From contig CAIQHB010000056.1 of NCBI GenBank assembly GCA_903871465.1, forward strand, positions 78,246-142,245: 64,000 bases of DNA, written 5' to 3'. This DNA is from an uncultured Methanosarcinales archaeon. GTDB lineage: Archaea; Halobacteriota; Methanosarcinia; Methanotrichales; Methanotrichaceae. The notes beneath the pieces were generated by a model, which did no database searches, had not been told where the DNA came from, and was given only the letters and a program-made list of their open reading frames with translations. The position numbers and the translations under genes were made by a program. Shown piece by piece: positions 1 to 64,000 of the stretch; position 1 is the stretch's first letter, and every line of letters begins with the position of its first letter.

Positions 1-32
1 CTTAAAATTGACCATTTCAAGTTTATTTAGTT

Positions 33-1175
33 TCATCTATTTAGGTCCTCTGCATTTCTGGCCTTTTCCACTTTGTTCATTAAATTAGATCCATAAATTA
101 TTATTTTATCGTTCATCTCTTTGCTATATGATATTTTTGATATTTCGCTGCTAATATATTTGGCAAATTCTTCCGAAAGGTTCGAAATATTTATTTGCGT
201 ATCCATCTTCTTCTCCTCATCCTTAAATTTATAAATAATTTTTAAATCAATGCATAACTTTCTTAGTTCACTTAACATAGATGAGTTTATTTTTTTATAT
301 TGATTTCTATCTACATTTGTCAAATTGCATCTTATTATTTTATTTACATTATCATTTAGGCTGCATTGTTTGAATATTTCCGAAACGATATCCTCTGCAG
401 ATAATCCTGTGCAATCGATAGGTGGATAGTCAATGCGATATTTAGACTCATAGATATTAAGTGGCTCTATTCTGCCCGTGCTCAGATCCACCAGAAGGAT
501 CCCCTTTTTCTGGTTGGCTTCATCAAAGCTGAAGTATTCCACTGATCCGCTATACCAGGTATTATCATTGACTTTTCTACGTCCATGACTATGCCCTAGA
601 GCGATATAGTCGAAATCGCTTCTTAAGAAGCTATCGTCGAGCTCATATTCACCTACGTCATTCCGTCGCTCGCTCCACATGGATTTGACCATGCCATGCA
701 TGATGAGTACATTTCTTTTTGAATACTTAATTTTCAAGAACTCTGATTTGTATTTCTCAGCTTCCAGGCAATATGGGATACAATGGAATCTGTGATCATC
801 TATATCAAAATATTTATATTCACCTCGATGAGCCAAATTTAGATCCTTCATTCCTTCATAAATGCAGAATGGACTGGTCTTCACTAGGCTCTTTGGTGCA
901 TCATGATTTCCACTTATGATGATAACTGGAATTCCGGCGTCATTAAGCCGTTCTAGGCCTTTCTTGAAGATATACAAGGGCCTAATCCCTGGCTTTTCCC
1001 GATGAAAAACGTCTCCAGCATGAACGACTGCATCGGGCTTGAGGTCAATTATCTTTTCTATAGTAGTAAAGAAACCAGAATATATCATCTCTTCTATAAT
1101 ATTTCTTCCCTTGTCATCAACCTTATTAAGATCCTGGAAACCAAGGTGAGAATCCGACATGTGAACTATCTTCAT
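33..1175 (-). CDS. Mre11/SbcD-like DNA repair exonuclease (metallophosphoesterase)
   Basis: ORF with phosphoesterase motifs HMSDSHLG, AGDVFHR, SGNHD, HGM, GHSHGRR; Mre11-like layout. Confidence 0.85.
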   Translation of the reverse strand: MKIVHMSDSHLGFQDLNKVDDKGRNIIEEMIYSGFFTTIEKIIDLKPDAVVHAGDVFHREKPGIRPLYIFKKGLERLNDAGIPVIIISGNHDAPKSLVKTSPFCIYEGMKDLNLAHRGEYKYFDIDDHRFHCIPYCLEAEKYKSEFLKIKYSKRNVLIMHGMVKSMWSERRNDVGEYELDDSFLRSDFDYIALGHSHGRRKVNDNTWYSGSVEYFSFDEANQKKGILLVDLSTGRIEPLNIYESKYRIDYPPIDCTGLSAEDIVSEIFKQCSLNDNVNKIIRCNLTNVDRNQYKKINSSMLSELRKLCIDLKIIYKFKDEEKKMDTQINISNLSEEFAKYISSEISKISYSKEMNDKIIIYGSNLMNKVEKARNAEDLNR

Positions 1176-1320
1176 AATAGTCCCTCGCGATCAAGAATTA
1201 GCTTTGCCAGCTTCAGAGACTGGCCAAATATGATCCACGTTCCCAAAATTTGTAAATGCAGGTTCATTGAAAGCGAATGGGAGACCACTTATATTCAAGC
1301 TTTCGTCTCAAAGATCTGAT

Positions 1321-1794
1321 CGGCCAACAACTCATAATGGAACCGACTGCTGCATTCTGGATTCTAAGGCCCGCCGCAAGAAGGAACTGGATGCGTCCCT
1401 CGCCGGTGTAGAGCGGCAGTAGGAGGTTATGGAGGCGGTGAGAGGCCACATCAACGTCTTCATGGATCAGATGCTCATCCGCGTAAAGAAAGACATCGCC
1501 TAGACGGCAGGCGAGATCGACATGATCGCCGTATCCGTGCGCGTGGCCATCAGCGAGTATCTAATGCGCTTTGGGCCGGATGGGGAGAGCTACTCCTTCC
1601 TCATACTGGACGAGGTCTTCGGCAGCCAGGATCTGGAGCACCGGGAGAAGATGATTCAGATGCTCCGCAGCCTGGAAGAGCGGTTTCCTCAAGTTATCGC
1701 CATCAGCCATATCAGCGATGTGCAGGGACAGTTTGACAACACACTGCTGGTGGTGGAGGACGAGATGGGAAATAGCCGGGTGGAAGCCTTTTAG
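1321..1794 (+). pseudogene. Rad50/SMC-like ATPase C-terminal remnant
   Basis: Frame 1 reads KELDASLAGVERQ*EVMEAVRGHINVFMDQMLIRVKKDIA*TAGEIDMIAVSVRVAISEYLMRFGPDGESYSFLILDEVFGSQD; Walker B (LILDE) and a D-loop-like SQD retained; two in-frame TAG codons. Confidence 0.65.
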
Positions 1795-2963
1795 CCCAGA
1801 GCATAGCGCAGCAACCCTGCCAGCTTTATGGCATCCCAGTCCAGGTGGCGAAGCATTTTTACCATGAGACGGCTGGGCCGGTCGATATCCCCGTGCTCCT
1901 CAATCGCTCTTATGAGCCGGGGTTTTCCTGCCAGATAGCCGATAACCCCGTCCAGCTCGGCAGCACTCATTTTATTCAGCATGCGGTTGACTCTCATGCC
2001 GATATCCAGCTCCCTGCCCAGTTTGGCCCTCCAGAGCCTGTCGTACTCTCCGAGGCGCTCGGCGGAGCCATCGCCCTCAGAGGCAGCAGCCGCCGCCACG
2101 CCCCCTGCGATCTTGGCCGCGACAAGACCCGGATAGATGCCGCCTCCCGAGGTGGGCTTGACCTGGCCTGCAGCATCGCCCACTGCCAGCAGTCCTTCTA
2201 CAGCCGTCGCTGCAGGCGAGCCTAGCGGCAGACCGCCCACGTTCATGGTCGTTGCTGATCCACGGACTCTTTTTCTAATCTTCTCCGTCTTCAAGAAAGC
2301 CCGCAGGTGCTCGCATCCCCGCTCGCGCGTACATAGGCCGATGCGGGCTGTCTCCTCGTTTGTCGGAATGACCCAGGCGAAGAGCCCTGGTGCCTGTCCC
2401 AGGTGCAGCTCCACCGATTCAGGATCCTCCACGGCAAAAGGGACCTCCACCTGCGCTCCGGAGAGGATAATCTCTGGAGGCAGAATGCCCGCCTGGCGGG
2501 CCAGTCTTCCCCTGACTCCCTCCGCCGATATCACAATCTTGGCCTTGATCTCCTCACCGCCAGCAAGGATCAGAGTGCATTTGCCATCTTCTGACCTTAT
2601 CTTGCGGACAAATGAGCGGAGTCGAAGTTCTGCGCCCTCCCGCAAAGCATCCAGGGCCACCGCTCTGTCGAAGAGTCTCCTGTCCACGACATAGGCTTTG
2701 CAGGATCGGGCCTTGAAATGGAGGCGAGAGCCGCCCGGAGAAAAGATCGCGGCACCGAACATGCCTCGCAGGATGAAAGAGCCTCCTGCCAGCTCCGACT
2801 CGGCCAAGGCACCTGCACCCAGGAGGCCGGCACACTCCACCGGCCAACCAACCGCCGCATGCTCCTCCAGCAAAACAGTTCGCGCACCGGCAATGGCCGC
2901 ATACTTGGCGGCCATGGAGCCTGCCGGGCCCGCGCCGATAACGGCCACATCGTAACGATCCAT
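1791..2963 (-). CDS. Geranylgeranyl reductase family FAD-dependent oxidoreductase
   Basis: N-terminal MDRYDVAVIGAGPAGSMAAKYAA dinucleotide fold; GDAAGQVKPTSGGGIYPGL motif typical of archaeal geranylgeranyl reductases. Confidence 0.85.
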   Translation of the reverse strand: MDRYDVAVIGAGPAGSMAAKYAAIAGARTVLLEEHAAVGWPVECAGLLGAGALAESELAGGSFILRGMFGAAIFSPGGSRLHFKARSCKAYVVDRRLFDRAVALDALREGAELRLRSFVRKIRSEDGKCTLILAGGEEIKAKIVISAEGVRGRLARQAGILPPEIILSGAQVEVPFAVEDPESVELHLGQAPGLFAWVIPTNEETARIGLCTRERGCEHLRAFLKTEKIRKRVRGSATTMNVGGLPLGSPAATAVEGLLAVGDAAGQVKPTSGGGIYPGLVAAKIAGGVAAAAASEGDGSAERLGEYDRLWRAKLGRELDIGMRVNRMLNKMSAAELDGVIGYLAGKPRLIRAIEEHGDIDRPSRLMVKMLRHLDWDAIKLAGLLRYALG

Positions 2964-3065
2964 ATTCTAAAGTTGAGATGGATGACGATATTGTTAACTT
3001 TTTCTCAGCCCTGGATCTCCGCCCGGGTCAGATCCATCCATTTGGATCGCAAGGTCGAAAGGAAT

Positions 3066-3431
3066 TTACTGGAAACATCTCTCCAGGTATGCCGCCAGAT
3101 CCTCTAAGGTCTCGATCTTCTCATCGATGGGCATGCCTTCGGAAATGCGCTCGTATACCACTTCCCAGGTGCTGTATCTCCGCAGCCGCATAACCAGCTC
3201 GCCTGCAGTCGTTGTCGCCAGATCGGTCTCGAAACGCATCCAACGGTCGCTTTTCCGCCCCACCTCGAAGTTCGTGCAGGCTCCACATGTGCCGCCGTAA
3301 AATTCGCCGTCCACAACATCCATGTAAAGCCTTATCCAGGAGATGCACTTAGAGTAGCGGTAAACTCCCTCTGTGATGCAATCGGGGCCGTCCCATCCTG
3401 CCAATGGTGGCATCATTTCAAGATTCGTCAT
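3066..3431 (-). CDS. Conserved hypothetical protein
   Basis: 121-aa ORF with no strong competing frame; CxxC in GGTCGACTNFEVG. Confidence 0.5.
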   Translation of the reverse strand: MTNLEMMPPLAGWDGPDCITEGVYRYSKCISWIRLYMDVVDGEFYGGTCGACTNFEVGRKSDRWMRFETDLATTTAGELVMRLRRYSTWEVVYERISEGMPIDEKIETLEDLAAYLERCFQ

Positions 3432-3975
3432 GATTACTCAGAGATTAACAAGATGTTCTATGAAATCATCCGCATTCTTGAAGTGCATTCCAAGATCCGC
3501 CATATGCTCGGCCTCGCCCTTCCGAATATTGGAGACGATTCGCCTATCGTTTTCAATAGTTTTTTCTCTTGTAGCGGGCTTCTGGATGATTTTTGTCTCC
3601 GTTTTCACATCTCCCGAAAAAAATAAGCTCTCAATGGATTAAACGCTTTCCCTGACTCTTGCTGCATTCGGTCTGTATCACTTCCCCTCAACAATCGCGA
3701 TCTCCTCTTCAGACTTGAAATTGGGGAAAAAAACCACATATTTGCTTCAGAGTAAATAGTCGTCTCCGTTCGTTCGTCCTCCGTGCGCTCTGCGACTCTG
3801 CGGTTTTATTCGTAACCACCAGGAATTATTGAGCATGGACTGACCAGGAGCGACCATGTGATCCTGACGGACAACATCTTTCGGCATGGTATTAATCGAT
3901 AGAAGGGACCGTGAATCCGGACAAATAGCCGTTGAGCAATTTGTGCAAAAGCATTAGTAGAATCCGCACCTATTA

Positions 3976-4830
3976 TTGTTCATGCCCGATGTCGTGCATC
4001 TAACGGAAGAGAGAGCAGAACGGAAGGAAGAAGGCGCGTCTGGTGAGGATTCGATGCCATCCGTTCCTCCCAGAACTATCTGGTCCGGCAACCTGCGCAT
4101 CGGTCTCGTGAACATCCCTGTGAAGGCATTGTCCATGATCAGAAATACGCGAATCAGCTTTCGCATGATTCACCGGAGCTGCAAGACGCCCATCTCCTTC
4201 AAGCGCATCTGCCAGGAGGGAGATGAAGTCCCCCTCGCGGATACCGTTTACGGCTATCCTCTGGGCAAGGGCAAGTACGTAATCCTGGAAAAAAAAGAGA
4301 TCGAGGGCATGTTGCCCGAATCGAAGAACACAATAGCCCTTGATCGCTTTGTGAACTTCTTTGAAGTCGATCCCCATTACTTCGAGAAGACCTATCTCTT
4401 GCTGCCGGATAGATCAGAGGACGCATATTCCCTTCTAAGAAGCGTAATGGAGAAGACGGGAAAAGCCGGCATCGGCAAGATCACCATGCACTCGCGCGAG
4501 AGCCCTGTCATGGTCCACTACTACCGTCGGGCAATCGTCGCCACCATCATGAAGTATCCTGATGAGGTCCTGGATTCGGAAGGCTATGCAGTTCTAAAAG
4601 AGCTTCCTGTGCCATTGGAAAAGGAGCTGCAACTGGCCATGGAGATCGTGAAAGATCTGAGCGGAGACCTTGATTTTGATGCCTACAAGGACGAATACCG
4701 CGAGAGAATCGAGGTTCTGGTCAGGTCCAAGATGGAAGGAGTGGTTGCAGTCCCGGATACGAAAAAGGCCAAGCCCGCCGCCAAGAGCCTCATGGAGGCC
4801 CTGCGGATGACGGCGGAGTCATTGAAATAG
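3976..4830 (+). CDS. ku: Ku protein (bacterial-type NHEJ)
   Basis: IWSGNLRIGLVNIPVKALSM, ISFRMIH, VPLADTVYGYPLGKGKYVILEKKEIE, YRERIEVLVRSKMEG typical of prokaryotic Ku; start may be 4054. Confidence 0.9.
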   Translation: MFMPDVVHLTEERAERKEEGASGEDSMPSVPPRTIWSGNLRIGLVNIPVKALSMIRNTRISFRMIHRSCKTPISFKRICQEGDEVPLADTVYGYPLGKGKYVILEKKEIEGMLPESKNTIALDRFVNFFEVDPHYFEKTYLLLPDRSEDAYSLLRSVMEKTGKAGIGKITMHSRESPVMVHYYRRAIVATIMKYPDEVLDSEGYAVLKELPVPLEKELQLAMEIVKDLSGDLDFDAYKDEYRERIEVLVRSKMEGVVAVPDTKKAKPAAKSLMEALRMTAESLK

Positions 4831-4860
4831 TCCCATAATTGCGGCAATTTGGAAAGGTCA

Positions 4861-5805
4861 ATGGAAATGGATCCCGTAAAGCCCATGCTGGCAGTCTCCG
4901 GTCAGCCTTTCAATAGAGCCGGCTGGATCTTCGAGCCCAAGATCGACGGAACGCGCTGCATTACAGCAGTCGCAAAGGATGTCCGGCTGCAGAACCGCAG
5001 GCTGGTGGATATCACCTACCGCTATCCTGAGGTGGCCGGTGCCCTGGCCCACGCTGCCCGTGAATGCGTTCTGGATGGAGAGATCACTGTCTTTGTGAAA
5101 GGACGGCCAAGCTTTCGAGCTCTAGCCGGGCGCGACCACCAGGTAGAGAGAATGAAGATCGAGTACCTCTCCCGTGCAATGCCGGTAAGCTACGTTGTCT
5201 TTGATATCCTGTACGCCAATGGAGAAAACGTTATGGACTGGCCTCTTCGCGAAAGAAAGGCGATTTTGCATGAAGTGCTTCAGGAGAGCGAGATCGTAAG
5301 CATTGTGGATTCATTTCCTGAAAAGGGCGAGGATTACTTTCAGGCGGCTCTTAAGATGGGCATAGAAGGAGTCGTTGCCAAGCGACTGGACTCCCGGTAT
5401 TTGCCGGGCATCAGAAGCCCGGACTGGATAAAGATGAAGAAAAGCCTCACGATTGACCTGGTCGTGGGAGGCTACATCCCTGGAAATGGAGATCGCGAGC
5501 AGTACTTCGGCGGCTTGCTTATGGGAGCATACGACCACGGTCAACTGGTCTATGTAGGACGGGTAGGATCCGGCTTTGCTCTGGAGGAGTTGCAGGAGAT
5601 CACAAGTCACTTTTTGCCCAGAATCCAGTCTCCTTTCTCCAATCCGCCACCAACGACGGATGTAAAATGGGTCGAGCCGAATCTGGTGGTGCAGGTAACC
5701 GCCCTGGAGGTCACACATGACGGCCACCTCAGAGCGCCGGTATTCTTGCGCACCAGGGACGACAAAGACCCGCAAGAATGTACAATAGACCAGATCTGGA
5801 CATAA
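4861..5805 (+). CDS. ATP-dependent DNA ligase, LigD-type ligase domain
   Basis: Adenylation motif FEPKIDGTR, DGEI, VVFDILY, EGVVAKRLDSRY, DWIKMKK; follows Ku immediately on the same strand. Confidence 0.9.
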   Translation: MEMDPVKPMLAVSGQPFNRAGWIFEPKIDGTRCITAVAKDVRLQNRRLVDITYRYPEVAGALAHAARECVLDGEITVFVKGRPSFRALAGRDHQVERMKIEYLSRAMPVSYVVFDILYANGENVMDWPLRERKAILHEVLQESEIVSIVDSFPEKGEDYFQAALKMGIEGVVAKRLDSRYLPGIRSPDWIKMKKSLTIDLVVGGYIPGNGDREQYFGGLLMGAYDHGQLVYVGRVGSGFALEELQEITSHFLPRIQSPFSNPPPTTDVKWVEPNLVVQVTALEVTHDGHLRAPVFLRTRDDKDPQECTIDQIWT

Positions 5806-5843
5806 TCGTCTATATGATTACTGAAAGTTAATAAGGGGTTATC

Positions 5844-6134
5844 ATGAGATCAATGACGAAGTATCTGACAGTAATCGTAATGGCATGCGCTATGACGGCG
5901 ATATTGAGTACAATCACAGCGTCAGCCGAAAGCGATGACATCTTTAGCCTGAAGAATCTCGTCACATCCTTTGAAGACAGCCTAATAAATTCCTCAGACC
6001 TGGCATTCTTCCTTGCCACTCACAACTATGACGCAGTCCCGAGGGGCGATCATGTGGATCTGTTCCTGAACGGAAGAGTTTACAAGCTCGTTCCCAACGG
6101 CGACGCTCCTGGTCTATGCAATATCGAGAATTGA
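5844..6134 (+). CDS. Small predicted secreted protein
   Basis: Hydrophobic N-terminus MTKYLTVIVMACAMTAILSTITASA; follows the ligase on the same strand. Confidence 0.45.
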   Translation: MRSMTKYLTVIVMACAMTAILSTITASAESDDIFSLKNLVTSFEDSLINSSDLAFFLATHNYDAVPRGDHVDLFLNGRVYKLVPNGDAPGLCNIEN

Positions 6135-6384
6135 AGCCAGTTTTTATCTCGATTTCTGCCTGATATTTTGTCAAAGTTCTCGAATAGAAGAAAAATTAGA
6201 GGATCTCGACCCATTTCTGCGGTTCATGCTTTTTCGGGATTATAAAATTAACCCGGGATCTACACGTTCCAGCCGGCCGCTGATTAATAAGCTTCCGGAT
6301 CGGAAAGGATGATCGGCAAAGAATTCTTTCCGTTCCCTGCCCGAGTTCTTATTCCAAAAATGACTGAGGGCTGGTGCCTACAAT

Positions 6385-6804
6385 CTATGCCATCACCTGC
6401 TCCTTCAGAATGTATCGGATCAGGTCTTCTGAGAGTTTGGTCTCTCTCTGTAATCGCTTCACAGTCTCCTCGATGCTGTTACCTTCAGACATGAGGCTTG
6501 ATATGCGGTTCACAATCTTTTCGCCAATGGAATAGTACTCATCAATGTCCTTGCGGTGGCCCCAGACATCTCCTCTCAGGAGCTGTACACCTTGAATTTC
6601 AAGGAATTGTTGGGCCGCCTTCGACATGGTCTCATGATACGAGGGCGGGATCTGCACGGCCCGCAGACGAGGACATGATTGTACCAGGTTCATCACATCC
6701 ATATTGGAGGCTCTGAATGCCAGATGAACTAGCTGCTCATTCCGATTTAGATCAGTAATTTCTTTCTTGGAACTAACTACCCTCAGCTTCATGACACTTA
6801 CCAA
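6385..6804 (-). CDS. DUF1699-like archaeal protein
   Basis: MKLRVVSSKKEITDLNRNEQLVHLAFRASNMDVMNLVQSCPRLRAVQIPPSYHETMS resembles methanogen DUF1699 proteins. Confidence 0.55.
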   Translation of the reverse strand: MVSVMKLRVVSSKKEITDLNRNEQLVHLAFRASNMDVMNLVQSCPRLRAVQIPPSYHETMSKAAQQFLEIQGVQLLRGDVWGHRKDIDEYYSIGEKIVNRISSLMSEGNSIEETVKRLQRETKLSEDLIRYILKEQVMA

Positions 6805-7013
6805 TGCTCTTAAAATATTTATAGATAATGGTAATCATAGTACTCCTTATTTAGATATACTGAGATTAGAAACTGATTCAATGAAATATTTATGTATCGG
6901 AGCTAACTGGTAGAAATATTGTCCAAATTATGTTAAAGAGTTCAAAATGTTTTTATGATACATGAAATTTTATATTTATAAAGCTACCCTTTGCTTGGTT
7001 AGCGTTAGTACAG

Positions 7014-7994
7014 TCAAATACGGTTCTTCTTCAAGAAGGATCTTACAGCATCAGCGCAGTTTGCCAGGATTTTGCCGGCCATATCCTGGCTTGGCCAGGA
7101 ACCAAGGCCGCAATCTGGACCTGTCGCACGAAGCCGTCCACCGAATTGGGTATAGGCTTTCTCCAGACGTTTCTCCATAACCAGGGGAGACTCCATGTTG
7201 AGGACCTCTCTCTCCAGCCGAATCATGTCATCCCAGAGATTGATGCCATATTGCTCATTTAGGCCAGCGGACATGGAGAGAATATCAGTGCGGGCGATGC
7301 CTGCCCGAATGTAAGTGTCCGTTTCATCCAGAACCTTCTTGTCGATCAATTTCAAGTAGTCCGGATGCGCCGCAGACTCGACACCCAGGATGTTGATACC
7401 GGGAACGCGGGCACAGCACTCGGCATAAAGGGGCGAATGCAAATGCACCTCGCAGTCCATATCCAGGCAGGGAGAGCTCGCAATCTCCAGGGCCCGGCAA
7501 ATCTCATCTTCAGAGAATACTATGTTGGAGCTCATGCCAAGGCTCGGCTCATCAATTGAAGCCACAACCATTCTTCCTTCGCCCTTAGCCTCGGCGAGGA
7601 ACCTGGCTACGCTCTCCGCCAGAGTGTAAAGAATATCGGTATAATTCGTGGCCCCAAAGGCGGATATGTAAAGTTCGATGGGTCCACTGACACAGACGCG
7701 CACACTTTGGCCCGGAGGCACCGCCTCTAGCTCCATGATCTTAGCGTGCTCTCTCTTTATCAGGTAAGGGCTTTCCGTAAGCTCCGGGTCTTCGAGGAGG
7801 TCCATGAACATGCGAATCATGTTCCGGAACTGAGGATAGGTGGGGACCTCTACGCCTGCATTTCGCTTTTGAGCCAGAACATCCCGCACCAGTTGTAGAT
7901 ACTGATCGCGAGATAAACTCCCCAGCCGGACGCCTTTCGGCAAGGGATAGCTTCCGATGTCATCGAAGAAAATGCCTTTCAATTGACTTGACAA
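7014..7994 (-). CDS. Core MetE-type methionine synthase (folate-independent type)
   Basis: GSYPLP start, ASIDEPSLG, DCEVHLHSPLY, GPDCGLGSWPSQDMAGKIL: short C-terminal MetE-like enzyme. Confidence 0.75.
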   Translation of the reverse strand: MSSQLKGIFFDDIGSYPLPKGVRLGSLSRDQYLQLVRDVLAQKRNAGVEVPTYPQFRNMIRMFMDLLEDPELTESPYLIKREHAKIMELEAVPPGQSVRVCVSGPIELYISAFGATNYTDILYTLAESVARFLAEAKGEGRMVVASIDEPSLGMSSNIVFSEDEICRALEIASSPCLDMDCEVHLHSPLYAECCARVPGINILGVESAAHPDYLKLIDKKVLDETDTYIRAGIARTDILSMSAGLNEQYGINLWDDMIRLEREVLNMESPLVMEKRLEKAYTQFGGRLRATGPDCGLGSWPSQDMAGKILANCADAVRSFLKKNRI

Positions 7995-9353
7995 TCAAAC
8001 CTCCGTAAGGAAGCGCCCGAGGTAATTCCTTAGAGAAGCGTAATTTCCGTTCATCTTCTCAAAGTGCTCCTCCAGCTCATCCAGCCGGGCCATGACCTGC
8101 GGCAAAGCCGGATTTATGCCAGTGAGTCTAACGATCTCCTCCGGGAATTTGGCTGGGTCCGCCGTCTCCAACGAGATGCATGGACTCCAGTCCCCGCACT
8201 CGTTCAGATACTTCACGAGGCCTGCCCATGCGACTGCCCCATGGGGTTCCAGAAGGACTCCATATTGGCTATAAGCCTCTTTGATGGTCTGCCGGGTAAC
8301 GTCGTCCGTGATAGAAACGGCATAAAGGTCCTTATGCATAGCAATAAGGTCCGGCTGCCTGGAAACCCGTCCCGTCTCGTCCATCTGACCGCCGTAAAGG
8401 CAGAAGAGCCTTGCCAGGTTGCTGGGGTGGCCGACGTTCATGGCATTGGATATGCAGTTCTTGCTGGGCCGGATGGGCTCGTAGACGCCCGTCTGCATAA
8501 AGCCTGGAAATTCATCGTTCTCGTTCGTCGCTACCACAAACTTATGCACGGGAAGGCCCATCTTCATGGCGATGAGCCCTCCCATGAGGTCGCCGAAATT
8601 GCCGCTGGGCACTGAGAAGACGATCTCTTCTCCGTGAAGTGCCGCGCGCGAGCGGGCGTAGAAGTAATAAACTGCCTGGGGCAGTAGTCTGCCTATATTT
8701 ATAGAATTGGCTGAGGAGAGATTGAGCCCGCGCAGTTCGGGATCGACAAACGCCTGTTTGACCAGGGCCTGGCAGTCATCGAACTTGCCATTTATTGCCA
8801 GCGGGAAGACATTCTTGCCTAAGGTGGTCATCTGGCGGCGCTGCCTGACCGTCACCTCTTTCTCAGGAAATAATACAACTACTTTTATGTTGTCCAGGCC
8901 AAAAAAAGCGTGAGCTACGGCAGAACCGGTATCTCCAGAGGTGGCGGTGAGTATAATGATGCTCTTGCCGTCCTCCTTCAGGAAGTATTGTATCATCCTG
9001 CCCATGAGCCGGGCAGCGAAGTCCTTGAAGGAGCATGTAGGGCCTTGATCCAGTCGCAGTACGTATTTTTCGTCATAGACGCGCTCCATTGGAACCTCAT
9101 AATTGTAGGCGTCCTGCAACATATTTCTCAGAGCGGAGTCTGTGATCAGATCGCCCAAGTAAGGCTTGACGACTTCATAAGCGATCTGTGGATAGCTCAT
9201 CTTGGGAAATTCCTCGATAATGCTCTCGGGGATCCGGGGAATCTGCTCAGGCATAAAGAGCCCCTTATCCGGGGCCTGGCCCATCAGGAGCGCCTGCCGA
9301 AAGTCCACACGCTCGAAGTGGCCGTTGGTGCTGAAGAACTTGATAAGAGACAT
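7995..9353 (-). CDS. thrC: Threonine synthase
   Basis: RLDQGPTCSFKDFAARLMGRM with PLP lysine; TATSGDTGSAVAHAF; FSVPSGNFGDLMGGLIA. Confidence 0.9.
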   Translation of the reverse strand: MSLIKFFSTNGHFERVDFRQALLMGQAPDKGLFMPEQIPRIPESIIEEFPKMSYPQIAYEVVKPYLGDLITDSALRNMLQDAYNYEVPMERVYDEKYVLRLDQGPTCSFKDFAARLMGRMIQYFLKEDGKSIIILTATSGDTGSAVAHAFFGLDNIKVVVLFPEKEVTVRQRRQMTTLGKNVFPLAINGKFDDCQALVKQAFVDPELRGLNLSSANSINIGRLLPQAVYYFYARSRAALHGEEIVFSVPSGNFGDLMGGLIAMKMGLPVHKFVVATNENDEFPGFMQTGVYEPIRPSKNCISNAMNVGHPSNLARLFCLYGGQMDETGRVSRQPDLIAMHKDLYAVSITDDVTRQTIKEAYSQYGVLLEPHGAVAWAGLVKYLNECGDWSPCISLETADPAKFPEEIVRLTGINPALPQVMARLDELEEHFEKMNGNYASLRNYLGRFLTEV

Positions 9354-9457
9354 GGTCCCATGAAATTAGGCGGAATTGATCTTTAAGCCTTTGCCAGACA
9401 ATTTCGTTATGTGATGCAGGATGCAATTGACTGGCAGTAAAAGCGAAACAAAAAATT

Positions 9458-10318
9458 TTAGGCCACTGTCTTCTTGCAGTGATCCACAAGGGCCCTCAAG
9501 ATGTCGGTATCCTTCAGCATTCCCATCAGCTTCTGGCTGGATGTGACCACGGGCATCTGATCTATCCGGTTCTTGCGCATAACGGCCGCGCATTCGCTCA
9601 CCTCATCGTTTTTAAACGCAGTTTTGGGCGGCACCATAGCCTCGCGAACGGGAATATTGCGGAGCCTGATACGAGAAACGGAATAGTACTTGCTGATGGT
9701 CTGCATTACCCGATCCCACATCCAGGTGTCCTCTCCAGCGTCAGCAGACATATCCGTCTTCTCCACGAATTCCTCGATCACGCTGGCTTTGATGAGGTCC
9801 CTGTCTGAGATTATTCCCACCAGCTTAAGGTCGCTATCTATGACAGGGCATGCTTCCACGGCAGCATATTCCATGATCGATCCGGCAATAGTCAAGGGCA
9901 TCTCGCTCCAGAGCACCACGGTCTCCTTTTCCAGGTACGACTCAATGCTTTCGGTTATTTTCATTTCCTCTGCAACGCGGATGATATCGGCAACGGTAAG
10001 TATCCCCACCAGCTCTTTGCCTTCCACTACCGGAAGCCGTTTTATGCCGTGCCGGATAAGCAGTTCAGAGGCCTCAACGATGCTCTTCTCCGGGCCTATC
10101 ACAACCGGATCACGAGTCATGAGCAGAGCTGTCTGATCTTCCTCGCGATTGCGGAGCAGGTCGGTCCTGGTGATCATTCCCACTACCTCGCCCTTCTTTA
10201 CCACGGGAAGTCCGGACACCTTCCGGTCTTGCAGCGTCTTTAATACATCGTCCCTGTTGCCGGGGATGGCTACATAGGCCACACTCTTGACCATCACGTC
10301 CCTGACGAGAAAGCTCAA
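9458..10318 (-). CDS. Protein with four CBS domains
   Basis: Repeated CBS motifs (GLPVVKKGEVVGMITRTDLL, RLPVVEGKELVGILTVADI, IISDRDLI, QMPVVTSSQKLMGMLKDTDIL). Confidence 0.88.
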   Translation of the reverse strand: MSFLVRDVMVKSVAYVAIPGNRDDVLKTLQDRKVSGLPVVKKGEVVGMITRTDLLRNREEDQTALLMTRDPVVIGPEKSIVEASELLIRHGIKRLPVVEGKELVGILTVADIIRVAEEMKITESIESYLEKETVVLWSEMPLTIAGSIMEYAAVEACPVIDSDLKLVGIISDRDLIKASVIEEFVEKTDMSADAGEDTWMWDRVMQTISKYYSVSRIRLRNIPVREAMVPPKTAFKNDEVSECAAVMRKNRIDQMPVVTSSQKLMGMLKDTDILRALVDHCKKTVA

Positions 10319-10320
10319 GA

Positions 10321-10752
10321 TTATTCCCTCGGAATCGTTAAGACAGGAATACCGGAGTTGCGAACCACTTTTTCGGCCACGCTCCCCAGAAGGAACTTAT
10401 CAAGACCGGTGCGTCCCACAGCGCCGATGATGATTACGCTCATGCCTGCCTTTTTCGCATAGCTTATGATCTCGCTGCTGGGATGGCCCTCCACAACAGC
10501 ACTCTCGAAGGAGACGCCCACTTCCTTGGCCAGCTTCTCCACCTCTTTCACGGCTTCCTTTCCTTCTTTGAGGAGGAGCTCACGGATGCTGAATAGAAGC
10601 ATGTCATCCGGCAGATGAGCAGTTCGTTCCGTGTCTGCCACATAGAGGGCAGTTACCTTTCCACCTGATATCTTGCCCAGCTCCAGGGCCACCTTGGCAG
10701 CCCTCAATCCGTGCTCGGATCCGTCGGTTGCAACCAGAATCTTCTCAAACAT
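10321..10752 (-). CDS. Universal stress protein (UspA family)
   Basis: KILVATDGSEHG N-terminus; IIIGAVGRTGLDKFLLGSVAEKVVRNSGIPVLTI. Confidence 0.92.
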   Translation of the reverse strand: MFEKILVATDGSEHGLRAAKVALELGKISGGKVTALYVADTERTAHLPDDMLLFSIRELLLKEGKEAVKEVEKLAKEVGVSFESAVVEGHPSSEIISYAKKAGMSVIIIGAVGRTGLDKFLLGSVAEKVVRNSGIPVLTIPRE

Positions 10753-10761
10753 GATTTACCT

Positions 10762-11817
10762 CTAAAATATAGCTAATATGTCAGATGGCCCGGCTCTGCG
10801 CACAATGCTGGCCAACGGATCCCTTGATCCCCACAGGTTGTCCGAGTTCCTGTTTATGACCATCACTCTTGCCTCTTTTCCTTCCCGGATGGACCCAAGC
10901 CTCTGATCAAGTCCAATTATCTTGGCGCTATTTAGCGTGCACATCTTAAATACCTGTCTATCGTCATGCAGCAGGGCCTTAACCAGGAGATGCATCTCCT
11001 CGAATATATCCGGCGAGTTGAGCATGACGTTGTCTGTTCCAATTCCGAGCATTATGCCCTGCTCAACCATCTTTTTCACATTGGGCAGACCCACTCCGGT
11101 TACCAGATTGGATCTGGGACAGACCACGACCGGGATGTTGGCTCGGGCCACAGATCTCAAGTCCGACTCGTCTGCCCGGTTCATATGCACCAGGAAGTCG
11201 GGCTCCAGGGTGATGGAGTCGCATATATCATCACGAGCGGCCTCTCCGGCATGGATGGCCAGAGCCTGGCGGGCTTTGCGAGCCGAGGCCGTCACTGTCT
11301 TCAGGTAATCAAGATCGTGATCTCTGGTGCTGCTTATTCCCAGGCCCCAGCAGCTTTCCGGAGTATTCAATTCACCCTCACAGGGCCGGCCAAAGATGCG
11401 CATGAGAAGCGGCAAATCACGGGCAGCCTCCGTAAGCCTCAACAAGCCTTCCTCACCACCTTCTCGAAAGTCGGCAAAGGCACAGGTGCCTGTATTTACC
11501 ATCTCCATCAGGCTTCGCCTCATGCCCTCGATGATGAGCTCTCGAGGCGTTTCAGCCAGCAGACGTGCTTTTAATCCGTTTGGGCCCACAAGGTCGGAGA
11601 GCGGCAGGAAGGGCGGATCCTTGAAGGCAGAGTCGCCCACATGAACATGAGCATTGACGAAACGAGGGCAGACTATGCCCTCAAAATCAGCATCTATATG
11701 CCCCGTGCCAAACTCCTTTATGAATCCGTCCTGAAGGCTTACGTAGCCATCCAGGGACTGGAAATCATCCCCGTAGATTATGGTTCCCTGGAGCAGGATC
11801 TCACGCGATTGAGGCAT
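10762..11817 (-). CDS. Amidohydrolase family protein
   Basis: VNAHVHVGDS, LAIHAGEA, VVCPRSN, GIGTDNVMLNSPDIFEEM; metal-dependent hydrolase motifs. Confidence 0.8.
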   Translation of the reverse strand: MPQSREILLQGTIIYGDDFQSLDGYVSLQDGFIKEFGTGHIDADFEGIVCPRFVNAHVHVGDSAFKDPPFLPLSDLVGPNGLKARLLAETPRELIIEGMRRSLMEMVNTGTCAFADFREGGEEGLLRLTEAARDLPLLMRIFGRPCEGELNTPESCWGLGISSTRDHDLDYLKTVTASARKARQALAIHAGEAARDDICDSITLEPDFLVHMNRADESDLRSVARANIPVVVCPRSNLVTGVGLPNVKKMVEQGIMLGIGTDNVMLNSPDIFEEMHLLVKALLHDDRQVFKMCTLNSAKIIGLDQRLGSIREGKEARVMVINRNSDNLWGSRDPLASIVRRAGPSDILAIF

Positions 11818-11881
11818 CTCTCCATCTAGGGCAGGTAAGCTATTTAGCTTCTCTTGGGCATATTATTGGCGGTGCAGACTA

Positions 11882-12547
11882 TTGGCCAGGCCCTTCATAT
11901 TCATCAACAGCGCCATGAGCGCGGACGGCAAGATCAGCTCAGTGAATCGTAAGCAGGTACGGATCTCCGGTCAGGCGGACTTGGCCAGAGTTGACGCGCT
12001 TCGCGCTGGATCCGACGCTATCATGGTGGGAATTGGAACCGTGCTGGCAGACGATCCCGGCTTGAGGGTGAAGTCGAAAAACTTTCGCGAGGAGAGACAG
12101 GCGTTGGGATTGCCGGAAAACCCGCTGCGCATTGTGGCTGACAGCCGGGCTCGCACCCCGCCTGATGCAAAGATCTTGGGTCCAGGGTGCCTGATCGCCG
12201 TCTCCCGTTCTGCGCCAGAGGATAGACTGGAAAGTCTCTCGTCGAAGTGTGAGATCATAAAATGCGGCGTCGAGAGCGTGGATGCGGCGGAGTTGATGGC
12301 TCTGCTTTATGATCGCGGCATAAAGCGTCTGATGGTGGAAGGCGGAGCACGGCTCAACTGGTCGCTCATCGAGCAGGGGCTGGTGGATGAGCTTTATGTC
12401 TACATCGGAGGGATGATCATCGGTGGAGAGAATGCACCCACCCTCGTGGATGGCCAGGGATTTCGAGAGTCTTTTCCCCGCCTGAGGTTGGACTCAGTGG
12501 AGCGGCTGGACGAGGGCGTGCTTCTCAAGTGGAGCCTGGCTCTGTGA
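11882..12547 (+). CDS. 2,5-diamino-6-(ribosylamino)-4(3H)-pyrimidinone 5'-phosphate reductase
   Basis: INSAMSADGKISSVNR, DAIMVGIGTVLADDPGLRVKS, RLMVEGGARLNWSLIEQGLVDELYVYIGGMIIGG. Confidence 0.88.
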   Translation: MARPFIFINSAMSADGKISSVNRKQVRISGQADLARVDALRAGSDAIMVGIGTVLADDPGLRVKSKNFREERQALGLPENPLRIVADSRARTPPDAKILGPGCLIAVSRSAPEDRLESLSSKCEIIKCGVESVDAAELMALLYDRGIKRLMVEGGARLNWSLIEQGLVDELYVYIGGMIIGGENAPTLVDGQGFRESFPRLRLDSVERLDEGVLLKWSLAL

Positions 12548-13013
12548 CACTATTCATCTGTGGTTGAAAACATCGCGAGCTCGCCGGCTCTCAGCGGTTA
12601 CGGACGTTCACCACAGAGGAGATGCTGAATTTTCTGGCCAAAAAATCGATCCGATCACGACAAACGATTCTTACGCGGCCTGGAGAGAAGGCCAGTATGA
12701 CGATTTGGTTTTAAGCATAAGCCTGGCTGACTGACGGGAAAAAGTGCCCCGAAACGACCACGCTTAACCTCCACAAGACTCCGATTCATCATCGGCCTCC
12801 CACGGTGGACGGCGACGGCTTTAGATGCGGTTATTATGGGTGAAAACTTCATTATCCTTTGACGGCGATTAAGTACGGGTAAAAATAGCCACGCTTCACA
12901 AAGCGTATCTGTAGATATCATATCATCCACCCTTGTATCTTCCAATCATGCAGGAATTTTGCAAAGTTTTTAGTTAGATCCTTCGATGCTGAACAAAGTA
13001 AGGAGGGAATCGA

Positions 13014-13793
13014 ACGAAAAGACTACTGATTTTAGCGGTATTGGCGGTTACGCTAATTGGCATGGCAAGCGCAGCCAACTACATGTACGAAAAGGCGTCC
13101 GTCAAGGGTGTCGGCTACAAGAACGTAGAAATGATCGTTTCCACTCAGTATGGTTTTATGGGCCAGAAGCTGGTAGAAAAGGAATCTGGTTCCGGTAATG
13201 TCATCACCGAGAAGAGCGAGCTTGAGGCCGAGAGGCAACTGGTGAGAGATGGAATGCCAATCGGCGGAATAGGTGAATTCGGTAATGAATTGCTGTCGAC
13301 TTGTGCCTTCCCAACCGGTCGAACCTGCATCATGGATTACATCAACTTCACTAAAGAAGCTGAGTTCGAGTACATGCCCGTGTCTTACCAGACCGGTACC
13401 TATGACCAGAAGTGGGTAGAAAAATTGTGCGTACAGAACTACAGGATCGGCGCTGTGCTGACCGAGATGTACACCCATGCCGAGCATCTCCAAAAGACAA
13501 CCGAAGTTAAAACCAGGGGCTATGGCATCACTAGAGATTTCGGTCCAGGTGGATGCCCAGCTTGCTGTACCGGTGTTCTAGAGGCAAACCTGAACAGCAA
13601 CGTCATCGGCGTCGCCCACATCGGATGGATCTCCCGTGATCCCAAGGCAGACGATCAGCTCAAAGGTCGCCATGCTGAGTATGGCAGATCTGTCGAGGAC
13701 CTCACTGGTGTCTTCTCCATCGAGAAATTCATTCAGCTCTGGGGTAACTCCACATGCGGTGCCATCAGCGTGGATTGGCTGCCTTGCGTGTAA
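13014..13793 (+). CDS. Sheath/surface-like secreted protein, paralog A, predicted ACG start
   Basis: From ACG at 13014: (M)KRLLILAVLAVTLIGMASAANYMYEKASVKGVGYKNVEMIVSTQ; GGAGG 7 nt upstream; in-frame TAA at 12999 and no ATG/GTG/TTG before 13041. Confidence 0.75.
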   Translation, partial: TKRLLILAVLAVTLIGMASAANYMYEKASVKGVGYKNVEMIVSTQYGFMGQKLVEKESGSGNVITEKSELEAERQLVRDGMPIGGIGEFGNELLSTCAFPTGRTCIMDYINFTKEAEFEYMPVSYQTGTYDQKWVEKLCVQNYRIGAVLTEMYTHAEHLQKTTEVKTRGYGITRDFGPGGCPACCTGVLEANLNSNVIGVAHIGWISRDPKADDQLKGRHAEYGRSVEDLTGVFSIEKFIQLWGNSTCGAISVDWLPCV

Positions 13794-13887
13794 TCGTGGT
13801 TAGGCCCATCTCCTTTTTTAAGCTTGTAGTACATATAACCTGCACGAATCCGTTCCTCTTTTTAGCATTCTCTTAACTGGCCCTATT

Positions 13888-14043
13888 TTCGCTTCTGGCA
13901 AAATTCCCTATTCCATAGACTATGGAATTAATTATCGACAATTGCAAGCTATCGAAAAAGCAGCATCAACTAGAATCAAATTGTGGCCCACAATCCAGAG
14001 CGCAACATCCCGACATTACGAGGACGAAAGCATGTTTATAAAA
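13888..14043. repeat. Intergenic structured repeat, copy A
   Basis: About 156 bp aligning with 16139-16294; contains ATTCCATAGaCTATGGAAT (13910-13928) and ATTGTGGcCCACAAT (13980-13994). Confidence 0.75.
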
Positions 14044-14289
14044 TTGTGCCGACCGCATATAGCTCCCTTGAATGTTGTGCAAGATCAGTGCGTGTAACAT
14101 GCAGATAGAGACGCCAATATAATCGCCGGCCAGATCGGATCTTCTGGATCAGGCAAGGGCAGATCTGATGCATGGCAGATCAAGACCGTTGCCAGCGGAC
14201 AGGTACAAGGCTAAGTCCGAGCATTACCAATTGCTTAAGTCTTCAATGCAAAATAGATATAGTAGTCGATATAAGTCATTCTGATCTCC

Positions 14290-15507
14290 ATGTCTCCTTG
14301 GGCACTCTGGCTCTGCATAGTTCTCTATATTGGATCAGGAGCAGCAGAAGATGTGCCTTTCATCTTTGACACTAATGTCTCTGGTGTATCTAGCTATACC
14401 GCTGCTCAATTTGAGCAGGCTCATGCCTCATCAACAGACCTCATAGGTGTGCCTATCGTAATACAACCTGCGGATAACGAGACCTTAGATTTTCCCGTTA
14501 CTGGCGGAGGCAACACACCCGAAGGTACTACAGAAAAGAAAGTAGACGACCTCAAGATCGAATTCGATGCACGTGTGGAGCCTGAAAACCCGCGAGTAAA
14601 TGATGAAGCAGTCGTGCTTGCGCTCAAATACCCTGGCGATCTCACCATCGATCAGATAGCCTCAATTTACAGTTACCTAAAAAATGGTGATGGTTCCAAG
14701 AAAGGTTGGGGCTATGTGCGGGATCCAAGAGGCATTGATTACATAAGATACGCCAATGCCTCATTAAAACTGGGTGACCGGGCCAATTGCGTGGGTGGAG
14801 GTGACTGTGACGATTTTGCCATCCTCATGGCTGCGCTGGTGGAATCCATAGGTGGGACCACCAGAATTATTCTGGCTCGCAATAATACTACAGGCGGCCA
14901 TGCTTATACTGAAGTCTATCTTGGGAATCTTGATGCGAGCAGCCGGATCGAAGATATCATCAACAGGCTAAAAGAAAAGTTTGATACGGATAAGATCTAT
15001 ACTCATATCGATACAGATACCAAAGATGTATGGCTCAATCTCGACTGGGGTCCAGACGAAAAAGGGAACACACATCCGGGCGGTCCTTTTTACCAGGGAG
15101 ACCGGCACATAGTTCTCTGCATTAGGGATCACTATAAGAAGGCCGCATTAAGCCCTAGTGAGGCATCTTTGAAAGACGACAAGTTTGAGGATATATCAGA
15201 ACCGACTGCAGATAAATTCTCAACAGATACGGGGATAACAAACTCAAAAAACGATGGACAGAATGATCCAGCTATCGCTTTTTGCATCAAACGTGGTAAT
15301 ATATACGAAAACGGCATATGCACATTACCGGGTGGGTCATCATGTGACGTATTGGATTTCTATAGAGGAGACTGCATTTTAGCAGGTAAACGAGGTGTAG
15401 GCTCAACTGTATCAAGAACTGGAAGCACAGCCGTTGGGAGTGGTGGAAGCTACAGTTCGAGTAGCTCAGGCTCTTCATCGATGAGCATCTCTACGAACTA
15501 TGACTAG
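14290..15507 (+). CDS. Secreted transglutaminase-like protein with DUF333-like Cys segment and Ser-rich tail
   Basis: GDCDDFAILMAALVESIGGTTRIILARNNTTGGHAYTEVYLG; VWLNLDW; DPAIAFCIKRGNIYENGICTLPGGSSCDVLDFYRGDC; signal-like N-terminus. Confidence 0.75.
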   Translation: MSPWALWLCIVLYIGSGAAEDVPFIFDTNVSGVSSYTAAQFEQAHASSTDLIGVPIVIQPADNETLDFPVTGGGNTPEGTTEKKVDDLKIEFDARVEPENPRVNDEAVVLALKYPGDLTIDQIASIYSYLKNGDGSKKGWGYVRDPRGIDYIRYANASLKLGDRANCVGGGDCDDFAILMAALVESIGGTTRIILARNNTTGGHAYTEVYLGNLDASSRIEDIINRLKEKFDTDKIYTHIDTDTKDVWLNLDWGPDEKGNTHPGGPFYQGDRHIVLCIRDHYKKAALSPSEASLKDDKFEDISEPTADKFSTDTGITNSKNDGQNDPAIAFCIKRGNIYENGICTLPGGSSCDVLDFYRGDCILAGKRGVGSTVSRTGSTAVGSGGSYSSSSSGSSSMSISTNYD

Positions 15508-15572
15508 CCAGAAATCGCTTAGCCAATTTTAATTATAATATTAATAAAAAAATAGATTTTAGAATCCAGCCC

Positions 15573-15653
15573 CTAAAACACATCGATGGTTAGGTAGTTG
15601 CTGGGCTTATCGAATATTGTGGACAAAGTCACGTGTCTACCTGGTGTGTCTGC
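15573..15653 (-). pseudogene. Remnant of YPDG-domain secreted protein C-terminus
   Basis: Reverse strand reads ADTPGRHVTLSTIFDKPSNYLTIDVF*, matching the C-terminus of the 26870-27610 product. Confidence 0.75.
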
Positions 15654-15789
15654 ATTTTACAAATTAAGCCATAATTCGCCTGAAATTGCCATCGCTATTT
15701 GCCTAATCCTCAATCGTCATATGCTAATAAGTCTAGCTTAGGCTGTGAACTGCGAGCCAGTTCAGATAAGACGAATGAGGTGTAATTGA

Positions 15790-16107
15790 ATGAAGAAATT
15801 AGCAATCGTGTCAATAGTTCTGTTGCTTGCAGGAATCGGATTGGCTTTTGGAGAAGCAGGACACTGTGCAGGAAACTGCAACTGCCCTAGCGGTACAGCG
15901 TGTTCTCAATCGGTATGCGGGGCAAGCTGTGGAGGTTCGTGCACCCAAGATGCCTCTGTGACATCCTCATGTGGAACTCATTGCCCCGTAGGGAGATGCG
16001 GAGGCGCGAGTGGCTGCCAGGCTTGCTGCGGAGCTAACTGTGCGGCCTGTTGTGGCACAGCGGCTAATCAAGAAGCCCTGAGTACATATAACTCGCAAAA
16101 ATCTTAA
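15790..16107 (+). CDS. Small secreted Cys-rich protein (16 Cys)
   Basis: MKKLAIVSIVLLLAGIGLAFG signal peptide; body has 16 Cys, including CQACCGANCAACCG. Confidence 0.8.
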   Translation: MKKLAIVSIVLLLAGIGLAFGEAGHCAGNCNCPSGTACSQSVCGASCGGSCTQDASVTSSCGTHCPVGRCGGASGCQACCGANCAACCGTAANQEALSTYNSQKS

Positions 16108-16138
16108 ACTCTTTTTCATTCTAGTCTCAATTGGTCTA

Positions 16139-16294
16139 AAATCGCTTCTGCCTACCTGAACATTCCAGACACTATGGAATGATTTGTCGACAATTGCGGG
16201 CTATCGAAAAAGCAGCATCCGCTAGAATCAATTGAGGCCCACAATCCATCGCGCAACATCAGGACCTAACGAGGTCGAAAGCATATTAATAAAA
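16139..16294. repeat. Intergenic structured repeat, copy B
   Basis: Aligns with 13888-14043; shared TCGACAATTGC, CTATCGAAAAAGCAGCATC, GGCCCACAATCC, CGAAAGCAT. Confidence 0.75.
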
Positions 16295-16401
16295 ATATGA
16301 TGGGCACTGATTCTGTCCGGGATGAGGACTATATTTAAGTGCGTGCAACTATTGAAGACTGTCTGAGTTGACAAAAAAAAAGAGATGGGATTTATCTACG
16401 A

Positions 16402-17367
16402 TTACACGCAGGGCAGCCAGTCAACGCTGATGGCACCGCATGTGGAGTTGCCCCAAAGCTGTATGAACTTCTCGATGGAGAAGACACCAGTTAGGTCTTC
16501 AACGCTACGGCCGTACTCAGCATGGCGGCCCTTAAGCTGTGGATCAGCACTGGGATCGCGGGAGATCCATCCGATATGGGCAACGCCGATGACGTTGCTG
16601 TTCAGGTTAGCCTCCAGAACACCGGTGCAGCAGGCTGGGCAGCCAATAGTACCATCTCCGTTTTGTCCACCAACCACGGATGATTGAATACCATAGCCTC
16701 TGGTCTTGACCTCGGTGGTCTTCTGCAGGTGCTCAGCGTGGGTGTACATCTCAGTCAGCACAGCGCCGATTCTGTAGTTCTGCACGCACAGCTTCTCAAC
16801 CCACTTCTGGTCGTAGGTGCCGGTCTGGTAAGAGACAGGCATGTACTCGAACTCAGCTTCCTTGGTGAAGTTGATGTAGTCCATGGGGCATGCAGTGCCC
16901 GTTGGCCAATTGCAAGTCGGATCATAGCGTGCTGCGATTACGTCCAAATTTCCTTCCTGATTCTCTAAAATATTGGCCCACTTCTTATCGTTAACCCCAA
17001 GGGCCTCTTGATAGATTGAGTCACCCTTATAAAAGGTACCGATCAGGTTGCCATGGTCTCTGATCTTTACCGGATCTTCTGAAGTAACCACATAATGCAC
17101 TGGATCCAAAACAGCACCAAGTGTGGTGTAGTCCCTGTTGAGCTGCCTTTCGGCCTCTAGCTCAGTCTTCTCGGTGATGACGTTGCCGGACCCGGACTCC
17201 TTCTCTACCAGCTTCTGGCCGCTAAAGCCAGTCTGGGTGGAAATGATCATCTCTACATTTTTGTAGCCGACACCCTTGACGGATGCCTTTTCGTACATAT
17301 AGTTGGCAGCTCCCGCCGTGCCAATTAGCGCAATAGCTAGTACCGCCAAAATTAGTAGTCTCTTCGT
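16402..17367 (-). CDS. Sheath/surface-like secreted protein, paralog B, predicted ACG start
   Basis: From ACG at 17367: (M)KRLLILAVLAIALIGTAGAANYMYEKASVKGVGYKNVEM; GGAGG 9 nt upstream; in-frame TAG two codons before the ACG. Confidence 0.75.
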   Translation of the reverse strand, partial: TKRLLILAVLAIALIGTAGAANYMYEKASVKGVGYKNVEMIISTQTGFSGQKLVEKESGSGNVITEKTELEAERQLNRDYTTLGAVLDPVHYVVTSEDPVKIRDHGNLIGTFYKGDSIYQEALGVNDKKWANILENQEGNLDVIAARYDPTCNWPTGTACPMDYINFTKEAEFEYMPVSYQTGTYDQKWVEKLCVQNYRIGAVLTEMYTHAEHLQKTTEVKTRGYGIQSSVVGGQNGDGTIGCPACCTGVLEANLNSNVIGVAHIGWISRDPSADPQLKGRHAEYGRSVEDLTGVFSIEKFIQLWGNSTCGAISVDWLPCV

Positions 17368-17785
17368 TTTCTATTCCCTCCTAGCTTAGGATAGCAATCG
17401 GGTTATATACATTCATATTTGAATGTAATGGATAATAATCTCGAATTGAAGCATGTACTGTACTTGGCTAGATTACTGGTAATTGCCAGTTTATACAATC
17501 CTGTACACGCCTTATAGATGCGGATTCCAAATATGCGATTACGTGCGGGGGCTCAATCTCCCCATATGTTGCGCTCCATGTTCCGCATCGTCGAAATCGA
17601 TAGCACTAAGATCAATTGATCGATATCAGCAACCACACAGTTTTGCTCGATCTTTATCTTATAGTGGCTGGAATAGGGACTTCGACAGAATAGGATTTAG
17701 GGCCACTTGGATGGGTTGCATAGGGCGCTATGTATAACTTGCAGGTTTTGGCCTGAGCCCTCAAAGAAGTTCTGTGGCCGTTTTC

Positions 17786-18595
17786 CTAATCCACCGAACA
17801 TGGTCTCATCCCCCTCTCCATCTCTCTCGCCACATTCGCCCCTGCCATCCTGCTCTGCACCGTGGCCGCCAGCCCCCTGGCCGCTCGCGCCCGGGAGTAC
17901 TCATCCAGCTGCCACTCCAGCCCCTCGTAGCCCACTTCCATGAGAATGAGGCCTTCGGCTGGGGCCGTCGGAGCACCGCAGTTCAGCTCCGGCCGCAGGA
18001 GCTCCACGAACCAGCTCACGTCCTTCTGGCCAGCCCCCACCTTCTCCAGAGCGCCCACGATCTTGCGCACCATATTCCAGAGAAAGCCGTCCGCCCGAAT
18101 GTCGAAGATGACGAGGCCATTCTGCTCATAGATCGCGAGCTTCTGCACCGTCTTTATGGTGCCGACTTTTGCGGAGGAGAAGTTCCGAAAATCGTGCTCG
18201 CCTAAAAGCAGCTCTGCTGCCGCGTGCATCTTCTCCATATCCAGTCCTGGATGCCAGAGGAGGTAGCGGTACTCCCGCCATAGGGCATTCCAGCGGGCGG
18301 AGAAGCCTATGGGCGCCCGTGCCCAGGCCCAGGTCCAGATATCACGGGGCAGCCGCCCGTTGACGCACCTGGGCCGGGTCAATTTCTCTTTGTCCTCATC
18401 TATCCAAAAGTCGATGACCTGGCCCAGCGCCGAGACGCCCCTGTCTGTTCGTCCGGCATAGCAGAAGTCGCCGTGGATGACGCCAATCTGTGCCAGCGCT
18501 TTTTTTACTTCTGAGTCCACGGTAACCAGATCCGGCTGGCGCTGGAAGCCGTAGTAGTTATCGCCCAGGTAGGCGAGCTTGAGTGCGATTTTCAT
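17786..18595 (-). CDS. truA: tRNA pseudouridine synthase A
   Basis: LAYLGDNYYGFQRQP, CYAGRTDRGVSALGQV, EYRYLLW, FLWNMVRKIVGAL. Confidence 0.9.
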   Translation of the reverse strand: MKIALKLAYLGDNYYGFQRQPDLVTVDSEVKKALAQIGVIHGDFCYAGRTDRGVSALGQVIDFWIDEDKEKLTRPRCVNGRLPRDIWTWAWARAPIGFSARWNALWREYRYLLWHPGLDMEKMHAAAELLLGEHDFRNFSSAKVGTIKTVQKLAIYEQNGLVIFDIRADGFLWNMVRKIVGALEKVGAGQKDVSWFVELLRPELNCGAPTAPAEGLILMEVGYEGLEWQLDEYSRARAARGLAATVQSRMAGANVAREMERGMRPCSVD

Positions 18596-18636
18596 CTCTA
18601 TCGAAATCCAAAAACGTTCTGGTCAGCCGTCTTCGT

Positions 18637-18760
18637 GCATCCTTTGTGCTCTTTGTGAGCTTTGTGTTTGGTCTAGTTGGTCTCTTTGTTGAAACCAAAT
18701 GCTGTTATTTCTCTACCACAAAGAGCACAAAGCTCACCCGGGAACGCACAAAGCGCTCCT
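18637..18760. repeat. Imperfect inverted repeat (CTTTGTGCTCTTTGTG / CACAAAGAGCACAAAG)
   Basis: 16-nt perfectly complementary arms read directly, in an intergenic region. Confidence 0.75.
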
Positions 18761-18787
18761 TTCAGAGTTGGGGCATCCTGCCCGGCT

Positions 18788-20077
18788 TCAAATCTCCCTG
18801 GGGTCGGTGATGTACCCGGTGATGGCGCTGGCTCCGGCTGTCGCTGGCGAGCAGAGGTAGACGAAGGCTTGCGGGCTGCCCTGCCGTCCCACGAAGTTTC
18901 GGTTCGAGGTGGAGAGGCCGTGCTCCCCCGCACCAAGGAGGCCGAAGCTTCCGCCCATGCAGGGTCCGCAGCAGGCCGACTCGAACATCGCCCCCGCCTC
19001 CATGAACTTCTCTATGAGCCCAGCATGCAAGCACTTCATGTACTCCTCCCGGCTGGCTGGAACCACAATCATGCGCACCCCTCTGGCCACTGGTTCCCCT
19101 TTCATCAGCTCCGAGGCGAGCTGCAAGTCCTCGAACCGGCCGTTGGTGCATGAGCCCAGGAACACCTGATCGATCTTTGTCTTGGGAACCCGGCTTATGG
19201 GCAAGACATTATCGACATTATGGGGCATAGCGATCTGAGGCTCGAGATCGTCCACATTCCAGCTCTTCCTGGAGACCACGGCATCCTCGTCCCCCCGGAC
19301 GATGCCCGCTTTCACGGCTGCCCTGTCCTTCACCCGACTCTCCAGGTAATTTATTGTGGTCTCATCCGTCTCGAAGATGCCGGCCTTGGCTCCCATCTCA
19401 ATGGCCATATTGGATACCGTCATCCTCTCGGGAATGCTCATCCTGGCCGCAGCCTCGCCCTTGAACTCGCAGGCCAGGTAGTTGGCGCCATCCGCCCCAA
19501 TGTCGCCTATAATGCGAAGCACCGCATCCTTTGAGGTGACGCGAGAAGGCAGCCTTCCCTCTATCATGAGCTGCAGGGTCTTGGGCACCATGAACCAGAG
19601 CGACCCCGTGGCAAAGACGGATGCCATGTCCGTAGATCCGACCCCTGTGGCAAAGGATCCAAAGGCCCCGTAGGTGCAGGTATGCGAGTCAGTTCCCACG
19701 ATTATGCTACCGGGAAGTACGTGGCCCTTCTCGGGCATGACCTGGTGGCATACGCCGCAGAAAATATCGTAGTTGAGAATGCCCTGCTCTGTTGCGAACT
19801 TGCGCAGCATGATATGATTTTCCGCCGCCTTCAGGCTGTCCGCAGGCACCTGATGATCAAAGAGCAGCACGATCTTGGAGGGATCCCAGACCTTGGCGTC
19901 TTTGCCCGCGATCTCATAGAATCCCTTGACCGCCAGGGGACCGGTGATATCGTGAATCATGGCTCCGTCTATCTTCGCCATGACGAACTCGCCAGAATGC
20001 ACCTCTTTACTTGCCGCTCTGGAAAATATCTTCTCCGACAGGGTTTGGCCACTCATGAGCATTGTCATCTCATCCAT
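18788..20077 (-). CDS. leuC: 3-isopropylmalate/homoaconitate dehydratase large subunit
   Basis: [48 protein letters not shown] 4Fe-4S ligands. Confidence 0.88.
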
Positions 20078-20212
20078 GATAAATAAATCTTAACCTTGCC
20101 GGGACGGAAAATCAATTAAAAAGTCTTCAGACTATTTCAAAGCCTTTAAATAAAACAGATGAATCAACGATGTACAAGAGATTACATCATAGTTGGAAAA
20201 TGGAGTGTCCAG

Positions 20213-21565
20213 ATGAAGATCAAGTACTTGCTCGACGAGGAAGAGATCCCCAAGAAGTGGTATAACGTTGCTGCAGACATGCCTACGCCCCTGGACGCAC
20301 CTCTGCATCCCGGGACGCTAAAGCCACTCACTGCCGAGGATATGGAGATGATCTTCCCCAAAGCGCTCATCCGGCAAGAGATGAGCACGGACCGCTGGAT
20401 AGACATCCCAGAAGAGGTACGCGACATCTACAGGCTCTGGAGGCCAACGCCACTGTTTCGGGCCGCAGCACTGGAGAAGGCACTCAAGACACCGGCCAAG
20501 ATCTACTACAAATATGAGGGTGTCAGCCCGGCAGGAAGCCATAAGCCCAATACGGCAGTTCCTCAGGCCTACTACAATATGAAAGAGGGCATGGAGAGAC
20601 TGGCCACGGAGACCGGCGCGGGCCAGTGGGGCTCGGCCCTGAGCTTGGCCACCTGTCTCTTCGACATGAAGTGCACAGTCTACATGGTGAGATCAAGCTT
20701 TGACAGCAAACCCTACCGCAAGAGCGCCATGCGCGTCTGGGGGGCAGAGTGCCTGGCCAGCCCGTCCGACCGGACAAATTATGGCCGACAAGTCCTGGCC
20801 AAGATGCCAGACACACCTGGAAGCCTGGGCATTGCCATCTCTGAGGCGGTTGAGGACGCTGCGAGCCACGATAATACCAATTATGCACTGGGGTCAGTGC
20901 TCAATCATGTCCTTCTCCATCAAACCGTTGAGGGCTTGGAATTGAAAAAACAGTTCAAAATGACAGACGACTATCCAGATATCATGTTCGGCTGCTGCGG
21001 CGGCGGGAGCAACTTCCCGGGAATGGTTTTCCCCTTCATTCCCGATAAGATGAAGGATAAGAAGGATCTGCGCATGGTCGCATGCGAGCCTTCTGCCTGT
21101 CCCAGCCTGACGAAAGGGCTTTATGCCTACGACTTTGGCGACACCGCGGGCATGGCACCTGTGATAAAGATGTACACCCTGGGCCACGACTTCATACCGC
21201 CTGGAATTCATGCCGGCGGCCTGCGCTACCATGGAGACGCTCCACTGCTCTGCAACCTGGTTCACGATGGCCTGATCGAGGCCGTAGCCCTGCAGCAAAA
21301 CGAGGTCTTTGAAGCGGCCACACTCTTCGCCCGCACGGAAGGCATAATTCCCGCCCCGGAGGCGGCTCACGCCATAAAGCCCGCCATTGAAGAGGCACGA
21401 AGGTGCAGTAAGACGGGCGAAGAGAAGATCATCTTCATCTCCCTGACAGGACACGGCCACTTCGATCTGGCGGCCTACGATGCCTATAACGACGGCAAGC
21501 TGATAGACTACGAGTATCCCGCCGATCTGGTGAAGCAGTCTCTCGCCAAGCTGCCCCAGGTTTGA
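20213..21565 (+). CDS. trpB: TrpB2-type tryptophan synthase beta-like protein
   Basis: [38 protein letters not shown] (PLP Lys), [18 protein letters not shown]; long archaeal form. Confidence 0.88.
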
Positions 21566-21575
21566 GGGCTCGGTT

Positions 21576-22712
21576 TTGATGGCAGGAAGGGCCGGGAAGA
21601 TCGGCTTCCTGATCAACCCCGTTGCAGGCATGGGCGGAGCTGTAGGCCTGAAGGGCACGGATGGCCTGGCCGAAGAGGCAAGGGCCAGGGGGGCCAAACC
21701 CCAGGCGGCCGAGCGGGCCCGGACATGCCTCTCTAAACTCGCCCGGGAATCGAAAAGCCTTCTCTTTTTTACCGCCAGCGGCGAGATGGGCGAAAGGGCT
21801 TTGCACGAATGCGACCTGCATTATGAGGGAGTCTATGAAGCCTCAGAAGAGTCCAGCTCAATTGATACAAAAGCCGCCTGCCAGGCCTTCCTGGAAAAAG
21901 GAGCGGATCTGATCCTATTTTGCGGAGGCGATGGTACGGCGCGGGATGTGGCGTCAAAGACAGATCAGGTGCCTATCCTTGGCATTCCGGCAGGCGTGAA
22001 GATGCATTCCGGTGTCTTTGCCGTCAGCCCTGAAGCCGCAGCAGAGCTGACGCTCGGCTTTGTCCGGGGCGAACTCAAAGTCAGAGATACAGAGATCGTG
22101 GATGTAGACGAAGATCTCTACCGCTCTGGAGTTTTGCAGACCAGGCTTTATGCCGTAGCTAAGACGCCATACCTTCCCGTGCTGGTGCAGGATAGAAAGA
22201 GAATCTATAGCTCCTCAAGCGAGGAGGAGTTCAAGGACCAGATAGCTCTTTTCGCCGGCGAGTTCATGAGGGACGGCTCAGCCTATATCATAGGAGCGGG
22301 AACAACTACCGGCAGGATAGCCGAGCATTTGGGAGTCGAGAAGACACTGCTGGGCGTAGATGTGGTTCAAAATGGGTTGCTGATCCTGAAAGACGCCGCT
22401 GAGAAAGACCTGCTGGACCTGCTAGATAGGGTTAAGAGCGCCAAGATCATCATCTCCCCCATCGGAGCGCAGGGCTTCATCCTGGGTCGAGGCAGCCAGC
22501 AGATAAGCGCAGCAGTAATAAGGAGAGTAGGCACGGAGAACCTGATAATAGTCTCCACGCCCCATAAGCTGGCGGAGCTATCCTATCTCCTGGTGGACAC
22601 GGGAGACCCTGAAATTGACAGAAGCCTGAGCGGAAAGAGGCAAGTAGTAACCGGATACAGGATAGCTCAGAGAAAGGATGTCTTTGCCGCGTCAATGCCT
22701 CCCGGCTCTTGA
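21576..22712 (+). CDS. ATP-NAD kinase family protein (COG3199-like)
   Basis: GFLINPVAGMGGAVGLKGTDG, LILFCGGDGTARDV, GIPAGVKMHSGVFAVSP. Confidence 0.88.
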   Translation: MMAGRAGKIGFLINPVAGMGGAVGLKGTDGLAEEARARGAKPQAAERARTCLSKLARESKSLLFFTASGEMGERALHECDLHYEGVYEASEESSSIDTKAACQAFLEKGADLILFCGGDGTARDVASKTDQVPILGIPAGVKMHSGVFAVSPEAAAELTLGFVRGELKVRDTEIVDVDEDLYRSGVLQTRLYAVAKTPYLPVLVQDRKRIYSSSSEEEFKDQIALFAGEFMRDGSAYIIGAGTTTGRIAEHLGVEKTLLGVDVVQNGLLILKDAAEKDLLDLLDRVKSAKIIISPIGAQGFILGRGSQQISAAVIRRVGTENLIIVSTPHKLAELSYLLVDTGDPEIDRSLSGKRQVVTGYRIAQRKDVFAASMPPGS

Positions 22713-23395
22713 TGGGTATCAGTTATCTGCGGATTTTCCGGAGTTGCCAGGGCGAAATGCTATGCCGAAAATGCGGTGCAACTTTTCGGTGATGCACATT
22801 CGGTGACATTGATGCCGGAGGAGACCGGCTTGGAGATGACACACGAAAAGAGCGAGAAGAGCTACATACGTCCCCTGAAGACCCGGCATGCTCCGGTTCA
22901 TACGAGCCAGCCGTCGCCGCCAACAGAATAGAGTACTTGGAGCGAGAAGAGAATTGGTTAATAAAGTGAGGCGTGTTCATGTCAAGATGATGGTAACTGC
23001 CTTTGCTTTTAGCCCATATCAGCTACGTACACTGAAAAAGTCCGGAACTATTTAGCTTAGTTGAAGCCATAGAAGAATGATCAAAAAAATAAGAGCGATC
23101 AAAAGAGAAATGGATATCAATAGGATGATTGCAGAATGCATTTCTCAAAAATACCCCTTGAAATGTGGTAATTGGAATCCCCTATTGTCTTTATCCCTAT
23201 GTCTTCTTGGATTACATGGCCAGGCATTTTTTCTTTTAATCGGCTTTTGCTGGGCGGGCTAAAATCCGATACCGTAAAGAGATGTTGGCATTTTGAGGAG
23301 TAAGGCGACGTAGATAGCGCACACAAGAATATCTCAAGCCATTGGATGAGGGTGAATAGCACCCTCACCGTTGCTGAGCTCTTTGCGTTCGATAT

Positions 23396-24127
23396 TTACC
23401 ATACATAGATCCAAACCACGTTGCTCCAACCCGATCTGCTGCCCCACATTGCCAGTTCATGCCAGCCGCGAGCGTCGCCTATGAATCTTCCGTGGAAGTA
23501 TCCTGGCATTCTGTAACCCAAGTTGCGCCAGCTACGCTGCCCATTGGGATACATCTCCCAGGACCAAATGGTTTGTGCTTGGTCGTTATAAGATAGCAGG
23601 CTTGTGCTTCTCCAGTAGAAGACCGCCGCGGGATCGGTCGTCCACATTCCATTGTACCGTGTCCAGACCTGCAGCCCGCCCACAAGCATATAAGCCATCG
23701 TTCCGCTGCCTGTAGACCCCATTCCACGTCCCGATGCCATCAATCCGCCGCTTGAAACCTCTTGCTGGCTCAAAGATTGACCCTCTGCATAATTCAGCGC
23801 CTCGGTACTCGATCCAGATGGTGCAGAAAGAGGCTGTGAAGCACTCGGTCCATCAGACGGATGGCTCCCCTCAACGGGTTCCAATGCAGGCGTGGGTCCT
23901 AGTTGAGGTCCTGGATAGTCAGGCCCATTCGGGTAATTCGGTCCCTGATAGTCCGGAGTCGAAGGATAATTCGGCCCAGGATAGTCGGGGATTGAAGGAT
24001 AGTCAGGTCCTTGATCTCCAGGTCCGTATGGTCCCTGTGGGACCGGCTGAGCGGTGGCGGCTGCTACAAATAAAATAAATGCAGTAAATGCCACTGCAGT
24101 CATTATCGATTTGTTCTTCATTTTCAC
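23396..24127 (-). CDS. Secreted protein with PDYPGPNYPS repeats and YPxG domain
   Basis: Signal-like N-terminus; tandem PDYPGPNYPS units; MYPNGQRSW...PGYFHGRFIGDARGWHEL...SNVVWIYVW. Confidence 0.7.
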   Translation of the reverse strand: MKMKNKSIMTAVAFTAFILFVAAATAQPVPQGPYGPGDQGPDYPSIPDYPGPNYPSTPDYQGPNYPNGPDYPGPQLGPTPALEPVEGSHPSDGPSASQPLSAPSGSSTEALNYAEGQSLSQQEVSSGGLMASGRGMGSTGSGTMAYMLVGGLQVWTRYNGMWTTDPAAVFYWRSTSLLSYNDQAQTIWSWEMYPNGQRSWRNLGYRMPGYFHGRFIGDARGWHELAMWGSRSGWSNVVWIYVW

Positions 24128-24152
24128 TCACCTGAGATTTGTTAATTTCCGT

Positions 24153-24962
24153 CTAACCAAAGCTCGAAGAGATGCTCATCGATCCTTCGCTGCTGCTCAT
24201 AGATGAATAACCTGAGCTGCTCGAGCCGTAGCTACCACCACTCCGAATGATTGTGCTTCCGGTCCTTGATACGGTTGAGCCCACGCCAGCTACCGGATTC
24301 GTCTGGCCTTGGCTTGCACTTCCCTGCACGTAGAACCTTACGATGTTGCTATAATAACCATTTATATTGTACCTTATCATGTGTGTTCCGGGAACATCTC
24401 CAAAGAACCACATCTTATATACGTGATAAGATCGGACGTAGCCCATGCCGAAGGTACGCACCTTCCCATCAGGATACATCTCCTCGATGGTTATTTGACC
24501 TTCTACACTGGGCGTAATCTCCTCCCTGGCGTATCCATTTAAGGGAACGCTCATTTCAGGATAGCGGTTCAAACCGGTTGAATCGACTATCCACAGGCCA
24601 TTTGGACCGGATTGCCCTCCAGCAGGCGTTTGCGCACCAAATCCCGGCGCAGTGCCAGTATCAGAGAGCTGGCCGTAATCCGTAGGCTTCTGAGTCAAAT
24701 AGCTGCTTCCCGGCGTGCCCCAGGAATTACTCCCTGCATTGCCGGATACGGGCTGGTTGGGGACAATCTCTTGCTGTGAAACAATATCGCTTGTGAATCC
24801 ACCATTGTTATCTGAGGGTATTTGCTGTGTTTGTGTAAATCCGCCATTATTTGGGGTGTCTGGAAATTCGCCAAGAACTCCCGCACTCTGATGTTGTGCG
24901 CTAGCAAACAAACATGAAAACAAGATGCAAACAATAAAACCTAATATCAAACTCGGTTTCAT
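24153..24962 (-). CDS. Secreted YPDG-domain protein with Ser-rich tail
   Basis: Signal peptide; MYPDGKVRTFGMGYVRSYHVYKMWFFGDVPGTHMIRY; tail GVGSTVSRTGSTIIRSGGSYGSSSSGYSSM. Confidence 0.7.
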   Translation of the reverse strand: MKPSLILGFIVCILFSCLFASAQHQSAGVLGEFPDTPNNGGFTQTQQIPSDNNGGFTSDIVSQQEIVPNQPVSGNAGSNSWGTPGSSYLTQKPTDYGQLSDTGTAPGFGAQTPAGGQSGPNGLWIVDSTGLNRYPEMSVPLNGYAREEITPSVEGQITIEEMYPDGKVRTFGMGYVRSYHVYKMWFFGDVPGTHMIRYNINGYYSNIVRFYVQGSASQGQTNPVAGVGSTVSRTGSTIIRSGGSYGSSSSGYSSMSSSEGSMSISSSFG

Positions 24963-25343
24963 AGTCCCTCCATAGAGCCTGAATGAAGAATGTATTTTCT
25001 TGGATTAAATAGATTTCTTAGAAGTAACTCAACAAGAGATTGGTGTAGGAAAAAAAACACAGCCATTCTCATTACTATGCACATTCAAGTTTTGGGCTTT
25101 CAGCTTCCGATAGTCTGAATGGGCCTTATAAATTTTTTGCATCAGAGTCTGAAAGGTCTCTATATGAGATCTATCTTCGAGGCGTCCCAGTTGAGATACA
25201 AATTCCTGCATAGAAATCCCACACATTACGGGAAGACCCGCCTGGGAAAGTGGATTTCCCATTCTCGGATATGTTTCCCCTTCTATGCAAAAAGCGATAG
25301 CAGCACAAGAATGAGTCAATAAGATAAGCCGCACACTCGAAGA

Positions 25344-26741
25344 TTAATTCGTACAGCTAACTCCCCTCTGTGCCATAACAAAGGAATCCGAAGCTTCTTT
25401 ATCCATTCCCATACCCATCAGAGCTTCTCCTTTCTGTTTCCAGTAGTCAGAGCAAGGTTTTATCTGGATTGCCCTATCAAAACAGTTTTCTGCCTCCTGG
25501 TATTGACCCATAATGTAAAAGGTATCCCCTTTGTCCTTCCAAGCATTGTCTCGGTTGGATTCTATGGCTATCGCCTTGTCGAAACAGCTTAAAGCCTCAT
25601 CATACTTCCCGAGGCCGCGTAGCGCCAATCCTTTCAGATCCCAAGCCAAATAGTTTTCAGGATCTAAGCCTAATGCTTGATCGTATAAACCTGCAGCTAC
25701 TTCGTAATTTCCTCCGTTATTTTGGGCGATACCCTGATCGATCAGGGCGTCTGCTCCTCCTGCAGTGGAGTAAGATGCCCGGCTCGGTGCTGTACTATTT
25801 TGATAACTTACTTCATCTTGACTTGAAGTGGATGTCTCTGCAGGTTTGCTGAGCTTGACAGTCTCAGCAGCATGTTTATTCGTCTCAAAACCTTCTGGCG
25901 GACGCAATGAAGTCTTCTCATATTGATCGCGAACACTGATTAATGTATGGCGGCTTCCCTTAAAGAAAGGCCCTCCAGGTTGGTCGGCAGACCAGTCCAG
26001 GTTCAACCATATATCTTTGGTATCGGTATCGATATGTGTGTAGATTTTATCGGTATCAAACGTCTGCTTGAGCCAATTGATTGTATCATTTATCCGATTA
26101 TTTGTGGCGTTGAGCTGCCCGAGATAAACCTCAGTATATGCATGTCCACCGGTACTATTATTCTGAGCCAGAATAATTCGCGAAGTTCCTCCGATGGATT
26201 CAACAAGTGCAGACATGAGGATAGCAAAATCATCGCAATCACCTGCGCCCGCGCATCCAGCATCCTTGCCCACCGTCAGGGACTCATTGGCGTAGTTTAA
26301 GTAATCCAGACCTCTTGGATCTCTTACATAACGCCAGTTCTCTTTTAGATAGCTGTAAATTGCGCTGACTTGTTCTATTGTATAGTCTCCCGGATGCTTG
26401 GCCTCAAGTAAAAGAGCCTCTTTATGGACGATGGGATTTTCTGGCTCCACTCGACAGTTAAGGGTCCTCTTGAGATTTGCTACCTTCGTCTCTGTTGTGC
26501 CACCGGGAGCGCTGCCGCCGCCTGTAATGGAATAATCGATCATCTCATTATCAGACGGCGCTGATACCAATGGCACACCTGCGAGATCGTAAGATGAACT
26601 GACCATGCTCTCAAGTTGATCTGTAGTATAGCTGCTGGCGACTGAATAGCTCTCATTAAACACGAAAGGAATGCTGAGAGCTGCTCCTACGCCAATAACA
26701 CTAAACACAATAACTAGCAGCATAAGGTTATGCTTTGGCAT
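25344..26741 (-). CDS. Secreted transglutaminase-like protein with TPR repeats
   Basis: GDCDDFAILMSALVESIGGTSRIILAQNNSTGGHAYTEVYLG; C-terminal TPR units (YLAWDLKGLALRGLGKYDEALSCFDKAI). Confidence 0.8.
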   Translation of the reverse strand: MPKHNLMLLVIVFSVIGVGAALSIPFVFNESYSVASSYTTDQLESMVSSSYDLAGVPLVSAPSDNEMIDYSITGGGSAPGGTTETKVANLKRTLNCRVEPENPIVHKEALLLEAKHPGDYTIEQVSAIYSYLKENWRYVRDPRGLDYLNYANESLTVGKDAGCAGAGDCDDFAILMSALVESIGGTSRIILAQNNSTGGHAYTEVYLGQLNATNNRINDTINWLKQTFDTDKIYTHIDTDTKDIWLNLDWSADQPGGPFFKGSRHTLISVRDQYEKTSLRPPEGFETNKHAAETVKLSKPAETSTSSQDEVSYQNSTAPSRASYSTAGGADALIDQGIAQNNGGNYEVAAGLYDQALGLDPENYLAWDLKGLALRGLGKYDEALSCFDKAIAIESNRDNAWKDKGDTFYIMGQYQEAENCFDRAIQIKPCSDYWKQKGEALMGMGMDKEASDSFVMAQRGVSCTN

Positions 26742-26869
26742 TTGAGATTCACTCTTCAGTATCAGATTAATTATTCAGGCCCAATGAAATACTTTGCGAC
26801 TCAGTTCATCTTAGCAACATGAACGCATCGGATAATCAAAAATTTGGTTCCGGATTCGATATCCAGAAC

Positions 26870-27610
26870 CTATACAACATCAATTGTTACGTAGTTGCTG
26901 GGCTTATCGAAGATCGTGAACAGAGTCACGTGTCTGCCCGGCGTATCGGCATAGAACCAGATATACTTGTAACCGGGTGTAGCAAATCCATAGCTGTAGA
27001 GTTTTATGCTGCCATCAGGATAGAACTCATAGAGCTTCATCGTTCCGGTATAGGGCACATACATTAAGTTCTGAATCCAGCCACCAACAGGACAGGTTGC
27101 ATACCACGACCATCCTGCGGAAGATGCAACCCAGAGCGCCGGTGATTTTGCTGAGAACACCTGATAGAACGATGTCCAGGGCATGAAAGTGCCACTGTAA
27201 TACACCGCAGTCGGCGGAGCGGTTTGAACATCGTAATTCAACAGAACCTTCTGTTGAGTGACGGGCGGAGCTTGGGTAGTATATGTCGCAGTTATCGTGC
27301 TGCTACTTACAGTACTTGCTGTTCGTCCAACGCTTCCCAATTGAATAACTGGCTTTCCGGTCTGAACTGTTGAAGTAACCGCTTTTTCAACCACAGTAGT
27401 TGTGGGGCCAGGTGTAGTAGTGACTAGTGTGGTCTGAGTTGGCTGACCTGCAACGGAGATAGGTGCTCCGGGATAAGCGCCATAGGTTTCGCCACTCTGG
27501 GTGTCCTCGGCTAGAACAATCCCAGTCAATGCAATGCCCAGGCAAAAAATACTTAGGAGCAATAATGCTTTGCGCAAGTTGAACATCATAATTCCCTCCT
27601 GCTTTTTCAA
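26870..27610 (-). CDS. Secreted YPDG-domain protein
   Basis: Signal peptide; LYEFYPDGSIKLYSYGFATPGYKYIWFYADTPGRHVTLFTIFDKPSNYVTIDVV; Thr-rich linker. Confidence 0.7.
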   Translation of the reverse strand: MKKQEGIMMFNLRKALLLLSIFCLGIALTGIVLAEDTQSGETYGAYPGAPISVAGQPTQTTLVTTTPGPTTTVVEKAVTSTVQTGKPVIQLGSVGRTASTVSSSTITATYTTQAPPVTQQKVLLNYDVQTAPPTAVYYSGTFMPWTSFYQVFSAKSPALWVASSAGWSWYATCPVGGWIQNLMYVPYTGTMKLYEFYPDGSIKLYSYGFATPGYKYIWFYADTPGRHVTLFTIFDKPSNYVTIDVV

Positions 27611-27639
27611 TTCCCTTTATTGTCAAGCTTGACCTTGAT

Positions 27640-28347
27640 CTATGCCGCATCGATTGTAATGTAGTTACTCGGAATATCGGCTATCGTGAGCATAGTTAGG
27701 TATCTGCCAGGCGTATCTACTTGGAACCATCTGTATTTGTAGCCCGGCGCAGCAAAGCCATAGCTATAGTACCTTGTTGTTCCGTCTGGATACAGATCAT
27801 ATACTTTCATGGTTCCTGTAACAGGAACGTACATCTGCTCTTGCATCCAGCCACCTACGGGACAGGTTGCATACCAGGACCAACCGACTGATGATGCAAT
27901 CCAGAGTGCAGGGGAGTTTGCCGGAAATACCTGATAGAACGATGTCCAGGGCATATACGAGCCGCTATAATATACGGTCGCAGGTGGAGCAGTCTGGATA
28001 TCATAAGTCAGCAAAACATTCTGCTGCACTACAGGTGGTGCCTGAGTATAATATACTGCAGTTACGGTACTTGGGTTAGGTGTCGTAACTGGATTGGTAA
28101 CAATTGCCCCTGTATTAGCGGCTGGCTGCACAACAGGTGTTGTAATAACTGTGGTGGGTTGTGTCGGGTACGCCGTTACTGTCGTAGGGGTTGTGACAGG
28201 AGTTGGAGTTTGGGTAGGTAACTGAGTGGGTCCATTCGGATAAGCGCCATAAGTTCCGTCATCTATGGCTACAACCATCCCGGTTAACAAGAGTCCTAGA
28301 CACAATATGCATAGGACCAGCAATGGTTTGAGCTGTCGGTTTCTCAT
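27640..28347 (-). CDS. Secreted YPDG-domain protein, tandem paralog
   Basis: Strong similarity to the 26870-27610 product (VYDLYPDGTTRYYSYGFAAPGYKYRWFQVDTPGRYLTMLTIADIPSNYITIDAA). Confidence 0.7.
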   Translation of the reverse strand: MRNRQLKPLLVLCILCLGLLLTGMVVAIDDGTYGAYPNGPTQLPTQTPTPVTTPTTVTAYPTQPTTVITTPVVQPAANTGAIVTNPVTTPNPSTVTAVYYTQAPPVVQQNVLLTYDIQTAPPATVYYSGSYMPWTSFYQVFPANSPALWIASSVGWSWYATCPVGGWMQEQMYVPVTGTMKVYDLYPDGTTRYYSYGFAAPGYKYRWFQVDTPGRYLTMLTIADIPSNYITIDAA

Positions 28348-28571
28348 TTTTTAACCTCCTACATCCTTATTTTAGCAATTTTTAGCAATTTAATTGCAGT
28401 AAAGACATTCTACAATATAAACAAATCTCTGAGAGGAAGCTTGTATCAATTTTAGACAAGGCTTGATAATACATTAGAAATAACTCGTCCCATACTAATC
28501 CAACGGTATTTATAAACACAAACCTTTTCATCATGGACGTCAATGAGTTCTGACAATAGAGGGATAAATAG

Positions 28572-29225
28572 ATGAAATTAAGCTTCCTTCTCTGGATTGG
28601 GCTAATCTTTCTGCTGGAACCTGCACTAACGGCAGATATTCCATACGTTTTCAACAATAGTTCATATGATGTGGGCAGCTACAACTCTGATCAGCTTGTG
28701 AACATCAGCGCTTCGTCCCCTGAGCTAGCCGGAGTGCCCCCGGTATCTGCCTCCAGAGATAGCGAGGTCCTGCTGTTCCCAGAGAACAAAACCTACAAGA
28801 CTGTAGGTGAGATCAAGAATGAGTTTGATTACAGGGTCTGGCAAAAAAAAGGCATGATTCTCTTTAATCAGGGCAGATACGATGAAGCTCTTCAAGCATT
28901 CGACCAATCGATACAGATGAATCCCAAAATTGCAGAAAGCTGGAGATACAAAGGCGTTGTGCTGCTGGTCACGCACCATGATCGAGAAGCAATCATGTGT
29001 TTTGATGTGGCAACTGCACTCGAGCCATCATTCGCGACCGCCTGGAACAACAAAGCTGAAGCCTTCTATGCCATGGGCAGATACGATGAAGCTCTTCAGG
29101 CTTGTGATAAGGCCATACAAATAGATCTCTGGTCTGCAAAAGCCTGGTATACCAAAGGCAGGATCTTGAAGACCAAAGCTAAGGAAGCATTTGCAAATGC
29201 TAGGGAAATCGAGCAGGAAAGCTAA
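28572..29225 (+). CDS. Secreted TPR protein sharing the transglutaminase-family N-terminus but lacking the catalytic domain
   Basis: DIPYVFNNSSYDVGSYNSDQLVNISASSPELAGVPPVSASRDSE followed directly by TPR units. Confidence 0.75.
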   Translation: MKLSFLLWIGLIFLLEPALTADIPYVFNNSSYDVGSYNSDQLVNISASSPELAGVPPVSASRDSEVLLFPENKTYKTVGEIKNEFDYRVWQKKGMILFNQGRYDEALQAFDQSIQMNPKIAESWRYKGVVLLVTHHDREAIMCFDVATALEPSFATAWNNKAEAFYAMGRYDEALQACDKAIQIDLWSAKAWYTKGRILKTKAKEAFANAREIEQES

Positions 29226-29282
29226 AATCAACCACAACAAGAACGCTTTCCCCTTTGCTAAAATGAGGTATCTCTGATCCCT

Positions 29283-30794
29283 ATGGCTCCTTGGGTTATA
29301 TGGCTTGGCATTTTTCTTTTAATCGGCACCGGGATGGCAGTAGATATACCGTTCGTCTTTGATGGGACCTCCGCAGGTGTAGCTGGCTATACAACTGCTC
29401 AGTTTGAACAGACTCGTACTTCATCTCCTGACCTTGCAGGTGTACCAACGGTAACCCAGGTTGCAGACAACGAGATTATAGCATTCCCTGTAACTGGTGG
29501 TGGCAGTGCTCCCGAGGGTGCAACCGACAAGCAGGTTGGAGAACTCAAGAAGGCATTTGATGCCGCAGTGGAACCGGATAATTCACGTGTCCATGAAGAG
29601 GCAGTTGTGCTTGCTCTCAAGTATCCTGGAGACCTCACTATCGATCAGATCGCCTCCATTTACAGTTACTTAAAAACTGGTGACGGCTCAAAGAAAGGGT
29701 GGGGCTATGTGCGAGACCCAAGAGGCATTGATTATTTTAATTATGCCAATGCTTCTTTGAAACTGGGTGACAGGGCCAACTGCGTGGGTGGCGGCGATTG
29801 TGATGATTTCGCCATCCTCATGTCAGCACTGGTGGAGTCCATTGGGGGAACCACACGAATCATCTTGGCTCGCAATAATACCACCGGCGGCCATGCTTAT
29901 GCGGAAGTCTATCTTGGTCGACTTAATGTCCCAAACAGCCAGGTGGAGGATATTATAATCTGGCTGAAGCAGGAATTTGATACCAATAAGATCTACACTC
30001 ATATTGACACCGATACCAAAGATGTCTGGCTGAATCTTGACTGGGGAGCAGACGAAAAAGGGAACACACATCCTGGGGGGCCTTTCTTCCAAGGGGATAA
30101 GCACATAGTGCTCTGTATCAGAGACAAGTTTGAAAAAACACCGCTAAAGCTACCTGTAAAATCTAACGATCCGCCCAAGCTGATTAGTCTGACTTCGGAC
30201 AAACCAAATATGCAGGATGCTGGAACATCTATAACGTGGACCGCCGAGGCCAAAGATCCGGATAACGATCAGATATTTTACAAGTTCTTCCTGCACGACA
30301 ATCCCGTAACCAAATGGATAACGGATAACACATGGGTCTGGAGTACCACGGATAACGATATTGGTAAAAACCAAATAGAGGTTCAAGTGCGAGACACGAA
30401 GCATGCAGAAGCTGATGCCTTCGATAGCAGCAAGGTTGCTAGTTTTATGATACAACTTAGCGCAGATAGTGGTAGTGGCTGCCAACACGATTGCAATGAG
30501 GACGGAAATTGCGAAGAGTGCTGCTCTACCAGCGATTGTCCTAGCGACGAAGTGTGCGACATTGGCCATCAATGTGTGGTGTGTACGGATTTAGGGGCGT
30601 CCTGCTCGCTTGATAGCCAGTGCTGTTCCGGGTGGTGCAAATCGTGGCATTGTGCTAGCCTTTGCTCAAATGATAGCGATTGTCCTCCGGAAACACCATT
30701 CTGTTATACAGGAGGTTGCGCAGCTTCTTGCGTACAGGATGTGCAGTGTGATCCATCCAGGCCACATTGCACAAATGGTCAGTGCATGTCGTAA
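29283..30794 (+). CDS. Secreted transglutaminase-like protein with Ig/PKD-like region and 22-Cys C-terminal domain
   Basis: GDCDDFAILMSALVESIGGTTRIILARNNTTGGHAYAEVYLG; C-terminal ECCSTSDCPSDEVCD...CCSGWC... Confidence 0.8.
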   Translation: MAPWVIWLGIFLLIGTGMAVDIPFVFDGTSAGVAGYTTAQFEQTRTSSPDLAGVPTVTQVADNEIIAFPVTGGGSAPEGATDKQVGELKKAFDAAVEPDNSRVHEEAVVLALKYPGDLTIDQIASIYSYLKTGDGSKKGWGYVRDPRGIDYFNYANASLKLGDRANCVGGGDCDDFAILMSALVESIGGTTRIILARNNTTGGHAYAEVYLGRLNVPNSQVEDIIIWLKQEFDTNKIYTHIDTDTKDVWLNLDWGADEKGNTHPGGPFFQGDKHIVLCIRDKFEKTPLKLPVKSNDPPKLISLTSDKPNMQDAGTSITWTAEAKDPDNDQIFYKFFLHDNPVTKWITDNTWVWSTTDNDIGKNQIEVQVRDTKHAEADAFDSSKVASFMIQLSADSGSGCQHDCNEDGNCEECCSTSDCPSDEVCDIGHQCVVCTDLGASCSLDSQCCSGWCKSWHCASLCSNDSDCPPETPFCYTGGCAASCVQDVQCDPSRPHCTNGQCMS

Positions 30795-30988
30795 AGGCTG
30801 ATCCAATAGAGAATTTCAGGTTAGAAGCAGTATGGATGGGATCTGGAGATTGCATAGTGCATTCACCTTGTGCCTGTGCCTGCCATGGTTAGGACTATGG
30901 ATTTCCCCGTCATCCTTTTAAGCGACTTTCAGGCAAACGAACTCATCCGAGGTGAGGAAATCTTGTGACCACATAGGCAAAGATATGC

Positions 30989-31189
30989 ATGTCGTTGTAT
31001 GTGCCCTATACCGGAACGATGAAGCACTATGAGTTCTATCCTGACGACAGCATAAAACTCTATAGCTATGGCTTTGCCACACCGGGCTACAAGTACATAT
31101 GGTCCTATGCCGATACGCCGGGCAGGCACGTGACTCTGTTCCCGATCATCAATAGGCCCAGCAACTACGTAACGATTGATGTTCTTTAG
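30989..31189 (+). pseudogene. Truncated C-terminal copy of YPDG-domain secreted protein
   Basis: MSLYVPYTGTMKHYEFYPDDSIKLYSYGFATPGYKYIWSYADTPGRHVTLFPIINRPSNYVTIDVL nearly matches the 26870-27610 C-terminus. Confidence 0.75.
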
Positions 31190-31299
31190 GTTGGCCCATA
31201 ATCCAAACCTTTTTTGATTTGCAGACTGATTGGATACCAAGTTTTGGCTCTTCGCTATTTCAAGTTGCTAACCTCAGGTTACTATGGTTTTTCAGTTTG

Positions 31300-31440
31300 T
31301 AAGTTAGTCGCTCTGTGCGTACTCTGTGAACTCTGTGTCTTTGTGGTGGAAACGTCGTTAGCCGCTGAGTTATAACCATGTGGCTGACGATACTACTACC
31401 ACAGAGACGCAGAGCGCACGGAGGACTCACAAAGGACTCG
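31300..31440. repeat. Long imperfect inverted repeat of the CTCTGTG/CACAGAG type
   Basis: Left CTCTGTGAACTCTGTGTCTTTGTGGT...GTTAGCC pairs with GGCTGAC...ACCACAGAGACGCAGAGCGCACGGAGGACTCACAAAGG. Confidence 0.7.
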
Positions 31441-31688
31441 ATTATTCTATTACCCACTCGAAACAGCGAGGAACCATTTTAATTTTTAAAGGTATGATTA
31501 TTTGGCTCTTTAGCTTGATATCTTTTTTGTGGGATAAAGTCGAAATTTGGGTATTTGGTAAAGGCGTGAAGACCCCGAGACAGAAGCAGAACTAAAAGAG
31601 ATTCCTGCCAGGGAGATTCTGGACAAGATCCAGGAACCAGTAGTTAATTTGATATTCTCTCAAGCTATCTCCTGCCACGAGGACCAAT

Positions 31689-32393
31689 ATGGCCAAAAGC
31701 ACCATGTATTTTGCATGCATACTGGCTATGATCATAGCCTTAACAATTACCTCGCAGGCTCACGATAACAATACAACAACGAATTTAAAAGCAGGACTTA
31801 GCATTAATGAGGAAAAAGAGGTGTTGGCAGCCCAAAATAGATATCGAGCTGAAGTAAACGTCACACCTCTTGAATGGTCTCTGAATTTATCCGCCCAGGC
31901 TCAAAAATGCGCTGACTACAATGCTGCTAACTTTCTCTCTTCAGGACAACAGAAGCACTGCCGAACACCGGGGTTCGGGCAGAACATCGCCATGGCAAAT
32001 TCCAACCTGCATTTAACCTTGACTCAAATGGTTGACGCATGGGGCAATGAAAAGCGCAATTTTCTGAATGGTGAGTATCCATCCGTCAGCGCAACTGGGT
32101 CCCCGGGTGACGTCAGTCACTACACGCAGATTATATGGCAGAATACCGGCGAGGTGGGATGCGGAGTTGCCAGTGCCGGTGGGTATAATATCCTGGTATG
32201 CGATTACAGTCCCCAAGGCAACATAGATGGAACAACGGTTTATTCTCCGAAGCCGCCTCATGTGGTAGCGGTGAATGAATCAAATCCCTACAAGAACTTG
32301 AGAAAGGATTACTCGGGAATGCCTGCAAGGAACGTTTTGATCGATACTGTATTAAATCGGCCAGTTTCCTGCTATCTGCCTTCCCCAGTATGA
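31689..32393 (+). CDS. Secreted CAP (SCP/PR-1-like) domain protein
   Basis: Signal peptide; NRYRAEVNVTPLEWS, DVSHYTQIIWQNTGEVGCGVA, ILVCDYSPQGN. Confidence 0.88.
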   Translation: MAKSTMYFACILAMIIALTITSQAHDNNTTTNLKAGLSINEEKEVLAAQNRYRAEVNVTPLEWSLNLSAQAQKCADYNAANFLSSGQQKHCRTPGFGQNIAMANSNLHLTLTQMVDAWGNEKRNFLNGEYPSVSATGSPGDVSHYTQIIWQNTGEVGCGVASAGGYNILVCDYSPQGNIDGTTVYSPKPPHVVAVNESNPYKNLRKDYSGMPARNVLIDTVLNRPVSCYLPSPV

Positions 32394-33575
32394 TCAGAGT
32401 GCGATGCACGGGAAATGAGTCGTCGAGCAAAATCGAACCCGGATTGGAAGTGTGGAGCTGGCTAGAAAGGATGGGGATGGCCAGAGAGGTTCAGCCAGGC
32501 GAGCCTCCTAATTCTTTTGCAGGGTGATAACTTCTTATATCTTGTGGCTAAGGGCGGGAAAAGGTAAATGGAGCTATCTAGTGCCGAATATAAACACTAA
32601 AGCCCATGTTCCGGCTCGTGACAGTTTTGTATGTCGCTATTGTGGCGCTCGACCATACCTGGACCAGCCTGTAAAAATACTTGAAATGCAGATTTACCAT
32701 TTCCATAAATTTTGCTCAACGCTATCACAGACAGACCTCAATATCCTCGGATTTCAGGTCAGAACTAAAAATCAGGAGAGACGATAGCAAATTATTATAT
32801 ACAATAACGGCCGTCAATTATTTGGGAACTTATATGGAGATCAGAAAAGAAATTTTTGGCTTTGCAGCCATGGTTTTTTGTCGTTTTCAATGTTTTCAAT
32901 TATATTCTATTTTATCTACATAAATGTTATAAAGTAGATACAATCGTTTTCTTGATGTGGTATTACCAAGCATAAAGTTGTTTCAGGAGATCCTGGCAAT
33001 AGGCTGCTTGACGCGGTTCTGGATGTGATAACTCTAAATAATTTTTATGAATTAAAGAATAGTACTTCCTGCAATGCAAGGCAATAGATGATCTCACGGA
33101 CCTATGAATGAAGATATCTACTGATAGGCAGACATGTGTCTGTGGCAATGTTTGACCCCCCAAATGAAGAAGCGATCCGGAAGATAGCCAATCCATTTAG
33201 AGAACCAGGCGTTGTTAATGTAAATCCAGCATTGCCTTTGGATGAATCATTGAAAATGATGGAAAAGATGCAAGCCAATATAAGCGACACTTCTTTTTCA
33301 AAATATTTTTCGCATGAGTTTAAATAGAATCTTAGATTAAATTTCTATGCTATTTTCGTACCGATTGAGCAGAATGCTACTGAATACTAAGTGTTTCATT
33401 TGGCTACGGTCTGAATTGGTATCCATATCCAATGAAAAAATAAAATCTTAAAACTTTTTTTCGTGGTTCGTGCTTTTGATACGCTGTGAAGGCTGGATAG
33501 ACCCGGTATTTTGCAGGACTTTAAATCCCAGGGTATATATGTCCGAAAGTGAATAGACCTCTTTGAGGTATCCGG

Positions 33576-33935
33576 ATGAGATTCAAGTCATTATTAATAT
33601 TTCTTTCATTATTTGTTTTTATAAGCTATTGCGCGGCGGAAGAGGTCAGGATAGAAGGAAATGCTGTTGAGCAGTTCCAAAGGATAGGGGCGTGGGGTTG
33701 GGTTGTTTCGGTAGGCAGCGTTCAAAAAGGACCTGAAGAAATGGAAGGCGGCAATGTCTCAGTCTACCTGACTTCCGCGAATCCCGAAGAATACCCACCA
33801 GGACTCATCGACCCGAACATCGCGGTAGGAGATCGTGTTGCAGTCTATGGGTTGCTGGAAACAGCTGAACCGGATGCATATGATATCTTGCTGGTTGGCT
33901 CTAAACAGTATTACATCAAGCAAGTCACCTCATAG
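33576..33935 (+). CDS. Small secreted hypothetical protein
   Basis: Signal-like MRFKSLLIFLSLFVFISYCAA; 119 aa. Confidence 0.55.
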   Translation: MRFKSLLIFLSLFVFISYCAAEEVRIEGNAVEQFQRIGAWGWVVSVGSVQKGPEEMEGGNVSVYLTSANPEEYPPGLIDPNIAVGDRVAVYGLLETAEPDAYDILLVGSKQYYIKQVTS

Positions 33936-34095
33936 TGATCTGGGGATGCGGGGGTCAGGCTCACAGCAGCCGATCATAAAGAAGCCGAATGGGGCAATAA
34001 TAACATAGCCCGCTCTCGGAGAATATCTCCACGACCCCATTTTGCCATTTTCAGATATTTAGCTCCCTTTGAGGCTAATTGCGAGGGAGGGCATC

Positions 34096-34581
34096 TCAGC
34101 GATTGAGCTTCCAAATGGAGTAATTCAAATAGCCGGCGACGCTAACCCAAATAAGGTACGGCACGAGCAACACGGCGGCTCCTCTGGATATCTTCCAGAA
34201 CTTCCGTATGGTAGCAAGAATTGATCCCCCAAGGAGCAAGATCGTGGCCATCCCTGCCAATGGTGAGCGGAGATAGAAGAAGGCAAAGGACCAGAGCACG
34301 TTGACAATTAGCTGAATCCTATACAAACCGAGAGCGCTTTTTACACCGGGACGGTCAAGTTCCCTTCGCGAGACGAGATAGGCGGATGTTCCCATCAGGG
34401 TGTAAAGTACTATCCAGATGCTGGAGATTAGGTGTCCAGATGGCGCAAGGTCCGGCTTTTTTAGAGACTTGTACCAAGTTGATACGGATGTGATAGTAAA
34501 TAGGCCACCTAACATTCCTGCCAACTGGGCAGTCGATATACTTTTTAGAAGTTTGAATGGTTCTCCAAAGCCTATTTGCAT
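34096..34581 (-). CDS. TspO/MBR family protein
   Basis: WYKSLKKPDLAPSGHLISSIWIVLYTLMGTSAYLV, LIVNVLWSFAFFYLRSPLAGM, PYLIWVSVAGYLNYSIWKLN. Confidence 0.88.
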   Translation of the reverse strand: MQIGFGEPFKLLKSISTAQLAGMLGGLFTITSVSTWYKSLKKPDLAPSGHLISSIWIVLYTLMGTSAYLVSRRELDRPGVKSALGLYRIQLIVNVLWSFAFFYLRSPLAGMATILLLGGSILATIRKFWKISRGAAVLLVPYLIWVSVAGYLNYSIWKLNR

Positions 34582-34860
34582 ATTCCTTCACCCCTTTTGC
34601 TAAAACTATTTGCCAATATCATTGTGATAAGGGATTATTGTGCGTTTTTCTATATATAATAATTGCTAACTATCTCGGCCGGGCTATCCTTGGCCGTCAC
34701 TATCTCCAAAGCTACATACGAAACCACCAATTACTATTTTCATAACGACAAGAAAATTATTTCCTGTGGTGCCCTATGCATGGCACCTTCCCGGTGGATG
34801 GATTACTCTGGCACGTCCATAGATTGCTTGAAGGCCGTGGAAGGCGGGCAGGGGACTTGC

Positions 34861-35412
34861 TTAAAGCAGCCCCATGTTCTCAAGCTGCATCTTAACGATC
34901 CGTGCGCCTTCTTCGCACTCCTCAGGCGATTTGCCGCCCGTGATCACCAGTTTGCCGGAGCTGAATATGAGCACTACTACTTTGGGCTGCTTGATCCTGT
35001 AGACTAGCCCAGGAAATTGCTCCGGCTCGTACTCGATGTTCTCCAGGCCCAGGCCCAGTGCGACGGCGTTCAGGTTCAGGTCCGTCTTCAGATCTGCGGA
35101 GGCCACAATATTCTGAATGTGGATCTCAGGATCAAGATCAATCTTCTCGAAGCCGATGGACTTGAGCGTATTGGCCAGGGTGGTGATGACTGTGCGAACA
35201 TCCTCGATGTTCTTGGATCCGGTGCATACTATCTTGCCGGAAGTGAAGATGAGAAAAGCAGCTTTAGGGGCCTTGACTCTGTAGACGAGGCCGGGAAACT
35301 TCTTTTTATTATACACCGCGCCCTCCAGCTCAGCCTCAATCTTGGGCAGGTCAAACGCTTCCGCCAGCTTGGTGGATGCCACCACGTTCACGATATCTAT
35401 TGGGGACTTCAT
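34861..35412 (-). CDS. tbp: TATA-box-binding protein
   Basis: Two-fold repeated fold ([29 protein letters not shown] / [29 protein letters not shown]). Confidence 0.95.
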
Positions 35413-35436
35413 ACATATATGATATATCCAACCCAC

Positions 35437-35449
35437 TCTTTATATAGTC
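35437..35449 (-). promoter_or_regulatory. Probable TATA box of the tbp gene
   Basis: ACTATATAAAGAG on the minus strand about 31 nt upstream of the ATG at 35412. Confidence 0.55.
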
Positions 35450-35528
35450 CAGCATTGGGCCGGTTGTGAGTCCCTTTTGGAAGATGTTAAAGGCTTTTTC
35501 ACACGTACTCCTGAAATAGTATCAGTCT

Positions 35529-36329
35529 TTAGGGGCCTTCTTCCAGGCGTTCTCGCTCCTGGGCCTTCTCCTGCTCCCGTTTCCTTTCCAGCTCCTCCAC
35601 GAAGCCGGAGGTTAGAATGGACGTTGGCAGGGCAAAGGTGGCCACACCCAATATTATTATCAACCCACCCACCAGCTTCCCCCATGGCGTTATGGGGTAA
35701 AAATTGTCCCCGACTGTGGTCATGGTCAGAACCGCCCACCACATCGTGGCAGGGATGTCGGGAAAACGCTGGGGCTGGGCGTCATGCTCCAGGAAGTAGA
35801 CCGCCGTCGAGGAGAGAACCATGAAAAATAGTATGGCTGAGAAGCTCATGAACAGCTCGCGCTGCTGGGCCCGGATCACGTTCTCAATAGTCTCCAGTGA
35901 TTCGGAGTACCGCCTGAGCTTGAGCAGTCGGAAAGTCCAGAGCAGGCGAAGGCTGCGCAAGAGCTGGTGATCGGATGGAAACGCCAGAATTACATAGGCC
36001 GGAAGTATGACCATGAGATCTATCAGTGCCAGAGGAGTCAGAGCGAAGCGGAGCCTTCCAAGAATTGGCTGCCTGTATTTGGGCTCCACATCGCATGACC
36101 AAACGCGCAGAATGTACTCAATGGTGAATATTACTATGGAGAAGGTTGCGAAGTAGTGGAACAGATCCTTATAAACCAGATAGATGCCCTCCACAGTCTC
36201 CAGGACCACGGCTGCGACATTAGAGACCACCAGGAGCAGCATAATGAGATTTGCGGCTTCTGCTACCCTGTCCTCTGGATCGGTTGCCTCCAGAATCTCG
36301 TAGACCCGTTCCTTGTAGCTTTCTGCCAT
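35529..36329 (-). CDS. Voltage-gated-like cation channel with TVGDN filter
   Basis: S4-like LLRSLRLLWTFRLLKLRRY; pore MWWAVLTMTTVGDNFYPITPWGKLVGGLIIILGV. Confidence 0.85.
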   Translation of the reverse strand: MAESYKERVYEILEATDPEDRVAEAANLIMLLLVVSNVAAVVLETVEGIYLVYKDLFHYFATFSIVIFTIEYILRVWSCDVEPKYRQPILGRLRFALTPLALIDLMVILPAYVILAFPSDHQLLRSLRLLWTFRLLKLRRYSESLETIENVIRAQQRELFMSFSAILFFMVLSSTAVYFLEHDAQPQRFPDIPATMWWAVLTMTTVGDNFYPITPWGKLVGGLIIILGVATFALPTSILTSGFVEELERKREQEKAQERERLEEGP

Positions 36330-36384
36330 CCCAACCCTCTGTCATGTCTATCTTAATATATACGAACTTGCCCTCTTTTTAGAT

Positions 36385-37113
36385 ATGCGTGCGGCCTGCA
36401 TCCAGCAACAGATAGTGCCCTGTAAGAATGAAAAAAACCTGGCCAATGCTTTGCAGATGGCCGGCTCTGCCCTGGACGAAGGCGCAGAGATCCTGGTCTA
36501 TCCCGAGCTCTTCTTGACAGGATTTTGCTATGGATCATCCCCAAAGGAAGGCCCGTTTTTCTCCGAGCTCGATCCCTTTCGCGAGCTGGCAGAGGCGCAC
36601 GAGTGCTTGATTATCGGCTCGCTTCGATCCGGTCGCCAAAACCTCGGCTTCTGCCTGGATGTCAACGGCCTGGAGATTCGACCCAAGATCCATCCCTTTG
36701 GAGAGGAAAAAGGGCACTTCGATGGTGGAAACTTCATCTCGCCCGCCGCCACAACGTGGGGGCGGGTGGGCCTCGAGATCTGCTACGACCTGCGGTTCCC
36801 GGAGGTCGCGCGCTCTTTGGCTCTGCAGGGCGCAGATTTCCTGGTGACCGTGGCTCAGTTTCCAACTTCTCGCGTAGCGCAGTGGAGGGCGCTCGCTCTT
36901 GCGCGAGCCATTGAGAATCAGATTCCTCATCTAGCCTGCAACTGGGCGAATGCCGGCGGCTCTCTGATCATCAATTCCTCGGGAATGGTGGCGGCGGAGG
37001 CGGAGGCCGGCATCGGTGAGACTATTATATGGGGCGATATTGACCTGGCCGAGAGGGACGACGTGCGCCGCGAGATTCCCTGTTTTGCCGACCGGCGGCC
37101 GGAGATCTACTGA
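36385..37113 (+). CDS. Carbon-nitrogen hydrolase (nitrilase superfamily)
   Basis: Glu-Lys-Cys triad context: VYPELFLTG, RPKIHPFGEE, GLEICYDLRFPE. Confidence 0.88.
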   Translation: MRAACIQQQIVPCKNEKNLANALQMAGSALDEGAEILVYPELFLTGFCYGSSPKEGPFFSELDPFRELAEAHECLIIGSLRSGRQNLGFCLDVNGLEIRPKIHPFGEEKGHFDGGNFISPAATTWGRVGLEICYDLRFPEVARSLALQGADFLVTVAQFPTSRVAQWRALALARAIENQIPHLACNWANAGGSLIINSSGMVAAEAEAGIGETIIWGDIDLAERDDVRREIPCFADRRPEIY

Positions 37114-37122
37114 GGTGAATTC

Positions 37123-38310
37123 TTGAACGCACTTACCTGGAATTTCCTGGTCTCGAAGTTCAAGGAGTATTATATTGAATCATCCCTGGAAGCTCCGCCA
37201 GGCTTCGTATCCCGAGAATGGGGCTTTCTCTTCTTCGATGACTCAGGCATGCGCCGCCATAAGTCGTTCTTCAGTCGAGGGGAACTGGTGGACTATGTGC
37301 GAGCCATGGTGCCGCGGCATGTCTATCACTCCGCTGCCTATTACCAGCGGCCGGGCGCCCCCACCATGAAGGAGAAGATCTGGCAGGGCGCAGACCTGAT
37401 CTTCGACCTGGACGCGGATCATCTGCGCAATGCTCCCAAGAGCTACGGCAAGATGCTGGAGCTGGTGAAGAAGGAGACGCAGAAGCTTTTGACTTTTCTC
37501 CTCTCGGATTTCGGATTTCGCGAGGAGAAACTCAGCGTGGTTTTTTCCGGTGGCAGGGGCTATCACATCCACATTCGCGATCCGCGAATATTCGCCCTGG
37601 GTGGCGATGAGCGGCGAGAAATCGTAGATTACCTAACCGGCAGAGGCCTTGATATCGAACGGCTGAGATTTAAGGTATCGATATCCGGGGATGTTGGTGC
37701 TGAGAAAGTTCGAGCTCTCAGATGTCAGTCTGAAAATTCGCCTGGATGGGGTGGCAGGTTTAATGAGGCGGTTGTTAGATTTGCTGAAGAAATCCGCAAT
37801 CTAGATGAAAAGAACGCTGTGAAAAAGCTCACGAAGATAAAAAACATTGGAGATGTTCGGGCAGTCGAATTCTATATGCGGATCAAGAGCGATCGGGTGT
37901 TAGATGATATACGTTCGGGTAATCTGGATAGTTTAAAAGGCGTTCAGGATATTTGGAAATTTGTTATCAATCATTATCTGGCAGACCAGTTCGTAGAAGT
38001 CCTGGGTGGCGAGACCGACGAGCCCGTCACTGCAGACGTGCGCCGGTTGATTCGCTGTCCTGGCAGCCTGCATGGCGGCTCGGGCCTGCGGGTGACGCCT
38101 CTGTCCATCCGCGACCTGGAGGATTTCGATCCCCTTCACGATGCTGTGGTCTTTGGTGACGAGAGCATACCCCTGGAGATTCTCAAGCCCTTCAATACCC
38201 AGATGCGCGGGCAGAGCTACCATCTGGTGGAAGGCCCGACAGAGCTGCCGGCCTGCGTGGCTGTCTTCCTCATGGCCCGGGGTGTGGCTGAAGCCCGGAC
38301 AAAGCTCTAA
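37123..38310 (+). CDS. priS: DNA primase small subunit
   Basis: DLIFDLDADHL, VVFSGGRGYHIHI, SLHGGSGLRVTPL. Confidence 0.92.
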   Translation: MNALTWNFLVSKFKEYYIESSLEAPPGFVSREWGFLFFDDSGMRRHKSFFSRGELVDYVRAMVPRHVYHSAAYYQRPGAPTMKEKIWQGADLIFDLDADHLRNAPKSYGKMLELVKKETQKLLTFLLSDFGFREEKLSVVFSGGRGYHIHIRDPRIFALGGDERREIVDYLTGRGLDIERLRFKVSISGDVGAEKVRALRCQSENSPGWGGRFNEAVVRFAEEIRNLDEKNAVKKLTKIKNIGDVRAVEFYMRIKSDRVLDDIRSGNLDSLKGVQDIWKFVINHYLADQFVEVLGGETDEPVTADVRRLIRCPGSLHGGSGLRVTPLSIRDLEDFDPLHDAVVFGDESIPLEILKPFNTQMRGQSYHLVEGPTELPACVAVFLMARGVAEARTKL

Positions 38311-38362
38311 ACCAGTGAAAAATCTATATAGTATTTGATCCATCATGACAAGTCCGCGCTAA

Positions 38363-38950
38363 ATGCATTTGAGGAGGAAACGATTGGATCTGGCCAATGC
38401 GCTCAGGGAAGAGCGCAAATCCGCGGAGCTTCAGCATCTGGATAAGGACTTTTACCAGCAGGTTGGCGTCTATCTGACAGGCCTGGCGCAGGAGCTCTCC
38501 CGTGTAGATGATACCTTTAGCGTAGAGGCTCAGATTCTCCAGGACACCCTCAAGAGTGAGAAGAATAGCGTAAACAAGCTCATCGACCAGAGGGTCAAGA
38601 AGATTGTCCGCCGGGCGCTCCGCAATGCAAGATCCGCTTCCCGGGAGGATGCCTTCCAGGGCATGACCGAAGAGGAAGCGGAGATCTATCGGCAGATGTT
38701 GTCTGCCATCGCCAGCGGTCGCGAGGTCATACTTGCCCATGTGGCTCACACCGAAAGGCCTTTAACGGGCAAGAAAGATATATTCCGGGAATACGAAGTT
38801 GTGCGGTTGCTGGATAGTGTTCCTATGTTTGCGGGAGTTGACGGGAAAAATTACCTTCTCGCGAAGGATGATGTGGCCGTTCTTCCGGTCGTCCATGCCA
38901 GAAATCTGCGCAACAAAAATTTAGCGTCTGAAGTGAAGATTGAGAGATGA
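38363..38950 (+). CDS. GINS-family replication protein
   Basis: LDKDFYQQVGVYLTGLAQEL; VVRLLDSVPMFAGVDGKNYLLAKDDVAVLP; position between priS and rpl44e. Confidence 0.75.
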   Translation: MHLRRKRLDLANALREERKSAELQHLDKDFYQQVGVYLTGLAQELSRVDDTFSVEAQILQDTLKSEKNSVNKLIDQRVKKIVRRALRNARSASREDAFQGMTEEEAEIYRQMLSAIASGREVILAHVAHTERPLTGKKDIFREYEVVRLLDSVPMFAGVDGKNYLLAKDDVAVLPVVHARNLRNKNLASEVKIER

Positions 38951-38956
38951 TACGTT

Positions 38957-39238
38957 GTGAAGATGCCAAAGAAGCTTAACGCTTACTGTCCGTTCTGCAA
39001 AAAACACACCCCCCAAACGGTGGAGCGGGTGAGAAAAGGCCGGGCTTCCTCCTTGACCCATATTGCGAGGCAGAAGCTCAGAGCTAATGGAATAGGGAAT
39101 CAAGGCAAGTTTTCCAAGGTCCCCGGCGGAGACAAGCCAACAAAGAGGCTGAATTTGAGATACCGTTGTGGCACCTGCAAGAAGGCTCATAACCGTGCAG
39201 GTTTCAGGGCAGGCAAGTTCGATCTTGTGGAGAGCTAA
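38957..39238 (+). CDS. rpl44e: 50S ribosomal protein L44e
   Basis: [29 protein letters not shown]... [30 protein letters not shown]. Confidence 0.95.
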
Positions 39239-39240
39239 AT

Positions 39241-39408
39241 ATGTCATCCAAGTTCGTTAAGGTAAAATGCAATGACTGCGAGAACGAGCAGGTGATCTTC
39301 GCCCATGCTTCCACAGTCGTCAAATGCCTGGTATGCGGGCGCACTTTAGCTGAGCCCACCGGCGGCAAGGCTGAGATCAAAACCCAGGTAGTCGAAGTGC
39401 TAGAGTGA
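39241..39408 (+). CDS. rps27e: 30S ribosomal protein S27e
   Basis: [55 protein letters not shown]; 55 aa, absent from the ORF track. Confidence 0.95.
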
Positions 39409-39414
39409 TCTTTG

Positions 39415-40188
39415 ATGCAACGTGAGGGCTGGCCAGAGCCCGGATCTCTCGTGGTCTGCACCGTGACTCAGGTGGTGGACTTCGGAGCCTTCGTCTCTAT
39501 TGACGAGTATTCCGGTAAGCAGGGCCTGATTCACATCTCCGAAGTGGCCAGCGGATGGATCAAGTACATTCGCGACCACGTACGAGAGGGGCAGAAGATC
39601 GTCTGCAAGGTATTGAATGTAGACACATCCAGGCACCATATCGATCTCTCTCTAAAAGATGTAAACGAACATCAGCGAAGGGAGAAGATTCAGGAGTGGA
39701 AGGCAGATCAAAAAGCCTGGAAGTGGCTGGAGATGGCATATAAGGATCGGCCCGAGGATGCAAAGCGGGTAGCTGATTCGTTGGTGGCGGCTTACGACAG
39801 CCTTTATCTGGCCATGGAAGAGGCGGCTATCTTAGGGGCCGTTGCCCTGAAGGATGCCACTCTAACGGAAGAAGATCTAAAGATGCTGGAGAGCCTCTCC
39901 AAGGATAACGTCAAGATACCATCCGTTGACATCAGCGGCTACGTGGATATCACTTCTCCTGCGCCTGACGGAGTCGAAGTCATCCGCAAAGCCCTCAAGC
40001 AGGCCAAACGCAGCAAAGACAAGGATGCCACGCTCACCATATCATATATAGGTGCGCCGCGCTACCGCATTCATGTAACCGCGCCGGACTACAAGCACGC
40101 GGAGTCTGTTCTTAAGAAGTCTGCTCAAGCTGTTGTGAAATACATGGAACAACACGGCGGAGAAGGCACCTTCCTTAGAGAAGCATGA
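39415..40188 (+). CDS. Translation initiation factor aIF2 alpha subunit
   Basis: S1 domain GSLVVCTVTQVVDFGAFVSIDEYSGKQGLIHISEVASGWIKYIRDHVREGQ. Confidence 0.95.
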   Translation: MQREGWPEPGSLVVCTVTQVVDFGAFVSIDEYSGKQGLIHISEVASGWIKYIRDHVREGQKIVCKVLNVDTSRHHIDLSLKDVNEHQRREKIQEWKADQKAWKWLEMAYKDRPEDAKRVADSLVAAYDSLYLAMEEAAILGAVALKDATLTEEDLKMLESLSKDNVKIPSVDISGYVDITSPAPDGVEVIRKALKQAKRSKDKDATLTISYIGAPRYRIHVTAPDYKHAESVLKKSAQAVVKYMEQHGGEGTFLREA

Positions 40189-40346
40189 GATCCAAGATCC
40201 TGAGGTGTACGGCATGCGGCCGCTACACCCTGTCGGATATCTGCCCCGTTTGCGGGGGTCATGCTGTTATTACCAAGCCGGCAAGATTCTCTCCTGACGA
40301 CCCTTACGGGAAATATAGAAGAGCTCTCAATCCGGAGGCAAAATGA
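40185..40346 (+). CDS. nop10: RNA-binding protein Nop10
   Basis: MRSKILRCTACGRYTLSDICPVCGGHAVITKPARFSPDDPYGKYRRALNPEAK; ATGA overlap with the next gene; absent from the ORF track. Confidence 0.95.
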   Translation: MRSKILRCTACGRYTLSDICPVCGGHAVITKPARFSPDDPYGKYRRALNPEAK

Positions 40347-41113
40347 AAGAGACCCTGGTTCACCGCATAAAAGATGTAACCCTTAACAATCCTATTCTGG
40401 TGGAAGGGCTACCCGGTGTCGGCCATGTAGGAAAGCTGGTGGCCGATCACTTGGTGGAGGAGCTGAATGCCGAGAAGATCATTGAGATCTACTCACCCCA
40501 TTTTCCTCCTCAGGTTATGGTGAAAGAAGACGGCACCATCAAGCAAGTCCGAAATGAGATCTATGCTCGCCAGGGCAAGAACGGCGAACCGGATCTGCTC
40601 ATTCTCATCGGGGACTACCAGAGCGCCACCAACGAGGGGCACTATGAGCTCACCAGCATCTTCCTGGACATAGCCGAGAGCTTCAATGTGAGGCGGATCT
40701 ATGCCTTAGGCGGCTATGGGACAGGCCAGTTCGTAGAGAAGCCTACGGTCATGGGTGCAGCCACAAGTCCTGAATTAGTGGAAGAGATGAAACAGCAGGG
40801 CGTTGTCTTTCACGAGAACGAGCCGGGCGGGGGCATTATCGGTGTCTCCGGGCTCTTGCTGGGACTGGGTGCTTTGCGGGGAATAGATGCCATCTGTCTC
40901 ATGGGCGTGACCAGCGGCTATCTTGTTGATCCCAAGGCAGCTTCAGAGGTATTGCGCGTTCTCTCTCACATTCTAGGTATAGAAGTTGGCATGCATGCAT
41001 TAGAAGAGAGGGCGAAAGAGATGGAGAAGATCATCGGCAAGCTCCAGGAGATGGAACGAGCTCAGGCTCCTTTCGAGGCTGGCGGGGATGAAGATCTCAG
41101 GTATATCGGATAG
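40343..41113 (+). CDS. PAC2-family proteasome assembly chaperone-like protein
   Basis: LVEGLPGVGHVGKLVADHLVEEL; conserved position after nop10. Confidence 0.88.
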   Translation: MKETLVHRIKDVTLNNPILVEGLPGVGHVGKLVADHLVEELNAEKIIEIYSPHFPPQVMVKEDGTIKQVRNEIYARQGKNGEPDLLILIGDYQSATNEGHYELTSIFLDIAESFNVRRIYALGGYGTGQFVEKPTVMGAATSPELVEEMKQQGVVFHENEPGGGIIGVSGLLLGLGALRGIDAICLMGVTSGYLVDPKAASEVLRVLSHILGIEVGMHALEERAKEMEKIIGKLQEMERAQAPFEAGGDEDLRYIG

Positions 41114-42422
41114 TCTCCTCGAATATGCTCATCAGCTCATCGCTCTGGCCCTTCGAGAGGGGGCGGCAGAGGCTGAGGTTTATGGAATGGTGGGCCGGTC
41201 CGTGGATGCTGATCTGCGCAAGGGATCTGTTGAAATGGCCAGCGAGAGCTTTCATCGTGGCCTCGGGGTGAGGGCTGTAGTGAAAGGTGCCGTGGGATTT
41301 TCCAGCACAAGCGACATGTCGCTGCTGGAATACGTCGCCCAAAGCGCTGTGAAGTCTGCAAAAGTACGGGGCTCGGACGAGTCCTGGATATCTCTTCCCA
41401 CCCCTGAGAAGGTCGTGCCGGTGCAGGGCATCTATGACACGCGCTTGGAGCAGATCGGTCCCGAGGAATGCCTTGAGGCTGCGATGAGCATGCTCGAAGG
41501 CTGCAGAACGGTCAATGGGGCAGAGCCTGTTTCAGGGGGCGTGGTATGCGTTTGCGGCACAGGTTTTGTCATCAATTCCCAAGGACTCGAGTTGATGGAG
41601 ACGGCCACGATCATGCAGGCTTCCATGGAGACCATTGCCAAAGCCGGGGATGTGGCCACAGGCAGTGAGTTTTTCAATTCTCGAAGCTTTCAGCCCTCTA
41701 TGGAAGCCGTGGGCAAAGCGGCAGCTGTCATGGCCAGGACTTCACTGGCCGGAACCAAGGCCGAGAGCGGGACATACGACGTCCTCCTTAAGCCGCTGGC
41801 GGTGGCAGAGCTGCTGGAGAACACAATTCTTTCCGCTTTTGAAGCCGACAATGTGCAAAAGGGTCGTTCTTCCCTGAAAGGACGGTTGGGAGAGATGATA
41901 TCTTCCGAAGGATTAAATGTCCATGATGACGGCCTGCTGGCAGGAGGATTAGACTCTTCTGCCTTTGATGGCGAGGGGTCGCCTTCCCGAAGGACGGTTT
42001 TGATCGAGAAGGGCATCTTGAAGGGATTTCTCTATGATAGCTATACGGCAGGAAAGGACGGTGTTAAATCCACAGGCAATGCCGTGCGGCAAGGGTATTC
42101 CGATGTTCCCAGGGTGGGCATGCGAAATCTGATTGTCAGCTCCCCCGTCGCTTACGATCTCCTGGAGGAGACGAAAGGATATCTGATAAACGGTCTAATC
42201 GGGGCTCATACCGCCAACCCCATATCAGGCGATTTCTCAGTGGAGGCAAGAAATGCCTTCCGCGTCTCGCCAGGGGAAATGCCCGTACCCATCCGCTCTT
42301 TGATGCTGGCTGGAAATATCTACGATCTCCTAAAAAATATCGAGATAGGTACGGATGTGCGGGCCGTTGGCGGCATAGTCACGCCGACCATAAAAGTCAA
42401 AATGAATGTAGTAGGAAGCTAA
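41088..42422 (+). CDS. TldD/PmbA family protein
   Basis: ALREGAAEAEVYGMVGRS; GDFSVEARNAFRV; NIYDLLKNIEIGTDVR. Confidence 0.88.
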   Translation: MKISGISDSLLEYAHQLIALALREGAAEAEVYGMVGRSVDADLRKGSVEMASESFHRGLGVRAVVKGAVGFSSTSDMSLLEYVAQSAVKSAKVRGSDESWISLPTPEKVVPVQGIYDTRLEQIGPEECLEAAMSMLEGCRTVNGAEPVSGGVVCVCGTGFVINSQGLELMETATIMQASMETIAKAGDVATGSEFFNSRSFQPSMEAVGKAAAVMARTSLAGTKAESGTYDVLLKPLAVAELLENTILSAFEADNVQKGRSSLKGRLGEMISSEGLNVHDDGLLAGGLDSSAFDGEGSPSRRTVLIEKGILKGFLYDSYTAGKDGVKSTGNAVRQGYSDVPRVGMRNLIVSSPVAYDLLEETKGYLINGLIGAHTANPISGDFSVEARNAFRVSPGEMPVPIRSLMLAGNIYDLLKNIEIGTDVRAVGGIVTPTIKVKMNVVGS

Positions 42423-42432
42423 AAGGAGGATT

Positions 42433-43287
42433 TTGATGATTATCGGAGGCCCGGCCTCTCAGCTTCTGGCTGGCAGGGTGGCGGCCATTTTAGGAGAGAC
42501 ACTAGCTCTTTGCGACTACAAGACATTTCCTGATGGCGAGTCCTACACCCAGGTGGTGACGACATTGGAGGATGAAGTTGTAATAATCCAGTCCACACCA
42601 ACCGATCAAGACCTCGTTTATCTGCTACAGCTCCTGGATGTTTGCAAGGAAAGCAGGGTCTCCCTGGTCATACCATACTTTGGTTATGCCCGCCAGGACA
42701 AGATCTTCAAGCCCGGCGAGCCCATGACTGCCAGGGCGGTGGCCACGGCCTTGAATCCTTTCTTGAAGAACGGTCGGGTCCATCTGGTAAATATCCATGC
42801 TCCCTCCGTTATGTCTCATTTCCAGAGCCCTATTGAGAATCTGGATGCAACGCCCCTTCTGGCCGAGAGGATCGGAACTATGGGCTTGAAGGATGCAGTG
42901 GTCATCTCTCCCGACAAGGGCGCGGTGGCCATGGCCAAAACGGCAGCCGCAACTCTTGGCTGCGATTGCGATTATCTGCAGAAGACCCGTCTCTCCGGCA
43001 CGGAGGTCTCCATGACTCCCAAAGAGGTGAATGTCAAGGGCAGGGATGTGGTCATATTCGACGACATGATTGCCACGGGCGGCACCATGGCGACGGCTAT
43101 CACGCTTCTGCGCCAGCAGGGAGCAAACCGGGTCTACCTGGCAGCGGTTCATCCTGTCTTAACCGGATCGGCCGTCATCAAGCTCTACCGCTCTGGAGTG
43201 GAGGCGGTGCTGGCTACCGATACGCTGGATAAGGGCGTGAGCACTGTGTCGGTGGCGCCACTGATCGCGAAGGCGCTCAGATCATAA
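42433..43287 (+). CDS. prs: Ribose-phosphate pyrophosphokinase
   Basis: YFGYARQDKIFKPGEP; VVIFDDMIATGGTMATA PRPP-binding motif. Confidence 0.93.
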   Translation: MMIIGGPASQLLAGRVAAILGETLALCDYKTFPDGESYTQVVTTLEDEVVIIQSTPTDQDLVYLLQLLDVCKESRVSLVIPYFGYARQDKIFKPGEPMTARAVATALNPFLKNGRVHLVNIHAPSVMSHFQSPIENLDATPLLAERIGTMGLKDAVVISPDKGAVAMAKTAAATLGCDCDYLQKTRLSGTEVSMTPKEVNVKGRDVVIFDDMIATGGTMATAITLLRQQGANRVYLAAVHPVLTGSAVIKLYRSGVEAVLATDTLDKGVSTVSVAPLIAKALRS

Positions 43288-43599
43288 AGAGACTTACATA
43301 CGGCTGATGAAAATCGGGATTCCTTGACATCATTAACTCGACCTTATTCAAGAGTCGTGGCTACATCCAGACAATGGAACTCTCGACCGGTCTGCAGCTT
43401 AACCACCGTCGCTCGGCCGGCCGCGGCCATAAGCCGCACCCCTGACCATAGCGCGGGAGGGCCGCAGGGCAGACTCGCGGCACCCCGGAAGAAAAGAGGA
43501 AAGCCGTCCTCGTTTGCATCTACTCTGTCCCATCTGCAGTTGAATAACATTGGCGTATCTTCCATCTAGCCCCCAAAAATTGATCCCACCTCTTCTTCC

Positions 43600-43745
43600 G
43601 AATTTCGCGCGGGTGTTATCTGCTCGGGTAACGGGGCCAGACTTATGGTCGTGCTGCCCCCCTAATCCCGCGGCTGCGGGGGACGATCTATGAAGCCCTT
43701 CCCTAAATCCTTGGAAGGCAAATAGCGAAGGGCTTCGTTTGTTTG
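43600..43745. ncRNA. Candidate structured noncoding RNA or terminator region
   Basis: Consecutive stems, including CCCGC..GCGGG and a 10-bp perfect stem GAAGCCCTTC/GAAGGGCTTC (43692-43736), in the prs-aroC gap. Confidence 0.3.
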
Positions 43746-44080
43746 GATGCATCGAGAATAGGATTGGTAGAGTCATTTGACATAAACATGGCAGAAGTTA
43801 TTAATGATTAAAGCCTACTAGTTCCGAGATGAAGCTTCAAGCCGTGATTGGCGGCGATAAAATATGTGATATGGAGTTATTTTGTTGAGGATCAAGTGCA
43901 TGAGGGTATGCAATTATCTGGCATAATTTTTGAAGAGTACGTGGGTCATGTACCTACCATTAAGACCTTCTCAGCCTTTTGCACTTCAGAACTTCTGGAC
44001 AGATGGATCCGAGAATATAAATTAGCAGAAAAAATGAATTACATTTCGAATGATATTATAATTTGAGGAGGCTTCCTGAT

Positions 44081-45169
44081 ATGTCCGGCAACACCTTTGG
44101 CACCATATTTCGCATCACCACCTGGGGCGAGTCGCACGGCAGAGCTGTGGGCGTGGTAGTGGACGGCTGCCCTGCAGGCATGGCCCTGGCTGCGGAGGAT
44201 ATCCAGAAGGAGCTGGACCGCAGGCGTCCCGGCCAGAGTCGAGCCTCAACGCAGCGCAAGGAAGAGGACCGCGCGGAGATCATATCCGGCATCTTCGAGG
44301 GCAGAACCACGGGGACTCCCATCTCCATCGTCGTCTGGAACAAGGATGCGGATTCGTCCGCCTACGAACTCTTGCGGGATAGACCGCGACCGGGACATGC
44401 CGATTATGCTTACCAGATGAAATACGGCCTGCGCGATCACCGGGGCGGGGGTAGGGCCTCGGCCCGGGAGACCGTGGGCCGCGTTGCCGCTGGTGCCATC
44501 GCCAAGAAGCTGTTGCACGGGACTGGTATCGAGGTAGTGGCCTATGTGGCGGAGCTGGGTGAAATAAGAGCAGAAATCGATTCATCCGATTTATTAGAGC
44601 TTCGTGCGCGAGCCGAGTCCAATCCCGTCCGCTGCCCGGACCCTGCGGCCGCGGAGAGGATGATGGAGCGCCTGGACAGCGTGCGGGCGGAGGGTGATAG
44701 CCTGGGCGGCATCGTTGTGATAACTGCAGAAGGCGTGCCTCCGGGCCTGGGCGAGCCGGTCTTCGATAAACTGGACGCCGACCTGGCTAAAGCGCTGATG
44801 AGCATCGGCGCCGTGAAGACGGTGGAGATCGGTGCTGGCCGGGAGTGCGCTGGCATGCGGGGCAGCCAGATGAACGATCCCATTTCTATGTCCGCGGACA
44901 AGATCGATTTTGTCAGCAACAACGCCGGGGGCATCCTGGGCGGCATATCCACAGGCCAGGCCATAGTCTGCAGAATTGCCGTGAAGCCGACGCCATCCAT
45001 TGCCAAGCCGCAGCAAACGGTCGACCTTGCATCCGGCGAAGCCGCGGTGATCGAGATCAAAGGAAGGCATGATCCGGCCATTCCTCCCAGAATTGTGCCC
45101 GTAGCCGAGTCCATGGTGGCCCTGGTTCTGGCAGATCACCTTCTCCGCCAGAGGGCGGCGAGGCTCTGA
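44081..45169 (+). CDS. aroC: Chorismate synthase
   Basis: [60 protein letters not shown]. Confidence 0.95.
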
Positions 45170-45202
45170 TTTTATATCTTTTCCGGGCCACCAAATGGCC
45201 TT

Positions 45203-46963
45203 ATGCGTAAGGAGTTTCGCAGCCTCATCCCTTTGCCGGAAGCCAAATCGATCATCTTCGACCATGCGCCACAACCAGGGGTTGAGGCCGTCCCCATGGA
45301 AGGCTCTAGGGGCCGCATTTTGGCTGAGAAGATCATCTCTGAGGTGGATGTTCCGGGTTTCCATCGTGCCTCCATGGACGGCTACGCGGTCCAGGCCGCG
45401 GATACGCTTGAATCCAGAGAGGACCGGCCCGTCTCCCTTCTACTGGTTGGATGCGTTCCCATGGGGAGGCTTCCTGACGTCCGGGTCGCGCGTGGTGAAG
45501 CGGCCGAGGTCTCCACCGGCTCCATGATGCCGGACGGGGCGGATGCCGTGGTCATGATCGAGTATGCCCAGGCCCTCGCGGACCGGATCTATATTCGCAG
45601 GCCAGTTTACGAGGGCGAGAATGTGCAGAAAGCCGGAAGCGACATCTCTTTTGGTGAATTGGTGCTCTTTCCCGGCACAAAGATAGCCTCACGCGAGATG
45701 GGCGTCCTGGCTGCCCTGGGCCGGGAGACCGTCCAGGTTTTGAGCCTCAAGGTAGGGTTGGCCTCTACAGGGAGCGAGCTCGTATCTCCCGGCCACTCTC
45801 TTGGCCCGGGCCAGATCTATGATATCAACACCTATACCATAGCCGCCGGGGTGCAGGAATGCGGAGCCTCTGCTGTCCCCTACGGCATTCTGCCGGACGA
45901 GCGAGACGAGATGGCAAAAATGCTGCAGAAGATGGCCCAGGAGTGCGAAATGGTCCTGGTGAGCGGCAGCACCTCTGCCGGAGCCGGAGACATGGTCTAC
46001 CAGGTTCTGGACGAGATCGGAGAGTTGGTATTTCATGGAGTGAACCTGAAGCCGGGCAAGCCCACCATCTTCGGCTTGATCGATAATAAGCCCTGCCTGG
46101 GATTGCCGGGCTATCCCACCAGCGCTCTAACGGTCTTCTATGAGCTCGCGGCTCCCGTCATCCGCAAGGCATTGGGCCAGAGGCATCAGGGAAACAAGAC
46201 TCCGGGGAAGCTGGCCGGGCCGCTGCGAACGGAAGGCCGCCAGCAGATGCTGGCTGTAGGAGTTTCGGGGAAGCTGGTTTATCCCGTGGACAAGGGCAGC
46301 GGCTCCATAACCACTCTGGCACTGGCAGATGGTGTCATCGAGATTCCGGCCGGCGTCGAGTACCTGGAGACCGGCCTGGATGTGGAGGTGAAGCTCTTCC
46401 GAGAGCTGCAGAGGCCAAGCCTGGTCGTGGCCGGTGAGAACTCCGTGATTCTCGAGAGGCTGGCCGGAAGCCTTCCCTGGCGGCTTATGCTGCTGAATAC
46501 AGGTTCCTTGCAGGGTAGGGTCTATCTGGAGGACGGCGTGGCTGACCTGGCTTCCATTTCAAATCTCGAAGCGGTTCCCGTTCCCACAGGAATGGAGGTA
46601 ATAAAGGGCTACAAGCGAGAGCTGGGCCTGATTTACAGGGACGTGGGGGCAATATCCGACCCTGGCAGCCGCATCGTGGGCTGGCCCGGGGACTCGGCTA
46701 TGAAGTCCGCATTTGAGCGAGCTCTGTTGGACCTGGGCCTCACCAATCCCGGGCGCGTGCGCGTGGCCAAGACCCATTCCGCAGCGGCGGCTATCGTGGC
46801 CTCAGGCCGCGCGGATTTAGGTTTTGCAGAGAAAGAGGCCGCAATTGAGAGTGGCCTTGGCTTTAAATTTCTGGCAGAAGACGAGATACAATTCCTGGCC
46901 AGATCCGACGCGATCAACAATCCCTGGCTAAAGTCCTTTATTGATGCACTTCCGCAGGAGTAA
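45203..46963 (+). CDS. moeA: MoeA-type molybdopterin biosynthesis protein with C-terminal periplasmic-binding-like domain
   Basis: SMDGYAV, GSMMPDGADAVVMIEYA, LPGYPTSALTVFYE; C-terminal VAKTHSAAAAIVASGRADLGFAEKEAA. Confidence 0.88.
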   Translation: MRKEFRSLIPLPEAKSIIFDHAPQPGVEAVPMEGSRGRILAEKIISEVDVPGFHRASMDGYAVQAADTLESREDRPVSLLLVGCVPMGRLPDVRVARGEAAEVSTGSMMPDGADAVVMIEYAQALADRIYIRRPVYEGENVQKAGSDISFGELVLFPGTKIASREMGVLAALGRETVQVLSLKVGLASTGSELVSPGHSLGPGQIYDINTYTIAAGVQECGASAVPYGILPDERDEMAKMLQKMAQECEMVLVSGSTSAGAGDMVYQVLDEIGELVFHGVNLKPGKPTIFGLIDNKPCLGLPGYPTSALTVFYELAAPVIRKALGQRHQGNKTPGKLAGPLRTEGRQQMLAVGVSGKLVYPVDKGSGSITTLALADGVIEIPAGVEYLETGLDVEVKLFRELQRPSLVVAGENSVILERLAGSLPWRLMLLNTGSLQGRVYLEDGVADLASISNLEAVPVPTGMEVIKGYKRELGLIYRDVGAISDPGSRIVGWPGDSAMKSAFERALLDLGLTNPGRVRVAKTHSAAAAIVASGRADLGFAEKEAAIESGLGFKFLAEDEIQFLARSDAINNPWLKSFIDALPQE

Positions 46964-47942
46964 ACATTCTCGCTCGTCTCTCGTAGTAGCCGAGAGGATG
47001 GCGAATTTTGCGGCAGAGTTCGTCTTCGCCCGGACAGTTGCCATAGGTGGCCATGGTGGCACATGCAGGCGGCCGGTATTGGGTTCCGGCGGATCCGGCG
47101 ATATGCTCTACTTGATAGCGGGTCCTCTCCTGATCGAAGTCAGGGCTGGTGTTGAAGAGGGCGATCACCTCATCCGGGGACATGTTGATCTGCAAGAGAA
47201 AGCTGACCAGGGCAAAACGCGCACTATGGGCCAGGTTCACGCCTTTAGCGACCTCGGTCAGCATCTTCTTGATGCAGGGCGGAAAGGCTCCCTCTTCCAC
47301 GGCTCCCAGGTCCACCTTCTGCCGGGCTCTTAATGTCTCCAGTTGCCGGCTGAGGGGCTTCAGGTATTCTTCCAGGGTCTGGCAGATCTTCTCGTCCACG
47401 GGGGTCGGCAGCCCTTTCAAGACCTTCTCCCTGATTACCTCCTCCAGGATACGCTTCAGCTCAACTTCCGTCACCGTGAGATAGCCCTCGAACAGATCCC
47501 GGTTCGTCAGCTTCCATTTTGGGCTATGCATGCGGTGGGCTGCCCGAATATACTCGGCAAAATAGATCTTCCAGGGTCCGGGGCCCCGAAGATTCAGGCC
47601 AAGATCACCCGCCAGCATGGTCAACCCTTCTTTCTCATCTTGCATCCTCCGGAAGGCCAGCTTTGCCTCAGCCAGAGCATAGCGGCGCAATAGAATAGGA
47701 TCGTTCAGGCACGAGACCATCACTCTGGCCAGGGGATAGCTGAGCAGCTCCGTGAGATTCTCGGCAACAGTATCTCCCGAGCTTTCAGGAATGGCATCGC
47801 CCATAGCTCCAGCCACCCGTTCTGCGGCACGGCTGCGCACGGTCTTAAAAGAGGATTTGGATAGAAGGCTCTCTAAGGAGTATCCCAGGCTTCGAACATG
47901 CTCTGTTGCTTCCTGCGTAAAAGGGTAGTCGGAGACCCTCAT
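46938..47942 (-). CDS. priL: DNA primase large subunit
   Basis: Four-Cys Fe-S region CIKKML...CATMATYGNCPGEDELCRKIRHPLGYYERR; adjacent to pcn. Confidence 0.9.
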   Translation of the reverse strand: MRVSDYPFTQEATEHVRSLGYSLESLLSKSSFKTVRSRAAERVAGAMGDAIPESSGDTVAENLTELLSYPLARVMVSCLNDPILLRRYALAEAKLAFRRMQDEKEGLTMLAGDLGLNLRGPGPWKIYFAEYIRAAHRMHSPKWKLTNRDLFEGYLTVTEVELKRILEEVIREKVLKGLPTPVDEKICQTLEEYLKPLSRQLETLRARQKVDLGAVEEGAFPPCIKKMLTEVAKGVNLAHSARFALVSFLLQINMSPDEVIALFNTSPDFDQERTRYQVEHIAGSAGTQYRPPACATMATYGNCPGEDELCRKIRHPLGYYERRARMFTPAEVHQ

Positions 47943-48673
47943 TCCTGTTCAATGCGCGGAGCGAGGAGGTAGTTAATCTCCACGGACTGGCCGAGCTTGA
48001 ATTTCACCCGCAGTGGATAGTCTATACCCATCTCCAGAGTGACCTCGCCCGCCTTGCTGATCGACTTGGACATGTCCTCCAGATAGTCCAGTGAGAAGAG
48101 GCTCCTCGCCTCGCCCGGCTTCATACTCAGTAATTCCGTGCTGGGGATCTTGAGTTTGAGGGAGTCGATATCTCCCTTGGCCTCCATATAGAATCCCTCA
48201 TCAGAGACGCCCAAAATTACGTGATCGCTGACCTTTTCCGCGGCTTTTACCGCCCGGCGCAGCTCCGCTCCCGGTAGAGTCACATGTGCCGGCAAATCAA
48301 GCTCGGGGATGCGCGGCTCTTTTCTTATAGCCGTTGGATCGATCAGACTTAATGTGTAGGAGAGTGACCCCACGCCAATCTTCAGTTTATGGCTCTCCTC
48401 ATCCAGCTCCAACTGAACGTTTTCGCCCTTATCGGCCATGCTCAAGACATCGCTCAGCCGAACCAGGTCTACGCCAATTTCACCTTGATCGGCCTTGAAG
48501 TACTCAAAGGCATCATTGCCGATCTTGAGCGACACCATGGCTACGTTCGCAGGGTCTACTGCCTTCAGCTCCAAGCCTTTTTCGGATATAGAGAACTTAA
48601 CCTCATCTACTAGAGAAGAGACTGAATCGATTGCATCGCGCAGAGTTTCCGCATTGATTACTGCCTTGAACAT
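47939..48673 (-). CDS. pcn: DNA polymerase sliding clamp PCNA
   Basis: MFKAVINAETLRDAIDSVSSLVDEVKFSISEKGLELKAVDPANVAMVSL. Confidence 0.95.
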   Translation of the reverse strand: MFKAVINAETLRDAIDSVSSLVDEVKFSISEKGLELKAVDPANVAMVSLKIGNDAFEYFKADQGEIGVDLVRLSDVLSMADKGENVQLELDEESHKLKIGVGSLSYTLSLIDPTAIRKEPRIPELDLPAHVTLPGAELRRAVKAAEKVSDHVILGVSDEGFYMEAKGDIDSLKLKIPSTELLSMKPGEARSLFSLDYLEDMSKSISKAGEVTLEMGIDYPLRVKFKLGQSVEINYLLAPRIEQE

Positions 48674-48723
48674 TCCTTGATCCTCCTGAATGAGGACAAT
48701 TTAATATTTAATATAGTTGATGC

Positions 48724-49032
48724 TTAGTCGTACTCGCGCCAGGTTCTGCTGCACTTGGTGCAGCGGAAGAATCGAACCTCGCTCTCATCAGCAGAACGTA
48801 GCTGGCGCAGCCACCAGTAGGCGACATTATTGCCGCATTCGGGACACCTGGCACTGGTGGTAGGAAGGCCGGATGACTCCTGCTCCAACACAGGCACAAC
48901 GCGATCGAACTGCTTGGTCTTGCTGACTATGGATTCGCCAGCAAGCTTCGGCATCTTCTGGCCGCATTTCCGGCAGACCATCATTCCGTCTTTGGGCATC
49001 ATCATGCTCTTACATTGAGGACAAAACTCCAT
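48724..49032 (-). CDS. Transcription factor S (TFS)
   Basis: MEFCPQCKSMMMPKDGMMVCRKCG; CPECGNNVAYWWLRQLRSADESEVRFFRCTKCSRTWREYD. Confidence 0.95.
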   Translation of the reverse strand: MEFCPQCKSMMMPKDGMMVCRKCGQKMPKLAGESIVSKTKQFDRVVPVLEQESSGLPTTSARCPECGNNVAYWWLRQLRSADESEVRFFRCTKCSRTWREYD

Positions 49033-49099
49033 TGCCAAGGAGTAATCACTCGTCATATTAAAGTTTGCCAGTCCCATTTGGGGGCCGAAGAGGCAAGAT

Positions 49100-49765
49100 A
49101 TGAGCACAGCGATAAATGTGATCTGCCTGGATCGACCAGGAATGCTGCGCGACATTGCGGGCGCGGTGGCAAAGAGAGGCGGCAATATCATCTACACCCA
49201 GCAGTTCGTAATGGAGCGAGGCTTGAATCGCGGCAAGGCTTCTGTCTACATGGAGATTGATGGCCGCGAAGAGGTCGTTCGTGAGATGGCGGTGGAGCTG
49301 GAAGACTTCGATTCCATATTCGAGGTATCCATCCACGAGCCCTTTGAGAAGATATTCGGCTCCAGGGTGATAATAATAGGCGGCGGAGCCCAGGTGGCCC
49401 AGGTCGCGGTTGGAGCGGTGAGCGAGGCCGACCGGCACAATTTGCGAGGTGAGCGGATCAGCGTGGATACCATTCCACTGGTCGGCGAAGAAGCCATTGC
49501 CGACGCTGTCCGCGCCGTGAGCAGGCTGCCGCGCGCATCCATCCTGGTTCTGGCTGGGGCGCTCATGGGCGGGCGCATCACCAAGGAGGTCAAGAGACTT
49601 CAGGCCGAAGGGATTCCGGTCATCGCTTTGAAGATGGCCGGGTCGGTTCCCGATCAGGCCGATCTGGTGGTGACGGACCCAATCCAGGCCGGCACATTTG
49701 CCGTAATGCACGTGGCCAGCACGGCGGTCTTCGATATAACCCGGGTGAGGGGCAGGGAATTCTAG
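49100..49765 (+). CDS. ACT-domain protein (DUF5612-like)
   Basis: INVICLDRPGMLRDIAGAVAKRGGNIIYTQQF ACT start; conserved archaeal C-terminal domain. Confidence 0.75.
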   Translation: MSTAINVICLDRPGMLRDIAGAVAKRGGNIIYTQQFVMERGLNRGKASVYMEIDGREEVVREMAVELEDFDSIFEVSIHEPFEKIFGSRVIIIGGGAQVAQVAVGAVSEADRHNLRGERISVDTIPLVGEEAIADAVRAVSRLPRASILVLAGALMGGRITKEVKRLQAEGIPVIALKMAGSVPDQADLVVTDPIQAGTFAVMHVASTAVFDITRVRGREF

Positions 49766-50028
49766 CTGTTAATGATTTCGGCCAGATTCTTGAGCTTCTC
49801 GCCGGAGAACAGCTCTTGGACGGTGTAGAACTTCTCCTCTGCCTGGAGCACAGGCGCTGAAAGGGTGAATACGCCGTTTATGCGCAGCTCCGTGAGCGCT
49901 TCAGGGGTGGCCATATCAAGATTCTCGAACGAGATGCCCGCATCTACCAGCGCCGCTTTGAGCTGTTCGCATTTAGGGCAGGACTTTGTGGAATAGACTC
50001 TGTACTTCAAAGAAATACCTCTGTGCAT
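49762..50028 (-). CDS. Glutaredoxin-like protein
   Basis: YRVYSTKSCPKCEQLKAALVDAGISFENLDM; CPKC active-site-like motif. Confidence 0.75.
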   Translation of the reverse strand: MHRGISLKYRVYSTKSCPKCEQLKAALVDAGISFENLDMATPEALTELRINGVFTLSAPVLQAEEKFYTVQELFSGEKLKNLAEIINS

Positions 50029-50090
50029 AGCTGTCTTAGGTGTTACAAAATATCGGAGTTTATTGCAGACTATAAGCGGTTTGCGGGCGT

Positions 50091-50426
50091 CTATCGCAGT
50101 GCCATGGGGTATGATTTCTGGGCCCACATCGCGTATCCCTTCTCTACAGCCATCTTGGCACATTCACTGCAGCAGGAGAAGTTGGCCAGGTATTCTGCTC
50201 CTTCCATCTCATGCTCGAAGACATTATTGCAGGTGAATCCTGATATTCGCCGGAAGTCGTCGCCTTTGCCGAACTCATCGCATTCTGCCTCGGCAGGGCG
50301 CTCCAGTACAACCCAGTCTCTGGGAAGAAGCACGGGCAAGGTGGCCAAGCTCATGCCGCATCCGCAGGGACCGAAAACATCTTCTAAGTCTTTATAGATA
50401 ATAGCCTTACTTACCTTCTCGCTCAT
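50091..50426 (-). CDS. Cys-rich conserved hypothetical protein
   Basis: CGCG, TCNN, CCSEC motifs; 111 aa. Confidence 0.55.
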   Translation of the reverse strand: MSEKVSKAIIYKDLEDVFGPCGCGMSLATLPVLLPRDWVVLERPAEAECDEFGKGDDFRRISGFTCNNVFEHEMEGAEYLANFSCCSECAKMAVEKGYAMWAQKSYPMALR

Positions 50427-50765
50427 TTGTCCGCTCCTCTTGCTAACGGTATTGGGGCCTCCAACCTAAATAACATTTCCCGTCCACTTTCCTGTTTTAT
50501 CACTTTCGCACGGTTTTATATCTCAAATGGCCTTGCTATATGAGATGGATTTCTTTAAAAATGCGGAATAGGGTTTTATTCTTGCGCCAAAAATCTGCAA
50601 TCAAGCGAATCATGATGCTTGTCCCAATTAATAGATATCATTGCCAAAACAAAAAATATATATGGAATTACGGGATGATAACTGTCCATTCTGGCTTGTA
50701 GCTCCAGATGGGTTGAATTCTGGCTCGTCTGGCTGCAAAATCCGGATTTATGAGGTGGATTACAA

Positions 50766-50996
50766 ATGCCGATACTTCCCGTCGCTCCGGTGAGCAGACT
50801 CATCCGCGAGGCAGGGGCAAAGAGAGTGAGTGAAGGCGCGAGGGACGCGCTAGCAGAGGTTCTCGAGGGCTATGGTTTAGAGGTAGCTCATGAGGCAGTG
50901 GGCTGGGCCAATCACGCCAAGAGGAAGACGGTCAAGGCGGAGGACATAAGAGAAGCAGTCAAAAGAGTTAAACCTCCTGTAGTCCCTGAAAGGTGA
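50766..50996 (+). CDS. Archaeal histone
   Basis: LPVAPVSRLIREAGAKRVSEGARDALAEVLEGYGLEVAHEAVGWANHAKRKTVKAEDIREAVKR. Confidence 0.97.
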   Translation: MPILPVAPVSRLIREAGAKRVSEGARDALAEVLEGYGLEVAHEAVGWANHAKRKTVKAEDIREAVKRVKPPVVPER

Positions 50997-50999
50997 TCG

Positions 51000-52904
51000 A
51001 TGGCAAAAGACGTCTCACCAGGGTTGGACTACCGGGCTTTAGGCCTCCTATGCGGCATTGAAATTCATCAACAGCTCGACACCGCGTGTAAGCTCTTCTG
51101 CGGCTGCCCTACAAAGCACCGGGAAGTCGAGGAGTCCAATTTCGAGTTTTTCCGGTATCTCCGACCTTCGAGAAGCGAGCTTGGCGAGATTGATCGCGCC
51201 GCGTTAGAAGAGGTTCTTGTATCGCGCAAGTTTCATTATAAGTCCTATGACACCACCTGTCTGGTGGAAGCGGATGAGGAGCCGCCCCGGGAGATTAACT
51301 CCGAGGCTCTGCAGATATCTCTCATCATCGCGCGGCTGCTCAACATGCGGGTCGTGGATGAGGTGCAGACCATGCGCAAGATGGTCATAGACGGCTCCAA
51401 TACCTCCGGCTTCCAGCGCACTGCCTACATCGGATCTGAAGGCAAGATTGAAACCGAGCGAGGGTCGGTCGGTATTGGAGTCCTCTGCCTGGAAGAGGAG
51501 GCGGCGCGCATCATTGAAGACCGCGGAGACAGCGTGGTCTACTCTCTCGACCGGTTGGGCATTCCGCTAGTGGAAATTGGCACCGCACCGGACATCGTCT
51601 CCCCGGCGCACGCTCGTGAGGTTGCTTCGTACCTGGGAATGATTCTCCGCTCCACCGGCCGCGTCAAGAGGGGGCTTGGCACCATTCGCCAGGACGTGAA
51701 TGTCTCTATCAAGGGCGGAGCACGCGTGGAGGTGAAGGGCGTTCAGGCCCTGAATCTCGTCGACAAGGTAGTGGAGTTTGAGGCACTGCGTCAGGTCAGG
51801 CTTCTGGAAATTAGAACAGAGCTCGGGAGTCGCGAGGCTGCAGTTGATGGTGCCTTGTGGGATGTCACAGAGCTCTTTGCCGAGACGGGCTCGAAGGTCA
51901 TATCAAAGTCACTCAAGATGGGTGGTGTGGTCCTGGCCTGCCGCCTGCAAGGCTTTGCCGGTCTGGTGGGCAGAGAGACTCAGCCCGGTCGACGACTCGG
52001 CTCGGAGATGTCCGACCGAGCCAAACGAGCAGGAGTGGGCGGAATCTTTCATACCGATGAGCTCCCCGCTTACGGGGTGACCGAAAGTGAGGTTGAAGCT
52101 GTGCGAGGCCTCCTTGGTGCAGTGGAGCCGGATGCTGTTGTCATGGTCACAAGCAGCAGGGACCGGGCAGAGAAGGCTTTGCAGGCAGTTCTGGTTCGGG
52201 CCCGGGAGGCCCTGGCTGTGGTGCCGGAAGAGACGCGCAGAGCGCTTCCTAACGGCTGTTCGGAGTACATGCGGCCGTTGCCGGGTTCTGCCAGAATGTA
52301 TCCGGAGACGGATGTGCCATCGGTCGTAATCACGGAAGAGATGCTGGATCGGCTCCAGCTTCCCGAGCTCTTCCTGGCTCGCTCCAATCGTTTCGGACGC
52401 GAGTATGGCTTGAATGCCGAGCAGGCTCGCGTTATGGCTGCTTCTCCCAATTACCAGCTCTTTGAGGAGATCGTGGTGAAGTTTCAGGTTCCGTCCTCCA
52501 TGGTGGTTCGGGCACTGGAGACAATACCCATTGAGCTGGCACGCGAGGGTGTGCCCATCTCCAACCTGACGGAACAGCACCATAAGGACTGCTTTGGCCT
52601 TGTAAGTTCAGGCCAGGTCGCCAAGGAGGGACTGGTGGATCTGCTTCGCTCTTTGGCGGAACATCCTGATTGGGAAGCCTCCGAGGCGGCGAAGGCTGCG
52701 GGCCTGGCCGGGGTAAATGAGGCGGATGTGGAGAAGGCTGTGCAGGCAATTGTCGCTCGCAAGGCCGATCTGGTGCGCTCCAAGGGCGAGAGGGCAGCGG
52801 CTCCTCTAATGGGCCTGGTGATGTTGGAGCTGAGAGGCAAAGCAGATGGTGCTATAGTGAGCGCCATATTGAAGAAGGAAATACAAAATATACTAAACGA
52901 GTGA
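51000..52904 (+). CDS. gatE: Glutamyl-tRNA(Gln) amidotransferase subunit E
   Basis: GLLCGIEIHQQLDTACKLFCGCPT; RQDVNVSIKGGARVEVKGVQAL. Confidence 0.95.
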   Translation: MAKDVSPGLDYRALGLLCGIEIHQQLDTACKLFCGCPTKHREVEESNFEFFRYLRPSRSELGEIDRAALEEVLVSRKFHYKSYDTTCLVEADEEPPREINSEALQISLIIARLLNMRVVDEVQTMRKMVIDGSNTSGFQRTAYIGSEGKIETERGSVGIGVLCLEEEAARIIEDRGDSVVYSLDRLGIPLVEIGTAPDIVSPAHAREVASYLGMILRSTGRVKRGLGTIRQDVNVSIKGGARVEVKGVQALNLVDKVVEFEALRQVRLLEIRTELGSREAAVDGALWDVTELFAETGSKVISKSLKMGGVVLACRLQGFAGLVGRETQPGRRLGSEMSDRAKRAGVGGIFHTDELPAYGVTESEVEAVRGLLGAVEPDAVVMVTSSRDRAEKALQAVLVRAREALAVVPEETRRALPNGCSEYMRPLPGSARMYPETDVPSVVITEEMLDRLQLPELFLARSNRFGREYGLNAEQARVMAASPNYQLFEEIVVKFQVPSSMVVRALETIPIELAREGVPISNLTEQHHKDCFGLVSSGQVAKEGLVDLLRSLAEHPDWEASEAAKAAGLAGVNEADVEKAVQAIVARKADLVRSKGERAAAPLMGLVMLELRGKADGAIVSAILKKEIQNILNE

Positions 52905-54034
52905 GCCCCGAAAAAACTAAGAGACCAGATATGCTCCTCTGGGAGGAGACGCTATTCAAGGACAGGGATCGGTTCGAGTTAGATCACCTGCCGGAGCACT
53001 TCCTCCACCGGGAAGCGCAGATGAACAGCCTCAAGTTCTGCATCCGCCCGGCATTGCAGGGCGGCCGGCCCGTCAATGCTCTATGCCTGGGCCCTCCCGG
53101 CACGGGAAAGACCACGGCGATTCTCAAGCTCTTTGAGGAGATCGAGGCCCATTCTTCCCAGATCGTCCCGGTGCATGTCAACTGTCAGATGAACTCTACA
53201 AGATATGCGGTCTTCTACCAGCTTTACAAAAAAATCTTCCAGCATGCTCCTCCGTCCAGCGGGATCTCCTTCAAGCGCGTCTTCGAGAAGGTGGCCCAGC
53301 ACTCCGCGGATGAAAACAAAGTACTTGTGGTAGCCCTGGATGACATAAATTATCTCTTCCCTGAAAAGGAAGTAGATCATGTTTTATACTCCCTGCTGCG
53401 GGCGCATGAGACCTGCCCCGGTGCCAGAATGGGTGTCATCGGCGTCATGAGTGAGCTTACCTTGAACTATGTTTTCGACCCCCGGGTCGTCTCCGTTTTT
53501 CAGGCGGAAGATGTGGTCTTTCCTCTCTACTCGCGCTCCGAGATACGCAATATTCTGGGACATCGGGTGCAGATGGGCTTCTATCCCGGAGTGATGGCAG
53601 ACGATATCCTGGACGCTGTGGTGGACTACACCGAGAAGTCCGGGGATCTGCGGGTGGGGATAGACCTGCTTAAAAGGTCGGGCCTGACGGCAGAGAAGCG
53701 CGCCTCCAAGAGCATCTCGTCAGAGGATGTAGCAAGCTCTTACGATCGTTCCCGGCTGGTTCATCTCACCTATGCCCTGAAATCCCTGAAAGCGGATGAA
53801 CAAAAGGTGCTGCAATTGGCGGTAAGCCAGGAGAGCTGGCGCGCAGGCGACCTCTTTCATCGCTTCCATGAGGAGACGGGAGCTGGATACACCCGTTTCC
53901 ATGAGATCCTCAATAAGCTGGATGCTATCCGGCTAATTAATGCCGACTTTACCGGGGCGGGAGAGCGTGGTCGGAGCCGTGTCATTACCGTGCGCTATGA
54001 GCCGGAAGAGATCCTGAGCCGGCTGGGCTCGTGA
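52901..54034 (+). CDS. ORC1/Cdc6-type AAA+ replication initiator-like protein
   Basis: Walker A GPPGTGKTTAIL, Walker B VALDDINYLF, C-terminal winged-helix-like region. Confidence 0.9.
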   Translation: MSPEKTKRPDMLLWEETLFKDRDRFELDHLPEHFLHREAQMNSLKFCIRPALQGGRPVNALCLGPPGTGKTTAILKLFEEIEAHSSQIVPVHVNCQMNSTRYAVFYQLYKKIFQHAPPSSGISFKRVFEKVAQHSADENKVLVVALDDINYLFPEKEVDHVLYSLLRAHETCPGARMGVIGVMSELTLNYVFDPRVVSVFQAEDVVFPLYSRSEIRNILGHRVQMGFYPGVMADDILDAVVDYTEKSGDLRVGIDLLKRSGLTAEKRASKSISSEDVASSYDRSRLVHLTYALKSLKADEQKVLQLAVSQESWRAGDLFHRFHEETGAGYTRFHEILNKLDAIRLINADFTGAGERGRSRVITVRYEPEEILSRLGS

Positions 54035-54135
54035 TTATTTTAAAAAGTTGTCTCTATAAAATGTATACACGGTAAATTCTCTATATAGATACAATAGACA
54101 AGGGCTTTAACTGCGGATGTGATTTCACATGCCGT

Positions 54136-55044
54136 ATGGATCGGCCACGAATAAAGATGCCTCGTAAGTATGGCGAGCTTTTCGTTGAGGCACTTCTATT
54201 CATGTCTGCTATCGCCTCCATCCTCATTATAGCTCTCATCTTCTACTTCCTCATAAATGAGAGTCTTCCCGCCTTTTCCGAACTCGGCCTCGGCTCTCTG
54301 CTTCTTGGAACAAAATGGCATCCTGCAGGTGAAATCTATGGCTTGCTGCCTCTGATTGCCGCTTCTCTTATCATCACACTTCTCGCGCTCTTCATCAATA
54401 TCGCCATCGGTTTTCCTCTGGCCATTTATCTGGCAGAACTGGCCGGTCCCAGGAGCAAGGCCTTACTAAAACCTTCCATAGAGCTTCTGGCCGGAGTGCC
54501 ATCCATCGTCTACGGTTTCCTGGGGGTGATAATTCTCGTATCCTACCTGCAGGATAGCTTTGACATGCTCACAGGGAGATCTATTCTGGCCGGGGCCATA
54601 CTGCTCGGCATTATGTTCATTCCATATCTGACTACCATCTGCGAGGATTCTCTGAGGGCTGTGCCCAGCGAATTCAAAGAAGGTTCCCTGGCACTGGGAG
54701 CAAATCGATGGCAAACGCTCAGAAACGTGACGATACCGGCAGCATCGTCGGGAATTACCGCAGCCGTTCTGCTCAACATTGGAAGCATAATCGGCGAGAC
54801 CATGGCGGTTCTTCTAGTAGTAGGCAATGTGGCCAGACTGCCTTCTCCCATCTACAATATCTTTGGTCAGGGCGCGACTTTCACCTCGGTCATCGCTGGT
54901 GAAATGGGTGAGGTAGCCAGGGGTTCAATGCATTATCACGTTCTATTTGCGGTAGGTTTTGTTCTTCTATTCGTCGTTTCAGTTCTCAGTCTGGTTGCAG
55001 ATTATGCCCGGGCTCGCATAAGAAAGAAATTCGGAGGATATTGA
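54136..55044 (+). CDS. pstC: Phosphate ABC transporter permease PstC
   Basis: Multi-TM; ELLAGVPSIVYGFLG; EGSLALGANRWQTLRNVTIPAASSGI EAA loop; GETMAVLLVVGN. Confidence 0.9.
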   Translation: MDRPRIKMPRKYGELFVEALLFMSAIASILIIALIFYFLINESLPAFSELGLGSLLLGTKWHPAGEIYGLLPLIAASLIITLLALFINIAIGFPLAIYLAELAGPRSKALLKPSIELLAGVPSIVYGFLGVIILVSYLQDSFDMLTGRSILAGAILLGIMFIPYLTTICEDSLRAVPSEFKEGSLALGANRWQTLRNVTIPAASSGITAAVLLNIGSIIGETMAVLLVVGNVARLPSPIYNIFGQGATFTSVIAGEMGEVARGSMHYHVLFAVGFVLLFVVSVLSLVADYARARIRKKFGGY

Positions 55045-56294
55045 ATATGAGAATTAGCCCCATTCTTGCGGCATCATTTGCTCTATCCGCATTTCTATTC
55101 GTATCTTCGATAACGTGTCTCATCCTGCAGCCTGACCTGGAAAGGCTGACGCCGATTTGGGATGCCTGCCTCATCATCTGCCCTCTCTTAATTCTCGTAT
55201 CCTATTTGATAACAAATGGCGTTTCCAGAAAGACGGCTCCCTTCCTGTTACTGGATCTACTCATTTGTGCAGGGATCTTCTTCTTCTCATATTCAGGCGC
55301 CCTTCAACCTGGTTTTGTCATTCACAGACCTTTTGGAGTGGGTGCTTCATTCAATTATGCCTTCATTTCTCCTCTTCTCGTATTTTTTGCCAGCTTGCTT
55401 TGCATAAAGGACGCCCTAAATATCGTCTACGGTTACAGTGCCCGGGGGAGAGAGGCCTTGATATTTCTGACCATAAAGCTCTCGGCAGTTTTGTCGCTTC
55501 TGCTTCTGGGTGGAATTCTCTTTATCATAATCTACAAAGGAATTTGGGCCATAAACTGGGAGTTCTTGACGACTCCTCACAGGAGATTGGGTCAGGCTGG
55601 CGGAATCAGCACGGCCATATTGGGGTCGCTCTGGATGGTTCTTGGGGCCATGATAGTCTCTTCACCCCTGGGCATTGGGGCAGCTATCTACCTGCATGAG
55701 TACTCCAAGAGCCAGAGGCTCAATCGTTTGATCACCATCGCCGTAAGCTGTTTGAATGGCGTTCCTTCCGTCGTCTTCGGCCTCTTCGGACTGGCCTTTC
55801 TGGTAACGGTTTTTGGAGTATCGCTCTTATCCGGATCCATAATTCTGGGTCTGATAAATATACCCACCATAATTCTGACCAGCCAGGAAGCCCTCAGAAG
55901 CGTTCCCAACTCCTTGCGAGAAGGCAGCATGGCCTTGGGAGCAACGAAGTGGCAGACGATAAGAAAGGTTGTTATTCCTTCAGCCATGCCAGGCATCCTC
56001 ACAGGCGTAATCATCGGGGTAGCCAAGGCCTCAGGAGAGACGGCCCCCATCATGTGGACGGCTGTAACCTTCACTGCCACCCCTGTTCAGATGATCTATG
56101 GCGTTATACCTAATGTGTTTCAGCCGGTGAACAACCTGGATTATCATCTTTTGAACCTGATCTACTTCCTGGGAGCATGGGATGTCGAGTCCAGGGCCTG
56201 GGGCACCGCTCTGGTGCTGATTTCTCTGGTGCTGGGGACTAATATGCTGGCCATAGTGGTGCGAAATCATTACCGCAAAAGAATCTCCTGGTAG
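55041..56294 (+). CDS. pstA: Phosphate ABC transporter permease PstA
   Basis: LNGVPSVVFGLFGLAFLV; EGSMALGATKWQTIRKVVIPSAMPGILTGVIIGVAKASGETAPIM. Confidence 0.92.
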   Translation: MNMRISPILAASFALSAFLFVSSITCLILQPDLERLTPIWDACLIICPLLILVSYLITNGVSRKTAPFLLLDLLICAGIFFFSYSGALQPGFVIHRPFGVGASFNYAFISPLLVFFASLLCIKDALNIVYGYSARGREALIFLTIKLSAVLSLLLLGGILFIIIYKGIWAINWEFLTTPHRRLGQAGGISTAILGSLWMVLGAMIVSSPLGIGAAIYLHEYSKSQRLNRLITIAVSCLNGVPSVVFGLFGLAFLVTVFGVSLLSGSIILGLINIPTIILTSQEALRSVPNSLREGSMALGATKWQTIRKVVIPSAMPGILTGVIIGVAKASGETAPIMWTAVTFTATPVQMIYGVIPNVFQPVNNLDYHLLNLIYFLGAWDVESRAWGTALVLISLVLGTNMLAIVVRNHYRKRISW

Positions 56295-56434
56295 GGTGGC
56301 GGAAAATGAGTTTTCTTCAGACGAAAAATGATACTTGAATCAAAAGAGTTTGGTTCACTTTTCAGCTATGCGAGGAACAAATCTATGTTTCGAGACCATT
56401 TTGTGGGAAGCGATCTCAGAGGATGTAAGAATCC

Positions 56435-56965
56435 TCAACCCTCCGTCCTTGCGGCAAAGCCATCCATCACCTGGGCGAGTAGATCATGAATTCCTGGCAC
56501 TTCATCCTCCCTGAGATCTGACTGCATCAGTGGTAGAGCAAACATCACTGCAACATCAAGCTTTATTGCGGTCATTGGACTGCGATGATCGCCTGCTCTC
56601 AGGACTTCATTTCGAACGGCTGCAATGCTGCAACGCATTGCCTTCAGCTCTTTTTCACTTTGCGCCAAAGTCTTGTCAATGCTCTTCATCTCCCAAGCGC
56701 TTAAGACTGCAGAGCCTAAATTTGACTTAAGGTCATCCGGAATAGTGACAGCTTTCAGGAGGTCTAAAATAAATCCGAGTTTGAGTGATCTGACTTCTCC
56801 TGCCCTTGCCACCAGACCGCTTCTCTCCATGATTGCTTCGTAGTATTCAAGAAGTCCAAGTAGATTCTCAGTATATCGAGGATCCTCACAGCCAACCGCG
56901 TTAATCATTTTTCTCCTCTTGCACATAAAATTGAAAAGACAATTGACAGGCCTATTTGTTTTCAC
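56435..56965 (-). CDS. Hypothetical helical protein
   Basis: 176-aa ORF, all-helical appearance, no motif recognised. Confidence 0.5.
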   Translation of the reverse strand: MKTNRPVNCLFNFMCKRRKMINAVGCEDPRYTENLLGLLEYYEAIMERSGLVARAGEVRSLKLGFILDLLKAVTIPDDLKSNLGSAVLSAWEMKSIDKTLAQSEKELKAMRCSIAAVRNEVLRAGDHRSPMTAIKLDVAVMFALPLMQSDLREDEVPGIHDLLAQVMDGFAARTEG

Positions 56966-57174
56966 TTATGTAGACTGCAAAAAAGGTGCTCGAATTATTC
57001 CTGTTCCAAAGATGAGAACGTTGAGAATCAAACTCCTTTAAGGAACATCCAAGACCCTCTAACGACTGCATATACCACTCCATCAATCGAACTGCTTGGG
57101 ATAATCCATCATCACCCATCTCACAGGATAAAGCGCCCGACACTAATAATTGGAATTGAATTAGACCGTTATAT

Positions 57175-57245
57175 GCCTTGTCTCATTAGACTATATGGAT
57201 GTATATTTGGTATATAATCTATATGTTTTCTCGGTGCCGGAAAAA
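57175..57245 (+). repeat. About 70-bp direct repeat, copy 1
   Basis: CCTTGTCTCATTAGACTATATGGATGTATATT identical to the block near 59795, with flanking similarity. Confidence 0.75.
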
Positions 57246-57293
57246 CAACGCGCCAACTCTCAAATATTCATATTATTGCCTCTGTGCATGGAC

Positions 57294-57587
57294 CTATGCC
57301 TTCTCTTTTTCCACCATATTGTATATTTCGGGAATTACGCTTTGTATGTTTTTAAAATCCTTGAGCAGCTTAGCTCCTTTTGGTGTAGTTGTAAATATGA
57401 CCGAGGAATTTCTGGTGGTCGCGATCTCTAGGAGTTCATTTTTTATAAGTAAATCAATATATGGGATTACCGTCCTGAAGTTTAGGTTCGATTGATAAAC
57501 GATCCTAGTCTTGCTTGCACCCTCAGTGCAGACGTCCAATATTTGAGAAATTATGGCATCTTTACTTCTCTTCATATCCTTCCTCAC
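57294..57587 (-). CDS. Archaeal winged-helix regulator (ArnR1-like)
   Basis: SKDAIISQILDVCTEGASKTRIVYQSNLNFRTVIPYIDLLIKNELLEI. Confidence 0.7.
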   Translation of the reverse strand: MRKDMKRSKDAIISQILDVCTEGASKTRIVYQSNLNFRTVIPYIDLLIKNELLEIATTRNSSVIFTTTPKGAKLLKDFKNIQSVIPEIYNMVEKEKA

Positions 57588-58239
57588 AACATATACTCAG
57601 TTTACAACTTGAATTCACTCTGTCCTAAAAAGGTTTTGATTCTCCAACGAGCAGTATTGCTCTGGCATCAATAATTACATATAAATCTGTCGCATTGCCG
57701 CGACAGGTTATTTATAAGGATAGCGTTGCATAATATTGGTAAAATTTTTCCCTGATCGCTCAGATAATTCCTGAATTTGATTGATGCTACTGGTTAGGTG
57801 GCCACCCATTCTTGTTTTCGAATAGTAAGACCTACTTGCTTGGCTTCCTTAAGACCGTCTTCAGTTAGCAGTTATGGATACGAATTCGCGATTCCAATTT
57901 CGTATCCGCTTAGTATGATATTTGAGTTCTTTGACATGCAACAATAATGTGTCATATCATATGAGAATATGCTCAAAATCTCTAAAGCCTTTCGTTTTTA
58001 ATTTTCTCAACTATATTTTTTATTACTAATTTTAATCTAATAATAATGATAAGAATTCCGCTCTAAACCAACAATTTTTGCTTATTAAAATATATTTTAG
58101 AGAATCGTAATTAGAACCATTGAATCTGATTCATATATATGGCAATAAAAGTTGATATACTTAGTGAAACAAATTCAAGTTATCAAAGTGATGTACTAAA
58201 GGTATGGAAGCTTTTTAGAGTTGCAAGAAGGAATTATGT

Positions 58240-58539
58240 ATGGGCGTGGCAAAGTATCGGCCTGCAATCAAGATCGTCCTCAAGCTTCTTGAGTGCATAT
58301 ACAAGAGCCAATCAAACGGGCGTGCCTTGAAGACCCATATAATCCAGTGCGCTAATCTCAAGACAACATCCGCCGAAAAATACATTCAAATGCTCAAAGA
58401 CGCAGGATATGTCGAGGAGAGGAGAGTAGCGTGGGGGGCACGAGAAGTGATAGAGTATGAGCTTACACCCTTGGGCAAAGCCAGGTATGAATGGTTCAAG
58501 ACTATCAATGATGAGCTCTTTATAATGAACGAATGGTAA
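58240..58539 (+). CDS. Archaeal winged-helix regulator
   Basis: ILKLLE..SNLKTTSAEKYIQMLKDAGYVEERRVAWGAREVIEYELTPLGKARYEWF; same architecture as the 57294-57587 product. Confidence 0.65.
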   Translation: MGVAKYRPAIKIVLKLLECIYKSQSNGRALKTHIIQCANLKTTSAEKYIQMLKDAGYVEERRVAWGAREVIEYELTPLGKARYEWFKTINDELFIMNEW

Positions 58540-58551
58540 ACGAGTGAGAAG

Positions 58552-58890
58552 ATGGAATATAATGCCTCAATAGATGCTGTATATGATGCGGTTGAGCGAA
58601 TAGAGCAGCAAAGAAAACGGCTTGCCCGGAACCTCATGGCCCTCTCCATCTCAGCATTGCTAGGTTTGGTGGTCAACACATTTGTCTTCATGATATTCTC
58701 GCACCAAAAGGGATCATTGAATAATATGACTATTGCATTAATTATGTTAATATTTTTGGTATGCATGGTTCTTTCGGGTTTGGCAATAAGGAAATTCATT
58801 TTACTAAAAAAGTTTGAACAAAGGCTCAATCATTTTGGCGAATTGGAAGAAACGATCTGTGATGAGGTTCTAAAGCACCATCTGGATTAG
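58552..58890 (+). CDS. Small two-TM membrane protein
   Basis: Two hydrophobic spans (LMALSISALLGLVVNTFVFMIF; MTIALIMLIFLVCMVLSGLAI). Confidence 0.55.
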   Translation: MEYNASIDAVYDAVERIEQQRKRLARNLMALSISALLGLVVNTFVFMIFSHQKGSLNNMTIALIMLIFLVCMVLSGLAIRKFILLKKFEQRLNHFGELEETICDEVLKHHLD

Positions 58891-59166
58891 GTCATAATAG
58901 TGTCTAGCAGGTCCTTTGATACCCCTATAGTAATTCATATACGAGGATCGCATGATACGCAAAGCGTATAGTTATGGCCAAAGAATTTCGAAACAATTCT
59001 TTCATCGCTCACTGATATCGAACTCCATTTCATAAAATCCTGCAGAATTATAAAATAGAGCGCTGAAGAAAAGCATTTCGCTAATCAGCTACTTGATCCC
59101 TCACACACCGGTGCGATTAATTTATAAAATATATTTGGGGAAGATAGATCCATAAGGAGGCAACGT

Positions 59167-59334
59167 ATGGAGGCAAGTGCGATCCTATCAGATCTACCTC
59201 TATTTTGTCTAAAGGCAACCCATCATTTAAATGCTTTACGGATAAACAACACGCCTAATTGTCACGTACCAATCGTACTGGAAAATGATAGGCGCACCCC
59301 CTTATACGCCTCTAAAGCCGCGCATCAATTTTGA
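59167..59334 (+). CDS. Possible 55-aa small protein
   Basis: AAGGAGG 6 nt upstream of ATG; MEASAILSDLPLFCLKATHHLNALRINNTPNCHVPIVLENDRRTPLYASKAAHQF*; no homology judged. Confidence 0.25.
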   Translation: MEASAILSDLPLFCLKATHHLNALRINNTPNCHVPIVLENDRRTPLYASKAAHQF

Positions 59335-59482
59335 GAAAATTGCGTAATTGTATTCGCCGACTCAATTTTGACCACCTCTATATGGCACTATCTAGAAATC
59401 TAGTACATCTGGGCTGATAAAAACACAAGGATAAGGCTTTATATATAATCACCTACAGATACTCTGTGATAGGGGAGTATCA

Positions 59483-59660
59483 ATGCCGGGTCCAAAACCA
59501 TCAGCAATCAACTTAAACGACGTCGAGCGCCAAGGTTTGGAATTGCTTGTTCGCCGTTATACTACAGGACAGCAAAAAGTTATCAGGGCACGAATTGTTT
59601 TATTTTATGGCAATACCCCGATGCTTGCATCGGGGATAAAGGGCATACGTGTTCAACTTG
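59483..59660 (+). pseudogene. 5' fragment of IS630-type transposase
   Basis: MPGPKPSAINLNDVERQGLELLVRRYTTGQQKVIRARIVLF resembles the IS630 HTH N-terminus, then diverges. Confidence 0.5.
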
Positions 59661-59792
59661 AGAATGGATCAGATCAATATAGTTCCGCCTGCTTCCAGCG
59701 GGGTGCGCCGCCGCCGTTTGACATCAGTTACAGCAAGTTGGTTTCCTGCTTCTGGATATTCCTGCAAAATTTATATCAAAACTGGCACGTTA

Positions 59793-59866
59793 CCCCTTGT
59801 CTCATTAGACTATATGGATGTATATTCTGTATATTATCTATATATTTCCCTTCAAGCCGGAAAAGT
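59793..59866 (+). repeat. About 70-bp direct repeat, copy 2
   Basis: Aligns with 57175-57245; lies just upstream of the gene at 59898. Confidence 0.75.
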
Positions 59867-59897
59867 TCTAATAGGAAAACCCAACCATAGCGAAAAT

Positions 59898-60599
59898 ATG
59901 CGGCTAAGCCTCTTTGTAATATTGATTCTGATCATCGGCTCCGTTTCAGCAGCCAAGATCACTGTGGGCCCGGCTGGCGAAGACTACCAGCAGATTCAGA
60001 AAGCGATTGATAACGCGAGTTCCGGGAACCTCATTGAAGTGCATAGCGGGACTTATCCAGAGCACCTCTATCTCTCCAAAGCCGTAACCTTAATAGGCGT
60101 CGATACCGGAAAGGGACGGCCAATAGTAAACGCAACAAAATCCGGCAGCGCGCTTACCCTGGCAGCCAACGGATCGACGGTCGAGGGTTTTAACTTTACT
60201 GGCTCTGGCCACTGCGGATGCGGAAATGCGGGGATTTACGTGCAGTCCAGCAATGATACGGTCATTGACAATGTCATCTACAAAAATAAGTATGGCATTT
60301 ACGTCAAGGCAGGATATAAGAATAACACCTTTATATCCAACGACCTCCTGGATAACGAGATATCTGCCAACGACCAGGGCGGCAACAGGTGGGATGGCAG
60401 CCTGAAGGCCGAAGGGTTGCAAAGTCTTATGGAATTGATTTCTGGAAAACAGATGAAAGGAAATCATTACAGCGATTATGACGAGCCAAAAGAAGGCTGC
60501 AATGATACCAACAATGATGGAATCTGTGATCAGCCCAGGAAGATAAATGGCGGCTCCTCTGTAGATCTATATCCATCGATCTCACGAGGAAATTCTTGA
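59898..60599 (+). CDS. Secreted right-handed beta-helix (NosD-like) protein
   Basis: ATG with signal peptide MRLSLFVILILIIGSVSA; AGEDYQQIQKAIDNASSGNLIEVHSGTYPEHLYLSKAVTLIG; GIYVQSSNDTVIDNVIYKNKYGIYV. Confidence 0.75.
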   Translation: MRLSLFVILILIIGSVSAAKITVGPAGEDYQQIQKAIDNASSGNLIEVHSGTYPEHLYLSKAVTLIGVDTGKGRPIVNATKSGSALTLAANGSTVEGFNFTGSGHCGCGNAGIYVQSSNDTVIDNVIYKNKYGIYVKAGYKNNTFISNDLLDNEISANDQGGNRWDGSLKAEGLQSLMELISGKQMKGNHYSDYDEPKEGCNDTNNDGICDQPRKINGGSSVDLYPSISRGNS

Positions 60600-60631
60600 A
60601 TGATGATCAAGCAAGCTGGGTGACTTCCTTC

Positions 60632-60796
60632 CTACCCTGAAAGGGGTAGGGCTTCCTGCTTCCTGGAGTCGGTTACTCTGATCTCTCTATAGGCTCTTCC
60701 CCTCAGTCCAAGGATGCGAATGTTCAAGCCGGCGTTGATGTCTCTGTCCACCTCTAAGTCACAGTTGGGACAAAGATGGCCTCTCTCTGTTAGTTT
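60632..60796 (-). pseudogene. 3' remnant of IS200/IS605-type tnpB
   Basis: Reverse strand: NKLTERGHLCPNCDLEVDRDINAGLNIRILGLRGRAYREIRVTDSRKQEALPLSG*; hairpin CCTACCC/GGGTAGG at the end. Confidence 0.8.
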
Positions 60797-61876
60797 ATTT
60801 TATGCGATCTATAGATTATACATCTAGCTGCCGCTAATCCTTGTATGAACTTCACAACTACACCTCCATTCGACACTTAACGTAGGATGGCACTATCGCA
60901 TTTCCCAGTGAGTACGTGTTTAGCTAGCTAGCTTCGCCGTTAGCATTTGGAGACAGTTTAGTCCATTCTGTCCCCATGTTGCCAGTGTCGTCATGATGCG
61001 CTCATGAATCGAGGTTCCTTTCTCATTGCGTAGCGTGCCCAAGATCTTTCTCAAAACGACTTGCGGTCGCAATGCCCTCTCAGCCCTATTATTTGTGGGC
61101 TCCACGCCTGAATTTATGATAAATGTAAACCAGTACTCAAATCCGTTATTGATTTTTCCGATGAGTTTCTGAACCTTCTCAATGGAGTACTCTTTCATAA
61201 TCAAGTGCCGAAGCGTTTCTCGCGCTAATTGCCATAGATTCATCCTGACTTCTGTTGAGGGATCGTTTTCCAGAGCTTTGGTTAGCATCTCATAGAGTTC
61301 TTTGAGCGCGTTATGCAGCGGAATAGCTTCCTCGAACTTCTCTGAAAGATCTTTCGACTCTCTAAGTAGGTGTGCCCAGCATCGCTGAATGCGATTTGTG
61401 AATCTGGCATAAGGTTTCCATCCGTCGCATACGATTATTCCTCTGAATCTCCGCGTCAAAACTTCGATCAGGACTTTCGTGCCTCGACTCTTTCGAATCA
61501 CAAAAAAGGTCTCAGATGGTGTGGTAAACGTCCAGATCCAATGCTTTTCTCCCTGGACATGGATTCCCGTTTCATCCACATACAGGATCGGAGCATTTCG
61601 AATCTTGTTCAAGATTGCATCGTAGTCTGATTGAACTGCCTCGGCAGCACGACGGGTTAAATCAAATATCGTGGCAGGACTTATTTTCAGTCCATGCATT
61701 CTGTTCAGTGTACTTTGTATTTTTCTGTGAGGAAGCCTATCTTCGTATTTCAGTAGCGTCGCCTGCGCAATTGTGTTGTTTCCGAATTTGCCTTCATGAG
61801 GGCAACTTGCATCGTTCGCAACGACTTCTTTTTGACAGCATGGACATCTGTAATGAGCGATTTTGTATTCAGTAAC

Positions 61877-63604
61877 CCCACATTTCGCATTAACGGTTTG
61901 AACACTTCATGATTTCTCTCGACTATTATAGATAGGTTTTTTTAATAGCTCAACCATGAGCTTTTTTGAGGGGAAGTAGCATGGATATCTCGACAGAAGC
62001 TATCGAGCATTTTGGGATAGTAGCAGGAATCTTCGATGAGCTTGGTATAGGTAAGATCATAGATCACGCACTCCCAAAAACCAGACATCATAAAGCCAGT
62101 CATTCTGCAATTATAAAAGCGATGGTTCTGAATGGCCTGGGTTTCAATGAATCTCGTCTCTATTTCTACTCCAATTTTTTCATGGGTCTTCCTACCGAGA
62201 GTTTGTTGGGTGAAGGCATTTCGCCATCTAGCCTGAATGATGACACATTATCGCGAACATTAGATGCAATTTTTGACTATGGTCCAACTGAGCTGTTTAA
62301 CGATCTTGCTCTGCAAGCCATGAACAAAATGACAGAGGAAATGCATCTACTACATGTGGATACGACAAACTTTTCGATGTTTGGAAAGTACGAAGGTGAT
62401 GCTCCAGATGGAACAGATTCAATCGAAATTACTTTTGGCCATGCCAAAGATAACCGAATGGATCTCAAGCGTTTCGTTCTGGGAATGGTCGTGAATCAAC
62501 ATGGAGTTCCTCTTTTTATGCAGTCGTTTTCCGGAAACAAATCGGATAAAAAAAGTTTGCCAGAGAAGATCCAAAGACTGAGAGAGTCCATTTCCTTAGA
62601 TAATTCAAATTATTGGGTCGCAGATAGCGCTATCTATTCTGAAGAAAATCTAAAGCTACTGGGAGAAAATCTGCATTGGATCACTCGTGTTCCTGAAACT
62701 GTAGGGGCAGCAAAGGCTTTGATCTCAGCAGAACTGGAAATGACACATGCAACGGACCCACGCTATGCGTTCCATACTACTTATCTGAATTATGGAGGCA
62801 TTCCTCAGAAAGCTGCCGTTTTCTGGTCTCAGGAGATGCAGGCGCAAAAGGAGAAGACCTTTGATAAGAACCTTCAAAAAAAGATTGATGATGCCCAGAA
62901 GGATCTCAATTCGTTGAAACGTCAACGGTACGCTTGTGAACCCGATGCCATAGCCGCGGCAAAGAAATGGATTTTGGATCATCCTCTTTTCAAGCTTAAA
63001 GACCTGAGGGCCTCGTCTATTTTAGAGCGAGCAGAAAAGAAGAGGGGGAGGCCGAAAAAGGATGAAGCGCGAATTTATCAGTATGCGATTGAAGCTGATA
63101 TCGAAATAGATCAAGAATCTGTAATCCGAGAGCGCCAAAAATTGGGCCGGTTCGTACTCGCGAGCAATGACTTGGATCTAGATTCTGAAACCATGCTGAA
63201 CTATTACAAAGGGCAGCAAGTGGTAGAGAGAGGCTTCCGCTTCTTGAAAGACAAACGTTTCCATGCCTCAGAATTTTTTCTAAAGAAAGAAGAACGTATC
63301 GAAGCTTTGGCAATGATTATGGTCCTTTGCCTATTGATTTATTCGTATGCAGAGTGGAAGCTTCGAAGAAAACTAAAGGAGGCGGGGCAGAGTGTCCCTA
63401 ATCAACTCAAAAAACCGACTCAAAAACCGACCATGAGATGGATATTTCAGATTTTTATGAGAGTAACCTTAATAATAGTAACTGAGGGCCAACATGTGAT
63501 TAGCCGGCAGATAAAGCTGAGCGTGACTCAGGGATTAGTCCTAAAGCTACTCGGGCAGGACTGCAAAAAATATTATGGATTGGAGTGTTAATGCGAAATG
63601 TGGG
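61877..63604 (+). mobile_element. IS1634-like insertion sequence, 1728 bp
   Basis: TIR CCCACATTTCGCATTAAC / GTTAATGCGAAATGTGGG (18 bp perfect); flanking 5-bp duplication GTAAC (61872-61876 and 63605-63609). Confidence 0.9.
61981..63591 (+). CDS. IS1634/IS4-type transposase
   Basis: LHVDTTNFSMFG, VADSAIYSEENL, YYKGQQVVERGFRFLKD DDE-transposase motifs. Confidence 0.9.
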   Translation: MDISTEAIEHFGIVAGIFDELGIGKIIDHALPKTRHHKASHSAIIKAMVLNGLGFNESRLYFYSNFFMGLPTESLLGEGISPSSLNDDTLSRTLDAIFDYGPTELFNDLALQAMNKMTEEMHLLHVDTTNFSMFGKYEGDAPDGTDSIEITFGHAKDNRMDLKRFVLGMVVNQHGVPLFMQSFSGNKSDKKSLPEKIQRLRESISLDNSNYWVADSAIYSEENLKLLGENLHWITRVPETVGAAKALISAELEMTHATDPRYAFHTTYLNYGGIPQKAAVFWSQEMQAQKEKTFDKNLQKKIDDAQKDLNSLKRQRYACEPDAIAAAKKWILDHPLFKLKDLRASSILERAEKKRGRPKKDEARIYQYAIEADIEIDQESVIRERQKLGRFVLASNDLDLDSETMLNYYKGQQVVERGFRFLKDKRFHASEFFLKKEERIEALAMIMVLCLLIYSYAEWKLRRKLKEAGQSVPNQLKKPTQKPTMRWIFQIFMRVTLIIVTEGQHVISRQIKLSVTQGLVLKLLGQDCKKYYGLEC

Positions 63605-64000
63605 GTAACCATGACCGGCTGAGGATCGGGAATTTCCTCAATGATCTTCGACTCAATGCGAAAAGGAATGCCAAGCTCTGCTCCTCAATCAGGACATCGA
63701 TCTGCTGTGACCTCTACTTGACTATCCGGCGCAGCATAGGGTCGCGTTAAGCCTTTATGTCCTTCCTTTTGACCAGGCTTTCCCTTGTCTTCCTTGTGCT
63801 TTTTACGATTGCGGCCGCCTCTTAAACTTGGTGGAGTATGTGCATTCTCATATCGGGCCAGTCGGGCTTCAAGCTCTCTTATTTTTGCCTTAAGCAGCTC
63901 ATTCTCACGCCTTAATTGTTCATTCTGTTCTCGAAGCTGCTTAATTATCTCTCCTTCGTCCATAATCCCAATTAAAGAATATTGACATTATATTACTTAA

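Follow-up and report, generated by a model that had tools for sequence, protein, structure and literature searches.

The window, that is, the whole 64,000-nucleotide stretch of DNA that was analysed, carries two paralogous genes, A and B, which share an unusual beginning. Gene B, encoding a putative sheath (SH) paralog, occupies positions 16402-17367 of the minus strand and comprises 321 codons, counted from an ACG (17365-17367) and followed by TAA. The initial annotation had placed this ACG 9 nt downstream of the Shine-Dalgarno (SD) motif GGAGG (17377-17381) and two codons downstream of an in-frame TAG (17371-17373), with a TTG (17347-17349) as the earliest in-frame ATG, GTG or TTG, and all of these coordinates were confirmed. 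Translated from the ACG, the frame reads (M)KRLLILAVLAIALIGTAGA-ANYMYEK and opens with a predicted signal peptide, (M)KRLLILAVLAIALIGTAGAA (17305-17367). Gene A lies on the plus strand (13014-13793, ACG to TAA); its proposed start (13014-13016) stands 7 nt downstream of GGAGG (13002-13006), a TAA is located upstream at 12999-13001, and the earliest standard codon is a TTG at 13041. A gene caller restricted to ATG, GTG and TTG indeed misplaces both starts, as had been anticipated, setting A at TTG 13041 and B, by a likely miscall, at TTG 17349, and starts placed at these TTG codons deprive the signal peptide of its basic n-region.

Neither gene is disrupted, and both evolve under purifying selection. 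Over 259 aligned codons, 225 residues are identical and 34 different, and 85 of the 225 identical residues are encoded by different synonymous codons (dN 0.105, dS 1.09, dN/dS ~0.1). The observation that A and B differ at many synonymous sites and yet both keep the ACG and the KRLLILAVLA frame was thereby borne out. Furthermore, the codons following the ACG vary mostly synonymously or conservatively (AAG/AAA, AGA/CGA, CTA/CTG/TTA), and ACG is also found in two more paralogs of the own genome and in copies from 16 genomes. As judged from sequence, both genes almost certainly start at the ACG. The interval between them harbours two genes with ATG starts (14290-15507 and 15790-16107). Their products, a protein with a transglutaminase core and a serine-rich tail and a small, secreted, cysteine-rich one, might conceivably have to do with cross-linking of the sheath.

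We infer that the family of A and B probably represents the archaeal SH proteins, whose core is amyloid-like and consists of two six-stranded beta sheets (PMC11576556, PMC10593813). This identity rests on architecture and lineage, as fold searches returned no match: BFVD and PDB gave none, with libraries that hold no SH reference structure, a PDB profile search likewise found no match, and Pfam reported nothing significant for A or B. The AlphaFold2 model of the mature part of gene A, built from a diverse alignment, reached a pLDDT of 84.7 and displays six long strand tracks, the second and third of them separated by a variable insert. This would agree with the SH core as published, two sheets of six strands each plus a cap; gene B, modelled with close homologs, reached a pLDDT of 42. 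By its leader anatomy an N-terminal signal peptide is present, and the variable cap and the many copies of SH proteins find their counterparts in a variable middle part and in the 20 places of the own genome (3.13 Mb, 81 contigs) matched by gene B. The family resembles the SH proteins of Methanothrix and Methanospirillum in its signal peptide, its predicted all-beta core and its variable cap insert, as well as in its many copies per genome and its occurrence throughout the Methanotrichales (PMC11576556, PMC10593813). As a separate observation, sheath-like paralogs at L019 (G000:C37 ~142.1-143.3 kb), L228:2459-3511 and L260:1060-2079 encode a hydrophobic leader, a ubiquitin domain close to the eukaryotic form (Pfam PF00240, E 2e-30 in L260) and an in-frame sheath-like domain, in this order. 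The main text of the ISME sheath paper mentions neither ubiquitin nor start codons.

Relatives were taken from a named collection and belong nearly all to Methanothrix/Methanosaeta or Methanotrichaceae, the N-terminal query matching in 26 of 26 genus genomes and 49 of 50 family genomes. Tabulating the start position across these homologs, as the initial annotation had proposed, strengthens the case, since this position is near-cognate or standard and not random. Among 139 labelled Methanotrichaceae N-termini, a set that includes M. harundinacea-type leaders (GGTGGGAGAACAACG), 67 carry ATG, 28 TTG, 3 GTG and 41 (~29 %) a near-cognate codon, namely ACG (28), ATC (5), ATT (3), ATA (3) or CTG (2), distributed over 20 genomes and 7 genera. 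In 37 of 142 N-termini there is no ATG, GTG or TTG 4-12 nt after GGAGG. Within a three-base spacing window (7-9 nt after GGAGG), which admits exactly one in-frame codon, these 37 hold ACG 22 times, ATC 5, ATT 3, ATA 3, CTG 2 and AGG 2 times, and both AGG cases have an ACG at 6 nt. As the five near-cognates account for 12 % of the coding codons of the own genome, their presence in 35 of 37 corresponds to P ~3e-30, the true weight of which is smaller because the homologs are related and not independent. AAG, the other A-G neighbour of ATG, never occurs at the start position of the family N-termini. Random codons in the homologs would have spoken against a start at this place; the opposite was found, with codons able to form two of the three base pairs with the initiator anticodon, which is what initiation by tRNA-Met with one mismatch predicts. 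The ACG of gene B aligns with ATG, ACG, ATC, ATT, ATA, CTG and TTG starts, so that of the conservation initially claimed for ACG, the near-cognate class at a conserved place stands, whereas the triplet itself is not fixed (ATG, TTG, GTG, ATC, ATT, ATA and CTG occur too).

In some homologs an in-frame stop codon lies directly upstream of the near-cognate, as in TGA-ACG (L054, L144), TAA-ACG (L172) and TGA-ATA (L166), which leaves no start possible further upstream. The predicted leaders of all 41 near-cognate copies run from the near-cognate codon to the cleavage region, forming basic signal peptides of 20-24 residues with a net positive n-region in 40 of 41; leader length and n-region charge of gene B are thus kept throughout. 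Assembly error is unlikely, as near-cognate copies are present in two apparently complete genomes, an ACG copy (L185) in what we take to be Methanothrix harundinacea 6Ac and a CTG copy (L059) in what is presumably M. soehngenii GP6. In one genome (G031), seven sheath-like paralogs start with ATC or ATT and an eighth with ACG (L163, L167, L169, L173, L182, L183, L188 and L171), a pattern implying that the preferred near-cognate codon varies by lineage.

Taken at the level of sequence, these genes probably encode secreted secondary sheath subunits in which a near-cognate start combined with a strong SD would set translation at a low level. Gene B, like A, would specify a Methanothrix secreted surface protein, most likely a secondary amyloid-like sheath subunit; the strong SD would position the ribosome at the ACG, which the ordinary initiator Met-tRNA would read with one mismatch, presumably placing methionine at residue 1, and the weak codon behind the strong SD would yield a low but defined output. 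Paralogs in high demand would keep ATG, whereas many secondary ones would use ACG, ATC, ATT, ATA, CTG or TTG. According to a 2024 study, SH transcription in M. thermoacetophila is dominated by a small number of genes, the remainder being low (PMC11576556); in our set, ATG has been retained by the tandem copies, but often not by the dispersed ones. In Sulfolobus, the initiation factor aIF1 is reported to discriminate against non-canonical start codons and to reduce initiation at them (work cited in PMC6237735). The aIF1 gene is intact in the own genome and starts with ATG, and a missing fidelity factor is therefore not the reason for the near-cognate starts. The SD-anti-SD match had no greater length in genes with a near-cognate start than in those with ATG, and SD strength as a compensation for the weak start, which we considered, thus finds no support in match length. 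That the weak start has been selected for expression control is plausible, though unproven; the best argument for such selection comes from a gene outside the family.

This gene is rfcS, encoding the small subunit of the clamp loader replication factor C, in which the codon preceding KEEIWIEKYRP is ATC in 24, ATT in 6, ATA in 5 and ATG in 2 of 37 Methanotrichaceae genomes (loci L297-L318 and L368-L382; own genome G000:C39 ~194.5-194.7 kb), giving an apparent ATC, ATT or ATA start in 35 of 37. In 16 of these genomes (15 near-cognate, 1 ATG), among them G046, which we take to be M. thermoacetophila PT, no standard codon lies between the upstream stop and the start, and in L370 the ATT immediately follows TAG. 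An ACG in the own-genome rfcS had been regarded as a further ACG start and was rejected, since the ortholog frame begins later, at an ATH. Near-cognate starts are hence not limited to the surface family, and conservation of ATH over ATG in rfcS is what most favours selection for a weak start. The same codons are, however, what would be expected if initiation in the Methanotrichaceae simply accepts near-cognates behind a good SD, in which case they would have no regulatory role and the sheath family would stand out by being many-copied. We regard such lineage-wide tolerance as a real, if lesser, possibility. A dihydroorotase-like gene on the minus strand (G000:C37 ~130.9 kb, within L208-L215) may add to it: its frame, (ATA)NFDLAVINGLVYT, has an ATA that two species conserve 7 nt downstream of GGAGG, and a TTG two codons upstream that is only 1 nt after GGAGG, and the ATA is possibly another near-cognate start. 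The genomic background speaks against general tolerance. In 464 kb of the own genome (the window and a further 400 kb; 293 gene-like ORFs), near-cognates at SD distance were not enriched beyond A and B. Moreover, when 53 genes were paired with their orthologs in a second species, the other candidates were rfcS and the dihydroorotase-like gene, so that near-cognates amount to ~2 of 51 other pairs versus 41 of 139 SH termini, a comparison in which the criteria differ and relatedness is uncorrected.

Near-cognate starts could also be mildly harmful mutations that are tolerated in little-expressed, redundant paralogs, which we consider unlikely. Their distribution would agree with such relaxed selection, as tandem 'GGAGGTGGGAAAGAAATG' copies retain ATG and near-cognates are concentrated in dispersed copies, which often do not, and most SH genes are transcribed at a low level (PMC11576556). 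On a tree of mature N-terminal DNA, parsimony needs no fewer than 27 switches between standard and near-cognate starts, a count perhaps inflated by gene conversion. Strong support was obtained for 13 of 123 inner branches only, and near-cognate and ATG copies are intermixed, which on so weak a tree is also compatible with relaxed selection; L187 (ACG) and L189 (ATG), which form a pair with strong support, reside in a single genome. However, the coding regions have remained intact at a dN/dS of ~0.1, the SD is strong in 41 of 41 near-cognate copies, and one and the same ACG leader persists in four genomes of the M. harundinacea group (L153, L176, L185, L187). In addition, the presumably essential rfcS keeps its ATH even though ATG is one step away.

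Far less probable is a start at the TTG inside the frame (17349 in B, 13041 in A) with a shorter leader: this codon is the earliest standard start and was chosen by the standard ORF list, but the TTG of B is TTA in A and that of A is CTA in B, the SD would lie over 20 nt away, and basic residues kept by synonymous change would go untranslated. C-to-U editing of the mRNA from ACG to AUG, as occurs in plastids, would account for the ACG copies but would leave the CTG, ATA, ATC and ATT starts found there unexplained, and as we know of no precedent for archaeal mRNA editing, we give it next to no credence.

If a whole protein family and a replication gene do initiate at near-cognate codons, the consequences would extend beyond this locus. 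In an abundant family of methanogens, gene callers would be placing starts wrongly throughout, the paralogs would provide a natural start-codon series for measuring archaeal start selection, and there would be a hint of how sheath paralogs, up to dozens of them, stay at different levels.

To date, natural near-cognate starts in prokaryotes have been documented for few genes only (infC, sigR), and full-text searches of the open-access literature found no earlier report of ACG starts in archaea. In bacteria, infC, encoding IF3, starts with AUU or AUC, through which IF3 autoregulates (PMC5472188). The genes described here are reminiscent of infC in their conserved near-cognate start behind an SD, which would be read by the initiator tRNA. 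In contrast, infC is a single-copy bacterial gene for an initiation factor, whereas we deal with an archaeal multigene surface family that mainly uses ACG, and the gene of aIF1 itself starts here with ATG. One might go further and hypothesize a Methanotrichaceae gene class, made up of secondary sheath subunits and rfcS, in which near-cognate starts are selected and jointly tuned by the stringency of initiation, through aIF1 or a changed machinery, as an archaeal counterpart of the IF3/infC control; this broader proposal we deem doubtful. A second precedent is sigR of Streptomyces, whose GTC start is experimentally proven and repressed by IF3 (PMC5472188). Here, too, a rare start is conserved, in that case within the genus, and was misannotated; that of sigR keeps one protein below its partner. 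Unlike our 41 termini with several codons, known from their sequence, sigR is a single gene with GTC. Finally, replacement of AUG starts has been measured across 36 groups, yielding 3.2e-5 for AUG to CUG and 1.6e-5 for AUG to AUU, with ACG unlisted (Belinky 2017, PMC5622118), while near-cognates here make up 29 % of a family. Set against these systems, both a family in which about that share of starts is near-cognate and an AUH start in an archaeal replication gene would, by their sequences, seem to be new variants. They suggest that weak start codons are much more widely used in Methanotrichaceae than was known, perhaps to hold output low.
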